The notes: a model not told the origin generated them from the letters alone. DNA of 58,467 nucleotides from Calditrichia bacterium (GCA_026983775.1 JALSTK010000091.1:1-58467), one strand, 5' to 3'; counted from the first letter of the stretch, positions 1-58,467 are shown. A program made the numbers and translations.

Positions 1-1
1 G

Positions 2-739
2 CGGGCAACCACGCTGGAGGAGACTTTCAAAAAGCAGGTTGCGGTTGATGATATCGTTCGGTTAGAGCTATCCAACACCAACGGTAGCATAGCCATCCGC
101 CATTCGGATGATGCTGATATCCATATTCTTGCCAGAAAAAAGGTCAGTGCCAGTACCGGCAGTACTGCCAAAAAGCTGTTAGACGATCTGCAGATCGATA
201 TTGATCAGGTGGATGATGTGCTGCAAATCAGGACGATTTATCCCAGGAGTCAAGACAGAGGTGGATTCTTTGCCTGGTTGTTCGGTCAGAACGGCAACAA
301 TAAAAGCGTACAATATGAAATAGCGGTTCCGGATTCCATGGAAATGGAAATTCATACGACGAATGGCAGCATTCATGTGGATGGTATAAGCGGAAATATC
401 ATTTTGTTTACCACCAATGGCAAAATAACCGCCGAAAATATAAAGGGATCGGTGAAAGCCAAATCGACTAATGGTACAATCTATGCCGCATTGGATGTAG
501 TAAATCCGGATCAGGATATACGAATACGTACTACTAACGGCTCCATACATTTATTTTTACCGGCTGATATCAATGCGGATCTGGAAGCGCGGACAACCAA
601 CGGAAAAATTTCCTGTGAGTTGCCTTTGACCGAAACCTATGCTGAATCCCGCAGGAGGCTGGAGGGCCGGATTAACGAAGGGGGAACTGCTATCTTTTTA
701 CGAACCACAAACGGAAGTATCCGTATTAAAGAAAACTAA
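2..739 (+). CDS. DUF4097-family beta-strand repeat protein (5' truncated)
   Basis: The reading frame is open from the first bases of the window, so the start lies to the left; 245 codons are visible. The protein repeats a short unit of the form (T/N)TNGSI or TTNGKI about every 20-25 residues. This is typical of DUF4097/DUF2807-like right-handed beta-helix proteins found in the envelope or downstream of anti-sigma factors. No catalytic motif is visible. The N-terminal signal or membrane anchor expected for the family would be outside the window. A strong intrinsic terminator follows the stop codon at about 773-803, so this is the last gene of its transcript. Family assignment is confident; function is unknown. 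Confidence 0.8.
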   Translation, partial: RATTLEETFKKQVAVDDIVRLELSNTNGSIAIRHSDDADIHILARKKVSASTGSTAKKLLDDLQIDIDQVDDVLQIRTIYPRSQDRGGFFAWLFGQNGNNKSVQYEIAVPDSMEMEIHTTNGSIHVDGISGNIILFTTNGKITAENIKGSVKAKSTNGTIYAALDVVNPDQDIRIRTTNGSIHLFLPADINADLEARTTNGKISCELPLTETYAESRRRLEGRINEGGTAIFLRTTNGSIRIKEN

Positions 740-772
740 ACGCTCCTATTTGGATAAAAAATCTTTTGATCG

Positions 773-803
773 ACTGCTGCACACAATTTGCAGCAGTTTT
801 TTT
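773..803 (+). terminator. Rho-independent terminator after the DUF4097 gene
   Basis: Nine-base arms ACTGCTGCA and TGCAGCAGT enclose a 7-base loop and run directly into seven T residues. It ends the upstream transcript 34 bases after the stop codon and separates it from rocD. Confidence 0.9.
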
Positions 804-865
804 ATACCTGTTTCGTTTTTATCTTTTCCTGTGCAGATATATATCCGGCAGAAAAATCATTCATA

Positions 866-894
866 TTGATATCCATCGAAGGTAATTGTAAATT
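866..894 (+). promoter_or_regulatory. Sigma70-type promoter of rocD
   Basis: TTGATA (866-871) and TAAATT (889-894) are separated by 17 bases, so transcription would start near 901. This lies downstream of the longest possible rocD start (788) and so supports the ATG at 953. Confidence 0.6.
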
Positions 895-952
895 ACATGG
901 ATTTCAGGTAATTAAATCCGGTTTGAAATGGAATAAAAGGAAAGGCGATAAA

Positions 953-2158
953 ATGAATTCAACAGACTATATTGATCTGGAAGATCGCTTCAGCGCCCAT
1001 AATTATCATCCCTTAAATGTTGTTTTAACCAGAGGAGAAGGGGTTTGGGTGTATGATGTGGATGGTAAAAAGTACATGGATTTTCTAAGTGCCTATTCGG
1101 CCCTCAATCAGGGCCATTGTCATCCCCGTATTTATCAGACGCTGGTCGACCAGGCCCAACATATTACCCTTACATCAAGGGCTTTCCGTAACGATCAGTT
1201 CGGTCTTTTTGCCAAGAAGCTTACGCAGCTATGCCAGATGGAGATGATGTTGCCAATGAATACAGGTGCCGAAGCCGTGGAAACGGCTATTAAGGCGGCC
1301 CGCAAATGGGGTTATAAGGTAAAAGGAATTGCTGAAGATAAAGCGGAAATAATTGTTTGTAGTAATAACTTTCACGGACGTACCACGACGATCGTTGGTT
1401 TTTCCACGGAAAAACAGTATCAGGATGGGTTTGGTCCTTTTACACCCGGTTTTGTGATTGTACCCTTCGGTGATATCGAAGCTCTTAGAGAGGCGATGAA
1501 GGCGAATACGGCTGCTTTCATGTTCGAACCTATTCAAGGGGAAGGAGGCATCCTTATACCTCCGGAAGGCTATTTGAAACAAGCCCAGGATTTATGCCGG
1601 GAGCATAACGTCCTGTTCATTGCCGATGAGGTTCAGACCGGTCTGGGCCGTACCGGCACCTTGTTCGCCTACCAACACGAATCGGGAGTTAAACCGGATT
1701 TAATCATCATCGGTAAAGCCCTTTCCGGTGGCTTTTATCCGGTCTCTGCCGTAGTGGGCAGGAAAGAAGTGTTGGGCGTCTTTAATCCCGGGGATCATGG
1801 CAGTACTTTCGGTGGGAATCCTTTGGCCTGCGCTATTGCCGGGGCTGCTCTGGATGTAATTGTAGATGAAGACCTGCCGGGCCGTTCTGCAGACCTGGGT
1901 CGGTATTTGATGGACAAATTGAAGGGGATTTCAAGCAGTTATGTTCAGGAAATCAGGGGCAGAGGATTATTCATCGGGATCGAATTAAAACCGGAAGCCG
2001 GAGGTGCCAGGCGTTTCTGTGAATTTTTACAGCAGGAAGGGCTTCTGGCAAAAGAAACGCATGAAAATGTGATTCGTTTAGCTCCTCCGTTAATTATAAC
2101 CAAAGAAGAAATTGACTGGGCTCTGGAGCGCATTGAAAAAGCGCTGACAACGCTGTAA
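953..2158 (+). CDS. rocD: Ornithine aminotransferase (ornithine--oxo-acid transaminase)
   Basis: 401 aa PLP-dependent class III aminotransferase that converts ornithine and 2-oxoglutarate to glutamate semialdehyde and glutamate (arginine/ornithine catabolism and proline linkage). Visible motifs are the RocD-type segment AYSALNQGHCHP near the N-terminus, the FEPIQGEGG motif, IADEVQTGLGRTG, and IIGKALSGG with the PLP-binding lysine. The AYSALNQGH and TSRAF segments fit ornithine rather than acetylornithine aminotransferases. The frame is open back to 788, but the ATG at 953 has an AGGAAAGG ribosome site and lies downstream of the promoter at 866-894, and the extra N-terminal residues do not resemble the family. 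It is convergent with the symporter gene across a shared terminator. Length matches the family. Confidence 0.95.
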   Translation: MNSTDYIDLEDRFSAHNYHPLNVVLTRGEGVWVYDVDGKKYMDFLSAYSALNQGHCHPRIYQTLVDQAQHITLTSRAFRNDQFGLFAKKLTQLCQMEMMLPMNTGAEAVETAIKAARKWGYKVKGIAEDKAEIIVCSNNFHGRTTTIVGFSTEKQYQDGFGPFTPGFVIVPFGDIEALREAMKANTAAFMFEPIQGEGGILIPPEGYLKQAQDLCREHNVLFIADEVQTGLGRTGTLFAYQHESGVKPDLIIIGKALSGGFYPVSAVVGRKEVLGVFNPGDHGSTFGGNPLACAIAGAALDVIVDEDLPGRSADLGRYLMDKLKGISSSYVQEIRGRGLFIGIELKPEAGGARRFCEFLQQEGLLAKETHENVIRLAPPLIITKEEIDWALERIEKALTTL

Positions 2159-2169
2159 ATAAATCTTAT

Positions 2170-2199
2170 AAAGAGCAGGATCGGTATATCCTGCTCTTT
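2170..2199. terminator. Terminator between rocD and the symporter gene (bidirectional)
   Basis: A perfect 12-bp inverted repeat (AAAGAGCAGGAT and ATCCTGCTCTTT) with a 6-base loop lies between two convergent stop codons. A T-rich tail follows on the plus strand and A-rich sequence precedes it, so it can serve both genes. Confidence 0.85.
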
Positions 2200-3429
2200 T
2201 TATTTCACCACCTTCAACTCCGTTTCTCCTTCGCTTTTGGCAATAATAGCAGTACCGCAGCTATCGCTCCATACATTTACCGAAGTGCGCATCATATCCA
2301 GTATACGGTCTACGGAGAGAATTAATCCCAATCCTTCCATGGGCAAGCCGACCGCTTTTAAAATAATAGCCATCATTACGAATCCGGCCATAGGAATTCC
2401 GGCGGCACCGATACTGGCCAGTAAGGCGGTTAGGACAACTATGAATTGTTGACCGAAACTCAGGTCAACTCCATAAACCTGGGCAATAAAAATCGCAGCG
2501 ACGCATTCGTACAGAGCCGTACCATCCATGTTAATCGTTGCCCCGAGAGGTAAAACAAAGCTGCTGATCTTGTTCGAAACCCCGGCGTTATTTTCCATGG
2601 ATGACATGGTGAGAGGAAGCGTAGCCGAAGAGGAAGAAGTAGAGAAGGCGGTGAGTAAGGCGGCAGACATGGCCCGAAACATCGCTCTGGGAGAAACACC
2701 GCCAATAAAATACAATAACAAAGGCAAAGTGATAAAGGCATGAAAGCTTAAGGCCGCTACTACAGCTACCATATATCCACCGAGAGGGATAAAAACATCG
2801 ATTCCCGTAGAAGCGATAATTTTAGCTATAATCGCGAAGACGCCGACCGGTGTAAAAAGAATAATAAAATGAGTAAGGCGCATCATAACTTCAAAAAAGC
2901 CCTGGAAGAAATCGGTGAGTTGCCGATTATAGGGCTTAGGCGCTTTGCTAATAAAGAAACCGAACAAAAGTGAAAAGAAGATGGTTGGCAGAATTTTTCC
3001 GTCTACCATGGATCTAAAAGGGTTTGTCGGAATAATACCGAGCAAAGTGTCGCCTAATTTCTGCACATTACCCTGAAGATCACCCGGAATTTCATGTAAA
3101 CCCAGATGAGCGCCGATTCCGGGGTGCAGAAGATTTATAAAAACCAGTCCGGTCAAAATCGCCAGTAAACTGGTTACTATGTAATAGGTAAACGTCTTAA
3201 GGCTCAAACGACCGAAATTTTCTGCAGAACCAATACCGGTAACCCCCGAGATTATTGAAGCCACAATCAGGGGAACGATCACCATGCGCAACGCTCTTAA
3301 AAAGATGATTCCTAAGATATAAACTTTTTCAATAATGAAATTTTCGAAACCCGCTGCCCGTCCCAGCATTCCAAACAGGATTCCTAAACAAAGAGCGATA
3401 AAAATTTGCCAATGCAGTTTTAGTCTCAT
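2200..3429 (-). CDS. Dicarboxylate/amino-acid:cation symporter (DAACS family)
   Basis: 409 aa inner-membrane secondary transporter of the GltP/DctA family, which imports glutamate/aspartate or C4-dicarboxylates with protons or sodium. The sequence starts MRLKLHWQIFIALCLGI and has many hydrophobic segments. It carries the serine-rich reentrant loop (STSSSSATLPLT), the NMDGTALYE motif and the downstream AAGIPMAGFV segment that form the substrate site. The frame could extend upstream to 3606, but that would overlap the PilZ gene. The ATG at 3429 has a GGAGAGAG site and matches the usual N-terminus. It lies next to rocD, which makes glutamate, so glutamate/aspartate is a reasonable but unproven substrate. 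Confidence 0.92.
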   Translation of the reverse strand: MRLKLHWQIFIALCLGILFGMLGRAAGFENFIIEKVYILGIIFLRALRMVIVPLIVASIISGVTGIGSAENFGRLSLKTFTYYIVTSLLAILTGLVFINLLHPGIGAHLGLHEIPGDLQGNVQKLGDTLLGIIPTNPFRSMVDGKILPTIFFSLLFGFFISKAPKPYNRQLTDFFQGFFEVMMRLTHFIILFTPVGVFAIIAKIIASTGIDVFIPLGGYMVAVVAALSFHAFITLPLLLYFIGGVSPRAMFRAMSAALLTAFSTSSSSATLPLTMSSMENNAGVSNKISSFVLPLGATINMDGTALYECVAAIFIAQVYGVDLSFGQQFIVVLTALLASIGAAGIPMAGFVMMAIILKAVGLPMEGLGLILSVDRILDMMRTSVNVWSDSCGTAIIAKSEGETELKVVK

Positions 3430-3544
3430 GAGGATTTCTCTCTCCGGAAATAAGGATGTAATAGTGTTTGAGTGTTTATTTAGAGCATAATTAAATATAG
3501 TAATCAAAAAAATTGAAGGCAATGCAGGGAGAGAGAATAACGGA

Positions 3545-3925
3545 CTAATTGTTTTCCGGCTTGATAATGCTCTGACCTTCCATCGAACGTAAATATTCCC
3601 AGGCATTCATAGAGTTATAATCGTGCCTGTAACCAAAAGGAGCGAACTGGACACCGAGATAAAAGGAATCGGAAGAACTATGCGCCTGATGCCACCTTAT
3701 CTGGCCTTTCAGCTTAAGATGCTTCCCGTCCGGAAAATTAATTTTCATGACTATTTTGTCGCCGTGTTGCAGTAATTCATTGGTAATAAAGGCCAATCCG
3801 CTTTTGGAAATATCTTGCACCTCTGCAGGCTTGGATAAAACTCCCCATAAACCCCGAACCGATTCCCGGCGGTATTGAATTTTGGCACCCTGTATTTTTA
3901 TTCTTGTAAAGCCGCGTCTATCCAT
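3545..3925 (-). CDS. PilZ-domain protein (probable c-di-GMP receptor)
   Basis: 126 aa single-domain protein. It has the two signatures of the c-di-GMP-binding PilZ fold: an RxxxR motif near the N-terminus (RGFTR) and DISKSG, a D/NxSxxG motif, around residue 40. Strands ending in LGVQF follow. There is no signal peptide or partner domain, so it is probably a cytosolic adaptor that responds to cyclic di-GMP. No diguanylate cyclase or flagellar/pilus gene is nearby to indicate a target. It stands alone, with 115 bases separating it from the symporter start downstream. Confidence 0.85.
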   Translation of the reverse strand: MDRRGFTRIKIQGAKIQYRRESVRGLWGVLSKPAEVQDISKSGLAFITNELLQHGDKIVMKINFPDGKHLKLKGQIRWHQAHSSSDSFYLGVQFAPFGYRHDYNSMNAWEYLRSMEGQSIIKPENN

Positions 3926-4014
3926 CTACAGCCCTCTATACAATTTGGCTATCTACCACTCGATAAATATTATAAATAAGTTCAATATTCTGAAGGAATT
4001 ATGTCAGACCGTTC

Positions 4015-4030
4015 TACAATTATAATTGTA
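4015..4030. repeat. 16-bp perfect palindrome, possible operator
   Basis: TACAATTATAATTGTA is a perfect 16-bp palindrome about 90 bases upstream of the PilZ start. It includes a TATAAT on each strand. No good -35 hexamer lies at the proper distance on either strand, so an operator is more likely than a core promoter. Because it is so AT-rich, chance is not excluded. Confidence 0.35.
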
Positions 4031-4191
4031 CCCTTTTTTATTCTGTTTGTATGTGACCACCGTCAATCGGCCGGAACATTTAACAGAGAACATTTTTGAT
4101 TTCAAAACATATAATAGATATGAAACACATAAAATCGGGTTTAATAATTTTAACAAACAGATCCATTCATGTCAATATGAAAATCAAACGA

Positions 4192-4219
4192 ATGACATTT
4201 CCCCGAAATTGTATAAAAT
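4192..4219 (+). promoter_or_regulatory. Candidate promoter of the small basic ORF
   Basis: ATGACA (4192-4197) and TAAAAT (4214-4219) with 16-base spacing predict a start near 4226, about 40 bases before the small ORF. Both hexamers are one base from consensus. Confidence 0.4.
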
Positions 4220-4266
4220 TGAATCCCTTAAAAAAAGTTTTCAACTAATCAACATCCGGAGGTACG

Positions 4267-4470
4267 ATGAGACAAGTTTACGGTAAAGTGAAATCGAAAT
4301 CCATAAATCGCCTCAGAGTACTCTTTAAAAATGCCCGTTCGGGATCAGATGTTTTTGTTGATAAATGGAAAAATCTTCAAAATAAAATTTTACGGTTCAA
4401 TGGAAGAGGCGGGAAGGGACATTTGCGAACCGGTAGTGTGCATCGTTGGAACCGGAAAGGGCGTTGGTAA
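4267..4470 (+). CDS. Small, highly basic hypothetical protein
   Basis: 67 aa, not recognised. Support for a real gene is a GGAGG ribosome site at 4258-4262, four bases before the ATG, and a candidate promoter at 4192-4219. It also stops three bases short of the convergent FGE-like gene. About 19 of 67 residues are Lys or Arg and only two are acidic, with a Gly/Arg/Trp-rich tail. That composition suggests a nucleic-acid-binding or ribosome-associated protein, but no family motif is visible. It could also be a chance ORF. Confidence 0.4.
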   Translation: MRQVYGKVKSKSINRLRVLFKNARSGSDVFVDKWKNLQNKILRFNGRGGKGHLRTGSVHRWNRKGRW

Positions 4471-4473
4471 GGA

Positions 4474-5382
4474 TTACTTGGTGACAAGAACTTCCGGTTG
4501 TGGCTTATAATCCTTGGCGCAACGGAATCCGAGAAAATCAAATCTAACTTTCGGATTGTAAAAGGTCCGGTAGGTCGTTCTGAGATAGGAGCCGCTACGA
4601 TTCCATGACCCTCCGCGAATCACCTTGTAAATTCCGGTAGCAGGACCTTGCGGATCTTTTTCTACGCTTGAAGCATAATAATTTTTACTATACCAATCCT
4701 GGCACCACTCCAATACATTCCCCTCCATATCTTTTACACCAAGGGGATTCGGAGGGTATGAACCGATGGGAGCCGTATAAACATATCCGTCATCATAGCG
4801 TTCTTTTATAGGAAAACGTATCTTGACCGATAGAATGGATTCATCTGCGATATTTCCATAGCTATGATTATAGATATCCTTACTGACTAAAGTGTATTGG
4901 TAAGATGTCTTCCCGGAACGGGCGGTATATTCCCATTCTGCCTCGGTCGGTAGCCTTTTCCCGGCCCATTTTGCATAGGCCCGGGCATTGTACCAGCTGA
5001 CATTGACTACAGGGTGGTTGTCTTCATTCCAAATAGGCTGTTCAGGCATGCGACGCCTGGTAGCTTTACAAAATCGGCGATACTCCGCAACCGTAACTTC
5101 ATCCTTATCCATGAAAAAAGCATCAATATAGACCTTATGAACCGGTTTCTCATCCGCTTTATAGGGGCTGCCCATCATATACCACCCGGATGGAATAAAA
5201 ACCATACCTTCAATATGAGGCAGGGTCTGGATCCTTGTTGCCGGTTTGGCAGGTTTGAGCTTCTTTAATTTAATCGGTAGGGTACAGCCGCTAAGTATGA
5301 ATACAAGAAGCAACAAACTACCGGTCAACAGCTTTAATAAAAGAGGGGTAAGAAATTTTGAATTCATAAACGGGGTTTTCAT
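4474..5382 (-). CDS. FGE-sulfatase-domain lipoprotein lacking the catalytic cysteines
   Basis: 302 aa lipoprotein. A hydrophobic signal ends in the lipobox LSGC near residue 34, followed by a formylglycine-generating-enzyme-like fold. Family landmarks are the GMVFIPSG..MMGS start, HPVVNVSWYNARAYAKWAGKRLPTEAEWEY, MEGNVLEWCQDW, and RGGSW...YR...GFRC at the end. True FGEs carry two active-site cysteines in the segment after RGGSW; here those positions read as Arg and Leu, so sulfatase activation is unlikely. Non-catalytic members include the gliding/type IX lipoproteins GldJ and GldK, but no Gld/Por operon is nearby. A GTG lies just before the chosen ATG; neither has a good ribosome site. Confidence 0.85.
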   Translation of the reverse strand: MKTPFMNSKFLTPLLLKLLTGSLLLLVFILSGCTLPIKLKKLKPAKPATRIQTLPHIEGMVFIPSGWYMMGSPYKADEKPVHKVYIDAFFMDKDEVTVAEYRRFCKATRRRMPEQPIWNEDNHPVVNVSWYNARAYAKWAGKRLPTEAEWEYTARSGKTSYQYTLVSKDIYNHSYGNIADESILSVKIRFPIKERYDDGYVYTAPIGSYPPNPLGVKDMEGNVLEWCQDWYSKNYYASSVEKDPQGPATGIYKVIRGGSWNRSGSYLRTTYRTFYNPKVRFDFLGFRCAKDYKPQPEVLVTK

Positions 5383-5520
5383 CACTATTTAAATTTGGAA
5401 TAATATAAGGAGAATCTCATAAACAGTCTACTCTTAATGCTAAATTCAGTAAAATATTTTGATATATTAACCTTATATTCGATAAAAATAATAAAATCTT
5501 AACCCAAAAAAGAGGATATT

Positions 5521-5546
5521 AAAAAGCCATCTCCAAAGGAGATGGC
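5521..5546 (-). terminator. Terminator after the Spy/ZraP-like gene
   Basis: Nine-bp arms GCCATCTCC and GGAGATGGC around a 3-base loop. On the minus strand they are followed by five T residues and further T-rich sequence, 18 bases after the stop codon at 5564. Confidence 0.9.
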
Positions 5547-5563
5547 CGGATGAGATTGAGGTT

Positions 5564-6058
5564 CTATCGTGAGCGGCGTCGCATCATAGAAGGGCGACGA
5601 GGAGGCTTTTTATGACCCATCATCATTCCTTTTCTACCAGGATTTAGATAGTGCTGGTCATATTTTAACTTTTGTTCATCCGTCAGAAGATTACGGATCT
5701 GGCGTTGGTGTTCCGCTCTCTTTAAGGCCATGGTCGTACGCAGAGCACTTATCTTATCCAATTGTGCTTTTAACTGGGCCTTGGAAGCTTTTTCATCGAT
5801 CACCATTAAACGGTACTCCGTGTTCAAACTCTTTACTTTGTCTCGTAAAGGGAGCATTTCCTTCTCAAACTGCAAACGTAATTTCTCGATCTTAGCTTGT
5901 TGCTGATCTGTTAAGCCCAGGCGGGACATGGGAGCTTTCTGGCCGAACATGGGTCTCTCCGGACCAACCGGCGGATTGCCCGGGCCCTGAGCGAAAGCCA
6001 GGCCGGTTAATAAGATAACTCCTAAGAGCATGGATAATAATTGGGTATGTTTCATCAT
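5564..6058 (-). CDS. Spy/CpxP/ZraP-like periplasmic protein (LTxxQ family)
   Basis: 164 aa exported protein. A signal peptide ending in LAFAQ is followed by a helical region with two copies of the LTxxQ signature: LTDQQ near residue 49 and LTDEQ near residue 125. These define the CpxP/Spy/ZraP family of periplasmic chaperones or stress sensors, which dampen their cognate sensor kinase. The tail is basic and rich in Met, Arg and Pro. It lacks the His-rich zinc site of enterobacterial ZraP, so the stimulus may not be zinc. A near-perfect sigma54 promoter lies at 6105-6122, the adjacent upstream genes encode a sigma54 activator and its kinase, and a strong terminator follows. The ribosome site is GGAGG with two possible adjacent ATGs. 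Confidence 0.88.
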   Translation of the reverse strand: MMKHTQLLSMLLGVILLTGLAFAQGPGNPPVGPERPMFGQKAPMSRLGLTDQQQAKIEKLRLQFEKEMLPLRDKVKSLNTEYRLMVIDEKASKAQLKAQLDKISALRTTMALKRAEHQRQIRNLLTDEQKLKYDQHYLNPGRKGMMMGHKKPPRRPSMMRRRSR

Positions 6059-6104
6059 ACACCTCCGTTTGGTTAGTTGGATTTATAAACTTTATCGTTT
6101 ATAA

Positions 6105-6122
6105 TTGCAATAGATGTGCCAA
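6105..6122 (-). promoter_or_regulatory. Sigma54 (-24/-12) promoter of the Spy/ZraP-like gene
   Basis: The minus strand reads TTGGCACATCTATTGCAA. It has the invariant GG (6120/6119) and GC (6108/6107) with the required 10-base spacing, and matches the TGGCAC-N5-TTGCA consensus exactly. Transcription would start near 6096, leaving a 38-base leader with GGAGG before the ATG. It implies RpoN control by an enhancer-binding protein; one is encoded immediately upstream. Confidence 0.85.
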
Positions 6123-6168
6123 CCGCGAATCGGCTATAGATCATAGATGAGGGCCATCTCTTCGGATC

Positions 6169-6204
6169 AATTCGACAAAATTGTCGAATTCACTCGACAA
6201 TTTT
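6169..6204. promoter_or_regulatory. Three alternating half-sites: regulator binding site and/or hairpin
   Basis: Three copies of TCGACAA lie in alternating orientation: TTCGACAA, TTGTCGAA, then TCGACAATTTT. They form two mutually exclusive inverted repeats, 6169-6190 (10-base arms) and 6177-6204 (11-base arms). The array sits 50-85 bases upstream of the -24 element, where enhancer sites of sigma54 activators commonly lie. It is also 8 bases after the regulator's stop codon and so could act as a weak terminator, but the T-run is only four bases and lies inside the stem. I favour an activator-binding site. Confidence 0.55.
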
Positions 6205-6211
6205 ATACACA

Positions 6212-7597
6212 TTATTTAGGAGCGATGATTCCGTATTTTTGCATTTTATATCGTAAATTACGTTCATTAATCCCGAGAGATGCCGCAGCCCGGCTTTGAT
6301 TAAAATGATGTTCAGCCAGGGCCTGTTTGATTAAATCCTTTTCAAAAGCGGCGACCTTTTCCCGGAAAGTCCCTGTATAATATTGTCCGGGATGAGTAGC
6401 AGAAGTATCGGTGGAAAAAGCTGAGGAATGGATATGAACGGGTAAGTCGCTGCGGATAATAATTTCATCTCTGGCCAAAACAACAGCGCGTTGAATAATA
6501 TTCTCCAACTCCCGGATGTTGCCCGGATAATCGTATTTCATCAACATGTCCAGGGCCTCTTTGGAAATTTTGGTAATTTTCTTTTGGTTTTCATGCCCAT
6601 ATTTTTTGATAAAAAAATCAATCAGTAAAGGAATATCTTCCTTCCGCATGCGCAAGGGCGGGATGTGAATATTCACAACATTCAGCCGATAGTAGAAATC
6701 TTCACGAAACTTTTTTTCGGCAATCATTCTTTGTAAATCCCGATTTGTTGCGGCAATGATACGAACAGATACTTTCCTCAATGTGTTTCCGCCGACACGC
6801 TGAAATTCACCAAATTGAAGGAAACGCAATAATTTGACCTGCATAGGAAGAGGAATATCCCCTACCTCATCCAGAAATAGTGTGCTGTTATCGGCCACTT
6901 CGACTAAGCCCGCTTTTTGCTGGATAGCGCCGGTAAAGGAACCTTTTTCATGACCGAACAATTCACTCTCAAAAAGATTTTCGGGAATGGCCGCACAGTT
7001 TACGGTGATCATCGCTTTATCGGCAAAAGGGCTGCTTTGGTGGATGGCATTGGCTATCAGTTCTTTGCCGGTGCCGCTTTCCCCTTGAATAAGCACGGCT
7101 GCTTTGGTACGAGAAGCTCGTGCGGCCATACTTAACATCTTTTCCATCAAAGGGCTATTGGTGAGGATGTTTTGCAGGCGGTGTTTCTCACGCAGTCGTT
7201 CTTTTAACTCTTCGTTTTCGCGGGTTAAATGTTTTAGCTCAATAGCCCGACCGATGATCAGCTCCACTTCGTTTAGATCAATCGGTTTGGTCAGATAATC
7301 GAAGGCGCCATCTTTCATGGCCTGTACCGCTTCTTCGATCTTCCCAAAGGCGGTCATAATAATAACCGTTATTTGCGGGTTTATCCTCTTAATCTCTTTC
7401 AGTAAATCATAACCTGAAAGCCCCTCCATTTTAACATCACTAAAAACGATGTCAACCGGATGCTCGTTTATTATTTGTAAGGCACTCCTGGCGCTTCCAG
7501 CCGAATAAACCACATAATTTTGCTTCTTTAGGAATCCGGCTAAAGATTCGCGCTGAATTTTTTCATCATCTACAATAAGTATCGTATGGCTAACCAT
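6212..7597 (-). CDS. Sigma54-dependent response regulator (NtrC/ZraR family)
   Basis: 461 aa. The receiver domain occupies residues 5-120 with phosphoacceptor Asp54 in VFSDVKM. A central AAA+ sigma54-interaction domain spans about 145-375, with Walker A GESGTGKE and the sigma54-contact loop GSFTGA, a variant of GAFTGA also seen in active members. A C-terminal Fis-type helix-turn-helix follows (SRAAASLGINERNLRYKMQKYG). It activates RpoN promoters after phosphorylation by its kinase. It lies 29 bases downstream of the kinase and directly upstream of the Spy-like gene, whose sigma54 promoter is its most obvious target. Domain order and length are as in ZraR/AtoC proteins. Confidence 0.95.
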   Translation of the reverse strand: MVSHTILIVDDEKIQRESLAGFLKKQNYVVYSAGSARSALQIINEHPVDIVFSDVKMEGLSGYDLLKEIKRINPQITVIIMTAFGKIEEAVQAMKDGAFDYLTKPIDLNEVELIIGRAIELKHLTRENEELKERLREKHRLQNILTNSPLMEKMLSMAARASRTKAAVLIQGESGTGKELIANAIHQSSPFADKAMITVNCAAIPENLFESELFGHEKGSFTGAIQQKAGLVEVADNSTLFLDEVGDIPLPMQVKLLRFLQFGEFQRVGGNTLRKVSVRIIAATNRDLQRMIAEKKFREDFYYRLNVVNIHIPPLRMRKEDIPLLIDFFIKKYGHENQKKITKISKEALDMLMKYDYPGNIRELENIIQRAVVLARDEIIIRSDLPVHIHSSAFSTDTSATHPGQYYTGTFREKVAAFEKDLIKQALAEHHFNQSRAAASLGINERNLRYKMQKYGIIAPK

Positions 7598-7626
7598 TGT
7601 GTGTTGTCTGCCTTTCTTAATATGAT

Positions 7627-9639
7627 TTATACGGCAGGAAGTTCTACAATAAACCGGGCACCGCTAACCATCTTCCCCTGATCGGAATAAGGCGATTCGA
7701 TCTGTATTTTCCCACCGTGGGCAGAGACGATTTTTTCTACGATACTCAGCCCAAGCCCATTTCCCTTTGGTGTTGTAGTAAAATACAGATCAAAGATTTT
7801 TTTCTGTAATTCTTCGCTCAGTCCCGTTCCGTGATCTTCAACCATAAACGCTGCGGTTTTTCCCTTACAGGAAAGTTTAATATTTATTTCGGAACCTCCC
7901 GGGGAAGCTTCCACGGCATTTTTTACCAGATTCAGGACGATTTGTTTCAACTGGTCGGCATCGGCTTTGACGGTACAGTTTTCATCTAAAAAATAATTGA
8001 TTTGGATGGAGTCGGATGACGGTAACACAGGTGCCAGAGCTTCAATAAGGGCCGAAAAGTTTACGTCCTGTAAATGTAGCTCCGGATCACGGGCATACGC
8101 TAAGAAGGTTTCGATAATCTGATTAATACGTGTGCTCTCCTGGCGGATGGCCCGGGTCATTTGTTTAAACTCGTCGGTTTGTGCTTCCGGCTGGAATTCT
8201 CTTTGTAATCGTTGGGCCAGCACTCCGATACCGTTCAAAGGGTTGCGAATTTCATGGGCTACTCGTGAAGCCAGTTCTCCCAGAGCGAGCAGGCGACCTT
8301 TTCTTTGCTGTAATTCTTCATATTCTTTTCTGGATGTAATATCCCGAAATAAAACGACATACAAATGTTGGTTAGGTGTATTGTTGAGTCCGGAGTGAAT
8401 ATGAAGGCGTTGTGCAGTGATTAACAAATATACGATTCCCCGAGAAGTCGAAAATCTTGCCTCCCGATTGAGCATTGTTTTGTTTGCATATAGGTCTTCC
8501 ATGATTTTAGCAGGGAAAGGCCATTCCGGTACCGAGAATAATTGTCCTTCCAGCTTTTCGGTCTCCGTATGGACAAGTTGGGCGGCGGCCTGGTTGACCA
8601 GATAGATATGCTGTGTATCATCGACTACAATAATGCCTTCTTCCATATTCTTAAAGACGGATGAAGTGGAGGTTTGGAGCTGTTCATACTTATGCTGTAG
8701 CAGAGTAAAATTCTGACGTTTCAAGAAATAAAAGAGTAGAATGCCTCCGAATAAGAGGAATAAAAGAGAATTCAAGATCAATCGCTTAACCAAACTTTGT
8801 TGTAATTTTTCCATGGGTCCGGCAGCCAGACCGATCGTAATACTTAAGCCCTGTGGCTCCGAGCGGTGATATTCGAAAATCTGCTCTTTGCCCAACGGGC
8901 GGATCTGCCACGAAACCGGTTTCGGCAGGGCAGGTTGTTGCCATTTTTCAGGGATAGGCCCTGCAGATGCCAAAATGGATTGTTTATCGGAAAGGATGAT
9001 ATAGACCAGGGAAGGATTGGTGACGAGATGCTCAATCCAGCCTTTAAGACGGTGGGGTCGTCCTCCGGGTATTCCCCGATAGAAGAGAGCCATATAACCG
9101 CGTTTATCACCTCGTGGCACCAAAACGACGGGAATCGGTCGCATCCGGCCCATTTGTGTTTTAATTAAAACGGCTCTATGCGGTGCAGGGTGATTCGATA
9201 AGTATGCTTCTATCCGTTTTTCTAACAGGGTACCGAACATCCTTCCGGTTTCTCTGCGGGAATGTCTTTTTAATTTTCCCCTGCCGGTAAAAAGTAAAAT
9301 TCTTACTCTGCCCTGTTGTCGGATATAATTAAGAACCGGTTTATGATCCGGATAATAAAGGCTGTCCAGTTGATGTACATACCGGGCCAGGTCCAAAAGG
9401 TGCTGCGCATCGCGTTCGTGTGCTTCTTTGTCGAACACGGAAATTTTAGAAGCGGATCGTAAAATCGTTTCCGAAAGGACCTTGGCTCGTTCCGTCCAGA
9501 GTTGTAATAGATCGATTTTTGCAGATCGGTATTCATTGAGCGCCGGCAGAAAAATAATCAGCGCTAAAATGAGTAACAGTAAAAGGGTCCAGGGGGAAAA
9601 GGCCTCTTTATATTTTAGACGGACAGAGTGGTATTTCAT
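7627..9639 (-). CDS. Membrane sensor histidine kinase, partner of the NtrC-like regulator
   Basis: 670 aa. One transmembrane segment lies at about 17-35 and a second at about 288-306, flanking a periplasmic region of about 250 residues that may be a double-Cache-like sensor. A PAS domain follows (about 325-430), then HisKA with phospho-His462 in VAHEIRNPLNG and an HATPase_c domain with N-box NLVKNAVEA and G-boxes near the C-terminus. This layout matches ZraS/NtrB-like kinases of sigma54 systems. It is the first gene of the kinase-regulator-Spy unit and has its own sigma54-like promoter at 9678-9693, suggesting autoregulation. The signal sensed cannot be read from the sequence. The ribosome site is weak. 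Confidence 0.93.
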   Translation of the reverse strand: MKYHSVRLKYKEAFSPWTLLLLLILALIIFLPALNEYRSAKIDLLQLWTERAKVLSETILRSASKISVFDKEAHERDAQHLLDLARYVHQLDSLYYPDHKPVLNYIRQQGRVRILLFTGRGKLKRHSRRETGRMFGTLLEKRIEAYLSNHPAPHRAVLIKTQMGRMRPIPVVLVPRGDKRGYMALFYRGIPGGRPHRLKGWIEHLVTNPSLVYIILSDKQSILASAGPIPEKWQQPALPKPVSWQIRPLGKEQIFEYHRSEPQGLSITIGLAAGPMEKLQQSLVKRLILNSLLFLLFGGILLFYFLKRQNFTLLQHKYEQLQTSTSSVFKNMEEGIIVVDDTQHIYLVNQAAAQLVHTETEKLEGQLFSVPEWPFPAKIMEDLYANKTMLNREARFSTSRGIVYLLITAQRLHIHSGLNNTPNQHLYVVLFRDITSRKEYEELQQRKGRLLALGELASRVAHEIRNPLNGIGVLAQRLQREFQPEAQTDEFKQMTRAIRQESTRINQIIETFLAYARDPELHLQDVNFSALIEALAPVLPSSDSIQINYFLDENCTVKADADQLKQIVLNLVKNAVEASPGGSEINIKLSCKGKTAAFMVEDHGTGLSEELQKKIFDLYFTTTPKGNGLGLSIVEKIVSAHGGKIQIESPYSDQGKMVSGARFIVELPAV

Positions 9640-9677
9640 ATTCGTATTTCTATATTATTGGCGGTAAAAACTAATAA

Positions 9678-9693
9678 GGCAAGAATTGTGCCT
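9678..9693 (-). promoter_or_regulatory. Sigma54-like promoter of the kinase-regulator operon
   Basis: The minus strand reads AGGCACAATTCTTGCC. It has the invariant GG (9692/9691) and GC (9680/9679) exactly 10 bases apart, with two mismatches to TGGCAC-N5-TTGCA. Predicted start is near 9667, 28 bases before the kinase ATG. It would make the two-component genes autoregulated. It is weaker than the site at 6105-6122. Confidence 0.6.
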
Positions 9694-9710
9694 CAATTAA
9701 AATTAAGTAA

Positions 9711-9741
9711 AGACGGTACTCTCCCTCAAAAAGTACCGTCT
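9711..9741 (-). terminator. Terminator after the tricorn gene
   Basis: Ten-base arms AGACGGTACT and AGTACCGTCT with an 11-base loop, followed on the minus strand by TTTACTTAATTTT. It lies 15 bases after the tricorn stop codon and just upstream of the kinase promoter. A regulatory role for the inverted repeat is not excluded. Confidence 0.75.
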
Positions 9742-9756
9742 CTTAAAACCACCTTC

Positions 9757-12700
9757 TTATTTTAAAGAGGGTTTGCTTTTATCGGGATAGACCGGTTTTT
9801 TAAAGATCGTTTTGGGGCGTGTACTAATTTCATTCAAAATTACTTCAATAGCCTTGTCCAATTGATCATCTTTGCCCTTTAATACATCTGCCGGCAAATT
9901 AACCACCAGAATATCCGGATCAACTCCGTGTCCTTCGATAACCCAATGTCCGTTCCTGTTGTATTCTCCAAACTGGGGAGGGGTAACCGTACCATTGTCG
10001 ATCAAGGGCTCATGAGGCTCAATACCGACTGCGCCGCCCCAGGTGCGTTGGCCGATGATCGGGCCCAAATGGCGGGATTTCCATGCTTCGGAAAAGAGTT
10101 CTCCGTCAGAGCCGGTATCATGATTAATGAGGAGAACCAGATACCCGCCAAAGGTACGCTCCGGTACGGGAGTCGGTTTGCCTTCGCGGGGCTGCATGAA
10201 GGTGTTGATCGTTCGCTCGAGGCGATCATGAATCTGCTTACTGGTAAAACCTCCGCCGTTGTAACGCACATCAATGATCATTCCTTTCTTATAATACTGG
10301 GGATAAAATCCCTTAGCGAATTCAATCAATCCGTCTTGCATCATATTCGGAAGATGGACATAGCCAACTTGATGGTCGGTTTTCCGATCTACATAATGCC
10401 GGTTTTTCAGTGACCAGGCGTGGTATCGCAAAGCATATTCGGAATTCAGGGTTTTAACCAGATAGGTTGAAGCTTTTTCAAATGAAGGTTTTCGGTTATA
10501 GGTAAGCTCTACAACCTGACCCGCTTTGTTCTCCAAATATTTGTAAATATTGTCACCCGGAAGGATTTTAACCCCGTCGATTGCCAGGATATAATCCCCC
10601 TTCTCGACAGGACACCCCGGTTGGTACAAAGGCGAACGAATCTTTCCATCCCAATTATCCGTGGGAATGATGCGTTTGATTCTTGGAAATGAATGGGGCT
10701 TAACCTCGAATTCTGCGCCCAACAAACCCGTGCGAATGGATTTGGGATGCTGAACATCGCCCCCGTAAACATAGGTATGTCCGGCGTTAATTTCCGCAAT
10801 CATTTCACCGATCAGATAATTCACATCTCCCCTCGAGCCACAGTAAGGGATGAATCGGCGATACATGTCTCCGACTTTCTTCCAATCCAAACCGTGCATG
10901 TGTTTATCATAAAACCAATCCCGTTCGATGCGCCAGGCTTCATCGAAGACCTGGGCATATTCTTTTTGCTTATCGATTTTAATAGGTACCTTTTTTAAAG
11001 GCAGTAAACCGTCACCCACTTTCGCTTTTCCCAGATCAACGACACCATATTGGGAGCCTGATTTGTAAATCATACGTTTGGCATCTGCCGAAAGGTGGTA
11101 CTGGCTTATTCCACTCATTAATTTACTGATTTTACCTTTCTTAAAGGTGAATTTGTAAAGGTCCAGGTTTGTGCCTGTATTTTGATCGGTTACGGTTTGA
11201 TATTTAAGGAATTCATTCTCTGTCTTCTTTAGAAACACAAATCCGGTTTTGATTGCTTCCAGCCGAAAGAGATTTCCGGATTTTACCGGTGCGGCAATAG
11301 TGCGTAATTCAAAAGCAGCAAGACTGGCGTCGCCGGAGCCGGTGGTAGAGACGATCAGGTTTTTACTGCGCTTGCTATCCTTTTTATCCTTGCTTTGGTC
11401 AAAAATGTTTTTGGGCCGGAAAGGAGATGGATCCCCCTCTTTAAGGATAACCAGGTAAGGTTTGGCCATATTGAGAAAAATATGGTTTTGATCCACAAAC
11501 CCCATAATCGGTTTAAAGGTGCGGTTGGATAAAAAATAGAGATAACGGCCATCTTTACTAAACGATGGACTCCAGTCTTCCGTCATGGTACTTGTTACGC
11601 GGTATATTTCCCCGGTTTTCATGGAAAACAGGAAAATGGATTCGTATAATGAGCGTTCCATTTTGGAATAAGCAATCCATTTGCTGTCCGGTGACCAGGA
11701 GTAGTCCTGGATTCCCCAGCGTTCCCAGGCGTCATCATATTGGCCTTTGTCGATAATGGAGCGTTTTTTTGTTTTTACATCTACTAAATTTAATTGCATA
11801 AATTTGTCATGAAAGAGGATGTATTTACTATCGGGAGACCATACGGGGTTGATACGAAAACCTTTGTTGCCGCTGGTCAATTGAATCCAATCGGCGGAAC
11901 CCTTAGGATCGGTGATATATAATTCGTCTTCGCCGGTTTTATCGGAAAAGAAGGCAACCCATTGCCCGTCAGGCGACCAGACCGGATTTTTTTCGCGGGA
12001 GGCCGAGGATTGGGTCAGGTTATAGGGTACCCCCTTATCTGCGGGGATATCGACTATTTCTCCACGAATTTCGAGAATGGCTCTTTTACCTTTCGGCGAG
12101 AGTCCGAATCCGCGTACATAGCGGTTGTCGTTAATATAAGAGGATCGAATTAACGTACGATCGGAAGGGATTTCAATGTCCACCTTCTGTATTTTACCGC
12201 TGGCTAAATCCAGTAGATATAAGGTTTCTGCATATTGGTAAATAATTTTGCCCGGACCCAGAGAGGGATATTTGACATCATAATCGCTATAATGGGTCAT
12301 ACGGGAAATTTGACCGGTTTTCAAATCATATTTATAGATATTTAGAGTACCGTCTTCACGATCGGAAGTAAAATAGATAGCGGAACCGTACCACATAGGG
12401 AAATTATCCGTACCGTCATATTGGGTGATTTTATGATAATCCTTTTTGTTAAAATTGCCCATCCAGATATCCTGTGCCGTCCCCCCTTTGTGTCGCTTCC
12501 AATGGCGGAATTCACGGGTAATTCGGTTGTAAGCAATGGATTTGCCGTCCGGGGAAAGGGTAGCCAAACCGGCCCGATCAACAGGCAATTTTTCAGGCAT
12601 TCCTCCCTTAAGCGAAACCTGGTAAACCATATCCGCCCGATAAGGCCAGGCCCGCCGAGAACGGAAAAGAATATGTTTACCATCGGGAAACCAATCCAGT

Positions 12701-13026
12701 ACTAAGTCCTGCGCCGGATGATAGGTTAAACGTACGGGTTCACTGCCGTTGATGTCCATTACATAGACATCACTCCCCCCGTCATAATTACCTGTAAAAG
12801 CCAGTTTGGAACCGTCGGGACTAAATTTAGCGAAAATTTCCGCACCATCCGAACGCGTAATTCGCTTAGCGATTCCACCGTTAATGCTTACCAGCCAAAG
12901 GTCGCCTTCATATGTAAAAACGATATGATCTCTGGAAACATCCGCATAACGCATTAGATGGGATTCTGCGAAGACAAGAGTGAAACTGAGTAGTAGAGAT
13001 AACAAAACAGAGTTTAATAAACGCAT
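9757..13026 (-). CDS. Tricorn-protease homologue (S41 family)
   Basis: 1089 aa exported peptidase. A signal peptide ends near FAES (residue 22). Two beta-propeller regions follow, built of PD40/WD40-like repeats with recurrent (F/W)SPDG(K/S) motifs (about 25-330 and 330-690). A helical core segment with AGHTYVYGGD holds the expected catalytic histidine. A PDZ-like domain (about 770-870) precedes the S41 protease domain, where TGSDGE near residue 970 carries the nucleophilic serine. Archaeal tricorn degrades oligopeptides in the cytosol; bacterial relatives with signal peptides are inferred to act in the periplasm. A GTG precedes the chosen ATG, but GGAGG is better spaced for the ATG. It is a single-gene unit with its own terminator. 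Confidence 0.93.
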   Translation of the reverse strand: MRLLNSVLLSLLLSFTLVFAESHLMRYADVSRDHIVFTYEGDLWLVSINGGIAKRITRSDGAEIFAKFSPDGSKLAFTGNYDGGSDVYVMDINGSEPVRLTYHPAQDLVLDWFPDGKHILFRSRRAWPYRADMVYQVSLKGGMPEKLPVDRAGLATLSPDGKSIAYNRITREFRHWKRHKGGTAQDIWMGNFNKKDYHKITQYDGTDNFPMWYGSAIYFTSDREDGTLNIYKYDLKTGQISRMTHYSDYDVKYPSLGPGKIIYQYAETLYLLDLASGKIQKVDIEIPSDRTLIRSSYINDNRYVRGFGLSPKGKRAILEIRGEIVDIPADKGVPYNLTQSSASREKNPVWSPDGQWVAFFSDKTGEDELYITDPKGSADWIQLTSGNKGFRINPVWSPDSKYILFHDKFMQLNLVDVKTKKRSIIDKGQYDDAWERWGIQDYSWSPDSKWIAYSKMERSLYESIFLFSMKTGEIYRVTSTMTEDWSPSFSKDGRYLYFLSNRTFKPIMGFVDQNHIFLNMAKPYLVILKEGDPSPFRPKNIFDQSKDKKDSKRSKNLIVSTTGSGDASLAAFELRTIAAPVKSGNLFRLEAIKTGFVFLKKTENEFLKYQTVTDQNTGTNLDLYKFTFKKGKISKLMSGISQYHLSADAKRMIYKSGSQYGVVDLGKAKVGDGLLPLKKVPIKIDKQKEYAQVFDEAWRIERDWFYDKHMHGLDWKKVGDMYRRFIPYCGSRGDVNYLIGEMIAEINAGHTYVYGGDVQHPKSIRTGLLGAEFEVKPHSFPRIKRIIPTDNWDGKIRSPLYQPGCPVEKGDYILAIDGVKILPGDNIYKYLENKAGQVVELTYNRKPSFEKASTYLVKTLNSEYALRYHAWSLKNRHYVDRKTDHQVGYVHLPNMMQDGLIEFAKGFYPQYYKKGMIIDVRYNGGGFTSKQIHDRLERTINTFMQPREGKPTPVPERTFGGYLVLLINHDTGSDGELFSEAWKSRHLGPIIGQRTWGGAVGIEPHEPLIDNGTVTPPQFGEYNRNGHWVIEGHGVDPDILVVNLPADVLKGKDDQLDKAIEVILNEISTRPKTIFKKPVYPDKSKPSLK

Positions 13027-13270
13027 CACGGCCTCCTTGAAAGTTTAATGAAGCAAAGAAAAATGAACAGGATCAATTTAACTAAAAAAAAGAATGATGT
13101 CAGCACATTTTTTAAAAGTGGACGCAATCCAATGAAAAAAGTCATGGATTTTCAGCTAATAAAATTTCGGTATAATTTATTTGCTAAAAAATGCTGATAA
13201 AACGTTCATTAAATATATTCTCCTGGAAAAGTAGATTGCATGTTTTCGACCTTGGATTTAAATTGAATGA

Positions 13271-14692
13271 ATGAAAATGGAACAAGAAAATCTTTCTGCC
13301 AATAAACAGGCGGCTCACGGTCGTTTTACACGCAATGCCGAAGCATTGGGTAAGGAAAAGATAGGGAAACTTCTTTTACGCTTGTCCGTACCGGCCACGG
13401 CCGGGATGATTTCTATGTCCCTTTACAACCTGGTAGATACCATTTTTGTAGGGCGGGGAGTCGGCACATTGGCTATAGGCGGGTTGTCAATTGTCATGCC
13501 TATTCAGATGCTAATTTTTGCTTCGACTCAAACCCTGGGCATCGGCGGTTCCTCGGTTATATCGCGCATGTTGGGGGCGCGGGATCATAAACAGGCGGAT
13601 CATAGTTTCGGCAATCTGATTTCACTGACTTTGCTGCTTAGCGCGGGCCTGTTGATTGTCGGCTATGCTTTCTCCGATACGATTTTATATCTATTCGGCT
13701 CGGCCGGCGATATAAAAACTTTTGCAAAAGATTATTATATGATTGTTTTGGCCGGCACACCCTTTTTAAGTTATGCCATGGTGTTAAACAGTATTATCCG
13801 TGCCGAAGGGAATGCACGTACGGCAATGCTTACTATGATGGTTGCCGCAGCGATCAACATGGTTCTGGATCCCATTTTTATTTTCGGTCTGCATATGGGG
13901 GTCAAGGGGGCGGCCCTGGCCAGTGTAATTGCTCAGTTCTGCACCTTTTTATATATCGGATACTATTTCAGTCGCGGAAAAAGCGCTTTGCATTTTTCGG
14001 TACGGAATTTAAAACCGGACCTGCCCATTGTCCGGGAAATTTTAGCCATCGGTGCTTCTTCTTTAGGCAGACATGGTGCGGGCAGTATTTTGGCGGCGAT
14101 CTTGAACCATGTCCTTTTTGCCTATGGCGGTTCTGTTTCGGTTGCAGCTTACGGTGTAATTAATCGGGTTTTACGAGTAATTTTTATGCCGATGATGGGC
14201 TTAGTGCAGGGATATTTACCGATCGCCGGCTTCAACTATGGAGCGAACGATTTTCGTCGTGTAAAAGAGGTCTCGAAAATCGCCCTGAAATGGGCCTCAG
14301 TTATCGCCCTGGGATTGTATATTTTATTGATGGTCTTTCCCCGCCAGGTCATTGCTGTTTTCACTCAGGATGAACAACTGATTCAAATCGGCCGCTATGC
14401 CCTGCGGGTAATTATTTTGGTGATGCCCATCTTAAGTTTTCAATTGATCGGCGCCAGCTATTTTCAGGCAGCTGGTAAGGCCCTTCCTTCGTTCATATTA
14501 GCCCTGTCCAGGCAAATTTTGCTGTTACTGCCTCTTCTATTGATTCTGCCCCTCTTTTGGGGCTTGAACGGAATATGGTTTGCCTTCCCGATTTCGGATA
14601 CTCTGGCCACATTCATTACACTCGGCTTTCTCTTACCGGAGTTACGCTGGGTGAGAAGAAAGATAAAAGAGATGGATACAACTTCTATTTAG
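13271..14692 (+). CDS. MATE-family multidrug/sodium antiporter
   Basis: 473 aa inner-membrane exporter with two homologous six-helix MatE halves. The first half starts KLLLRLSVPATAGMISMSLYNLVDTIFVG, a typical MATE opening (quoted here only as LLRLSVPATAG and NLVDTIFVG). The second begins near residue 245 with EILAIGASSLGRHGAGS. MATE proteins extrude cationic drugs or metabolites using sodium or proton gradients; substrate cannot be predicted. The ribosome site is poor, so the exact start (ATG at 13271 or 13277) is uncertain. The last 8 bases overlap the convergent glycosylase gene. The 240 bases upstream are an AT-rich divergent promoter region shared with the tricorn gene. Confidence 0.93.
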   Translation: MKMEQENLSANKQAAHGRFTRNAEALGKEKIGKLLLRLSVPATAGMISMSLYNLVDTIFVGRGVGTLAIGGLSIVMPIQMLIFASTQTLGIGGSSVISRMLGARDHKQADHSFGNLISLTLLLSAGLLIVGYAFSDTILYLFGSAGDIKTFAKDYYMIVLAGTPFLSYAMVLNSIIRAEGNARTAMLTMMVAAAINMVLDPIFIFGLHMGVKGAALASVIAQFCTFLYIGYYFSRGKSALHFSVRNLKPDLPIVREILAIGASSLGRHGAGSILAAILNHVLFAYGGSVSVAAYGVINRVLRVIFMPMMGLVQGYLPIAGFNYGANDFRRVKEVSKIALKWASVIALGLYILLMVFPRQVIAVFTQDEQLIQIGRYALRVIILVMPILSFQLIGASYFQAAGKALPSFILALSRQILLLLPLLLILPLFWGLNGIWFAFPISDTLATFITLGFLLPELRWVRRKIKEMDTTSI

Positions 14693-15296
14693 CCCGGCTG
14701 CACCAGGGATTTCCTTTAATCCTGAAACGCCACAATCTTTGGGCATCTTTCCCTGCATAGGAAATTCCTACTCTTTTACCGCTGAGAATATCCTTTTCAG
14801 CTATAACAATACCCCGGTCTTCAAGCCAGATTTGTTGCCCCAATAGAGAAAGTCCGCTATGTATCGAAGTGATTCCCAAAGCCCGGGTAAGTAAAGCCGG
14901 TCCGTTGCTGAGCTTAGAGGTGGCGGAAGAGAGTCCGCGGCGCCGCATCATAATTTCAATGCCATTTGCGGGTTGAAGAGCACGAACCAAAACAGCGTCG
15001 GGGATATCCCTTTTGTTGGTGACTATGTTGAAAAGATGATGCATTCCATAAATAAGATAGACATAAGCTACTCCCCCCGATTGGTACATAATGCGGGTAC
15101 GCGCAGTATACCGACCGTTAAAAGAATGAGAGGCACGATCCGTAAGGCCTTGATAAGCCTCGGTTTCAACGATCATACCTGCCGTCAATTGGTTGTTGAA
15201 TACAGTGATTAAAAATTTACCCAACAGTTCCTTACTAATCTGCACCACATCGGGACGCAGGTAAAAAGATAGGGGAAGTTTATAGGAGTCGGACAT
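14685..15296 (-). CDS. 3-methyladenine DNA glycosylase (AAG/MPG family)
   Basis: 203 aa base-excision-repair enzyme that removes alkylated purines. AAG-family landmarks are present: ELLGKFLI near the N-terminus, IVETEAYQG with the catalytic Glu near residue 45, DRASHSF, TARTRIMY, the G.AYVYLIYGMH segment, and VLVRALQP. Length is as usual for bacterial members. The 3' end overlaps the convergent MATE gene by 8 bases. No ribosome site is obvious before the ATG, and no other repair genes are adjacent. Confidence 0.95.
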   Translation of the reverse strand: MSDSYKLPLSFYLRPDVVQISKELLGKFLITVFNNQLTAGMIVETEAYQGLTDRASHSFNGRYTARTRIMYQSGGVAYVYLIYGMHHLFNIVTNKRDIPDAVLVRALQPANGIEIMMRRRGLSSATSKLSNGPALLTRALGITSIHSGLSLLGQQIWLEDRGIVIAEKDILSGKRVGISYAGKDAQRLWRFRIKGNPWCSRAK

Positions 15297-15351
15297 CTTT
15301 AAAAGTTTTTCTAAAAAGTATCCATTCGTGTTTAAATGACGGAATCATGAT

Positions 15352-16641
15352 TCAGATCAGCCGGGAAAATAAATCGGCTAATCGGCCCGTCAATTCTTTA
15401 CGATTATATTTATTTATTTCTTGCAGATTAATTCCGGAAAAGGCCTTTCCGGTTTGCCATTCGTGAAACCGGTCTACAATAAATCTTTTACTGCCCTGAT
15501 AGTCATCGTAATCGAATAATTGTCCGGCTCCGGTTTTTTTAAGAAGGCTGTCGGAAGCGCCGCCGGGGGGTCCATAAGCCAGAATGGGTTTTTGAACCAT
15601 TAAATATTCAAAGACCTTTCCCGTTAGAATCTGTCCGGCGCTTTCACTTTTATTGATAAAAAGAAGAAGAAGGTCGGCATGGGATATCTGTTTTAATACT
15701 TCCTTGTGACTGAGATAAGGTACGAACTGAACCGGGCAACCTGTGTTTTGTGTAGTGATTTTATCACGAATTTCTTCGCTTATATTACCGATAAATTCAG
15801 CAGAAATTTTTTCGGCGTAAAAATCATCGTTGCATAGATCCTGAAGCAGCTTAAAAAATATCGGCACATACTGAGAAGGAGTTAAGGATCCCATATATCG
15901 GATTGTGAATTTTGAATTGGGCTTTTCCCCCTCTGTTACCTGGATATCATCGGGATCAAAGCCGTTATCAAGAACGGTGATTCGCTTTTCTAAGGGTTCT
16001 TCGAAAAAACCGGGAATAATGGCGGTAACCTTATTGGCGCTTTGTATAACCTTTTTTTCCAGATAGCGATTGAGTAATCCCGATAAAGGATTTTTCCGTG
16101 AGGATTCATAATAATGAATCCTGGTCCAGGGGTCACGGAAGTCGGCCAGCCAGGGTAAATCGCTCCATTTGGCAAGTTTTAAGGCAATGAGGTGAACGGT
16201 TGGTGGCGGCGATGAAGAAAAAATTAAGGCCGGTTTTAAATTCCGAATGATTTCTTTTCCCGCTTTGACGGCAAAAGGTTTCCAGCCGATTTTGGCGTCC
16301 GGTATAAACACATTCAGGCGAATCCAGTGGGCGATCCTTTTTTGCCAGGATATATTTTTCTCGGCCAGGACCGAATCGGGAATCTGTTGTTCAAGCGGGA
16401 TACCGACAAATTTTTTATATAGAATATTCGGTTCAAAAGAACGGGTTTTAAAAACGGGTAAATCGGGGCGAATATCTTCCTCAAGTTCCGGATCCAGAGC
16501 GATGAACTCTCCCTTACGAACCGTAAGAATGATGGGTTGCCAACCAAAATCGGGTAAGTATTTACAAAACTTCAGTACTCGTTGAACACCGGGACCGCCT
16601 GCCGGAGGCCAATAATATGTGATTATTAAAACTTTTTTCAT
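15352..16641 (-). CDS. Glycosyltransferase, GT4-like (GT-B fold)
   Basis: 429 aa cytosolic glycosyltransferase. The N-terminal acceptor domain starts MKKVLIITYYWPPAGGPGVQR, matching GT4 family 'glycosyl transferase group 1' proteins. The C-terminal nucleotide-sugar domain includes a membrane-proximal segment GKVFEYLMVQKPILAYGPPGG near residue 365 (split here as FEYLMVQKP and AYGPPGG). Its ATG overlaps the stop of the upstream YfhO gene by four bases, so it is translationally coupled and last in the glycosylation operon. Donor and acceptor are unknown. Confidence 0.88.
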   Translation of the reverse strand: MKKVLIITYYWPPAGGPGVQRVLKFCKYLPDFGWQPIILTVRKGEFIALDPELEEDIRPDLPVFKTRSFEPNILYKKFVGIPLEQQIPDSVLAEKNISWQKRIAHWIRLNVFIPDAKIGWKPFAVKAGKEIIRNLKPALIFSSSPPPTVHLIALKLAKWSDLPWLADFRDPWTRIHYYESSRKNPLSGLLNRYLEKKVIQSANKVTAIIPGFFEEPLEKRITVLDNGFDPDDIQVTEGEKPNSKFTIRYMGSLTPSQYVPIFFKLLQDLCNDDFYAEKISAEFIGNISEEIRDKITTQNTGCPVQFVPYLSHKEVLKQISHADLLLLFINKSESAGQILTGKVFEYLMVQKPILAYGPPGGASDSLLKKTGAGQLFDYDDYQGSKRFIVDRFHEWQTGKAFSGINLQEINKYNRKELTGRLADLFSRLI

Positions 16642-19139
16642 TTTTTCATATATTTTTTTCTATAGATAGGTACCAGACCGATAAGTATCATCAGATACAA
16701 AATTCCTAAAGAAGCATAGGAAATATGTATATCCCGGAAAAAGGATTTTGGTTCAAAATTCAGAAGGATGTGATGTTCTCCCGGTGCAACTACAATGGAT
16801 TGAATAGCGTGATCCGTTTTGTAAATTTTGTTCGTTTCTTTCCCATCTATAAAAATTCTCCAGCCCGGAGGATAAAAATTTTCGGAAAGGACCAACAGGG
16901 ACTGTTTATCGGTATAAACACTAAACGAGACATGATTGGGATCGAAATGTTTCAGACGTGTCCAGCTACTGTCGGGAGTACTGATTTTAGCTGGAAGGGG
17001 CTTTTCTAAAACGGCCTCGGTCCCGGGGTTGAAAGCGGGACTGTTTATATATTTTAAACGGTCGATCTCATCAGGTACTACCCGCACCCGACCTACAAAA
17101 TGGGCACGAGGTAAGTGATCTTTAAACAGATACGTATACAAATGATTCGCCTTATCTGAAAAGACTAATTGCAGATGTTCGTTTTGAATGATTTGCTTCA
17201 TGATCACGTACTTAACATCTAAGATTTTGAGTACATTCCAGTTGATCGGTAATTGGGCGTCGGGTCCGTTATAAATGTTTTTTTCGACTAACTCTTCAAT
17301 TGTATACATCTTAATCGGTGTATAGCCTCCGATCGTCTGGTGGAAATAAGCCCAGCGGTTATTCCCAAAAAGCTCTCCACTCGGGAAAATACGGAAGATG
17401 GTGTGATCGGATTTTAAGTATTGGTCCGTTTGGGTCTCACGGAAATATTGACGCTCAATGCGTTTCACATCCGTATAATCCTTTTGCACTCTTCCCTGCA
17501 CATTCAGTAAATCCATAATGGCAATAAGACCCAGAAAAACGGTTAAAATAGTGAAATTGATTTTCTTTGCCAGGTAAGCAAACAGACTTCCCCCTGAGAT
17601 CAGAATAAGAAGTAGATAACGTAAAACGTCATGATTAAAATATTCGGCTCGTATATTTTTTATAATCCGTAAAGTATCGGGCTGATAGCGTTCTCCTCCC
17701 GGTTTGGTGAAGGAAGCTCCCTGTCCGTATAACCAAAATATAAGGCCCAGGATAAAAAAACCGAGGACGGTGTAAATAATGGTTTTGTTTTCCTTAAACC
17801 AATCTTTTCCCCTTGAGATACTCGCCAGATATTTTAAACCCATCATGGCAAAAAGAACAATTACAAAATAGGTAACGGCTACGCTCATCATAGGTGCCCG
17901 AAACTTATTGAAATAAGGCACATAATTATAGAATAAAGCGTAGAACCATTCCATATGTCTTCCGAAAGATAATAGGATTAACCAAAGAGCAAAAAGTCCC
18001 AGACTGATAACCAGTGGTTTCTTCCTGTAGATAATTAAACCGAGTAAAGCTAACAAGAGGGTAATTGCGCCCATATATTCATAGCTCTGGGTAAAAGGCA
18101 TGTAACCCCAATAAGCCGGGATTTGTTGGCCGCGCAATCTTGGATAGGCGTTGCCATCATATTTTTCACTGGACATTCCTCCGAAAAAACGAGGTACGAA
18201 CCAGGTAAACAGCTCGAGCGGATCGGTGGACCATTGTGTGGCGTATTTCATGGATACACCGCTACCGGCCTGATTTCGGGCTTTCTCCTGTTGGTGGATA
18301 TCAACCGTGGTTTTCCCTCTTTTGGAATAGGGTAAATACTCTTTGGCTAAAAAGAGGGGCTGAGCGGACATACTAATGGATAAAATTAATGCTATGACCA
18401 GTAAAGATAAGGACTTACCGAATTTTTGGTATTGCTTATCCAGCAATTCTTTAATAAACGGATACACGCCCGCGGCAAAAATGAGCACTCCGGTGTAAAA
18501 CACAATTTGATAGTGCTGAGTACGAATCTGGGTGCCGAACGCCAGAGCAAAGAGAGCGGCGGATAAAATATTACGTTTGTCCATAAAATACTGAAAGGTT
18601 AAAAATACCCAGGGCAGGAGCATCAGAGCTTTGAATTTAGCAAAGTGCCCCACCAGGAACAGAGATTTATAGTGAGGCATAAAAATAAACAACAGGCTTC
18701 CCAAAAAACTGAGGAGCGGACTCATCTTCATATATCGTAGAAGAATATAAAATCCTAAAGCGGCAAAGAAATAATAAATAAATACAACGCTGAAAAATCG
18801 GCTGAAAAATCCCAATAAATTATCTGCAGAGAAAGCAACCGCGCTTAAGCGATGATATACGGGCATTCCTGCAAAGATGTAAGGATTCCAAAGTGCACGC
18901 TCTCCGCTTTCTTTGGTAAATTCTCTTATCTGATGGGATTGGCCAATGGTAGCCAGAACATCAACACCCTGTGGTGATAAATGATCGACGACCAAAGGCT
19001 TGAGCAAAATCACCAGAATCACGGCAATCAGTATAATAAATAGGGCATCCTGAAAGGATTGAGGAAGCACCTGCCCCCCGGGTTGCCGTACTTTTACCGC
19101 AGCGGTTTTACGCTTATTCTTTTTATTTGATTTAGCCAT
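16638..19139 (-). CDS. YfhO-family membrane protein (probable GT-C glycosyltransferase)
   Basis: 833 aa polytopic inner-membrane protein with about a dozen hydrophobic segments, starting near residue 33. It ends in a periplasmic domain and the YfhO-typical motif YPPGWRIFIDGK...I.VAPGEH followed by a last membrane helix. In Bacillus and Listeria, YfhO acts with the GT2 enzyme CsbB to glycosylate lipoteichoic acid from a polyprenyl-phosphate sugar. A CsbB/GtrB-like gene is present three genes upstream in this operon (20187-21110), which supports the same division of labour. The acceptor in this Gram-negative organism is unknown. The N-terminal 25 residues are unusually rich in Lys and Asn. Confidence 0.85.
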   Translation of the reverse strand: MAKSNKKNKRKTAAVKVRQPGGQVLPQSFQDALFIILIAVILVILLKPLVVDHLSPQGVDVLATIGQSHQIREFTKESGERALWNPYIFAGMPVYHRLSAVAFSADNLLGFFSRFFSVVFIYYFFAALGFYILLRYMKMSPLLSFLGSLLFIFMPHYKSLFLVGHFAKFKALMLLPWVFLTFQYFMDKRNILSAALFALAFGTQIRTQHYQIVFYTGVLIFAAGVYPFIKELLDKQYQKFGKSLSLLVIALILSISMSAQPLFLAKEYLPYSKRGKTTVDIHQQEKARNQAGSGVSMKYATQWSTDPLELFTWFVPRFFGGMSSEKYDGNAYPRLRGQQIPAYWGYMPFTQSYEYMGAITLLLALLGLIIYRKKPLVISLGLFALWLILLSFGRHMEWFYALFYNYVPYFNKFRAPMMSVAVTYFVIVLFAMMGLKYLASISRGKDWFKENKTIIYTVLGFFILGLIFWLYGQGASFTKPGGERYQPDTLRIIKNIRAEYFNHDVLRYLLLILISGGSLFAYLAKKINFTILTVFLGLIAIMDLLNVQGRVQKDYTDVKRIERQYFRETQTDQYLKSDHTIFRIFPSGELFGNNRWAYFHQTIGGYTPIKMYTIEELVEKNIYNGPDAQLPINWNVLKILDVKYVIMKQIIQNEHLQLVFSDKANHLYTYLFKDHLPRAHFVGRVRVVPDEIDRLKYINSPAFNPGTEAVLEKPLPAKISTPDSSWTRLKHFDPNHVSFSVYTDKQSLLVLSENFYPPGWRIFIDGKETNKIYKTDHAIQSIVVAPGEHHILLNFEPKSFFRDIHISYASLGILYLMILIGLVPIYRKKYMKK

Positions 19140-19165
19140 GACGCTTCCTTTACAAAATAGGATTT

Positions 19166-20179
19166 CTACTCAAAATTTTGATTCAATATAACTCTGCGTA
19201 TATAGCTGATAATAAATCCCGATCCATAGCCGAACACCTGGGCGGGAATAACCAGGGGTAGCCATAAAGCAGGTTTATATTCTTTATACATCTGCAAACA
19301 ATCGGCAATGGCAATGAGCAAAATGAGCAGGGCAAAAGCCAGTCCCAGATCGAATAAAAGCCGGAAGGGACGGAAGAAAATGGCTAACAGGGAGATGGCT
19401 AAGGCCAATAGGGTGGCCAGGGCCGGCAATGTATGTAGAGGTTCCAGCATTTTAGCATCTATTTTGTAAAGAAAGATGCGGGCTGATCCCATCCGGTATA
19501 CTTGTCTGAAAAATTTTGTTAGATTTGTACGCCGTTTATGATAGAGAAAAGCGGATTCGATAAAAATAACTCTGGCACCGCTGTTGATAATACGATGACT
19601 GAATTCGATATCTTCTCCGTAAAAACGGGGATGAAATCCACCGATTTTTTTCCAGAGCTTTTTGCTTAGTCCCATATTGAAAGATCGGGGATAATATTTA
19701 GCCAGCTTTTTGCCTTTTTTCCCTCTCAGACCGCCGGTGGTTATGAAGGAGGTCATGGTATAATTGATGGCCTTAAGCAGGGGTGAGAAGGAATCCAGAT
19801 AGGTATCCGGGCCTCCGAAAGCATCTGCCTGTTCCTGTTGTAGAGATTCATCAATATTTTTTAACCAGTCTTCAGGAAGCAGAACGTCGGAATCGATGAA
19901 AATAAAAAAATCACCTTTTGCCTTTTCCATACCCAGATTTCTGGCGGCACCGGGACCTTTTTTATGTTGGGTAAAATAACCGAGTTGAAAAGAAAAACGG
20001 GATACGGCCTGTTCGATGAATTGAGGGGTACTATCCGTGGAGCCGTCATCGGCAACCACTACTTCAAAGCGATCCGGAGGAAAATTTAATTTTTCAATGG
20101 TTTCGAACAGTTCTGCTAACTCATCGGCCCGATTATAAGAGGGAATGATGATGGAATACATACGGTATTGGGAAGACAT
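19166..20179 (-). CDS. Glycosyltransferase family 2 with C-terminal membrane segments
   Basis: 337 aa. The GT-A catalytic domain occupies about residues 6-225, with SIIIPSYNR, the nucleotide-binding VVADDGSTD, the DxD-like FIDSDVLLP, and GEDIEFSHR. Two or three hydrophobic segments follow from about residue 250. This layout is typical of membrane-tethered GT2 enzymes acting on lipid-linked or exported glycans. A TTG at 20194 would extend it by five residues and overlap the upstream gene's stop; the ATG at 20179 is preferred, though neither has a clear ribosome site. It sits between YfhO and the GtrB-like gene. Confidence 0.87.
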   Translation of the reverse strand: MSSQYRMYSIIIPSYNRADELAELFETIEKLNFPPDRFEVVVADDGSTDSTPQFIEQAVSRFSFQLGYFTQHKKGPGAARNLGMEKAKGDFFIFIDSDVLLPEDWLKNIDESLQQEQADAFGGPDTYLDSFSPLLKAINYTMTSFITTGGLRGKKGKKLAKYYPRSFNMGLSKKLWKKIGGFHPRFYGEDIEFSHRIINSGARVIFIESAFLYHKRRTNLTKFFRQVYRMGSARIFLYKIDAKMLEPLHTLPALATLLALAISLLAIFFRPFRLLFDLGLAFALLILLIAIADCLQMYKEYKPALWLPLVIPAQVFGYGSGFIISYIRRVILNQNFE

Positions 20180-20186
20180 AATCGAC

Positions 20187-21110
20187 TCAATCAATTTCTT
20201 TTTTGACAGCAGATTTTAAAGTCGTATCTCTGGTACTGGTGATCATTTCTCCGATCAAACCGAGAGAAAAGGATTGGGCGCCCACGATAACCAATAACAC
20301 ACCGAGAAAGAGTAAGGGACGGTTTCCGATTCCATGCCCTTCGAACCATAAAATAGAAAGATAGGTCAATATTAATATCCCTGAGAAACTGAATCCCAGT
20401 CCGAAGAAACCGAAAAGATGTAACGGTTTCTGCCGGTAACGGGTAATGAACAAAACCGTGAGTAAATCGAAGAAGCCATTAAAAAAGCGCCGGGCACCGA
20501 ATTTCGATTTACCGAATTTACGGGCATGATGTTTTACAATGATTTCTCCCACCACAAATCCCTGCCAATGCGCTAAGACAGGAAGATAGCGATGCAGCTC
20601 ACCATAAACGGGGATAGCCTTGATGACGTCTTTGCGGTAAGCTTTTAAACCGCAATTAAAGTCATGAATCTTTATCCCGGAAATCTTACGGGTAGCAAAA
20701 TTAAATAATTTTGAAGGGAGCGTTTTGGTAATCGGATCATGCCGTTTTTTCTTCCAACCCGAGACCAGATCATATCCTTCTTCGAGTTTGCCGATTAAAC
20801 TGGGGATCTCGGCAGGATCGTCCTGAAGGTCCGCATCCATAGTAACTACGATATCTCCTTCGGCTTTTCTGAAGCCTTCGCACAGAGCGGCGCTTTTACC
20901 AAAATTACGTCGAAATTGTAAAATCCGGATCATGGACCACTGCTTCTTTAATTCCAGTAACCGTTGGAACGATCGATCCGTACTTCCATCATCAACGAAA
21001 ATAATTTCGTATTCTACATTTAAACGATTTAATTGGTCTGTAATGCGCTGGCAAAGTTCATTTAACGAGTCTTCTTCGTTAAAGAGTGGAATGACGACGG
21101 AAACATCCAT
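20187..21110 (-). CDS. GtrB/CsbB-type polyprenyl-phosphate glycosyltransferase (GT2)
   Basis: 307 aa. The GT-A domain begins MDVSVVIPLFNEEDSL and carries VDDGSTD (Asp40/41) and MDADLQDDP near residue 95, both hallmarks of the DPM1/GtrB/CsbB group that transfers a sugar from a nucleotide to undecaprenyl phosphate. Two C-terminal transmembrane helices (about 232-252 and 266-288) match GtrB and CsbB. It is probably the lipid-linked sugar donor synthase for the YfhO protein encoded three genes downstream. It starts 35 bases after the DUF4292 gene. Confidence 0.88.
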   Translation of the reverse strand: MDVSVVIPLFNEEDSLNELCQRITDQLNRLNVEYEIIFVDDGSTDRSFQRLLELKKQWSMIRILQFRRNFGKSAALCEGFRKAEGDIVVTMDADLQDDPAEIPSLIGKLEEGYDLVSGWKKKRHDPITKTLPSKLFNFATRKISGIKIHDFNCGLKAYRKDVIKAIPVYGELHRYLPVLAHWQGFVVGEIIVKHHARKFGKSKFGARRFFNGFFDLLTVLFITRYRQKPLHLFGFFGLGFSFSGILILTYLSILWFEGHGIGNRPLLFLGVLLVIVGAQSFSLGLIGEMITSTRDTTLKSAVKKEID

Positions 21111-21144
21111 TTCAATCCCGGTATTTATATGGAACTCATCTTCA

Positions 21145-21915
21145 TTAATTTAATGATAGGTTGATCTGTTTTGCCGTATCGGAAATTTTAATTTCAAATT
21201 TTTTAGAATCCAGTTTTTCATTTAACAGTAAATCCGTAAAATAAATGGAAAGACCCTGGCTTTCATCCGGACGAACAAAATTTATGGCTCTTGGGAAATA
21301 AATGCCATTAAATTTGGTATACTGATCATAGGTCTTGTAAAAAAGCAGACGGTCTTTATCCCAATATTCGATTTTGCGAATTAACATATATTGAGGGTCG
21401 AACCATATATGGTAATGAAGATGCGCATTATCCGCTTCGAGATAATAGAGCCGATCGCGAACTTCATAGCTGGTTTTTTTAAGAATTTCAAATTGGTCTC
21501 TTGCTAAGAATACATTTTCCAATTCCTTAATGGCTACAGGGAATTGAAGGAAGTTCGTATTATCGAAATCTTTCCGCAGGCCGGTGATAAATTGGTTCAT
21601 TAGTTGATTGTAAAATATAAAGCGGTTTTTTGCCAGAAAGACTTTACCAACCGGTACACCCAGGGGCCCTTTCACCGAGATGAGCAGAGAATCCCGGCCG
21701 TTCATTAAAATATCCGCAGCAAAGTTTCCGGAATACTGAGGCGAATCTACCGTGATTCGGGCATTACCTTGCAGGGTCGTGATAGCTTGCTGCCAGGAAT
21801 CGTGATGAGCCAGTAATTCACGATAGTGTACTTTCTGGATATCGGCCATAAAGTGTTTCTGAATAGCGCAAGCAGTGGCCGCTAACAGGACAAGAATAAG
21901 GAATAATTTTTTCAT
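21145..21915 (-). CDS. DUF4292 outer-membrane lipoprotein (LolA/LolB-like fold)
   Basis: 256 aa. It starts with a lipoprotein signal (MKKLFLILVLLAATAC), followed by a beta-rich domain with ITTLQGNARITVDSP, VKGPLGVPVGKVFLAK and FDPQYMLIRKIEYWD segments. This is the DUF4292 family, common in Bacteroidota and thought from its fold to be related to LolA/LolB-type lipid-binding proteins. The frame is open upstream to 22014, overlapping the TPR gene, but the ATG at 21915 places the signal peptide at the N-terminus. In Bacteroidota, DUF4292 genes commonly follow a TPR lipoprotein gene and precede an EnvC-like gene. The first half of that order is kept here. Confidence 0.82.
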   Translation of the reverse strand: MKKLFLILVLLAATACAIQKHFMADIQKVHYRELLAHHDSWQQAITTLQGNARITVDSPQYSGNFAADILMNGRDSLLISVKGPLGVPVGKVFLAKNRFIFYNQLMNQFITGLRKDFDNTNFLQFPVAIKELENVFLARDQFEILKKTSYEVRDRLYYLEADNAHLHYHIWFDPQYMLIRKIEYWDKDRLLFYKTYDQYTKFNGIYFPRAINFVRPDESQGLSIYFTDLLLNEKLDSKKFEIKISDTAKQINLSLN

Positions 21916-21941
21916 ATACGATAATACTTTTATGATCCTGA

Positions 21942-23633
21942 TTAGTGTTGTAACTCTTGTATCTTCTTTTCCAATTTGGCATTGTCGGGCTTGTTTTGCA
22001 GGGATTTTTGCCAATACTCAAGAGCTTTGTTGATTTTTCCCATTTTCAGATATACATCTCCGAGGTGTTCCAGAACGACGGCCGAATTAATTCGCAGGTC
22101 GATGGATTCCTTAATATATTTTTCGGCCGAAGAATACTTTCCTAATTTATAATATATCCAGCCGATGGTATCTAAGTAGGCGGCTTCTTTCGGTCTGATT
22201 TTCAAGGCTTTTTGAACCATCTTCAAGGCTTTTTCCAAATTCTTGTTGCGTTCGGCCAGGCTGTAACTATAATTATTCAACAACAATGCATTATCCGGAT
22301 AACGCGTAATAGCCACTTCGTACAAACTGTCACAGCGATCATACATTTTCAGGGTTTCATAAACGACGGGTAAACCGCTTAATGCATTGATGTTTTCGGG
22401 GTCCAGCTTGAGGGTTTTTTCAAAAGCGGCAACGGACTCCTTATATTTTTTTTGTTGTTGCAGGTTCACTCCGTAAAAACTCCAGAGGGAAGCATCATCC
22501 GGAAAGATTTTCAGGGCCTGCTCATAGGTCTTTTGGGCCTCTACATCCTGCTTATTGTCGGAATAGGCGAAGCCGAGAAACATCCAGGCAAATTTGTTTT
22601 TGGCGTCTTCAGTCAGAATTTTCCTGAATATTTCAATGGCCTGTGGGGCGTTTTTACTTTCCAGTTCGATGCGTCCCATCAGCTCCATGACACTAACGGG
22701 TGGTTTTTTTTGGCGCATAATCGGTTGAAGAAGACCACGGGCCCGATCAAAATCTTTTAAATAATAGTATGCTTCCGCAGAAAGAACACGGGCAGCTCTG
22801 TTGGTAGAATCCGCCTCAAGTACGGGAGTATACAGATCAATGATTTTTTGCCATTGGCTGCGCATGCGATAGATAAAGGTTAAGCGATCCAGGGCTTCGG
22901 CAAAATTCGGCTTATACCGCAAAGCCTTGCGATATAAGGTGGCGGCACTGTCCGTATGCTGCTTAATTTCATAAATACGGCCGGTTAAATATAAAACCCG
23001 GGCATTGGTACTATCGTCTTTAAGTATTTCGAGATAGTAGCGCTTGGCCTTTTCGTATTCCTTGTTGTTAAAATAGATTCCTGCCAGACGATCCAGCAGT
23101 GCCGGATTTCGGCCATATAATTTGAGCAGGGCCTCATCCTGGTCTGCAACTCCTTTCGAGTTACCGTTTTTTTCATAAAGCAAAATCAAATATTGGCGGG
23201 CATCATCGTCGTAAGGGTCTATTTCAGTTAATTTTTTAAAGTATTTAATGGCCTGATCATCCCGTCCGAGGCGTAGCTGAACCTGTGCCATTAAGTTAAG
23301 GGCGTCCCAGTTAGCAGGGTCTAAGGCAAGAGATTGTTTGAGTAATATCTCTGCGCTCTCATAATGTTCCAGGCGCAAATGGTTCTCGGCAATGCTGTTA
23401 TAGATCGTCGGTGAGGTGGAATCGTGATGCAGGGCCTGATAGAAATGGACTAAAGCCTCATTATAGCGTGCACTTTGTTCGGCATACAGTCCCTGTAAAT
23501 AGTAATCACGTGCTTTAAGCTGAAAAACGCTTTTTACTTTTCTATGCTTTGAAATCTGCCGGCTAAGCGGTGAGCAGCCTGCAAAAATTCCCGCAACAAG
23601 AGCGATAATAATTATGTAGGTTGTACGTTTCAT
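21942..23633 (-). CDS. TPR-repeat outer-membrane lipoprotein
   Basis: 563 aa. The lipoprotein signal ends in the lipobox FAGC (Cys19). Some fourteen tetratricopeptide repeats follow, from about residue 40 to the end, with recurrent patterns such as YNEALVHFYQALHHDS, YESAEILLKQSLALDP and YSSAEKYIKES. TPR solenoids act as protein-protein scaffolds; the lipid anchor places it at the envelope. It is directly upstream of the DUF4292 gene (26 bases) and divergent from PBP1A across a 438-base gap. The pairing with DUF4292 is conserved in Bacteroidota, but its function is not established. Confidence 0.85.
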   Translation of the reverse strand: MKRTTYIIIIALVAGIFAGCSPLSRQISKHRKVKSVFQLKARDYYLQGLYAEQSARYNEALVHFYQALHHDSTSPTIYNSIAENHLRLEHYESAEILLKQSLALDPANWDALNLMAQVQLRLGRDDQAIKYFKKLTEIDPYDDDARQYLILLYEKNGNSKGVADQDEALLKLYGRNPALLDRLAGIYFNNKEYEKAKRYYLEILKDDSTNARVLYLTGRIYEIKQHTDSAATLYRKALRYKPNFAEALDRLTFIYRMRSQWQKIIDLYTPVLEADSTNRAARVLSAEAYYYLKDFDRARGLLQPIMRQKKPPVSVMELMGRIELESKNAPQAIEIFRKILTEDAKNKFAWMFLGFAYSDNKQDVEAQKTYEQALKIFPDDASLWSFYGVNLQQQKKYKESVAAFEKTLKLDPENINALSGLPVVYETLKMYDRCDSLYEVAITRYPDNALLLNNYSYSLAERNKNLEKALKMVQKALKIRPKEAAYLDTIGWIYYKLGKYSSAEKYIKESIDLRINSAVVLEHLGDVYLKMGKINKALEYWQKSLQNKPDNAKLEKKIQELQH

Positions 23634-24071
23634 ATTAAGTCGATTAATTTAACCGTTTCAGGTTGAAATAACAAGTAAATCGCATGCCAATGTTCCCACG
23701 TAAATATATCTTTTGTCGTACTCTTTTTCCATCCCGTCTACCATACCGGAATAGTTGAATGATGCCACCCGGATTAATTGGCAAACCGCAATTTCGCCAC
23801 AGGCAGGGATAAAGGACAGTTTATACTTGTTACTTTTAAATATTTTAAAAAACTTTACCTACAAAAGTTTAATTAAAGTATAAAGTTTCACTATAAAAGC
23901 GGAATTTAGTTCCACTTCTTACCAAAATCGGGGAACATATTTTCTTTAGCATGGTAATGAATTAGAAAAGAAAAGTACATCGTCCATAACCGGGCTCTGT
24001 ACTTGATTTGCAGAATGGATTTGATTAAGTTTGACCTTGGATGTGCATTTTTTATTCAATAAAAGCGGAAA
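23634..24071. other. 438-base divergent intergenic region
   Basis: This lies between the divergent TPR lipoprotein and PBP1A genes. I see no ORF with coding character, no tRNA-like fold and no T-tailed hairpin. It is AT-rich and presumably holds both promoters. The 10-mer GACCTTGGAT at 24033-24042 also occurs before the MATE gene (13248-13257). Confidence 0.5.
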
Positions 24072-26243
24072 ATGAAACGAAAAAAACGAGGAACCGTCAC
24101 TTCTACACGGTTATATAATCCCGGGCAAAAGCAACCCACCCAAACCAGAATTATCCCCCCCTCAACTTCTAAGAACGGAAAGCGAAAGAGGATCTACATC
24201 AGCCTGGGTATTGTGGCTGTAATTTTTATCGCCGGTATTATTTACTTATGGCAGCTTTCTACCGATCTGATTCCTCTGACCAAGCTGGAGAAGATTAATC
24301 CCGCAGTAGCCACTCAGGTTTATTCTGCAGACGGGGAGGTGATTCACTCTTTCTTTACCTATAACCGTACCTATACCCCTTTTGATAAAATACCTCAGTC
24401 GGTAATTGATGCCTTGCTCTCGACTGAAGACAGGGCATTTTATAAACACTGGGGTATCAATTTGAACGGTGTAGCTCGGGCTTTATGGGTTGATATTTCA
24501 CATCTTAGTTTTGAGCAGGGTGCCAGCACAATTACCATGCAGTTGGCCCGAAATTTATATTACGGCCTGGAGCAGACCCTCAATCGAAAAATTAAAGAAG
24601 CGCTCACCGCCATTCAGATTGAACGCACTTATGCCAAAAATGAGATTCTCGATATGTATCTGAATATCACTTTTTTTGGCAATCATGCTTATGGCATAAA
24701 AGCGGCAGCCCGACGTTATTTCGACAAAAATGTGGAAGACCTCAATGTGGAAGAGGCTGCCTTGCTGATCGGTATCTTAAAAGGGCAGTCTTACTATTCA
24801 CCGCTTCGTCATCCTCAAAGAGCTTTAAAACGGCGTAATATTGTTTTACGAAGTATGCTGGATAACGGTAAATTAACTTCGGCCCAGTATGATAGTTTGA
24901 AACAGCTTCCACTGGAGTTAAATCTCCATGATCCCTATGAGATGTCGATAGCGCCTTATTTTACGGAATATGTACGGCAACAGATGAATAAATTGCAGGA
25001 CTCGTTAAAAGTAGATGTGTATGAAGACGGACTACGGGTCTATACCACCCTGGATACCCGCATTCAAAAATTTATGGAAGAGGCGGTTGCCCGGGAGATC
25101 GATCCCATTCAAGCCCGGGTCAGAGCTCAGTCTGCCTTTAATAATTTACGGAAGACCTTAAGCGATTCCGCTTTTGATGCGCTTACTACCATGCAGATTG
25201 CCTTCGTGGCTCTCGATCCCCACGACGGTCATATCCTGGCCATGATAGGCGGCCGCGATTTTAAGAAGTCAAAATATAACCGGGTTACTCAAATGGCGCG
25301 CCAGCCCGGATCGGCTTTTAAGCCGTTTTTATATACGGCAGCCATTGATAACGGCTATACTCCGGCCGACGAGTACCGCGATCAGCCCACTGTTGAGATT
25401 AACCCGGACAGTACCCGCTGGACACCGAGAAATTACAGCGGAACCTGGAGCGGGAAAAAGGTAACTTTGCGGGAAGCCTTACGACGATCTTTAAATTCGG
25501 TTGCGGTTCAATTGATTGCGGACATCACTCCTAAAGTTGTCATTCAATATGCACGGGATATGGGTATTACGACTCCGCTTCGACCCTTTTCATCATTGGC
25601 CTTAGGAAGCTCAGAGGTAAATCCGTTGGAGCTGGTTTCCGCTTATAGTACCTTTGCCAATAACGGTGTGCATGTTCACCCTGTCTCGATTTTGAAGATC
25701 GAAGACCGCAACGGGAATGTGATTTACCGCTCCCGAACCGAGTCGAGAGAAGTCCTTTCTCCGGAAACCACTTATATTATGAATAATATGCTGCAAAACG
25801 TAATCAACGGCGGTACGGGAATTCGGGTAAGAACCCGCTTCCATTTTATGGTCCAAGCGGGAGGAAAGACAGGAACAACCAACGACAATACCAATGCCTG
25901 GTTCGTGGGATTTACACCGGACATTGCCGCCGGAGTTTGGGTTGGCCTGGATGATTTTCAATATTCCTTAGGGCCGCGTATGTCCGGTGCCGTTGCCGCC
26001 TTACCCTTTTGGGCGGATTTTATGAAAACGGTCTATGACTCGCTGGATTTTGAGCATCATAAATTCCCGGAATGTTCGGGAGTGGTTCGTTTAACCATTT
26101 GCAGTGAAAGTAAAAAACTGGCCACACCCTATTGTCCTCATACTTACCAGGAAATATTTAATGTGAAATACCGGCCGACCGAAACCTGTCCGATTCATAC
26201 CGGCCTTCTTCAGCAGAACCGAAAACGACGGAAGCGATTTTAA
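24072..26243 (+). CDS. Class A penicillin-binding protein (PBP1A-type)
   Basis: 723 aa bifunctional peptidoglycan synthase. It has a basic cytosolic tail (1-40) and one membrane anchor (about 41-62). The GT51 glycosyltransferase follows, with catalytic Glu119 in STEDRAFYKHWG and the QGASTITMQLARN motif. The transpeptidase has the nucleophile Ser414 in QPGSAFKPF, an SxN motif (SLNSVA) and KTGTTNDNTNAWFVG. All catalytic motifs are intact. A short Cys-containing C-terminal extension is present. The ribosome site is weak (AAGCGGAA). It converges on the EnvC-like gene with a four-base overlap, giving two cell-wall genes back to back. Confidence 0.95.
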   Translation: MKRKKRGTVTSTRLYNPGQKQPTQTRIIPPSTSKNGKRKRIYISLGIVAVIFIAGIIYLWQLSTDLIPLTKLEKINPAVATQVYSADGEVIHSFFTYNRTYTPFDKIPQSVIDALLSTEDRAFYKHWGINLNGVARALWVDISHLSFEQGASTITMQLARNLYYGLEQTLNRKIKEALTAIQIERTYAKNEILDMYLNITFFGNHAYGIKAAARRYFDKNVEDLNVEEAALLIGILKGQSYYSPLRHPQRALKRRNIVLRSMLDNGKLTSAQYDSLKQLPLELNLHDPYEMSIAPYFTEYVRQQMNKLQDSLKVDVYEDGLRVYTTLDTRIQKFMEEAVAREIDPIQARVRAQSAFNNLRKTLSDSAFDALTTMQIAFVALDPHDGHILAMIGGRDFKKSKYNRVTQMARQPGSAFKPFLYTAAIDNGYTPADEYRDQPTVEINPDSTRWTPRNYSGTWSGKKVTLREALRRSLNSVAVQLIADITPKVVIQYARDMGITTPLRPFSSLALGSSEVNPLELVSAYSTFANNGVHVHPVSILKIEDRNGNVIYRSRTESREVLSPETTYIMNNMLQNVINGGTGIRVRTRFHFMVQAGGKTGTTNDNTNAWFVGFTPDIAAGVWVGLDDFQYSLGPRMSGAVAALPFWADFMKTVYDSLDFEHHKFPECSGVVRLTICSESKKLATPYCPHTYQEIFNVKYRPTETCPIHTGLLQQNRKRRKRF

Positions 26244-27433
26244 CGACCTGCTTTGGCCAGCCATTTTTCGGGGTTATACGTTTTTTGCCCACCGTAAATA
26301 CCGAATTGTAATTTGGCTCCGGCCAGAGAACCGGAATCACCAACCGTAGCAATGATTTGCCCTGTTTTTAAGCCCTCGTCCTTTGTAACATAAATTTCGG
26401 CCAGGTGAGAATATACGGTGTAATAGCCTTTTCCATGATCTACAATTACCGTGTTTCCATATCCGGGCAGGTAGGTGATGATTCGAACGACTCCGGTGAA
26501 TACACAGCGCACCGGTGTGCCTAATTTACTGCTGATTTCTATATCGGTATTTTTAACGTAGGTTTTGGATTTCGGATCTTTCTGTTTCCCGTAACGGGTG
26601 ATCACCTTGCCTTTTACAGGCCAGGGTAATCTTCCTCTGGCTCTGTAAAAATCTTTAAAGTTGAAATTTGGGATCACCTCAGGACTGGCTGTGTGAGCCA
26701 GGCTTCCCTTTCGCTCCTTTTCCAGAGAAATAATCAGGGCCAGTAAATTTTTTTGTTGTTTTTGTTTAACAGATAGTTGCCTGAGGTAAGTGGTGCGGTC
26801 TGAGCGTATTTTTTTTAGAAAGCGGGCTTTTTTGGAACGACGTGCGGCATAGTGTTTTTCTTGCCTTGTTTTATCGGTAAGGTTTTTTTTCTTTAAATCC
26901 AGAGTAGCTGATAATTGGGTCTGGATTTGTTCGATTTCCTTTTTTTCCTTTTTGATCGCCTGAATGGTTTTAGCGTCCTGGTTGGCGATTAGCCTTAAAT
27001 ATTTGTATCGAATCAGGGCCTGGTTGATGGAACGTGAGGTAAGCAACAACTCAATGTTGCGGATTTTCCCATATTTAAATGCGTAAACAGCTCTTTGCGC
27101 ATAAAGCTGTTTAAGCTGGGAATACCGTGCTTCGGAATCCCGTAATTTCCGGTTTGTTTGCTGCATCTTTTTTTCCAATAAACGGCTTTGTTCTTTAAGA
27201 ATACCCTTGGCCCGGGCCGTTAAAGCCATCTGTTTATCCAGCAAATTAATTTGGTCAAGGATAGAGCGTTCCTTTTCCTTGCTTTGATTTATTTGCCGCT
27301 GAAGTTGATGGATTTCCTTTTTGATAGAAGCCAATAAGGTGCGGTTTTTAGTTAACTTTTGATCAACCTGCGATTGCCCGAGAATCATAACCGGGATCAG
27401 GATCGCAGGGTATAAAACGAATTTAAAATTCAT
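26240..27433 (-). CDS. EnvC-like murein hydrolase activator (degenerate LytM/M23 domain)
   Basis: 397 aa. An N-terminal signal (about 1-20) is followed by a long coiled coil (about 25-245) rich in Lys, Gln and Glu, then a C-terminal LytM/M23 domain (about 275-397) with GTPVRCVFTGVV, GYGNTVIVDHG and YSHLAEIYV. The zinc ligands of active M23 peptidases are lost: the usual HxxxD site reads KNTDIEI and the HxH site reads KLQFGIY. As in E. coli EnvC, this predicts a non-enzymatic activator of cell-wall amidases during division. A GTG at 27442 is an alternative start; the ATG at 27433 overlaps the upstream barrel gene by 11 bases. Confidence 0.88.
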   Translation of the reverse strand: MNFKFVLYPAILIPVMILGQSQVDQKLTKNRTLLASIKKEIHQLQRQINQSKEKERSILDQINLLDKQMALTARAKGILKEQSRLLEKKMQQTNRKLRDSEARYSQLKQLYAQRAVYAFKYGKIRNIELLLTSRSINQALIRYKYLRLIANQDAKTIQAIKKEKKEIEQIQTQLSATLDLKKKNLTDKTRQEKHYAARRSKKARFLKKIRSDRTTYLRQLSVKQKQQKNLLALIISLEKERKGSLAHTASPEVIPNFNFKDFYRARGRLPWPVKGKVITRYGKQKDPKSKTYVKNTDIEISSKLGTPVRCVFTGVVRIITYLPGYGNTVIVDHGKGYYTVYSHLAEIYVTKDEGLKTGQIIATVGDSGSLAGAKLQFGIYGGQKTYNPEKWLAKAGR

Positions 27434-28241
27434 AACCGACACTCATGGAATGTGAGACACCCAGTTCACCGTGGTATTGAAAAGAATAGGCTATGTCGAA
27501 ATGAGCGATAAATAGGGCAAACCCCGTACTAAATATGGGAACCTCGGTCTGGAATCCTGCTGAAAATTGCAGCCAGGAACTTAAAATATATTCGACTCCC
27601 AGGCGGTAATCAAAAGCGCTACGGTCTTCTTTGAAAATGTCCATATGAAATTGAAGATCATCGGTGAATGTATAGCTTGCTCCCACAATCATCGTGATAG
27701 GCAAAGCTTCCCTGGCTTGCCCGATAGTAGGTGCATTTACATTATCGATCATAAATCCGGTAGACAGGTTTTTATTCCACTGATAAAATCCGGAAATCCC
27801 CAAACCGAAGGATTGACTGTTCCCATAGTTTTGTACGCTCAGAAAATAGCCGTTCGCATGCAAGCCCAGATGCATTTTGGGGAATAATAGGAAGCCGGTA
27901 CCGAGGCGTAGGAGCATCTCACTATATAATTTTCCTCCATACTGAGAAAGACCGATACCGATAGGAATAATAAGATCGGGAAAAGAGACGGATAAAGCGA
28001 TTTGATTCAAATCCGGTAAACCGTAAAAATTACGATAAAACAGATCGACTTTACGATAAGGAGAATCACCCAGTACAGAAGGGTTAAGGAAAATAGCAAA
28101 AGTGGAATCATGGGCGGCGATTCCCGTGCTTCCCCTGGCCAGATAATGGCTGCTAAAACCGCGATCTTCAAAAGCGGCAAATCCCTGTTGTACCGACAGT
28201 AATACGAATACAAGAAAGATCAGAGAAAATTTATATTTCAT
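27423..28241 (-). CDS. PorV/PorQ-like outer-membrane beta-barrel protein
   Basis: 272 aa exported protein. The signal peptide ends near GFAAF. It then shows a motif typical of the PorV/PorQ/UPF0164 group, LARGSTGIAAHDSTFAIFLNPS (given here as ARGSTGIA and FLNPSVLG), followed by alternating amphipathic strands and a C-terminal aromatic residue (GYEF) expected of an outer-membrane barrel. In Bacteroidota such proteins include type IX secretion components, but no other T9SS gene is in the window. A GGGGCAG ribosome site precedes the ATG. It is translationally coupled to the EnvC-like gene. Confidence 0.75.
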   Translation of the reverse strand: MKYKFSLIFLVFVLLSVQQGFAAFEDRGFSSHYLARGSTGIAAHDSTFAIFLNPSVLGDSPYRKVDLFYRNFYGLPDLNQIALSVSFPDLIIPIGIGLSQYGGKLYSEMLLRLGTGFLLFPKMHLGLHANGYFLSVQNYGNSQSFGLGISGFYQWNKNLSTGFMIDNVNAPTIGQAREALPITMIVGASYTFTDDLQFHMDIFKEDRSAFDYRLGVEYILSSWLQFSAGFQTEVPIFSTGFALFIAHFDIAYSFQYHGELGVSHSMSVGYEF

Positions 28242-28310
28242 ATCTGCCCCGTCTTTTGATAGAAAATATACGAGTTTTAATTAAAATACCCAATAAAAAG
28301 TAAAGGATGA

Positions 28311-28922
28311 TTAAGGTTTGTTTGTCTTGATTGAAAATATTTTGCCCAGCGTCGTAAGATAGTTATCCCCTAACCTCCCCACCGGTTTCATTTGATCCAC
28401 CCGAATGTTTCCGTTTTTTATAAATTCATCTTTGACGTGAAACAAAAGTACTTGTCCGATAACCAGAAATCCTCCGCCAGCGCTTTGGGCACCGATCTCC
28501 AAAATCTGTAATACCTTACATTCCATACTTAAAGGTGATTCGCCCACTCTGGGCGCTTCTATTTTTTGGCAGGATAAAGCGGTGAGTCCGGCTTGTTCAA
28601 ATTCATTCGTATCTGCCGGAAAGGATGTTGCCGTAATAGCCATCTGTTGAACCATTTCCTCTGTAACCATGTTTACGGCGAAGGTTCCGCTTTTTTCCAG
28701 ATTGACCAGTGTGTCCTTTTTACCTCCATCCTTATTCCGTCCCGGAGCAAAACAGAGAGTCGGCGGCGTGGAGGTAATGCCATTAAAATAAGAAAAGGGG
28801 GCCAGGTTGGGAATACCATCGGGGGAAATGGTGGAAACAAAGGCAATGGGGCGGGGAACAATACTGCTGATCATCAGCTGGTACCGTTCCTTTACGCTTA
28901 ACTTGTCGGGGTTTACTATCAT
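28311..28922 (-). CDS. Flavin reductase-like FMN-binding protein
   Basis: 203 aa. It belongs to the flavin reductase/DIM6-NTAB family with a split-barrel FMN-binding fold, indicated by SSIVPRPIAFVSTISPDG near residue 20, LAPFSYFNGITSTPPT, and KDTLVNLEKSGTFAVNMV. Members reduce flavins or act as flavin-dependent oxidoreductases; the specific substrate cannot be read. It starts 7 bases after the aldo/keto reductase gene and is almost certainly cotranscribed with it, suggesting a small redox unit. Confidence 0.88.
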   Translation of the reverse strand: MIVNPDKLSVKERYQLMISSIVPRPIAFVSTISPDGIPNLAPFSYFNGITSTPPTLCFAPGRNKDGGKKDTLVNLEKSGTFAVNMVTEEMVQQMAITATSFPADTNEFEQAGLTALSCQKIEAPRVGESPLSMECKVLQILEIGAQSAGGGFLVIGQVLLFHVKDEFIKNGNIRVDQMKPVGRLGDNYLTTLGKIFSIKTNKP

Positions 28923-28929
28923 AATGGTC

Positions 28930-29898
28930 CTATTTGTAAAAATTCCGAATCCACCGGAAATCTTTTAAGCTATTGAGTAAATCCGATGAAAGAGGTCCTT
29001 TGTTAACGCTGGCCACATTGGCCAGGAGGTTTTTTTCATGGCGCATTCCGGGAATAACCGTAGTAACGGCATCAAAACTGATGATAAAACGCAAAGCGGC
29101 TTCGGCCACCGAATCGGTTTCGGAAGCGGTAATCCGGGCTATTTCCCGTACCCGTTCCCAGACCTGTTCCTTACGGTCATCCCTGAAATATTGATTACGA
29201 AAATCTTTGGCCGGAAAGGTGGTTTCGGGACGAACCGTACCGGTCAGCCCTCCCTCATCAAAAGGAACCCGGGCTATGACGGCGATCCCATGCTTCCGGC
29301 AAAAAGGTAATAATTGGTCAGTCGGCGACTGGTCGAACAGGTTGAAAATAACCTGAAACGAATCGATGAGTCCGGTTTTCCCGGCCTCAATGCCGTTTTC
29401 CGGTTGGTGATCGTTTATGGATATGCCGAAGAAACGAACCTTACCCTCTTTTTTAAGACGAAATACGGCTTCTTTCCATTCATCCCGATCGGCCCAGGCA
29501 TCATTCCAGACATGAAACTGCTGAAGGTCGAGATAATCCCGTTTGAGATTACGTAAACTGCGTTCGGTAGATTCGATAATATGCTTCAAAGGAAAGGATG
29601 CTTCGAGAGTGGAATCGTCCCCGGCGGGCCATTCATATTTTTTAGAGGGTATTTTGGAAGTGATAAAGAGTTCTTTGCCCGATTCCTTTTCGACTTCACC
29701 GATTAATTTTTCACTATGTCCCATCCCATAGACCAGAGCGGAATCGAAGAAGTTAACCCCTTCTTCGATAGCCCGGTGCAGAGCGCGTTTGGATTCGGCA
29801 TCATCTGCACCGATCCAGAAGGATTTACCGATTCCCCAGCCTCCGTAACCGAGCCGGGATACTTCGATATCCGATGTGGCGAATTTTTTATATTGCAT
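28930..29898 (-). CDS. Aldo/keto reductase
   Basis: 322 aa NAD(P)H-dependent oxidoreductase with a TIM-barrel fold. Visible signatures are LGYGGWGIG at the start, NFFDSALVYGMGHSE with the catalytic Asp/Tyr pair, FITSKIPSKK with the catalytic Lys, and LDLQQFHVW with the catalytic His. It ends with the TTVIPGMRHEKNL region that normally contacts cofactor. The closest group by eye is the stress/YajO-like AKRs; substrate unknown. It has an excellent AGGAG site 5 bases from the ATG and heads a two-gene unit with the flavin reductase. Confidence 0.93.
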   Translation of the reverse strand: MQYKKFATSDIEVSRLGYGGWGIGKSFWIGADDAESKRALHRAIEEGVNFFDSALVYGMGHSEKLIGEVEKESGKELFITSKIPSKKYEWPAGDDSTLEASFPLKHIIESTERSLRNLKRDYLDLQQFHVWNDAWADRDEWKEAVFRLKKEGKVRFFGISINDHQPENGIEAGKTGLIDSFQVIFNLFDQSPTDQLLPFCRKHGIAVIARVPFDEGGLTGTVRPETTFPAKDFRNQYFRDDRKEQVWERVREIARITASETDSVAEAALRFIISFDAVTTVIPGMRHEKNLLANVASVNKGPLSSDLLNSLKDFRWIRNFYK

Positions 29899-29937
29899 GG
29901 TAACTCCTGTATAAGATTAAAATTTTTACCTTCTGAT

Positions 29938-31533
29938 CTAAAACAATACCAATATTTTGGCCCAGATCATCATTAACAGCATTGCAAAAGGATAAACCGT
30001 GGCATACATGACCAACGGTACCTGAGATTCGGTCATGCTGGTACCGGCCGCCAGACCGGGAGTGGAGGTCATGCCTCCGCTGATCATGCCGAATAGTTCA
30101 ATCAATAAAAACCGGTATTTCAAGCGGGCGATTAGAGCGATGACAATCATAGGTACTAAGGTGATGATCGCTCCGGCGATAATGAGTTTAAAACCCTGAT
30201 GCTGGATGGTACTGAAAATTTGTGATCCGGCACGTACGCCAACGACCGCCAAAAAGAGGACCAGTCCGACTTCTCGCATAAAATTAATAATCGGTGCCGG
30301 TATTAGCCAAATCACAGGGCCGAATTTCCCCCGGTTAGATAAGATGATCCCGCTTAGCAGCACACCGCCGGTAAGTCCCAGGCGGAAAGAAATGGCTCCG
30401 ATGGAGAATGGAATTAAACCTATGCCGATGCCGATTAAAATACCCAGAATAACCGAAAAGATATTTCCGTATTCCAACCGTTTCATTTCGTTTCCCAGCA
30501 AACGGCCGATGTCTTCCATATGGGCGGCATCTCCTGCGACCCGCAACCGATCTCCCCAGCGCAAGAACTGATCCGGCTCTGCGGCAAACTCCACACCGCC
30601 CCGTCGAATACGGGTGATATTGGCACCATAGAGAGTCCTTAAATTGAGATCGGAGACCTTTTTGCCTATAATTTCTTTATTGGTTACCACGAATTTTCGC
30701 GATTCAAAATTTTGCACCTCCGGTATTTTTCGAGTCGTTTTTTTGCCTAAGAAGGGAATGGCGGCTTTGATTTTTGACTTTTGTCCGACAATACGGACGA
30801 TATCGTTTACATGTACTACACTATCATCCGAAGGAATAATGAATTGATCCGCATGGAAAATCCGTGAAATCACGGTGCCGGTAATTCGGTTAAAATCCAG
30901 TTCCTGCAAGGTTTTGCCTTCTAGTTGCTCATTGGTAATTAAAACATTGGCAATAACGACCTCTTCCTTCTTTTCTTCCTCTGCTTTTTGAACCGATTGT
31001 TCTTCATCCTTGATCTTTACCCTGAACAGACCGGGCATGAGTTTAATAAAGAAGATAACTCCGATGACTCCGAACGGATAGGCGACTCCGTAACCGGTGG
31101 AAGTCAAAGCCGATTTTGTGGCTTCCTGAGCAGCCGCTAATCCCGGAGTACTGGTCATGGCTCCGGAAAAAAGACCAACCGCCAGTTTCATATCGATATG
31201 CCAGAATCTGGAAAAGAAGACGGTAAATAGGGCGCCCATGGCCAGTAAAAAAAATACAAGGGAGTTTATATGTAAACTGTGTTTACCGGAAATATTGAAA
31301 ATGGAGGGCCCGGCCTGCAAGCCGATGGCGTAAATAAAAAACACGATTCCAAGTACCTGGAAGCCATGGTTCAGAGTAAAACCGTACTTACCGAAAAACA
31401 TGGCCACAAACAAGATACCGGATGTTTCCAGAGAGAAATTAAAGATTCTGATCCGACCGATAAGATAGCCGAGTGTAATAATCAAAAACAGAAGAATGAC
31501 CTGATGTTGATTTAGAAAGGTAACAAAACTCAT
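29938..31533 (-). CDS. AAEx-family transporter (YidE/YbjL duplication, two TrkA-C domains)
   Basis: 531 aa inner-membrane protein. Two homologous membrane halves (about 1-170 and 350-531) each hold the signature MTSTPGLAA. Between them lie two TrkA_C/RCK_C regulatory domains (about 205-345), recognisable from ERP-like segments such as LEGKTLQELDFN and IGKKVSDLNLRTLYG. The family includes the aspartate:alanine exchanger AspT and the uncharacterised E. coli YidE and YbjL. Substrate is therefore uncertain. It has no close partner gene; the next upstream gene ends 87 bases away. Confidence 0.9.
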   Translation of the reverse strand: MSFVTFLNQHQVILLFLIITLGYLIGRIRIFNFSLETSGILFVAMFFGKYGFTLNHGFQVLGIVFFIYAIGLQAGPSIFNISGKHSLHINSLVFFLLAMGALFTVFFSRFWHIDMKLAVGLFSGAMTSTPGLAAAQEATKSALTSTGYGVAYPFGVIGVIFFIKLMPGLFRVKIKDEEQSVQKAEEEKKEEVVIANVLITNEQLEGKTLQELDFNRITGTVISRIFHADQFIIPSDDSVVHVNDIVRIVGQKSKIKAAIPFLGKKTTRKIPEVQNFESRKFVVTNKEIIGKKVSDLNLRTLYGANITRIRRGGVEFAAEPDQFLRWGDRLRVAGDAAHMEDIGRLLGNEMKRLEYGNIFSVILGILIGIGIGLIPFSIGAISFRLGLTGGVLLSGIILSNRGKFGPVIWLIPAPIINFMREVGLVLFLAVVGVRAGSQIFSTIQHQGFKLIIAGAIITLVPMIVIALIARLKYRFLLIELFGMISGGMTSTPGLAAGTSMTESQVPLVMYATVYPFAMLLMMIWAKILVLF

Positions 31534-31620
31534 GAAATGGGTATTCCTTTATTCCTTATATGGGTTTCAAATTAAATAAAAAACAGCTTTCGGCAAAAGT
31601 ATAAAATAAAAAAAATACGG

Positions 31621-32412
31621 TTACAATTTTTTGAAAATAATTTCCCTTTTTCTGAAGCGTACCGGCCACATATGCTGTTTTTTAAGGGCCTGATCGACTC
31701 GCTCAAAAAACAGGCCCACCTGCTGCGGCGTATGGGCGTCCGACCCCACGGTTATCGGCAGATCGTATTCACGGAGTAACGGTAAAAAATCCAAATCCGG
31801 ATAAGGTTGATGAATCGCTTTTCTCCAGCCGGAGGTGTTAATTTCAACAGCCATGCCGGCTTCACGGGCCGCCTCTAAAGTCTGCCGGACCTGAACCTCA
31901 TTTTCTTCCAGTAAAGATTGACCGGAAGATTTAATTAAATCCGCATGTCCGACAATATCGAATAAGCCGGTCTGGATACCGAGTTTCATAGCTTGCAAAT
32001 ATTCACAATAGATTTCACGAACCGTCTTCTGAGGAAAATCATAAGAAAATACCCATTGTCCGTCGGGCCAACCGGCGATAAAGTGGACAGACATAATGAC
32101 CAGATCAAAAGGATAGCGGTTCAGCAAGTTCTCCAAATAAGACTCAAAGCCTCTGTAATAATCGGCCTCGATACCCAGAAGGATAGAAATCTCCGGAAAC
32201 CGGTTTTTCAAATCGAAAATACTCTGCACATAGCCGTCCAACTCCGAGAGGGACATGCGATGGGCCGCATCAAAGCCATCGGGCAGTGGGATATGATCCG
32301 TGAAGGCAATTTCTTCCAAACCTTTTAGAATGGCCTGTTCAACAAAGGCCTGCATAGAACCGGTCGCATGTTTACAGAGCGCTGTATGAAGATGGTAATC
32401 AATGGGAATCAT
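31621..32412 (-). CDS. PHP-domain phosphatase, HisJ-like histidinol-phosphatase family
   Basis: 263 aa metal-dependent hydrolase. The PHP fold is shown by YHLHT at the N-terminus (first metal site), FTDHIPLP, EADYYRG, SVHFI, DIVGHADLIK and VGSDAH near the C-terminus, all metal-ligand motifs. Members of this HisJ/HisK group dephosphorylate histidinol phosphate in histidine synthesis, but no his genes are nearby, so another phosphate ester is possible. Its start overlaps the end of the DUF2520 gene by 14 bases, indicating coupling. Confidence 0.88.
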   Translation of the reverse strand: MIPIDYHLHTALCKHATGSMQAFVEQAILKGLEEIAFTDHIPLPDGFDAAHRMSLSELDGYVQSIFDLKNRFPEISILLGIEADYYRGFESYLENLLNRYPFDLVIMSVHFIAGWPDGQWVFSYDFPQKTVREIYCEYLQAMKLGIQTGLFDIVGHADLIKSSGQSLLEENEVQVRQTLEAAREAGMAVEINTSGWRKAIHQPYPDLDFLPLLREYDLPITVGSDAHTPQQVGLFFERVDQALKKQHMWPVRFRKREIIFKKL

Positions 32413-33265
32413 ATTGATCTAAGAAATCCTTTAGCTTCTGACGGTTGGAAACAGGAAAACCCGGATTTTCAGTAAGCCAGCGGCTAAGTTTTACATAAAT
32501 ATCTTTTTCGAGTTCCGATGCATTTTTGTCCAGTATTTCAATATGGTCCCGGACGGTTTGTATATCGCCTCGCTGGACAGGACCGCTAAGGATGTTTTGT
32601 ACCGGATGCTCGAGATAATTTTCAGTGATTTGACGGATGACGGGCCGTAATAATTTTGCAGCCCTGTCGGAAGGTCCCAGACTCTTAGCGATTATTTCTT
32701 CGGCCATAGCCCATAATGCCACGGAATGATTTGCGGCGATCGTGGCTGCCAGATGCAGGAATATTTTTTGTTCAACGGATATCGGCTTCAGCAAACAATT
32801 CAGTTTTTTACAGATCGCTTCCAGGCGGTCCACCGCAGCCGGATCACCCTGATAGGTGCAATAGATGTTATTCCAGACGGTGGGTTCCATATATTTTTGC
32901 GGGAAACTTTGAAAGGGATGCAGACTACCGGTCAGAGCTCCCGCTTTTTTCAGATCAGACAGGATTTCAGCAGAAAGAAGGCCGGAAGTGTGAACGATTA
33001 TTTTATTATGAACAGGCAGGGAGCGCAGAGAATGAACGGTTTCTGCAATGGCCGAATCCTGGACGGTAATGAAAATGAGCGAACTTTCCCGGACCACCGT
33101 AGCGTTTAAGGAGTTGACAAACTCCTGGGGATAAAGGGGCTTCGTATTTTGCGGTTCTTGCGGATGATGCCCACAGAGGCGAAGTGTGCTGAAAGACCTT
33201 TCTTTGAGAGCGCGAAACAGGGAAGTTCCCACTTTGCCCGGACCGATGATCAGGATAGATTCCAT
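32399..33265 (-). CDS. Rossmann-like/DUF2520 NADP-binding protein
   Basis: 288 aa. The N-terminal Rossmann domain has the dinucleotide motif GPGKVGTSL and a VQDSAI..T segment. A helical C-terminal DUF2520 domain follows (LHPFQSFP, AATIAANHSVAL). The family resembles pyrroline-5-carboxylate and ketopantoate reductases and has been proposed to act in redox steps, but the substrate is not established. It overlaps the downstream PHP gene. A terminator (33290-33316) separates it from the acidic-protein gene upstream. No strong ribosome site is visible. Confidence 0.85.
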   Translation of the reverse strand: MESILIIGPGKVGTSLFRALKERSFSTLRLCGHHPQEPQNTKPLYPQEFVNSLNATVVRESSLIFITVQDSAIAETVHSLRSLPVHNKIIVHTSGLLSAEILSDLKKAGALTGSLHPFQSFPQKYMEPTVWNNIYCTYQGDPAAVDRLEAICKKLNCLLKPISVEQKIFLHLAATIAANHSVALWAMAEEIIAKSLGPSDRAAKLLRPVIRQITENYLEHPVQNILSGPVQRGDIQTVRDHIEILDKNASELEKDIYVKLSRWLTENPGFPVSNRQKLKDFLDQYDSH

Positions 33266-33289
33266 AAGGATTTACTAAGAATTATTCAT

Positions 33290-33316
33290 AAAAAAGAGGC
33301 CACTGCATAGCGGCCT
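33290..33316 (-). terminator. Terminator after the acidic-protein gene
   Basis: On the minus strand, AGGCC and GGCCT arms around a 10-base loop are followed by a C and six T residues, 20 bases after the stop at 33337. Confidence 0.65.
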
Positions 33317-33336
33317 TCATGAATTGCTTGAAAAAA

Positions 33337-34779
33337 TTAAAATTTTTGGAAATCATCTTCTGTGGCAACATATTTGTCTTTGGGGAAAAAGCGCAGATAA
33401 ATAATATCGCTTAGAGAAATTGCTTCTTTGGAATAAGGGTTAATACCGCGGGTATAAAATTCGTCGTCGATAATCCGGGATGCCTCTTTCCAACTGCTCA
33501 AAGCGTTAAGAGTGGCGATAAAATTGAGGAAATCCTGTTCTTTTTTCTTAAAGAGTTTCTTGATGATTTTTTTACGGATTCTGCCGGAAATCATGGGATT
33601 TAAATCCTGAAGGGGATTATCGGAAGCGATCTGGCGGGCGACATGATCGGCTAAATCGTCGGCAACGGATGATTTGTGCTCTTCCGATTCGGCCTCGAAA
33701 GAAGGTTCCACCGGCTCCGGTTCGGCTTCGGCTGTTTCCTCTTGCGGCAATTCTTCCCGCTCTTCCTCATACGAAAATTCGGCCGGTGCTTCTTTCTCTT
33801 CTACGGCTATTTCCGGTTCTTCTTCATATTCTTCTTCTTCCTCAACTTCTTCTTCAATTTCTTCGGTCTCTTCTTCCTCATCAAAGCTTAGTTGCGATTC
33901 CGGTACTTCGAAATCCGCTACAGGAACTTCTAACTGGCGACTTTCAATATCCGCCACATTCTCGAAACCGACTTTTTCGGAAGGTTCTTCACCAGGGGCA
34001 ACCTCGGTTCCGGGAAGTGTTTTATCGCGTAACAAAGTTTCGATTTGCTCAAAGGTTAGTTCATCAAATTTGGTTTCGCTACGTAGACGGTCTGCTAATT
34101 GTGCGTATTCCGTAAGCTTACGATCGCGAAGAGCAGCATATAAAACGTCTACCGGTAAAGTACTTACTTCGCTACCTTCGGCTTCGCTTAAGAATTCCAT
34201 GATGGTTTTAACCGTTCCTAGAATGGCCTCGATCCGATTATCACCGAAAGCTTTCTCATCGATTTGATCCATTAAGAGATCGAATTGATCCTGAGCGATT
34301 TCACGCAGATATTTCTGGTTGAAATAATCGGAAATAGCATTTTTATAATATTCATAGCGGAAAAAATATTTCAGGGTATCGTACACTTCCATGGTGGAAA
34401 TTTTATGACTGTCCTTAAACAAAAACTGGCTGAGCGTACGGTGTGGTTCAATCAGATAGTTCATTTCCAGTTTAACGGCGCGTTCCAGCAATTGGTTAAA
34501 CTTGGTGATATGGAAGGTAGCATTTTGTTTCAAACGATCAAAAATCTGATCGATCAGCATGCGCACTTCGGGTGTATCGTAATCAAACCGTTCGTTGGTG
34601 GTAAATTTATCTTCTTCTTCACGTATCCAGATCTCCACTTCCTGATCAAAGAAGTGTTTGATCGAATCCGGTATGTCCAGACGCATTAAATAAGCCAGAG
34701 GGATGGAAGTCATCTTCTGGTCCTGGACAACGGTTTGTCTTAAACGTTCTGTAAATCGTTCTACGGTTTCATCCAACAT
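33337..34779 (-). CDS. Large acidic hypothetical protein
   Basis: 480 aa, not recognised. It has three parts: an N-terminal helical region (about 1-250, charged, with no signal or membrane segment); a very Glu-rich low-complexity stretch (about 280-385, dozens of Glu residues in runs); and a compact C-terminal region (about 390-480) that opens with a basic patch (GRIRKKIIKKLFKKK). A cytosolic scaffold or nucleic-acid-associated protein is conceivable but not shown. It has a good AAGGAT ribosome site, is followed by a terminator and stands as a single gene. The Ser-rich ORFs on the opposite strand merely mirror the Glu codons. Confidence 0.7.
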   Translation of the reverse strand: MLDETVERFTERLRQTVVQDQKMTSIPLAYLMRLDIPDSIKHFFDQEVEIWIREEEDKFTTNERFDYDTPEVRMLIDQIFDRLKQNATFHITKFNQLLERAVKLEMNYLIEPHRTLSQFLFKDSHKISTMEVYDTLKYFFRYEYYKNAISDYFNQKYLREIAQDQFDLLMDQIDEKAFGDNRIEAILGTVKTIMEFLSEAEGSEVSTLPVDVLYAALRDRKLTEYAQLADRLRSETKFDELTFEQIETLLRDKTLPGTEVAPGEEPSEKVGFENVADIESRQLEVPVADFEVPESQLSFDEEEETEEIEEEVEEEEEYEEEPEIAVEEKEAPAEFSYEEEREELPQEETAEAEPEPVEPSFEAESEEHKSSVADDLADHVARQIASDNPLQDLNPMISGRIRKKIIKKLFKKKEQDFLNFIATLNALSSWKEASRIIDDEFYTRGINPYSKEAISLSDIIYLRFFPKDKYVATEDDFQKF

Positions 34780-34929
34780 AGGGAGATATCCTTAACTTAA
34801 AATCTTTCTACCCAGATTCACTTATTCTAAATCTGCAGACGGCAGATATAAATTTAACTTGTATGCAAGTACGGGACAATATACCGCTATTTAGGTTTTT
34901 GAGCAAGCGTAATTTGTCGATCCGCTTTG

Positions 34930-35325
34930 TTATACGGATAAGGTTTGTAACCATATTTTTCGCTGTCGCGGACCGTCGAATTCACAAAAATAGATTCCCT
35001 GCCAGGTACCCAGCCGAAGCAAACCCTTCTCCACAAAAATAGTTTCGCTAAAACCGAACAACGAGGCTTTAATATGAGCAGCCGCATTGCCTTCAAAATG
35101 GTGATAGCCGTCTTCAAAGGGGATGGTTTTATTTATTTCATATAAAATATCGCGTTTTACATCCGGATCGGCATTCTCATTGATCGTTATAGCGGCAGTG
35201 GTATGGGGTATAAATAGGGTTACCCGGCCGTTTTCGAGTTTTAAATTGTCCACCGCATCCTGCACCAAACGGGTAATGTCTACCAATTCCGTGCGTTGGG
35301 TCGTTCTAATATTTATAATTTCCAC
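34930..35325 (-). CDS. YjbQ/UPF0047-family protein
   Basis: 131 aa. Family landmarks are present: TLFIPHTTAAITINENADP with a conserved His, DGYHHFEGNAAAHIKASLFG with several conserved His residues, and LGTWQGIYFCEFDGPRQRK at the end. Members are small trimeric proteins; some have weak thiamine-phosphate synthase activity, but the main role is unsettled. The start is GTG with a GAGGTG site 6 bases upstream. It follows the AsnB-like gene by 9 bases and ends the long lepA operon. A conserved-looking ORF on the same strand at 34887-35117 is a frame shadow. Confidence 0.9.
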   Translation of the reverse strand: MEIINIRTTQRTELVDITRLVQDAVDNLKLENGRVTLFIPHTTAAITINENADPDVKRDILYEINKTIPFEDGYHHFEGNAAAHIKASLFGFSETIFVEKGLLRLGTWQGIYFCEFDGPRQRKIWLQTLSV

Positions 35326-35334
35326 AAAGACACC

Positions 35335-36594
35335 TCAGGTTTTTAATTTTTTCTTTCGGGCAGCCGGGAAAAGGATATTGTTCAAAATTAAACGATAACC
35401 GGGCGAATTTTTATGTAGTTTCAGATCGGTCGGCGGATCCCCTACACGGTGGGTATAGTCCTCGGGATCATGTCCCCCATAAAAAGTGAAGGTTCCTTTG
35501 CCCCTGTTGCCGTGAATATATTTCACTTCGTCCGTACCTTCGATTTTACCCATGATGGTCACAGAGGGTTTGATCTTTTCTTCGCGAAACATAGTGGTTT
35601 GCCCCATGAAGCCTTTAACCACATTTACATGATCCTGAGTGAGCATGGTGGGAACCGGATCGTATTTAGCCGAAAATTCGAACAAGGTGAAATAATCGGT
35701 TTCCGGATCGCGCAGTCGGGGCATGTTACTGGGGGGTACATCAATATCAGAAAATTCATAGACCGAGGGATCGGTGATCACCTTAAAATTTTGAAAGGCA
35801 AAGGTCTTACTGAAATCAAGTTTCTTCTGACAATCGGGGTCTACTCCGTCCCCATCGAAAACAGCGGCACAAATATCGGTATTTTCTGCAGCGAGTGCAA
35901 TATCAAGGGCGTCTGTGGCCGAACACATGGCAAATAAAAATCCGCCTTTTTCCACAAAGCTGCGGATTTCTTTGGCAACGGCTAATTTCTCTTTACTTAC
36001 TTTGGTAAAGCCAAGCTCGTGGGCCAGTTTTTCGGAATCCATTTGTCGTTTAATGTACCAGGGTTCGTGACGGAAGGCGGCCCAAAATTTTCCGTATTGA
36101 CCGGTAAAATCCTCATGATGCAGGTGTAACCAGTCGTAATTGTTTAGTTCGCCGGCCAGAACTTTTCGGTCATAGATACGGTCATATTTTATTTCGGCAT
36201 AGGTCATGGCCAGCGTTACCGCATCGTCCCAGGGTTGAAAACCGGGCGGAGAGTATACGGCAATTTTGGGGGCTTTTTCCAGTAGAATCTTATCCATATT
36301 ATGGCTTTCGATCTCAGCATAAATTTGATTAACGGTAGCTCCGTTTATGGTCTCGAAACTGACTCCCCGCAGGCGGCATTGGTTCTCAAAAACCGGGGTA
36401 TCCGTAAACAAAAAAGAGCCGCCGCGATAGTTCAGCAACCATTCCACGTTAATATGTTGCTGTAAAACCCAATAGGCAATACCGTACGCCTTAAGATGAT
36501 CGTTCTGTTTCAAATCCATTGGGATGAGCAAATACTGGCCGAAGGAGAAGCGCATTAATAATAGGGTCAATAAAACAGCAAGTTTAATTTTCAC
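35335..36594 (-). CDS. Exported protein of the Bacteroidota 'asparagine synthetase B-like' family
   Basis: 419 aa. A signal peptide (ending FSFGQ) is followed by YLLIPMDLKQNDHLKAYGIAYW (shortened: LIPMD, HLKAYGIAYW), which marks a family often labelled asparagine synthetase B in FCB genomes. It has neither the N-terminal Cys amidotransferase nor the ATP-binding synthetase domain of real AsnB, and is exported, so that name is almost certainly wrong. A segment near residue 220 (GGFLFAMCSATDALD) resembles the nucleophile elbow of class-I-glutaminase-like folds. The start is GTG with GGAT 8 bases upstream. It overlaps the TPR gene by 11 bases and is thus tightly coupled to it. Confidence 0.75.
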   Translation of the reverse strand: MKIKLAVLLTLLLMRFSFGQYLLIPMDLKQNDHLKAYGIAYWVLQQHINVEWLLNYRGGSFLFTDTPVFENQCRLRGVSFETINGATVNQIYAEIESHNMDKILLEKAPKIAVYSPPGFQPWDDAVTLAMTYAEIKYDRIYDRKVLAGELNNYDWLHLHHEDFTGQYGKFWAAFRHEPWYIKRQMDSEKLAHELGFTKVSKEKLAVAKEIRSFVEKGGFLFAMCSATDALDIALAAENTDICAAVFDGDGVDPDCQKKLDFSKTFAFQNFKVITDPSVYEFSDIDVPPSNMPRLRDPETDYFTLFEFSAKYDPVPTMLTQDHVNVVKGFMGQTTMFREEKIKPSVTIMGKIEGTDEVKYIHGNRGKGTFTFYGGHDPEDYTHRVGDPPTDLKLHKNSPGYRLILNNILFPAARKKKLKT

Positions 36595-38443
36595 GTTTTT
36601 TATCCTGCTCCATTTTCAGGGTTAGTTGACGGGCCCGTTCACGTGCGTCTTCTATATGAAAGCTATTGGGGTACAATAACAGAATCTGTTGATACGAATG
36701 AATGGCTTGTGCCGCCTGATTCCGGGCCTCATAAATCGTTCCCTCTAAAAAATAAGCCTGATCGAGTTCGGGATCATTTGGATAGACGGAGATCCATTCC
36801 CGAACCAGAGCAAGGGCTTTTTCCCATTTATGCAGACGCATAAGTAAGTTAACGGCATGATTGACCGCCGATACGCTTAAATCGTTTTTCAGGCGAAAAA
36901 GTTCCTCATATTTTGCGGCTGCCTGAGCATAGCGATGTTGGGCTTCCAGTAATTGGGCCTGACAAAAATGCGCCAGAGTTAAGGAATCCTGCGCATAGGA
37001 TTCGATTTCCGTTAAGCGGGATAACACATTATTAAACAAAGTGTCTGTAGGGCTGCTTGAATGGAGAATCTTGTTGAAAGCTTTTTTGGCCTGTCTGAAA
37101 TGTCCCGAGAAATAAGCATATTCGGCCAGATGATATTGGGCCTGCCTGCGGTAGGGGCCCGATTGTACTTTCAGTAGAAAGGTTCGCGCTCTGTTTAAAT
37201 CGTTTTTAAGAAAATAGGTTCGGGCCAGTTTGAGTAAAATTCGCTCTTTTTGATTCTTTTTATTCAAAGCAACACTTAAAAGCCGCTGGTATGAGACAGC
37301 CGCCTGATCCAGGTCTTCGTAATAGTTCAGGTAGATATCACCCAGCAACTCCAGGGACTCAACCCCGGTACCGCTCTTCTCACCGACTAAGGATTTTAGG
37401 AGGGTAACGGCACGGTGGGTTAGTTTCTGGCTTTTTTCTGAATTTGCTTGCCGGTTACCGGCTTTCTTTCCCGCTAAATAGTATTCTTTGGCCAGCGCAT
37501 AGCGAAGAGCAGAAGTTGTTTCCCGGTTGAATTTCTTTTGAAGCAGGTTCCGGTAGGCCAGGATGGCAAAATCATGGGCACCGTTTTGCGATGCCTGACG
37601 GGCAAAGCGCGACAGATAGTTTTCCCTGGGAAAATGTTTATCCAGGGATTTATATAAGTTGAAGGCCTGTTCAAACTGTTTAGCCCGGACGTACATTTCA
37701 GCCAGTAGTTCGGATAAACCCTGATCCACCGGTTTGTGCCGATTCGTAAAGTCCCGAAGGGCCGTGACAATCCGACCGGTAGCCTGATCATCCCTGGCCA
37801 TTGCCATCAATTGGGAACGTATGTATAATTTTTGTCTTCTATCGGAAAGATAATACATCAGGTAATTGGACACGGCCTGTTCGTAATCCAGCTGTGCACG
37901 ATACAGCATACCCAACTCACGGTAAATGGAATGTTCCTTCGGGAATTTATTTAGCGCCTGCCGGTAAACTTTGATTGCTTGCTCATAAAGGCGAACTTCG
38001 ATCATGGCCGAGGCCACAAGCCGGTAATTGATCAGAGTCTGCGGTTTGTGCTGAATTACGTTCTGCCACATGGCCAGGGCCCGCTCCTTTTGATCGCTCA
38101 GATAAAGAGCACTACCTAATTTTATTTTATAGAAAACAAGATTCGGAGAATAACGAATCAGTTCACTGAAAAAATCGGCCATTTCTTTGTAACGGTGTAA
38201 TTGCCGATAACTCTTCTCAATACCGCCGATGATAAGCGGAGAGCGGTTACCTTTGCGAAATAATTGCAAATACACGTTCAGGGCGGCTTCGTAACTTCCC
38301 ACCCGTTCCAGAGACCGGGCATATTTTAACTGATTATTATTGCTCTGGGCCAGAGAGGGCGGCGGGACGGCAAAGAGTACAAGCAAGACCAGGGTACAGA
38401 AAATGATACCTATCGAAGCCGTTGCGCGCCTTTTTTTATACAT
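36584..38443 (-). CDS. TPR-repeat exported protein
   Basis: 619 aa. A basic N-terminus (MYKKRRA) and hydrophobic signal ending in SLAQS lead into about fifteen tetratricopeptide-like repeats that fill the protein, for example YEAALNVYLQLFRKG, YEQAIKVYRQALNKFP and AAQAIHSYQQILLLYP. It is probably a periplasmic scaffold. The frame is open to an ATG at 38476, but the ATG at 38443 places the signal at the N-terminus and overlaps hemW by 8 bases. It is followed at once by the exported AsnB-like gene, so the two products may act together. Confidence 0.82.
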   Translation of the reverse strand: MYKKRRATASIGIIFCTLVLLVLFAVPPPSLAQSNNNQLKYARSLERVGSYEAALNVYLQLFRKGNRSPLIIGGIEKSYRQLHRYKEMADFFSELIRYSPNLVFYKIKLGSALYLSDQKERALAMWQNVIQHKPQTLINYRLVASAMIEVRLYEQAIKVYRQALNKFPKEHSIYRELGMLYRAQLDYEQAVSNYLMYYLSDRRQKLYIRSQLMAMARDDQATGRIVTALRDFTNRHKPVDQGLSELLAEMYVRAKQFEQAFNLYKSLDKHFPRENYLSRFARQASQNGAHDFAILAYRNLLQKKFNRETTSALRYALAKEYYLAGKKAGNRQANSEKSQKLTHRAVTLLKSLVGEKSGTGVESLELLGDIYLNYYEDLDQAAVSYQRLLSVALNKKNQKERILLKLARTYFLKNDLNRARTFLLKVQSGPYRRQAQYHLAEYAYFSGHFRQAKKAFNKILHSSSPTDTLFNNVLSRLTEIESYAQDSLTLAHFCQAQLLEAQHRYAQAAAKYEELFRLKNDLSVSAVNHAVNLLMRLHKWEKALALVREWISVYPNDPELDQAYFLEGTIYEARNQAAQAIHSYQQILLLYPNSFHIEDARERARQLTLKMEQDKKREN

Positions 38444-39602
38444 GAGGATCGGCCCAAAATTGAGATAAAATTTCATCGCTGATAAATAAACCTTTCTGGG
38501 TTAAACGAAAATGGTCTCTCTTTTGTTCGGCTAAATTATGATCCAGCAAAGGCGTGATGATCGTTTCGTAACGATTCAGGAAAGAATGCCTGAATTGTTG
38601 TTCGAACATAGCCAGATCGATTCCATTATAGGTTCGTAATCCTAAAAAGATATGTTCGAATTCCCGGGTATGCGCATCGATTCGCTCGGAAAAAACGCGC
38701 GGCAATCGGCGATTCTGTACCATTTGATGGTACTGTTTTACAGAGCGAACATTACCCCGGCGTTCTTCATCCCAGTAGGAATGGGCGGCAGGTCCCAGAC
38801 CAAGGTAAGGAGTATGCGTCCAGTATTTGTAATTATGGCGGGATATAAATTGCTCATTTCGGGCATAATTGGATATTTCGTAAGGCAAGAAACCGGCTTC
38901 TCTTAAATATTCCACAGTTGCTTCAAAAAAACGTGCTTCATCGTCCGGATTTTTAGGAATGATTTTTCCCGCTTTCATCCGGTTGAAAAAGGGAGTTCCC
39001 TGCTCGAAGATCAGATTATACGCAGACAGATGCTCGGGATGGAAAGATAAGGCCATTCGTAAATTTTCCAGCCAATCATTCTTACTTTGACCGGGCAGGG
39101 CGAAAATCAGATCCAGACTTAAATTTCGGAATCCGGCCTGGCGGGCCATCTCAATGGCCTGAATTGCTTCCTGCCGGTCATGAATTCTGCCTAAGAATTG
39201 TAACTCCCGGTTTATAAAGCTCTGGATACCTAAACTGAGACGGTTGATTCCTGTCTGACGATAAGCTTTTAATCGTGGTAAATCAATGGTCCCCGGATTT
39301 GCTTCCAGAGTAATTTCGACGGTTGCGCTAAAAGAAAAGGTATGGTAAAGGGCGATCAGAATAGTTTCGATCTCCCGGACAGTCAGCAACGACGGGGTTC
39401 CACCGCCAAAATAGATCGTGTCAAACGGAGCCTTTTGTTTTACACTTCCGGCAATTAGGGCAATTTCTTTTAGGATATCGTCTACGAAATGATCCCGGTA
39501 TTCTGAATCGACCACCGAATAAAAATCACAATAAGGGCATTTCTTTTGACAAAAAGGAATATGCAGGTAAATGCCGGGATTGGAACTGATATTTGCTGCC
39601 AT
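38436..39602 (-). CDS. hemW: Radical SAM heme chaperone HemW
   Basis: 388 aa. The radical SAM cluster motif CQKKCPYC (Cys18, Cys22, Cys25) lies after YLHIPF. The HemW-type FGGGTPSLL and LDLIFALPGQ segments and the C-terminal HemW domain (LGLRTYNGIDL) follow. HemW-type CxxxCxxCxF proteins deliver heme to membrane proteins and were formerly annotated as oxygen-independent coproporphyrinogen oxidase. The motif, length and position after lepA-lepB agree with HemW rather than HemN. It starts 14 bases after lepB. Confidence 0.93.
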   Translation of the reverse strand: MAANISSNPGIYLHIPFCQKKCPYCDFYSVVDSEYRDHFVDDILKEIALIAGSVKQKAPFDTIYFGGGTPSLLTVREIETILIALYHTFSFSATVEITLEANPGTIDLPRLKAYRQTGINRLSLGIQSFINRELQFLGRIHDRQEAIQAIEMARQAGFRNLSLDLIFALPGQSKNDWLENLRMALSFHPEHLSAYNLIFEQGTPFFNRMKAGKIIPKNPDDEARFFEATVEYLREAGFLPYEISNYARNEQFISRHNYKYWTHTPYLGLGPAAHSYWDEERRGNVRSVKQYHQMVQNRRLPRVFSERIDAHTREFEHIFLGLRTYNGIDLAMFEQQFRHSFLNRYETIITPLLDHNLAEQKRDHFRLTQKGLFISDEILSQFWADPHV

Positions 39603-39616
39603 GAGATTGCACGTAC

Positions 39617-40318
39617 TTATCGGATCACCTGACCGATACGGCCAAAGCGAATTTTACTGAAGAATCGACTCCAGGGCAAATTGTGATTCCATGAAAAATA
39701 GATGATCAGGGCCTGCCCTACGATCTCACTATGATCTACAAATCCCCAGATGCGGCTGTCGGCGCTGTTGTCGCGATTATCACCCATCGCCCAATATTTA
39801 CCGGGAGGAATGGTTATGGGGCCATAATTATCCCGGCTGCCGAGATGGCGGAATGTGGGGAAAGTGTATCGTCCCTCGCCTCGTTTAAAGATACGGGGAT
39901 CAATATATTTGGAAAAAGGCGGCTGAGGAAAAGGTTTGCCATCCACAAACACTTTTTTATCAATCACCTCCACGGTCTGACCGCCGATGGCAATACAGCG
40001 TTTAATATAATCCAGACTGTGGTCCAGCGGATAGTGGAAAATAATTACATCGTAGGGCTTAGGATCGTGCAGGGCCGGAAAGCGATACCAGGGGATGTCG
40101 AAGCCGATCTTCGTGTAGGGTATACCGATCCAGTCCGGAGTGCGCATTCCGTAATTAAATTTATTGACCAATAAAAAATCGCCCACCAGCAGTGTGTTTT
40201 CCATGGATGAGGTGGGGATGGTGTAAGCCTGAATAATGAATTGGCGGATGATTAAGGCTGCGATCAGAGCGGTGAATAATCCTTCCGTAAATTTTTTATA
40301 GCGTTTTTTTGATTCCAC
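39617..40318 (-). CDS. lepB: Signal peptidase I
   Basis: 233 aa membrane protease that removes Sec and Tat signal peptides. One N-terminal membrane segment (about 14-30) leads to the catalytic serine in TSSMEN (Ser38). The lysine base is Lys106 in YIKRCIAIGG, and the box E motif GDNRDNSADSR lies near residue 190. The start codon is GTG with AAGGAT 8 bases upstream. It is 10 bases downstream of lepA, the common lepA-lepB order. Confidence 0.95.
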   Translation of the reverse strand: MESKKRYKKFTEGLFTALIAALIIRQFIIQAYTIPTSSMENTLLVGDFLLVNKFNYGMRTPDWIGIPYTKIGFDIPWYRFPALHDPKPYDVIIFHYPLDHSLDYIKRCIAIGGQTVEVIDKKVFVDGKPFPQPPFSKYIDPRIFKRGEGRYTFPTFRHLGSRDNYGPITIPPGKYWAMGDNRDNSADSRIWGFVDHSEIVGQALIIYFSWNHNLPWSRFFSKIRFGRIGQVIR

Positions 40319-40328
40319 GGTCTTATCC

Positions 40329-42137
40329 TTATTTCTTATCGGTTTCCATCGAGAGTACGGCCAGAAATGCTTGCTGAGGGATATTTACCCGGCCGACTTG
40401 TTTCATACGCTTTTTACCTTCTTTTTGTTTCTCTAATAATTTTCGTTTCCGCGAGATATCCCCGCCGTAACATTTGGCAGTTACATTTTTGCGCAGGGCT
40501 TTTACCGTCTGACGGGAAATGATTTTGGTTCCGATTGCAGCCTGGATGATGACCTCGAACATCTGACGGGGAATGAGTTCTTTCAGATGTCGGCAGAGCC
40601 TTTGTCCCATTTCATAAGCCTTATCGATGTGGACAATTGTAGACAGAGCGTCCAGCGGTTCACCGTTTATCAAAATGTCTAATTTAATCATTTTGCTTTC
40701 GCGATATTGGTCAAACTCATAGTCAAACGATGCATAGCCGCGGGTTACCGATTTCAATTTATCATAAAAATCAAAAATAACTTCGGACAAGGGAAAGAAA
40801 AATTGCATATCGGCCCGGGACGGATCGATATATTCCGTTGTTTTAAAAATAGCCCTTTTTTCGGTACTTAGTTTCATAATGGCCCCGATGTATTCGGGAG
40901 GGGTGATGATTTGGGCAAAAATATAAGGTTCTTCAATAGATACGATTGTAACCGGGTCCGGAAAATCCGCCGGATTATCGATTTCAACGGTTCGACCATT
41001 GGTCAGGTTTATTTTAAAAACCACATTGGGTACGGTATTGATGATGGATAGATCAAATTCCCGCTCTAAACGCTCATGAACAATTTCCATGTGCAAAAGG
41101 CCTAAAAAGCCTACCCGGAATCCGAATCCAAGGGCTTTCGAAGTTTCCGGTTCATAGGTAAGAGCCGAATCGTTCAGAGCTAATTTATCCAGGGCTTCGC
41201 GTAAGTTTTCAAAGTCCTCGGTAACCACAGGATAGAGGCCGGAAAAAACCATAGGCTTTACTTCTTTGTATCCGGGAAGAGGTTGATCCGCACCGTCTTT
41301 AGCATGGGTTACCGTATCACCGACGCGCGTATCCTGTACATTTTTTGCTCCGGACACCAGATAACCCACTTCCCCGGCAGTAAGCTGATTAACCGCTTCG
41401 CGTTTTAATTTAAGGATGCCGATCTCTTCGGCCAGGAACGAACGGCGCGTATTAAAGAAGCGGATGGAATCATTTTTATTGAGTCGGCCGTTGAAAATCC
41501 TGATGTAACTGATGGCGCCCCGGTAAGGGTCGAATATCGAATCAAAAATAAGAGCCTGTAATTTCCCATCGGGATCGCCCTGGGGAGGGGGTATGTGGCG
41601 GATGATGGCTTCTAACAGGGCATCGACTCCCTGGCCGGTTTTACCGCTAACCAGTAATATTTCTTCTTCCCCGCATCCGAGCAGTTCAACAATTTGGTGG
41701 GTAACCACATCGATCTGGGCACTGGGCAGGTCGATTTTATTAATAACCGGAATAATTTGTAAGTCATTTTCAATGGCCATATATAAATTACTGATGGTCT
41801 GGGCTTCGATCCCCTGGGCGGCATCGACCACCAGCAAAGCACCCTCGGCAGCAGCCAGACTGCGGGAAACCTCATAGCTAAAATCCACGTGTCCCGGGGT
41901 GTCAATCAGATTAAAAATATATTCATGGCCGTCCCGTGCTTTATAGTGCATGCGGATGGCATGTGATTTAATGGTAATACCGCGTTCTCTTTCCAAATCC
42001 ATATCATCCAGTACCTGGTCCTTTAGTTCCCGCTGGGAGATGGTATGGGTTTGCTCGAGCAGACGGTCGGCCAAAGTGGATTTACCATGATCGATATGAG
42101 CGATAATACAAAAATTGCGTATATATTGTTGCTGCAT
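40329..42137 (-). CDS. lepA: Elongation factor 4 (LepA GTPase)
   Basis: 602 aa ribosome-associated translational GTPase. The G1 motif [14 protein letters not shown] lies near the N-terminus, with DTPGH (G3), NKID (G4), and the LepA-specific C-terminal domain ending in [16 protein letters not shown]. Length is standard. It heads a six-gene minus-strand run with very short gaps and overlaps (lepA, lepB, hemW, TPR, AsnB-like, yjbQ). An AAGGG ribosome site precedes the ATG. Confidence 0.97.
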
Positions 42138-42301
42138 GATGCCCTTGTTAATTTAAAATTTTTAAGATACCGAATACTTAGATTAAAAGCAATTTCCGAA
42201 GATCGTTGCCAGAGGGTTGAATTGCCTCGTTTTTTAGTGATATAGACCACATGTTTCAAAAATATTTAGGGTTAATTTTTGGCTCTACAAAGCGCATAAA
42301 C

Positions 42302-42329
42302 TTGACTTTATTTATTTTAGCTTTAAATT
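42302..42329 (+). promoter_or_regulatory. Candidate promoter of uppS
   Basis: TTGACT (42302-42307) and TAAATT (42324-42329) are 16 bases apart; transcription would start near 42336, about 28 bases before the GTG. Confidence 0.5.
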
Positions 42330-42363
42330 TAGCAAGTTTATTCAAATTATGTAATGAGGAATC

Positions 42364-43137
42364 GTGAATTACCAGGAAAAATTTGATCAACTAAGACAGC
42401 ATACGGGTCTGCCCAAGCACATCGGTATGATCATGGACGGTAATGGCCGTTGGGCCAAGTCCCGCGGATTGCCGAGAGTAGCCGGGCACAATGAAGGTGT
42501 TAATTCTGTCCAGGAAATTGTTGAAGTCTGCGGTGAGTTGGGTATCGATTATCTGACGATTTACACTTTTTCCGAAGAGAACTGGAAACGGCCCAGTTGG
42601 GAAGTTGCTTCCTTAATGCAGTTACTGGTTACCACCATCAATAAGCAGATAGAACGTCTGATGAAACAAAATGTGCGGATTCGTACCATCGGCCATCTTA
42701 ATAAATTGCCGGAGATCGCGCGTAGAGCCATGCAATCCGCAGTGAAACGTACTCAAAATAACACCGGTTTGAATTTGAATGTTGCTCTTAGTTACGGTGG
42801 ACGTCAGGAAATTGTAGATGTAATGAAACACCTGGGTCAGCAGATAAAAGAGGGTGTGATCCAGCCGCAGTCAATTTCCGAAGAAACTATCAGTCGCTTG
42901 TTGTCTACCAGTGGTCAGCCTGATCCGGATCTGATTATCCGCACCGGCGGAGAGCGCCGCATCAGTAATTTTTTGCTGTGGCAGATTGCCTATGCAGAAA
43001 TTTATATTACTCCCACTCCCTGGCCTGAATTTCGCAAACCCCATTTAATCGATGCCGTATGGGATTTTATCCATCGTGAACGGCGCTATGGCATGGTAAG
43101 CGAACAATTAAATGCTCAGAAGGTCTCCTCCAAATAA
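42364..43137 (+). CDS. uppS: Isoprenyl transferase / undecaprenyl diphosphate synthase
   Basis: 257 aa cis-prenyltransferase making undecaprenyl diphosphate, the carrier for cell-wall and surface glycans. Signatures are IGMIMDGNGRWAKSRG with catalytic Asp25, the FSEENWKRP motif, and IRTGGERRISNFLLWQIAYAE near residue 200 (split here as RTGGERRISNF and WQIAYAE). The start codon is GTG with an AGGA site just upstream; the ATG at 42354 is out of frame. It feeds lipid carrier to pathways represented elsewhere in this window (PBP1A, GtrB/YfhO). Confidence 0.96.
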   Translation: MNYQEKFDQLRQHTGLPKHIGMIMDGNGRWAKSRGLPRVAGHNEGVNSVQEIVEVCGELGIDYLTIYTFSEENWKRPSWEVASLMQLLVTTINKQIERLMKQNVRIRTIGHLNKLPEIARRAMQSAVKRTQNNTGLNLNVALSYGGRQEIVDVMKHLGQQIKEGVIQPQSISEETISRLLSTSGQPDPDLIIRTGGERRISNFLLWQIAYAEIYITPTPWPEFRKPHLIDAVWDFIHRERRYGMVSEQLNAQKVSSK

Positions 43138-43253
43138 GAATGAACCGACTCTCGATTACTGATTTAAGGAATTACTCTACACGGGTGAAGGAATCATTTT
43201 GTCATCCGGTTCTTTTGGAAAGGTCTGTTTTTCCTGCCTGAAAAGTCTGAATT

Positions 43254-44531
43254 ATGCCAACCTATGACCGAATAATTGCCGAATTATATGATCTGCAACA
43301 ATTTGCGATCAAGCTGGGCCTCGAAAATATCCGGATTCTTTGTTCTGCTTTGGATCAGCCGCAATTCGCCTTTCCGGTCATCCATCTGGCGGGTACGAAT
43401 GGAAAGGGTTCCACCGCTTTTTTTATTGCAGAATTGTTACAACAAAGCGGCCTGGATGTGGGCCTGTTTACCAGCCCCCATTTAACGGATTTCAGGGAAC
43501 GGATTCGGGTGAACGGCTCTTATATTGAAAAAGATTATATCAGAGAGTTCTGGCAAGAGATGAAGCCCCTCATCTTACAACGTAAGGCCACTTTTTTCGA
43601 TACCACGACCGCTCTGGGGCTGGCTTATTTTCGCCATAAAAAGGTGGATGTGGCTGTGATTGAAACCGGCCTGGGGGGAAGACTGGACTCAACCAACATT
43701 GTTCAGGCGGAGCGTACCGTGATTACGCCCGTGCAATTGGACCATCAAAAGCAATTGGGACATCGGCTTAGCGAGATAGCTGCGGAAAAAGCCGGGATCA
43801 TCAAAGCGCAGGCCACGGTCTATTCAGCCAGGCAAGAAACACAAGTACTGCCGATTCTTAAAGAGAGAGCCCGTATCGGAAAAGAGTGGAAATATCTCCC
43901 CGATTGGCTGGATATTGAAATCAGGGAAAGCCATTTGGATGGAATGGTATTTAACTGGACCGATCGCAGGACCAAGCGAACGATAGCCGGTTTGCGTTCG
44001 GCCCAGTGCGCCCCTTTTCAGGTGGAAAACATCGCCCTGGCCTATCTGGTATCCAGCGATTTTTTATATCAAGTGCATCGATCCTTGGATGAAGATCGTC
44101 TACGAACTGTACTTTCAAAAAAACAGTGGCCCGGCCGCCTGACAACCGTCCAAAGGGAACCACGGGTTATTTTCGACGTTAGCCATAATTTACAGGGCAT
44201 CGAACGAAGTACGGAATTCGTGCTTTCCATGCTAAAAGGGAAAAAACTGTTTTTACTGATGGGTTTGGTAGACGATAAAAATCATGAACAAATTGTTGGC
44301 TATCTTTCATCCCGTGTCGATCGGATAGTTGTCACCGAACCGCAAACACATCGCCGTCTTTCCGGAGAAGTTTTGGCTGCCGCTTTTAAGGAGAAGGGTA
44401 AATCCGTTATTTTAATTAAAGATTTGCAGGCAGCGTACGAAAGTTGTTTAAAAGAACAAAAAGCGGATGAATGGTTGCTTGTAATGGGCAGCCACTATTT
44501 AATCGGTCCTCTAATGAAAAAAATAAATTAA
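43254..44531 (+). CDS. folC: Bifunctional folylpolyglutamate/dihydrofolate synthase
   Basis: 425 aa ATP-dependent ligase of the Mur-ligase superfamily that adds glutamate to dihydropteroate and to folates. The P-loop LAGTNGKGSTAFF lies near residue 47, followed by FTSPHL, FFDTTTALGLAYF, ETGLGGRLDSTN and the C-terminal ligase domain with DVSHN. It starts 116 bases after uppS with no visible terminator between them, so the two may share a transcript. The ribosome site is weak. accD, which often neighbours folC, is absent. Confidence 0.95.
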   Translation: MPTYDRIIAELYDLQQFAIKLGLENIRILCSALDQPQFAFPVIHLAGTNGKGSTAFFIAELLQQSGLDVGLFTSPHLTDFRERIRVNGSYIEKDYIREFWQEMKPLILQRKATFFDTTTALGLAYFRHKKVDVAVIETGLGGRLDSTNIVQAERTVITPVQLDHQKQLGHRLSEIAAEKAGIIKAQATVYSARQETQVLPILKERARIGKEWKYLPDWLDIEIRESHLDGMVFNWTDRRTKRTIAGLRSAQCAPFQVENIALAYLVSSDFLYQVHRSLDEDRLRTVLSKKQWPGRLTTVQREPRVIFDVSHNLQGIERSTEFVLSMLKGKKLFLLMGLVDDKNHEQIVGYLSSRVDRIVVTEPQTHRRLSGEVLAAAFKEKGKSVILIKDLQAAYESCLKEQKADEWLLVMGSHYLIGPLMKKIN

Positions 44532-44532
44532 T

Positions 44533-44561
44533 TTGACATGTTTTTTTGGGAAGAGTAAATT
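44533..44561 (+). promoter_or_regulatory. Sigma70-type promoter of rho
   Basis: A consensus TTGACA (44533-44538) and TAAATT (44556-44561) with 17-base spacing start immediately after the folC stop. They predict a leader of about 115 bases before rho, long enough for autogenous control. Confidence 0.7.
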
Positions 44562-44684
44562 ACATTAAATTAATTCTATTAGTGCGGTACCATTTTACAT
44601 TCCCCGTAATTAGTATCGTTTCTTTTAAATCATCTTATTTGCCTGCTATGCATTTTACCGAATTTCAACATATGGGGTTTTATC

Positions 44685-45935
44685 ATGTTAGATATTGAAG
44701 AGCTAAAAAAGAAGAAAATTACCGAATTAACCAAAATTGCTCAAGATTTGAATGTTTCCGGTATATCGGGTCTTAAAAAGTCGGAACTGATCTTTCGTAT
44801 TTTGGAGGAACAGACTGCTCAGGAAGGTTTGATCTTTTCCAAGGGTGTACTGGAAATTTTGCCCGACGGATATGGATTTCTGCGTTCACCGGATTATAAC
44901 TATTTGCCCGGGCCGGATGACATCTATATTTCTCCTTCACAAATCAAGCGTTTTGGGCTGCGAACCGGTGATACGGTTACCGGTCAAATTCGTCCTCCCA
45001 AAGAGAATGAGCGTTTCTTCGCCCTGTTGCGTGTGGAAGCGGTCAATTTTGAGAGCCCGGACAAGGCCCGTACCCGCAATCTGTTCGACACCTTAACCCC
45101 GCTTTATCCCGATGAACGGCTTAACTTAGAGACGGACCGCAAGGATTATTCGATGCGCATCATGGATTTATTGACCCCGATCGGCAAGGGTCAGCGCGGA
45201 TTAATCGTTGCCCAGCCCAGAACCGGTAAAACCATTCTTTTGCAAAAAATTGCCAACTCCATTACCCGCAATCATCCGGAAGTGGAGTTGATGGTGCTTT
45301 TAATTGATGAACGACCCGAAGAAGTGACGGATATGCAACGTTCGGTAGATGCCGAAGTGATCAGTTCCACCTTTGACGAACCGGCCGAACGTCATGTGCA
45401 GGTGGCGGAGATGGTTTTGGAAAAAGCCAAACGTTTGGTGGAATATAAAAAGGATGTGGTGATCTTACTGGATAGTATTACCCGTCTGGCCCGTGCTCAT
45501 AACACGGTGGTACCGCACAGCGGTAAAATATTGTCCGGTGGTGTGGATTCCAATGCCCTGCAAAAACCGAAACGGTTTTTCGGCTCGGCCCGTAACATCG
45601 AAGAAGGGGGCAGTTTAACCATTATGGCCACCGCTCTGATCGATACCGGCTCCCGCATGGATGAAGTTATTTTCGAAGAATTTAAAGGTACGGGCAACAT
45701 GGAACTGGTTCTGGATCGACGTTTAACGGATCGGCGTATATTCCCATCCATCGATATTAACCGCTCCGGCACGCGTAAGGAAGAATTGCTGCTTAGCAGA
45801 GAAGAGTTATCGAGAATCTGGATATTACGTAAACTGCTCAATGAAATGAATATCATCGAAGGCATGGAATTTCTGTTGGAGAAGATGTCCGAAACCAAGA
45901 GCAACAAGGATTTTCTGCGGGCCATGAATTCTTAG
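44685..45935 (+). CDS. rho: Transcription termination factor Rho
   Basis: 416 aa hexameric RNA helicase. The Rho_N domain (about 1-45) is followed by an RNA-binding cold-shock-like domain starting [20 protein letters not shown] (shown partly: [12 protein letters not shown]). The ATPase domain has Walker A AQPRTGKT near residue 178, [11 protein letters not shown], Walker [17 protein letters not shown] and the Q/R-loops. Length is standard with no insertion. It has its own promoter at 44533-44561 and is followed by rpmE and then a strong intrinsic terminator, so rho-rpmE is probably one transcript. Confidence 0.97.
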
Positions 45936-46013
45936 TAAATAATTTTGAAATCTGTAAGAAATTATATTATATTCGAAGGCTTTGATAATAAGGATGCTAC
46001 AGGAGGCTTGAAA

Positions 46014-46214
46014 GTGAAAAAAGGAATCCACCCTGAATATAAAATGGGTACGGTAACCTGTGCCTGCGGAAATACATTTCAGACTCGTTCCACAGTAGGC
46101 GATTTAAAAGTAGAAATCTGCTCCGCTTGCCACCCCTTTTATACGGGGAAACAGAAACTGGTTGATTCTGCCGGTCGGGTAGAAAAGTTTATGCGTAAAT
46201 ATAACCGAAAATAA
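46014..46214 (+). CDS. rpmE: 50S ribosomal protein L31 (zinc-binding type)
   Basis: 66 aa ribosomal protein. It starts [19 protein letters not shown] and carries four cysteines (16, 18, 35, 38) in CxC and CxxC pairs, so it is the zinc-ribbon (C+) form. The frame is open upstream to 45945, but the GTG at 46014 has a perfect AGGAGG seven bases before it and gives the family N-terminus. A terminator follows at 46246-46288. Confidence 0.96.
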
Positions 46215-46245
46215 CCCGCCCTGCGGGGTGTGGAAAGTGTTAAGG

Positions 46246-46288
46246 CGGAATGAGATGGGGAACAACCATTGCATTCCGTTTTTTTTTA
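46246..46288 (+). terminator. Strong terminator after rpmE
   Basis: An outer stem CGGAATG/CATTCCG and an inner stem ATGG/CCAT are followed by ten T residues. It ends the rho-rpmE transcript. Confidence 0.92.
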
Positions 46289-46326
46289 TCTGAGTTGTTT
46301 TAAAAGGATGAATATTGAGAGAAAAA

Positions 46327-47340
46327 ATGACAAATAATACGGAAGAAAAAATTATGCCGGTCGGTGGACAGGCTGTGATTGAAGGGGTTATGATGCGCTC
46401 TCCGAAACGAATTGCCACAGCCATACGCAGAGCCTCCGGGAAAATTGAAGTTAAGGTACTGGAATTTCAGTCCTTGATTCAGCGCTATACATATTTGAAT
46501 ATTCCCATTATTCGCGGAGCCGTTACTTTAATTGAAGTGATGGTTCTGGGTATTAAAACCCTGCAATGGTCTGCAGATAAAGCCATGGAAGACCTTGAAG
46601 CAAAGGAAGCTGCCCAGGGGAATAAAACAAAGAAAAAGGAGAAAAAACAGGGTATGTCCACCATGCATGCTGTTTTTTCTGTGGGTCTGGCTTTGATCAT
46701 CGGGGTGGCGGCTTTTTTCGTTTTGCCGCTCTATTTAACGACCCATCTTTTCAATATTGAAAAACAGGCTCTGACCTTTAATCTGGTGGCAGGCCTGATT
46801 CGGATCACCCTCTTTTTGCTTTATATCTGGGGCATCTCATTTATGAAAGATGTGAAACGTTTGTTCGAATACCACGGTGCAGAGCATAAGAGCGTTTTTG
46901 CTTTTGAAGATAAAGTGCAGCTTTCCGTCCCCAATGCCCGTAAATATACGACCTTTCATCCCCGTTGCGGAACCAGTTTCCTGGTAATTGTCATGCTGAT
47001 CAGTTTATTTTTCTTTGCCATTGTCGATACAATTATTATTTTGTGGACCGGCAATATCACCCTGCTGACGCGGTTGGCTGTCCATTTGCCGTTGATTCCC
47101 TTTGTCGGCGGGTTGAGTTATGAAGCTTTGAAGGCCTCGGCGAATAATATAGACAACCCCATTGTCCGGATTTTAATTGCCCCTGGTCTGGGCTTGCAGC
47201 GAATTACCACCAGCGAGCCGGATGACCGGCAACTGGAAGTGGGAATTGTTGCTTTACAAGCCGCCCTGGGTGAAGATTTAAAAAGTGAACTGGTGGCTGA
47301 ACCGGTTGTCGAATCGGAAGTGGTATTTACTTCGGCCTGA
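46327..47340 (+). CDS. DUF1385-family membrane protein
   Basis: 337 aa. The family hallmark [16 protein letters not shown] lies at the N-terminus. About four hydrophobic segments follow, with [14 protein letters not shown] and FHPRCGTSF (conserved His and Cys, a possible metal site) in the middle. The family is called a putative metal-dependent enzyme, but its role is unknown. A TTG at 46315 with an AAAGGA site is an alternative start; the ATG at 46327 has only a weak GAGAG. It is directly upstream of prfA (10-base gap), the same order seen in many Firmicutes and FCB genomes. Confidence 0.9.
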
Positions 47341-47350
47341 GGAGAACAAA

Positions 47351-48433
47351 ATGAAAGAAAAAATACTCAAATTAAAAGAACGCCTGCAGGAATTGGATCG
47401 GCAACTTTCATTGCCCGATGTGGCCGCGGATCATCAGCGTTTTACGGCTCTATCCCGCGAACATAGTGATATTTCAAAAATTATGGAGGTTGGTGAACCT
47501 TATCTGAGAGCGGTGAATGAACTGGAAGGTCATAAAGAAATTATCGAAGCCAATGAAGACCCTGAATTGGTTGATCTGGCCAGGGCGGAAATGGATGAAT
47601 TAAAGAGCAGCATTGAAAAATATGAAGAGCAATTACGGGTTTTACTTATTCCCAAAGATCCGGATGATCATAAAAATGCGATTATGGAAATCCGGGCCGG
47701 TACCGGTGGGGATGAAGCGGGTATCTTTGCCGGAGATCTGTTCCGTATGTATACACGATTTTGTGAACGTCATCATTTTAAAACCGATATCATGAGTTCC
47801 AACCCATCGGAACGAGGCGGTTTTAAAGAGATCATCTTTTCCATTGAGGGGCACAATGTTTACGGAACCTTGAAATTCGAAAGCGGCGTGCACCGGGTTC
47901 AACGGGTTCCGGAAACAGAGACGCAGGGTCGGGTTCATACCTCTGCGGTTTCCGTGGTGGTTTTACCGGAAGCCGAAGAAGTGGATGTGCAAATCGATCC
48001 CAATGAATTACGGATTGACGTTTATCGTTCCAGCGGTCCCGGCGGCCAGAGTGTCAATACCACCGATTCGGCCGTGCGTATTACCCATTTACCGACCGGA
48101 CTGGTAGTTAGCTGCCAGGATGAAAAATCACAATTAAAGAATAAAAACAAGGCGCTGAAGGTCTTACGTACCCGCCTGCTGGATTTAGCCATAGCCGAAC
48201 ATAACTCGGAAATAGCCGCTCAGCGAAAATCCATGGTCAGTACCGGTGACCGCAGCGCCAAGATACGTACCTATAACTACCCTCAGGGAAGAGTAACCGA
48301 TCATCGCATCGGCCTTACCTTATATAAACTGGATCGCATCATGGAAGGTGAAATTGAAGAGCTAATCGAGGCCCTGCAGGTAGAAGAACGCAGCAAACAA
48401 TTGGAAATGGTTGCTGCCCAGCCTTCCGAATAA
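47351..48433 (+). CDS. prfA: Peptide chain release factor 1
   Basis: 360 aa. It has a helical N-terminal domain, the RF1 stop-codon motif PxT as VPETETQGR, and the peptidyl-tRNA hydrolysis motif [15 protein letters not shown] near residue 230. The C-terminal domain is typical of RF1. The PxT motif distinguishes it from RF2 (SPF). Start ATG at 47351 has GAGGAG six bases upstream; the open frame back to 47285 lies inside the DUF1385 gene. prmC/hemK, which commonly follows prfA and methylates this GGQ, is not next to it; the following gene is on the other strand. Confidence 0.96.
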
Positions 48434-48436
48434 GAA

Positions 48437-48916
48437 TCAGCCCCGGTTCCTTTTAATCAACCATTGATTGGTGAGAAGCGCTCCCCCGTAAGTGAAAACG
48501 GGAAAGATGATCAGAGAGCGAATTAGAATACTCCAACCGGCAAAGCCCTGAAATTCGGGGGACTGTAATTTTTCGTATATATCTTCCCACATAGGCGGGA
48601 CTTCTGCCATATGATCAATCATGTTGGTAATCCATTGAATTTGCCAGTTGCCCACCATTTGAAAGACAAGGTAGTGAAACAAAAATGCACCAAAGGCACC
48701 GAAGATCCCGGTCAGTAAACCGATACGAAAAATCTCAGGCATGGTAAAAGGCCGGTTAATACCCTGAGAACGCAGATACAAGACCGCTACAATCCCCCCG
48801 GAAGCAATCCCCAGACAACATAAACAATTCACAATATTTAAAAGAGGAACAGCGTCCGTTAGGGCGGATACGGCTCCACCCAGGATGGCGGCCCGATACA
48901 GTAAACGACTATCCAT
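48437..48916 (-). CDS. Hypothetical four-helix membrane protein
   Basis: About 159 aa, not confidently assigned. Four hydrophobic segments are visible. The first two contain LLNIVNCLCCLGIASGG, a Cys-rich stretch; the middle is ILTGIFGAFGAFLFHYLVF-like; the last is near the C-terminus before a basic tail. It somewhat resembles DUF4199-type proteins. The start could be the ATG at 48916, 48934 or 48952; all overlap the upstream DUF2085 gene, and I chose the shortest overlap (8 bases). It is translationally coupled to that gene and ends 3 bases from prfA on the other strand. Confidence 0.6.
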   Translation of the reverse strand: MDSRLLYRAAILGGAVSALTDAVPLLNIVNCLCCLGIASGGIVAVLYLRSQGINRPFTMPEIFRIGLLTGIFGAFGAFLFHYLVFQMVGNWQIQWITNMIDHMAEVPPMWEDIYEKLQSPEFQGFAGWSILIRSLIIFPVFTYGGALLTNQWLIKRNRG

Positions 48917-49427
48917 GATATTTTCTAACTCCATGATTGGTGACAGGTACAAGCAAAGCTTCCACTACTACTCGGAAAATAAGAATGCCCAGCAGTAATC
49001 CGTTCATAAAACGGATTTCCAGCAAATCCGGTAATACATGCAGTTTTTCGGCTAATAAACCGATAACAGCCAGTAAAGCAAGGCTGCCCAAAGCCGATTT
49101 GGACCAGGGTTTTAACGACCGGCTTACCAGTGCAGCCAGGAAAGTGAAGAATCCTCCCAAATAGATTGCCGTACAGCGGGCACATACCGGCAATGGCAAA
49201 TGTTGCAGAAAGATACTGCGTTCCGGCAGTTGATGGCAGACCGGATCCATAAAAAAATAGATGCCGCTGCCAAGCGCTTGCAGCCAATGAGCCTTAGCCT
49301 GAGAAAGAAGAGGAGCCGTAACAATGGCCCCATTCCAGAGAGTAATGAGTATAAATCCGATCCGAATCCACTTCTTAGGATGGGAAGCGATGGGATCGGA
49401 TTTTTTGCTGTTCGGCGGATTTTGCAT
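48909..49427 (-). CDS. DUF2085 membrane protein
   Basis: 172 aa with about four hydrophobic segments. The DUF2085 signature is clear: DPVCHQLPERSIF followed by LPVCARCTAIYLGG, with conserved Cys and His residues that look like a metal or redox site. The family is widespread but uncharacterised. A GGAGCAG ribosome site precedes the ATG. It forms a two-gene unit with the downstream four-helix protein. Confidence 0.9.
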   Translation of the reverse strand: MQNPPNSKKSDPIASHPKKWIRIGFILITLWNGAIVTAPLLSQAKAHWLQALGSGIYFFMDPVCHQLPERSIFLQHLPLPVCARCTAIYLGGFFTFLAALVSRSLKPWSKSALGSLALLAVIGLLAEKLHVLPDLLEIRFMNGLLLGILIFRVVVEALLVPVTNHGVRKYHG

Positions 49428-49533
49428 AACTGCTCCTGAAGATAAGAAAAATTCCTGAAAATTCCCATCTTTTCCGCAAAGAGCACTCCCACGGGAAGAA
49501 AGTTAATTGGTTTGTCATTAAAACAAATTAATC

Positions 49534-49561
49534 TTGATAATTATTAAGTATTTTGTATATT
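49534..49561 (+). promoter_or_regulatory. Candidate promoter of the first TonB-receptor gene
   Basis: TTGATA (49534-49539) and TATATT (49556-49561) with 16-base spacing predict a start near 49568, downstream of an ATG at 49553 and so favouring a start at 49580 or 49589. Confidence 0.5.
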
Positions 49562-49579
49562 TTAATACAAGACAAACAC

Positions 49580-52381
49580 ATGTTCCCAATGTTTAAATTA
49601 AAAATTGCTTTTTTGCTCATATTCTTCGGGGGAAGTGTCCTGGCCCAGAGAGGGGGGGTCCGGGGTACCGTAAAAAACGCCCAAAGTGGTATGTACCTGC
49701 CAAAAGTTATCGTCCGTCTCCAGGAAAAAAATATTTCCACACAGACGAACAACCACGGTTTTTTCTTTTTAAAAAAAATTCCCGTTGGAAAATATTACCT
49801 GATATTTCAGAAAAAAGGTTTCTATTCCCTGATCATCCCTGATGTAAGGGTGCTGGCTCATCATATAAAGCGCTTAAGTGTGGAAATGTATCCAGGAGAT
49901 GAAAAGGAGTATCTGTTCCTTGAAATCGGCGGGATCGAAGTAACGGCTCAGCGGGAACTATTGCCTGATGAACCGGAGACGGTGCACCGGATTTCCGGGG
50001 GAGAGATCAGACATATGCAAGCTAATAGTCTGGCCGATGTTCTGGAGATGATTCCCGGCAATGAAAAAACGGGTAATCTCGGTTTGAGCAAAAAGCAGAG
50101 TGTTAATCTGAGAAATTTCGGTGATCAGGCCTCCGCTTTCGGTACAAAGGTTGTGGTGGATGATGTACCGCTGACCAATAATGCCGATCTGCAAACCGGA
50201 AGCGGTGTCGGCTATGGATCAACGGTTCCGCAAACCGCGGGATGGCAATACGATTTGCGCAATGTGGTTGCCGAAAATATCGCCAAAGTGGAAGTGATGT
50301 CCGGCATATCCGGTGTGGAATACGGTGATAATTCAGCCGGTGTGATTGTCGTTAAAACCAAGATGAGAAACATTCCCAACCGTATTAAAATAAAAAATAA
50401 TCCGGATACCAGAGAAGCCAACTGGATGGGCGGTCTGCATCTGTGGAAAACGGATTTTGTCTATAATTTTAATTATGGTTATAGCGAACGTAATATCCGC
50501 ATCTCCGGAGATGAATATCATCGCCTGAGTGCCGCTTTAAAAGCATCTACCTCCTTTTTCCGTAAACAGGTTGTTTTGGATCAAAAATTTCAGTACGGAC
50601 GCAGGTTGGAAGAAAACAATTACAAAATCGACAGCACGGTAACCCGGGCCTATAATCGCGATTATCAGCTGACCTATTCCCAGATATGGCATTGGGCGCC
50701 TAATAAAGTCAGCAAGATTTACTGGCGCAACTATATTGATTTTAAGAATCGGAATAGCTGGCGACATAAGATGGAACATCGGGATTTAGGATATATTACC
50801 GATCGCGTAAGCGCCGGAACCAGGGAGGCTATTATCGCCGATCCGGTTTATTTCTCCGATGTTACTACCACCGGCAAGGAATGGAGCTTCGGGTCAAAAT
50901 TAAAGATAAGCCGCAAGGTTTTTACCGGTAATATATTACATCGTTTTTTAGGAGGTATGGAATTTCAGAAGGATGAAAACACAGGCCCCGGAAAAAGATT
51001 CAATATTTTATATCCGCCGAACGGTTCTACCCTTCGCCCCCGTTCGTTTGACGATATTCCGGGCATTGTCCAACTGGCTCTGTTTTTCGAAGATCGGATT
51101 ACAGGAAAATGGTTTTTGCCCTTTACCCTTGATGCCGGATTTCGTATCGATAGCTATAATCCCGAGAGTTTTAAACCGTTCAGGCTGTTTCAAAACAAGG
51201 ACGTGTTCCAGGCCGACCAGGGTACCTTCTTTAATCCCCGTTTCGGTTTGAAACTGCGGCCCTTCAAACGTACTCAGCTTCGCTTTAGCTATGGTAAATC
51301 ATCCAAAGCACCGGGCCTGAGCATGCTCTATCCGGAAGCGTACTATCTGGATGTGGTGGACTCGGGCCGAACAACCGTGCGCATCGAAGACGGTCGGGGA
51401 GGTTATAAAGATACGGTTGAAACGATTCCCTTGGTGAGTACCTATATCTTTGATCAATCCTCTCCTTTCCTGAAAGGATATCAGAGCACGAAATACGAGA
51501 TCGGATTCGATCAGCAGATAGGCCAGGTAGGATTGAGTATCCTGGGCTACTATCAGTTTACAGACAAGTTTCCATGGTCCATGACCGAACCTTTTATATA
51601 TCATCGCTATTTCTGGCCGCACTGGCCGCAAGAGGAAGGTAAAGAAGAAACGGAAAGTATCCTGGATCCGGGCAGGAAAAATAAAAAGGCGGCCAATCTG
51701 AGATGGACCAAAAGCAGCGGGCTGGAGTTCAGTCTACGTACCCATCGTATCCCATCTTTGAATATGCGCTTTCGGGTAAGCGCGGCATTTAATTTTTCCA
51801 AGACCGGAGAACACGATTTTCCCCTATTTGTATCCACCGGCCATACATATACCCGGGGCGATACACTTTCATCGGGATGGGTGGTTCCCCGGGATATGGA
51901 AATTCTTCCCTTTTACAACCCTTCAATCTCCTGGCATCAACGTACGGTTATAAATTATCTGGTGGATTATATTGCCCGACCGCTCGGTATCTGGCTGACT
52001 TTTAAAGCGCAACAGGTTCTATGGGACCAGAGTTTGCTCACGGCAAATAAAGAACATATCAGGCAGGCCAAAGGCTATTACGAGGAGGGGAAAATCGTTA
52101 GAATCGATGCGGAAACTTCCACACGCATGGGACTGGACAGAACTCTGAATACCCTTAATACGGAAGTAGACACCAGTAAGCCCAACAATAAATGGCTGTT
52201 CAGTATTGTAGCCAGTAAATCTCTCTTTAGCGGGGCCGAAATTTCACTCTATGTCACCAATATCCTGAATGATCCGGCTTATTATATAAATCGTTACGGC
52301 ACCTTTACCGCCCGAAATCCGGATATGTTCTGGGGCATCGCTTTCAGTACCAGGCTGGATGATTTTTTTAAGAAAAAGTGA
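49580..52381 (+). CDS. TonB-dependent outer-membrane receptor with CarboxypepD_reg-like domain (copy 1)
   Basis: About 933 aa. A signal peptide ends in VLAQ. A carboxypeptidase-regulatory-like beta-sandwich follows (about 25-110; GVRGTVKNAQSG...YLPKVIVRLQ). The TonB-box-like GGIEVTA then leads into the plug with ELLPDEPETVHRISGGEI and EVMSGISGVEYGDNSAGVIVVKT. The rest is a long beta-barrel with a C-terminal strand ending near FSTRLDDFFKKK. It is an active, TonB-energised importer of an unknown ligand. It is a paralogue of the receptor at 55246-57999 with the same domain order. The start could also be the ATG at 49589. It is followed by the DUF4876 and barrel genes. Confidence 0.88.
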   Translation: MFPMFKLKIAFLLIFFGGSVLAQRGGVRGTVKNAQSGMYLPKVIVRLQEKNISTQTNNHGFFFLKKIPVGKYYLIFQKKGFYSLIIPDVRVLAHHIKRLSVEMYPGDEKEYLFLEIGGIEVTAQRELLPDEPETVHRISGGEIRHMQANSLADVLEMIPGNEKTGNLGLSKKQSVNLRNFGDQASAFGTKVVVDDVPLTNNADLQTGSGVGYGSTVPQTAGWQYDLRNVVAENIAKVEVMSGISGVEYGDNSAGVIVVKTKMRNIPNRIKIKNNPDTREANWMGGLHLWKTDFVYNFNYGYSERNIRISGDEYHRLSAALKASTSFFRKQVVLDQKFQYGRRLEENNYKIDSTVTRAYNRDYQLTYSQIWHWAPNKVSKIYWRNYIDFKNRNSWRHKMEHRDLGYITDRVSAGTREAIIADPVYFSDVTTTGKEWSFGSKLKISRKVFTGNILHRFLGGMEFQKDENTGPGKRFNILYPPNGSTLRPRSFDDIPGIVQLALFFEDRITGKWFLPFTLDAGFRIDSYNPESFKPFRLFQNKDVFQADQGTFFNPRFGLKLRPFKRTQLRFSYGKSSKAPGLSMLYPEAYYLDVVDSGRTTVRIEDGRGGYKDTVETIPLVSTYIFDQSSPFLKGYQSTKYEIGFDQQIGQVGLSILGYYQFTDKFPWSMTEPFIYHRYFWPHWPQEEGKEETESILDPGRKNKKAANLRWTKSSGLEFSLRTHRIPSLNMRFRVSAAFNFSKTGEHDFPLFVSTGHTYTRGDTLSSGWVVPRDMEILPFYNPSISWHQRTVINYLVDYIARPLGIWLTFKAQQVLWDQSLLTANKEHIRQAKGYYEEGKIVRIDAETSTRMGLDRTLNTLNTEVDTSKPNNKWLFSIVASKSLFSGAEISLYVTNILNDPAYYINRYGTFTARNPDMFWGIAFSTRLDDFFKKK

Positions 52382-52434
52382 ATTTTACAAAATACTAAGA
52401 GGATAGCAGAGCGCACATACAGGGGAAAAGGATA

Positions 52435-53604
52435 ATGCGTATCGCGAAAAAAATTCGGATTCTGATAACCGGATTATTAATATTGATGTTTAGTTCCTGT
52501 GCCCGCCAGGCCCCTACCGAAAAAGACGGACGATTATGTCTGACCGCTATTTTTGCGGACGGCAGCGGAGTGATCGCTGTAAATGAACAATTAGGGTACG
52601 CACCGGTGGCCTATTCCCGGGTAACCCTGGAATCCAGGTTGTATAATGCAGATCCTCATACCTTTGCCCGTTATGTCGCCAAAACCGATAGTCTGGGGCG
52701 GGCCGTTTTCAGGGATATTCCGGCTGCCGATTATATAATCAGTCTGGTGAAGGATACCACTTATGTTAATCCCGAAAACGGAGCGACCAGTCAGGTTACC
52801 CTCAAAGGGCATGCCGTGGCCCATGTTTATTCGGAAAAGGTGCAATTAGATACCATCAAAACCAGTTTATCACTCCATTCCGATGTAGTCATTAACGAAG
52901 TATATTATTGTGGTCCGGTAAATCGTGCCTATTATTTCTATGATCAGTTCGTGGAACTCTACAATGCCAGTGATTCAACCAGATATCTCGATGGAATGAT
53001 TCTGTGCCGCAACCGAGCCTATCACAATCCGGCCATGGATTCTCTGGATTATATTCAGGTTATCTATGTCTATCAATTTCCCGGGGAGCCCAGGACCGGT
53101 CGAACCTATCCCATTGAACCGCATCAGTTTGTGGTTGTGGCCCAGGATGCCGCCGATCATTCGGCCTATATTGATAATGCCCTGGACTTAAGCGGAGCCG
53201 ACTGGGAATTTTATAATCCCTACGGTGGGGACCTGGATAATCCGGACGTTCCGAACGTGGTAAACGCCATTCCGGGCAATTCGACGGATTTTATGATCAA
53301 CCTGGTACACGATGCGGTTATCCTGGCGGACGGCACAGGTTATTATTATGGAGAAGTTTCATCGCACGGTTACCAGTATATCCATGTTCCGGTGAATACG
53401 GTGCTCGATGCCGTGGAATACAGTGCCAACAGTGAGAAACAGAAGGAAATTACCACCCGTCTGGATGCCGGTTTTGCCGGAGTAGGGATTGCCAAATACA
53501 GCGGGAAATCCACCGAACGCCGCAGTGCCGGATTCGATACGGATAACAGTAGCCTTGATTTTATCAACCTGGACACTCCCACACCGGGTTGGCAACATAA
53601 ATAA
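52435..53604 (+). CDS. DUF4876 lamin-tail-like lipoprotein (copy 1)
   Basis: 389 aa exported lipoprotein with signal sequence ending MFSSC (Cys22 region). The first third resembles a surface beta-sandwich (LCLTAIFADGSGVI..., VTLESRLYN, SLGRAVFRDIPAADYIISL). The rest has the lamin-tail-like/DUF4876 signature VVINEVYYCG...YYFYDQFVELYNASDSTRYLDGMIL, with DxxxxELYN and YLDG (quoted in parts). In Bacteroidota, DUF4876 genes lie beside TonB-dependent receptors and DUF6850-type barrels; a surface ligand-binding or scaffolding role is inferred, not shown. An AGGA site precedes the ATG. It lies 53 bases after the receptor and 9 bases before the barrel gene, so cotranscription is very likely. Confidence 0.85.
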   Translation: MRIAKKIRILITGLLILMFSSCARQAPTEKDGRLCLTAIFADGSGVIAVNEQLGYAPVAYSRVTLESRLYNADPHTFARYVAKTDSLGRAVFRDIPAADYIISLVKDTTYVNPENGATSQVTLKGHAVAHVYSEKVQLDTIKTSLSLHSDVVINEVYYCGPVNRAYYFYDQFVELYNASDSTRYLDGMILCRNRAYHNPAMDSLDYIQVIYVYQFPGEPRTGRTYPIEPHQFVVVAQDAADHSAYIDNALDLSGADWEFYNPYGGDLDNPDVPNVVNAIPGNSTDFMINLVHDAVILADGTGYYYGEVSSHGYQYIHVPVNTVLDAVEYSANSEKQKEITTRLDAGFAGVGIAKYSGKSTERRSAGFDTDNSSLDFINLDTPTPGWQHK

Positions 53605-53613
53605 AAGAGAAAA

Positions 53614-55077
53614 ATGAAACCAATATCTAAATTATTTCTTATTCTTGTTTGGATGGTCGCTATGGCCTTCGGCCAGGAAACAAACGGTTCTCTTGGTCAG
53701 GATCAGGGCATGAATTTAACTCTTCCCGGTCCGGATGTCCGGCTGGACCTCTATCAATTTGCCGGAAATATGGCCTGGCTAAAGCGGAGCGATCGACGGA
53801 ACTGGAGTCGTTACAGTCTGAACAGTTCGGGGTCACACGGTGATTTGAAACGCTATTGGGATGCGGACGGTGTTTATCTGAATCGAATTATTTTTTCCGG
53901 TCAGAAACATTTGGAGTCGTCGGATGTTTTTTACGGTCAAATGCAGTACAATATAAATTATTTTCAAAGAGTGAACCGATCCATTGAGCCCGAGCCTTAC
54001 GCTCTGGATCCTTTTGTTTATACCGATTCCACTCCAGGTGACTTTTTATACCGCGGGCCACAGGTTTTTGTTGCCTATAGCAGAAAGATTGCGCCTGATT
54101 TCTATCTGGGAGCATCGATCGATTACAGAATTGACCGTGGTTTAAAAGATGTTTTTACCCGGCCGGAAATTATTCACCGTTCCATTGGGGCCAGTTTCGA
54201 TCTTGCCTATTGTTTGTCGGATCAGATAAATATAGGTTTATCTCTTCGACCCTATGATGTCCGTGATATTACAAAATTGGTTGAGCAGCCGAATGGGCAG
54301 GTTCCTTTTGTTTTTCGTTACCGGGGGGAGTTCCGGTATATTTCTCTGATTTCCAAAGCGGATCGAACGGCAAAATACAGGGGATGGGAAATTCGGCCTT
54401 CCTTCAGTTATAAGGATAAAAGAAATGAGGGTGTGCTCTTTGGCGGTTATTATTATCGCTGGCAGGAGGTGTTTGACGGCGGGGCTATTCGGGTTCGTAA
54501 CGGTTATTATCAGGCTCAGCACTATTTTTTAAACGGTACCTGGCGGTTTTTCCCTGATTCCCGAAGAAGGAATCTGCTGGCTCTCGGTTACTATTTCCGC
54601 TATATCGAAGACTGGGCCAAAGAGCCGGTGGCCGGCTTTATGATCGATCAGGATTTTTACACGCTCCATCAAATAAGAATCGGTTATGCAAGAAACCTGT
54701 CTATCCTGCCCTTAAAACTGGCTACGGAAATTCATTACGGATATTTTAATCCCAGAAGAAATGATTATCTGGCGCACCGTTACCGTAAGGGAATTATTCG
54801 GAATACCGAGTACAACATGGGGCTGGACTGGCAGGCGGGCCGGGCGATTCAGTTGCGGGGAGCTATTGCGTATCAAATTTACAAAGAAGCACCCGTTTGG
54901 AACTATTTCCATGATTACAAAGGTCTGAGCGTCAGCCTTGCTTCCGCATATACATGGAACCATTTCCGGCTGGATATTCTGACCCGCTGGGGTGCAAAGA
55001 ATACCATTCAATCCACTCAATCCGTAAGATCGCGATCCGATTTGAATATCCTGCTGCAATTGGTTCATTTTTATTAA
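53614..55077 (+). CDS. DUF6850-like outer-membrane beta-barrel protein
   Basis: 487 aa. A signal peptide ends MAFGQ. It is followed by amphipathic strands rich in Tyr, Trp and Arg, such as FYGQMQYNINYFQRV, YFRYIEDWAKEP and ATEIHYGYFNPRR, with a C-terminal strand ending in LVHFY as expected for an outer-membrane barrel. There is no plug domain, so it is not a TonB receptor. The closest family by context and character is DUF6850, the usual companion of DUF4876. Function is unknown; it may form the exit or assembly partner of the receptor and lipoprotein. Confidence 0.7.
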   Translation: MKPISKLFLILVWMVAMAFGQETNGSLGQDQGMNLTLPGPDVRLDLYQFAGNMAWLKRSDRRNWSRYSLNSSGSHGDLKRYWDADGVYLNRIIFSGQKHLESSDVFYGQMQYNINYFQRVNRSIEPEPYALDPFVYTDSTPGDFLYRGPQVFVAYSRKIAPDFYLGASIDYRIDRGLKDVFTRPEIIHRSIGASFDLAYCLSDQINIGLSLRPYDVRDITKLVEQPNGQVPFVFRYRGEFRYISLISKADRTAKYRGWEIRPSFSYKDKRNEGVLFGGYYYRWQEVFDGGAIRVRNGYYQAQHYFLNGTWRFFPDSRRRNLLALGYYFRYIEDWAKEPVAGFMIDQDFYTLHQIRIGYARNLSILPLKLATEIHYGYFNPRRNDYLAHRYRKGIIRNTEYNMGLDWQAGRAIQLRGAIAYQIYKEAPVWNYFHDYKGLSVSLASAYTWNHFRLDILTRWGAKNTIQSTQSVRSRSDLNILLQLVHFY

Positions 55078-55137
55078 AAGGATAAAAAGAGTTTTTTTAA
55101 TAATAGAAGACGGTTCACAAAAATTCGTTTCTGTCTG

Positions 55138-55154
55138 CCCGATCATGTATCGGG
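55138..55154 (+). other. Short hairpin in the gap before the second receptor
   Basis: CCCGAT and ATCGGG arms flank a 5-base loop in the 168-base gap between the barrel gene and the second receptor. No T-run follows, so it is not a convincing terminator. It may be a leader structure or chance. Confidence 0.25.
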
Positions 55155-55245
55155 TAAAACGGCCCGACAAAGGGAAAAAATTTTGTTATTGTTTTTCGGA
55201 ACAGCCTTCATATGCAATTTTCGTACGAATGAGCACAGATTTTTC

Positions 55246-57999
55246 ATGAAAAAAAATATTAGTTTTGTCTTCATTCTATTTATTTGGTGCCTCTTATTTG
55301 TTCCTTTATTCGCTAAAGATAACGGATATATTGCCGGAAGGGTTCTGAGCGTAGGGAGCGACAGAGGATTACCGAAAGTTTTAGTGCGTATACAGGAACT
55401 GGACAGCTTAGTTTACAGCAATAAAGACGGATCATTTTTATTTAAAAATATTCATCCCGGAAGCTATACTCTTACTTTTATGGCACCCGGTTACGGCAAG
55501 ACGGTTTTATTAAATGTAAAGGTTGCAAAAGGACAAAGCTGGTATGATGTCATCTATTTACAGAAAAGCCTGAAAGAAGGGCGGCGATTTTATATCGGCG
55601 GGATAGAGGTAACGGCGGATCGGGAGCTTTTACCGGAAGAGCCGGCGACCACAACCAGGATTTCTTCCGGAGAAATCGAACATATTCAGGCATCAAGTCT
55701 GGGGGATATACTGGAATTAATTCCCGGTCAAAAATTTTCGAATCCCGGTCTGGAAAATGTGAAACAGATCGAGTTAAGACAATTGTCGACCACGGATGAG
55801 GCCAATCGCAATGCGGCCCTGGGTACGCAAATCCTGGTGGATGGAGTCCCCTTATCGAATAATGCCAATATGCAGATCGATACGGATCTAAATTTAGGAG
55901 GGGCTTATCGGGTTACGGCTAACTCCGGAATAGACCTCAGACAGATGCCTGCCGATAATATCAAAAGTATAGAAGTCATCCGGGGCATACCCTCGGCAAA
56001 GTATGGAGACTTGAGTGCCGGAGCCGTGGTCGTAGAAACCCAAAGCGGTTATACACCCTACCGGATAAAATATAAATACAATCCCCGGAATCATGAATAT
56101 AATGTGGCCGGTGGCTACCGTTGGACGAACCATTCGGCAAATTTTAATGTAAATTATGCCAAGAGCTTAAGAAATATACGTATTCCGGGAGATTCATACG
56201 CCAGAATCGGAGGTCAGATTAATTTTTTCTCTCACTTGTTTGAAAAAAAATTAGACTGGACCAACCGTTTCTATTATACCCGAACCCTGGATGAACAGAA
56301 AATACGGCCCGGTGATCTTTTACAGACCGTACGCTATAACCGCAATTACCAAATTCGTTTTAACACGAATTTTTTATATCGCTTTCAAAAAAAACAGAGG
56401 ATATCCGCTCTCTTTTCTGTAAACATGAATCGTCAGGATTCTTATATTAAGAGAATTGTAAGCCGGGATATCGGTGTCATTGGTACGCGATTACAGCCGG
56501 GCTTAAGCGAAGGGATTTTTGTTCAGCAATATCTTTCCAAATTATGGGTCAAAGGCCGGGCCTGGAATTTATTCGGTCAGCTGGTCTATAAAAATCAATT
56601 TTTAAGGGCCGGATTTTTCCATAAATGGGAAATCGGCTCTACTGTCCGCTACGAGTTCAATAACGGGCCGGGGCGTATCTTTGATTTAAATAAACCTCCG
56701 CGTAGTTTTGCCAATGAAGGAGACCGTCCGAGGCCTTACAGTTCTATACCTGGGTTGAACCAACTTTCGTTTTATGTCCAGGATGAACTGAGCGGACATG
56801 TCTGGCGGGATTTCTCTTTGCAATTCGGAAGCCGTCTGGATCTGTTCGGAGTGCACAGTTTCAGTAAGACGGATCACGGGACCTTCCTTAATCCACGATT
56901 GAATTTTGTGTACTATCTGACGCCGAAAACGCAGCTCCGTGCCGGCTATGGCAAGACGGCCAAATCTCCAACACTTAGTATGATCTATCCCAATCCCGTC
57001 TATTTTGATATCGTTGATTCCATGTACTACGATCCGCAAAATCCGCAGAATCGTCTCGCTATCGTCAATACGCAGGTTATCGACCGTACCAACCGGCATC
57101 TCCAGGCGTTCACTAGAGAGAAGATAGAAATGAGTCTGGACCAGCGCATTAAAGAGGTCGGTTTTTCTTTAACCTATTTTCAGGAGAAAACACGAAACGG
57201 TTTTGAGACTTCGGAATTTACACCGATTTCATTCGTAAAACATTCCTATCCCTACTGGCCGGATACGAAAATAAGCATTCCGAGCGACACGATACTTCTG
57301 GACTACAAAAGGGTAATCAACGGGGTGCAATCCCTTTCAGAAGGCTTGGAGCTGTCTGTTGTTACAAAGAAAATCCCTATGATTAATATCACTGTGAAAG
57401 TGGACGCTGCCTATCATGTCACTGAAAGTAGTTGGGGAAAAGAGCATTACCAGTATGGAGGACTGCGTCAGGTAAGTGGATTTAATGAAAAAATTATTCC
57501 TTATTGGCAGGCAACAGCCAGCAAAAGTGAGCAATTACTCATTCACTATCGATTCGATAGTACGGTCAAATCTCTGGGGTTATGGTTTACATTAAGCCTG
57601 CAGCAAATAGCCATGGAAAAAAACCGACTCACCGGATTATCCGATTCTCTGGCTCTGGGATACATCACGCAGGACGGGCAACGCCACGAAATTTCTCCGT
57701 CACAACGGGGCAGTGAAAAATATTCGGGCATTCGCAGAATCTTCGCGCAATATCAATCCACCTGGGAAAATATGCCCGATTTATGGCTGATGAATTTGCG
57801 GGTCAGCAAAGAATTATGGAAGGGCTCGGAAGTTTCTTTTTTTGTGAATAATTTATTGAATTACCGTCCGCTCTATTTAAGGAAACGTGTCCCTCCGGGT
57901 TCATTATCTTACCTTAGAAGGAATCCGGAAATTTTTTACGGAGTGGAATTAAGTACGGTTTTTGATGATTTGGTTAACTATATAAAGCGGTTTAACTAA
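55246..57999 (+). CDS. TonB-dependent outer-membrane receptor with CarboxypepD_reg-like domain (copy 2)
   Basis: 917 aa. A signal peptide (MKKNISFVFILF...PLFAK) is followed by a carboxypeptidase-regulatory-like domain (AGRVLSVGSDRGLPKVLVRIQ), the TonB-box-like GGIEVTA, and the plug with ELLPEEPATTTRISSGEI and EVIRGIPSAKYGDLSAGAVVVET. The barrel ends near VFDDLVNYIKRFN. It is clearly homologous to copy 1 over the whole length but well diverged, especially in the barrel, suggesting a different ligand. The frame is open to a TTG at 55183, but the ATG at 55246 starts the signal peptide. Its stop is directly adjacent to the next ATG (TAAATG), so it is coupled to the second DUF4876 gene. Confidence 0.9.
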   Translation: MKKNISFVFILFIWCLLFVPLFAKDNGYIAGRVLSVGSDRGLPKVLVRIQELDSLVYSNKDGSFLFKNIHPGSYTLTFMAPGYGKTVLLNVKVAKGQSWYDVIYLQKSLKEGRRFYIGGIEVTADRELLPEEPATTTRISSGEIEHIQASSLGDILELIPGQKFSNPGLENVKQIELRQLSTTDEANRNAALGTQILVDGVPLSNNANMQIDTDLNLGGAYRVTANSGIDLRQMPADNIKSIEVIRGIPSAKYGDLSAGAVVVETQSGYTPYRIKYKYNPRNHEYNVAGGYRWTNHSANFNVNYAKSLRNIRIPGDSYARIGGQINFFSHLFEKKLDWTNRFYYTRTLDEQKIRPGDLLQTVRYNRNYQIRFNTNFLYRFQKKQRISALFSVNMNRQDSYIKRIVSRDIGVIGTRLQPGLSEGIFVQQYLSKLWVKGRAWNLFGQLVYKNQFLRAGFFHKWEIGSTVRYEFNNGPGRIFDLNKPPRSFANEGDRPRPYSSIPGLNQLSFYVQDELSGHVWRDFSLQFGSRLDLFGVHSFSKTDHGTFLNPRLNFVYYLTPKTQLRAGYGKTAKSPTLSMIYPNPVYFDIVDSMYYDPQNPQNRLAIVNTQVIDRTNRHLQAFTREKIEMSLDQRIKEVGFSLTYFQEKTRNGFETSEFTPISFVKHSYPYWPDTKISIPSDTILLDYKRVINGVQSLSEGLELSVVTKKIPMINITVKVDAAYHVTESSWGKEHYQYGGLRQVSGFNEKIIPYWQATASKSEQLLIHYRFDSTVKSLGLWFTLSLQQIAMEKNRLTGLSDSLALGYITQDGQRHEISPSQRGSEKYSGIRRIFAQYQSTWENMPDLWLMNLRVSKELWKGSEVSFFVNNLLNYRPLYLRKRVPPGSLSYLRRNPEIFYGVELSTVFDDLVNYIKRFN

Positions 58000-58467
58000 A
58001 TGCAACGATTTGAAATTATCGTCATTATTTTTTTAGCATTTGTTCTTCTGCAAAAGTGTAAAAAAGAATTGACAACCGAAGGCTCCCGGCAATTTTCCAT
58101 CCGGGTTGTGACCACGGATACCAGTTTTGTAACCCGGCAAATCGGCAATACGAAGAGAGTGGCCGGAGCCGAATTGGAGCTTCATTCCGTAAACTATTCA
58201 ATTTCCTATAAGGCTGTAACCGATTCCGATGGTGTGGCTCTTATTTCAAATATCATTCCCGATATATATAATTGCAGTGCCAAGAAGGACTATTCCATGG
58301 AAATAGTTAAAGAATATATCGGACTTCAGGAGAGTATTACTTTGGTGGGAACGGTATCTTCCGTGGCTTTAAGCGATCCCGGAGATTCTTTACAGATCCT
58401 ACTGAAACCTGTTTTTGCTTCCAATCTGGTTATCAGCGAAATTTATTATAACGGTGCTTCCCCACCG
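58000..58467 (+). CDS. DUF4876 lipoprotein-like protein (copy 2, 3' truncated)
   Basis: 156 codons are visible before the window ends. It starts with a hydrophobic segment and a cysteine near residue 20 (LLQKC; the Lys before Cys is unusual for a lipobox). A beta-sandwich follows with SIRVVTTDTSF, VAGAELELHSV and VTDSDGVALISNIIPDIYN. It ends at LVISEIYYNGA, the beginning of the lamin-tail-like DUF4876 domain also seen in copy 1. It is translationally coupled to receptor copy 2. A DUF6850-type barrel is expected just beyond the right edge. Confidence 0.85.
   Translation, partial: MQRFEIIVIIFLAFVLLQKCKKELTTEGSRQFSIRVVTTDTSFVTRQIGNTKRVAGAELELHSVNYSISYKAVTDSDGVALISNIIPDIYNCSAKKDYSMEIVKEYIGLQESITLVGTVSSVALSDPGDSLQILLKPVFASNLVISEIYYNGASPP

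Follow-up and report, generated by a model that had tools for sequence, protein, structure and literature searches.

The window, by which we mean the whole stretch of 58,467 nucleotides that was analysed, is an entire contig (C91) of a 4.03-Mb genome in 179 contigs, from the family Calditrichaceae of the phylum Calditrichota. Five open reading frames lie at its 3' end (49553-52381, 52435-53604, 53614-55077, 55183-57999, and 58000-58467, the last being open at the contig end); the likely true starts of the first and the fourth are ATG 49580 and ATG 55246, respectively. The features are as follows.

49533-49548, no strand: 16-bp imperfect palindrome CTTGATAATTATTAAG, a candidate operator 5' of TBDR1, which overlies the -35 element of a promoter-like site at 49534-49561
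49580-52381, plus strand: TBDR1, TonB-dependent receptor of the type 1 module (PF13620, PF07715, and PF00593 above cut-off; type 1 clade in the tree)
52435-53604, plus strand: DUF4876/LTD lipoprotein, type 1 (PF16215, 74.7 bits; PF00932, 36.9 bits; lipobox ..MFSSC)
53614-55077, plus strand: DUF6850 predicted outer-membrane beta-barrel, probably without a plug, type 1 (PF21012, 53.4 bits)
55246-57999, plus strand: TBDR2, second TonB-dependent receptor, which opens the type 2 module (Pfam; type 2 clade)
58000-58467, plus strand: 5' part of the type 2 DUF4876/LTD lipoprotein, truncated where the contig stops and completed on another contig (C5, L003:34-1185)

The five-gene arrangement given in a preliminary description of this DNA (receptor, lipoprotein, barrel, receptor, and start of a DUF4876 gene) agrees with both the reading frames and the HMM matches, and the receptor, DUF4876, and DUF6850 families all scored above the curated Pfam cut-offs (27.9 bits for PF16215, 34.3 bits for PF00932 (LTD), and 27 bits for PF21012). 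The stop-to-start joint that it noted between TBDR2 and the second DUF4876 gene is exact, with zero bases between TAA (57997-57999) and ATG (58000). Both receptors have the plug and barrel of a TonB-dependent receptor; in TBDR1 these follow a carboxypeptidase-regulatory-like N-terminal extension, and in TBDR2 the CarboxypepD_reg, Plug, and barrel models were all above cut-off. Identity between the two receptors is 49% in the plug and 30% in the barrel, which fits the divergent barrels with conserved entry segments described earlier. The type 1 DUF4876 product is related to PDB 4q1z (E = 9e-14). Of 27 DUF4876 homologues, at least 80% have a lipoprotein cysteine at about residue 20; the lipobox reads ..FSSC in type 1 and has the unusual form ..LQKC in type 2. 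Note that the partial reading frame at 58000 ends upstream of its own DUF4876 domain. On the 5' side of the modules, the window carries the housekeeping genes rho, DUF1385, and prfA and two small membrane proteins.

Probable continuation of the cluster on a second contig

Contig C5 opens with a second, 98% identical copy of the last 501 bases of C91, and the genome contains no further one. We infer from this overlap that C5 probably continues C91, and the mismatches appear to reflect strain variation, at which the assembly stopped. The join is supported by several relatives, which carry type 1 and type 2 modules side by side on one contig. The genes on C5 are as follows.

C5 L003:34-1185: DUF4876 type 2, whole gene, 383 aa (PF16215, 107 bits)
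C5 1217-2764: DUF6850 type 2 barrel (PF21012, 95.8 bits)
C5 2906-5545: YCF48/LTD protein with a type IX secretion (T9SS) tail
C5 5616-7838: HEAT protein with a C25-peptidase-like N-terminal half (C25HEAT)
C5 7969-8859: ABC ATPase
C5 8868-9539: small membrane protein, taken as an ABC permease
C5 9536-10771: DUF4857 (310 bits)
C5 10801-12759: inner-membrane NapH/NosR-like 4Fe-4S polyferredoxin with an HMA-like domain

A diacylglycerol-kinase-like gene follows the polyferredoxin. A second DUF6850 barrel, which the preliminary description had proposed to look for past position 58467, is thus present. The type 2 lipoprotein scored 33.5 bits against LTD, just under the cut-off. No DUF4876, DUF6850, or DUF4857 gene was found elsewhere in the genome. 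With the contigs joined, the end of the window would be the left half of a conserved cluster of roughly 22 kb, in which two parallel three-gene modules stand with inner-membrane and protease-like genes. The trio of receptor, lipoprotein, and barrel, earlier regarded as one outer-membrane machine, is indeed linked, but the machine appears larger, as it adds the ABC pair, DUF4857, the polyferredoxin, and the protease-like genes. The ATPase resembles ABC-2/exporter types (PmtA, DrrA, and GldA), nor was a periplasmic binding protein found, so that the ABC pair does not appear to be a classic iron importer. DUF4857 had no match in the PDB profile search.

Conservation and the two module types

Among 40 Calditrichota genomes, DUF4876 and DUF6850 occurred in the identical 13 (Fisher 8e-11, uncorrected for phylogeny), and DUF4857 in 12 of these and in 2 others. 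Among 149 genomes of Fidelibacterota (Neomarinimicrobiota), DUF4876 was found in 39 and DUF6850 in 36, all within those 39 (Fisher 2e-31, likewise uncorrected). The conserved neighbourhood expected of a functional unit was found: receptor, DUF4876, and DUF6850 were linked in all 38 modules examined, from three phyla. The order TBDR-DUF4876 (one to three copies)-DUF6850 was seen in 17/17 Calditrichota and 16/16 Fidelibacterota modules, and the three genes were linked with some reordering at five Bacteroidales loci: TBDR-DUF4876-DUF6850 followed by three copies of C25HEAT in B. finegoldii, the DUF4876 protein of which is apparently the one in PDB 4q1z; DUF4876-DUF6850-TBDR in Parabacteroides; TBDR-small ORF-DUF6850-DUF4876-M16 in Prevotella nigrescens (with feoB nearby) and at one locus of Prevotella sp. 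299; and TBDR-DUF4876-DUF6850-M16 at the other locus of the latter. Since the family matches are far above the curated cut-offs and the order is conserved in dozens of genomes, chance can be excluded.

In all three trees, one each for the receptors, the lipoproteins, and the barrels, type 1 separates from type 2 (SH-aLRT 87-100), and both types contain Calditrichota and Fidelibacterota members. By this phylogenetic evidence, the two modules are ancient, distinct types and not fresh copies. A recent tandem duplication or an assembly artefact might be suspected from the contig break inside the second module and from the 98% overlap, which suggests strain variation; however, DUF4876 and DUF6850 are each present in no more than two copies in the genome and the split is deep, so that this explanation is very hard to credit, and recent duplication was rejected because the trees separate the types across phyla. 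Thus, of the duplicated module described earlier, the second module exists, but as an old type of its own.

The types also differ in their neighbours. Type 1, which several genomes carry alone, accompanies the ABC-permease-DUF4857-polyferredoxin genes; in genome G001, which we take to be Caldithrix abyssi, the cluster reads TBDR1-DUF4876-DUF6850-YCF48-ABC-permease-DUF4857-FeS. Type 2 accompanies the HEAT protein, strong matches to which were confined, in Calditrichota, to five genomes (G000, G011, G013, G036, and G038). Three Fidelibacterota genomes (G057, G045, and G083) carry everything in one run, TBDR2-DUF4876-DUF6850-C25HEAT-M16-ABC-permease-DUF4857-TBDR1-DUF4876-DUF6850-YCF48, with the polyferredoxin next in G057, where the stretch reaches that far. 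The polyferredoxin and DUF4857 are conserved. The Bacteroidales sequences stand apart in a long-branched clade, and the typing of the B. thetaiotaomicron loci BT3625-33 and BT1933-39 as types 1 and 2 therefore rests on their neighbours.

Probable link to iron

The preliminary description left the cargo blank; this no longer holds, as the Bacteroidales homologues are among the most strongly iron-starvation-induced genes. Under iron depletion, the operon PG1019-22 of P. gingivalis is upregulated 21-214-fold, and in B. thetaiotaomicron BT3625-33 rises 37-128-fold and BT1933-39 3.5-7.4-fold (PMC10434189). The P. gingivalis DUF4876 lipoprotein gene moves with the hmu haem operon (PMC10470040, PMC10101095, PMC12119571, PMC5807917). 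In the published table, the genes from BT3633 to BT3625 are TBDR, DUF4876, DUF4876, BT3630, PepSY, PepSY, ABC ATPase, hypothetical, and DUF4857 (PMC10434189), an order collinear with the type 1 clusters, with the hypothetical gene at the permease position and BT3630, annotated there as a fimbrillin, at the barrel position. This comparison rests on that table, because the plasmid records yielded no Bacteroidales locus with DUF4857 or the polyferredoxin. The BT1933-39 locus carries HEAT, as does that of B. finegoldii.

Iron, which could arrive as a chelate, as haem, or within an iron protein, is accordingly the best-supported element of the cargo, by homology with the Bacteroidales genes across phyla, and on balance we favour the reading of the cluster as a two-module iron-acquisition system that extends from the outer to the inner membrane. 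PepSY proteins elsewhere act as ferri-siderophore reductases, and the NapH-like polyferredoxin of the present cluster suggests a reductive step. The palindrome before TBDR1 matched the E. coli Fur box at 13/19 positions (shuffle p about 0.1, not significant alone), and the Fur-box search of 16 upstream regions gave no consistent signal. No riboswitch was found with Rfam in the window and 17 loci; there is therefore no support for B12 or thiamine as cargo, and B12 uptake was dropped as a candidate.

The cluster is not a Sus/PUL system, nor does it show the haem/siderophore receptor or Slam features that were tested. The preliminary description had already set the locus apart from the standard Sus/PUL and haem loci. 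No SusD-like protein or glycan enzymes occurred among the scanned proteins of the modules and of their flanks in the window and on C5, and the NCBIfam siderophore and haem receptor models (TIGR01783, TIGR01785) gave 22-33 bits against cut-offs of 223-317.

Proposed mechanism and alternatives

In the mechanism that we propose, the surface DUF4876 protein and the T9SS propeller/LTD protein would catch an iron carrier under iron starvation, and the receptor is predicted to import the carrier or its iron using TonB energy. Proteolysis of the cargo would be an optional step. An inner-membrane part (the polyferredoxin here, PepSY in Bacteroides) may then reduce or free the iron, which could be taken up or handled by, or together with, the ABC/DUF4857 unit. 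DUF6850 would be a dedicated outer-membrane partner of the DUF4876 lipoprotein, and the existence of two receptor types would mean that the carriers are two, or that a single carrier comes in two forms, which agrees with the earlier suggestion of two ligands served by one scheme.

The surface position is probable for the DUF4876 lipoprotein and is supported by a T9SS-tailed homologue: in Fidelibacterota G070, a protein of 1895 residues that ends in a T9SS-type tail (L072) includes a DUF4876 and LTD pair as a domain. As T9SS cargo is extracellular, this protein and the YCF48/LTD protein of the cluster indicate that the DUF4876/LTD fold works outside the cell. The AF2 model of DUF6850 has about 18 strands and no plug, at low confidence (pLDDT 56). 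DUF6850 is more likely a partner of the lipoprotein, as its translocon or anchor, than an additional pore for import, because the barrel stays beside DUF4876 where the receptor moves. It might even be a Slam-like translocon that takes the lipoprotein to the surface and has no part in the import path. DUF4876-DUF6850 is the tightest linkage, the two genes being adjacent in Parabacteroides and Prevotella although the receptor position changes, up to three DUF4876 copies accompany a single barrel (L073), and Slam sets a precedent for barrels that export the surface lipoproteins of iron systems (PMC9090332, PMC5449769). However, no Slam/DUF560 match and no N-terminal periplasmic domain were found in the barrels, in which DUF6850 was the sole family above cut-off, and Foldseek with the model returned generic barrels only (TM 0.2-0.4). 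Bacteroidota, moreover, have other routes for lipoproteins to the surface, and we regard a Slam-like role as unlikely.

Another reading is that the receptor imports an iron-bearing protein or peptide, from which a periplasmic M16 or C25-like HEAT protease frees the iron, as FusA/FusC do with ferredoxin; protease-associated import has precedents (PMC6071955, PMC6793856). M16 peptidases adjoin modules at both loci of Prevotella sp. 299, in P. nigrescens, in Fidelibacterota, and in Calditrichota G036, and C25HEAT lies 3' of the type 2 modules in Calditrichota and Fidelibacterota and, as three copies, of the B. finegoldii module. The N-terminal half of C25HEAT is C25-like, although unproven as a peptidase: its HxHG, FDxCxNG, and GDPT motifs are invariant in 7/7 aligned sequences, GD and SDRxYxD blocks are also present, the motif order is that of C25 peptidases, and its profile aligned over the catalytic domain with five true C25 proteins of the same genome (probability 67%; E = 5e-5 with one template), with the catalytic His unaligned. 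On the other side, Pfam C25 (PF01364) gave no match even at E = 5, the PDB profile search matched HEAT repeats only, and the AF2 model was poor (pLDDT 36, two sequences). Many type 1 clusters, that of C. abyssi included, have no protease at the locus, and no M16 gene was seen beside the module in the genome of the window. Because M16 or C25-like genes adjoin many modules, we keep cargo proteolysis as a minority reading, of low probability. A still more ambitious form would be the piracy of iron proteins or peptides outside Proteobacteria, in which both modules and the T9SS capture protein feed periplasmic HEAT-C25/M16 proteases, iron is released reductively by the polyferredoxin, and DUF6850 is a new class of surface-lipoprotein translocon; this we consider rather improbable. 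Equally doubtful is the import of something other than iron (a different metal, a cofactor, or a peptide), with an indirect iron response in the relatives. The exporter-type ABC, the NosR/NapH-like polyferredoxin, and the HMA-like domain recall copper and nitrous-oxide reductase maturation, and PG1019 also shifts upon mutation of an RNA-binding protein, in work on zinc (PMC12119571), but the same genes are the top iron-depletion genes in two genera and move with hmu, and the C5 stretches that were scanned showed neither nosZ nor any other metalloenzyme.

Comparison with known systems

The system belongs to an already known kind, in which TonB-dependent uptake involves a partner lipoprotein; what is new is the larger arrangement. 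HmuR-HmuY, XusA-XusB, and BtuB-BtuG of Bacteroidota likewise pair a TonB-dependent receptor with a partner lipoprotein, but their lipoproteins belong to other families and have no companion barrel. TbpA-TbpB with Slam shares the linkage of receptor, surface lipoprotein, and second barrel, and no Slam homology was detected here. Protease-associated import (FusA-FusC, YddB-PqqL) resembles those relatives in which the receptor is linked to a protease, and in iron limitation. It differs in that the protease here varies with the lineage (C25-like or M16) or is missing, and in that the lipoprotein and second barrel are added; Fus clusters have been described in Proteobacteria, and Fus-type features were found only at some of the homologous loci. 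To our knowledge, the DUF4876 and DUF6850 families have had no assigned function. Their members at this locus, recognized by HMM (PF16215, with PDB 4q1z, and PF21012), are here placed in one machine, and together with DUF4857 and the unannotated HEAT/C25-like protein they would be tied into a conserved system of at least three phyla.

PG1019-PG1022, BT3625-BT3633, and BT1933-39 share DUF4876 and the TonB receptor with the cluster. In BT3625-33 the ABC ATPase and DUF4857 are likewise present and identically ordered, with PepSY proteins where the polyferredoxin stands here, and BT1933-39 has HEAT; in Bacteroides these are separate loci, whereas here they form one combined cluster. A likely architecture and a testable mechanism are thereby offered for PG1019-22 and BT3625-33, two loci that rank with those most strongly regulated by iron in a mouth pathogen and a gut commensal, respectively.

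At the contig ends, window positions 57967-58467 overlapped positions 1-501 of L003, the stretch of contig C5 continuing the cluster, at 98% identity; the mismatches look like variation between strains, which would explain why the assembly was interrupted within this locus. Before the cluster, a promoter-like site was found whose -35 element was overlain by the palindrome CTTGATAATTATTAAG (window 49533-49548). The polyferredoxin (L003:10801-12759) contained an HMA-like domain in which a single conserved Cys (Cys363) replaced CxxC.

The DUF6850 reading frame was interrupted in three Calditrichota genomes (L036:8156-9625, L047:2437-3705, and L046:251-1518); these may be pseudogenes or assembly errors. 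In B. finegoldii, three tandem C25HEAT paralogues (L052:14688-21265), two of them annotated as "hypothetical", were located 3' of DUF6850.

In the Fidelibacterota genome G070, LTD and DUF4876 were embedded in an ORF of 1895 aa with a T9SS-type C-terminal tail (contig C15; L072:1135-6822), and the receptor was absent beside it; this DUF4876 is predicted to be a secreted surface domain. On contig C94 (L073:13069-19999), three type-1 DUF4876 genes were in tandem, with one barrel and one receptor.
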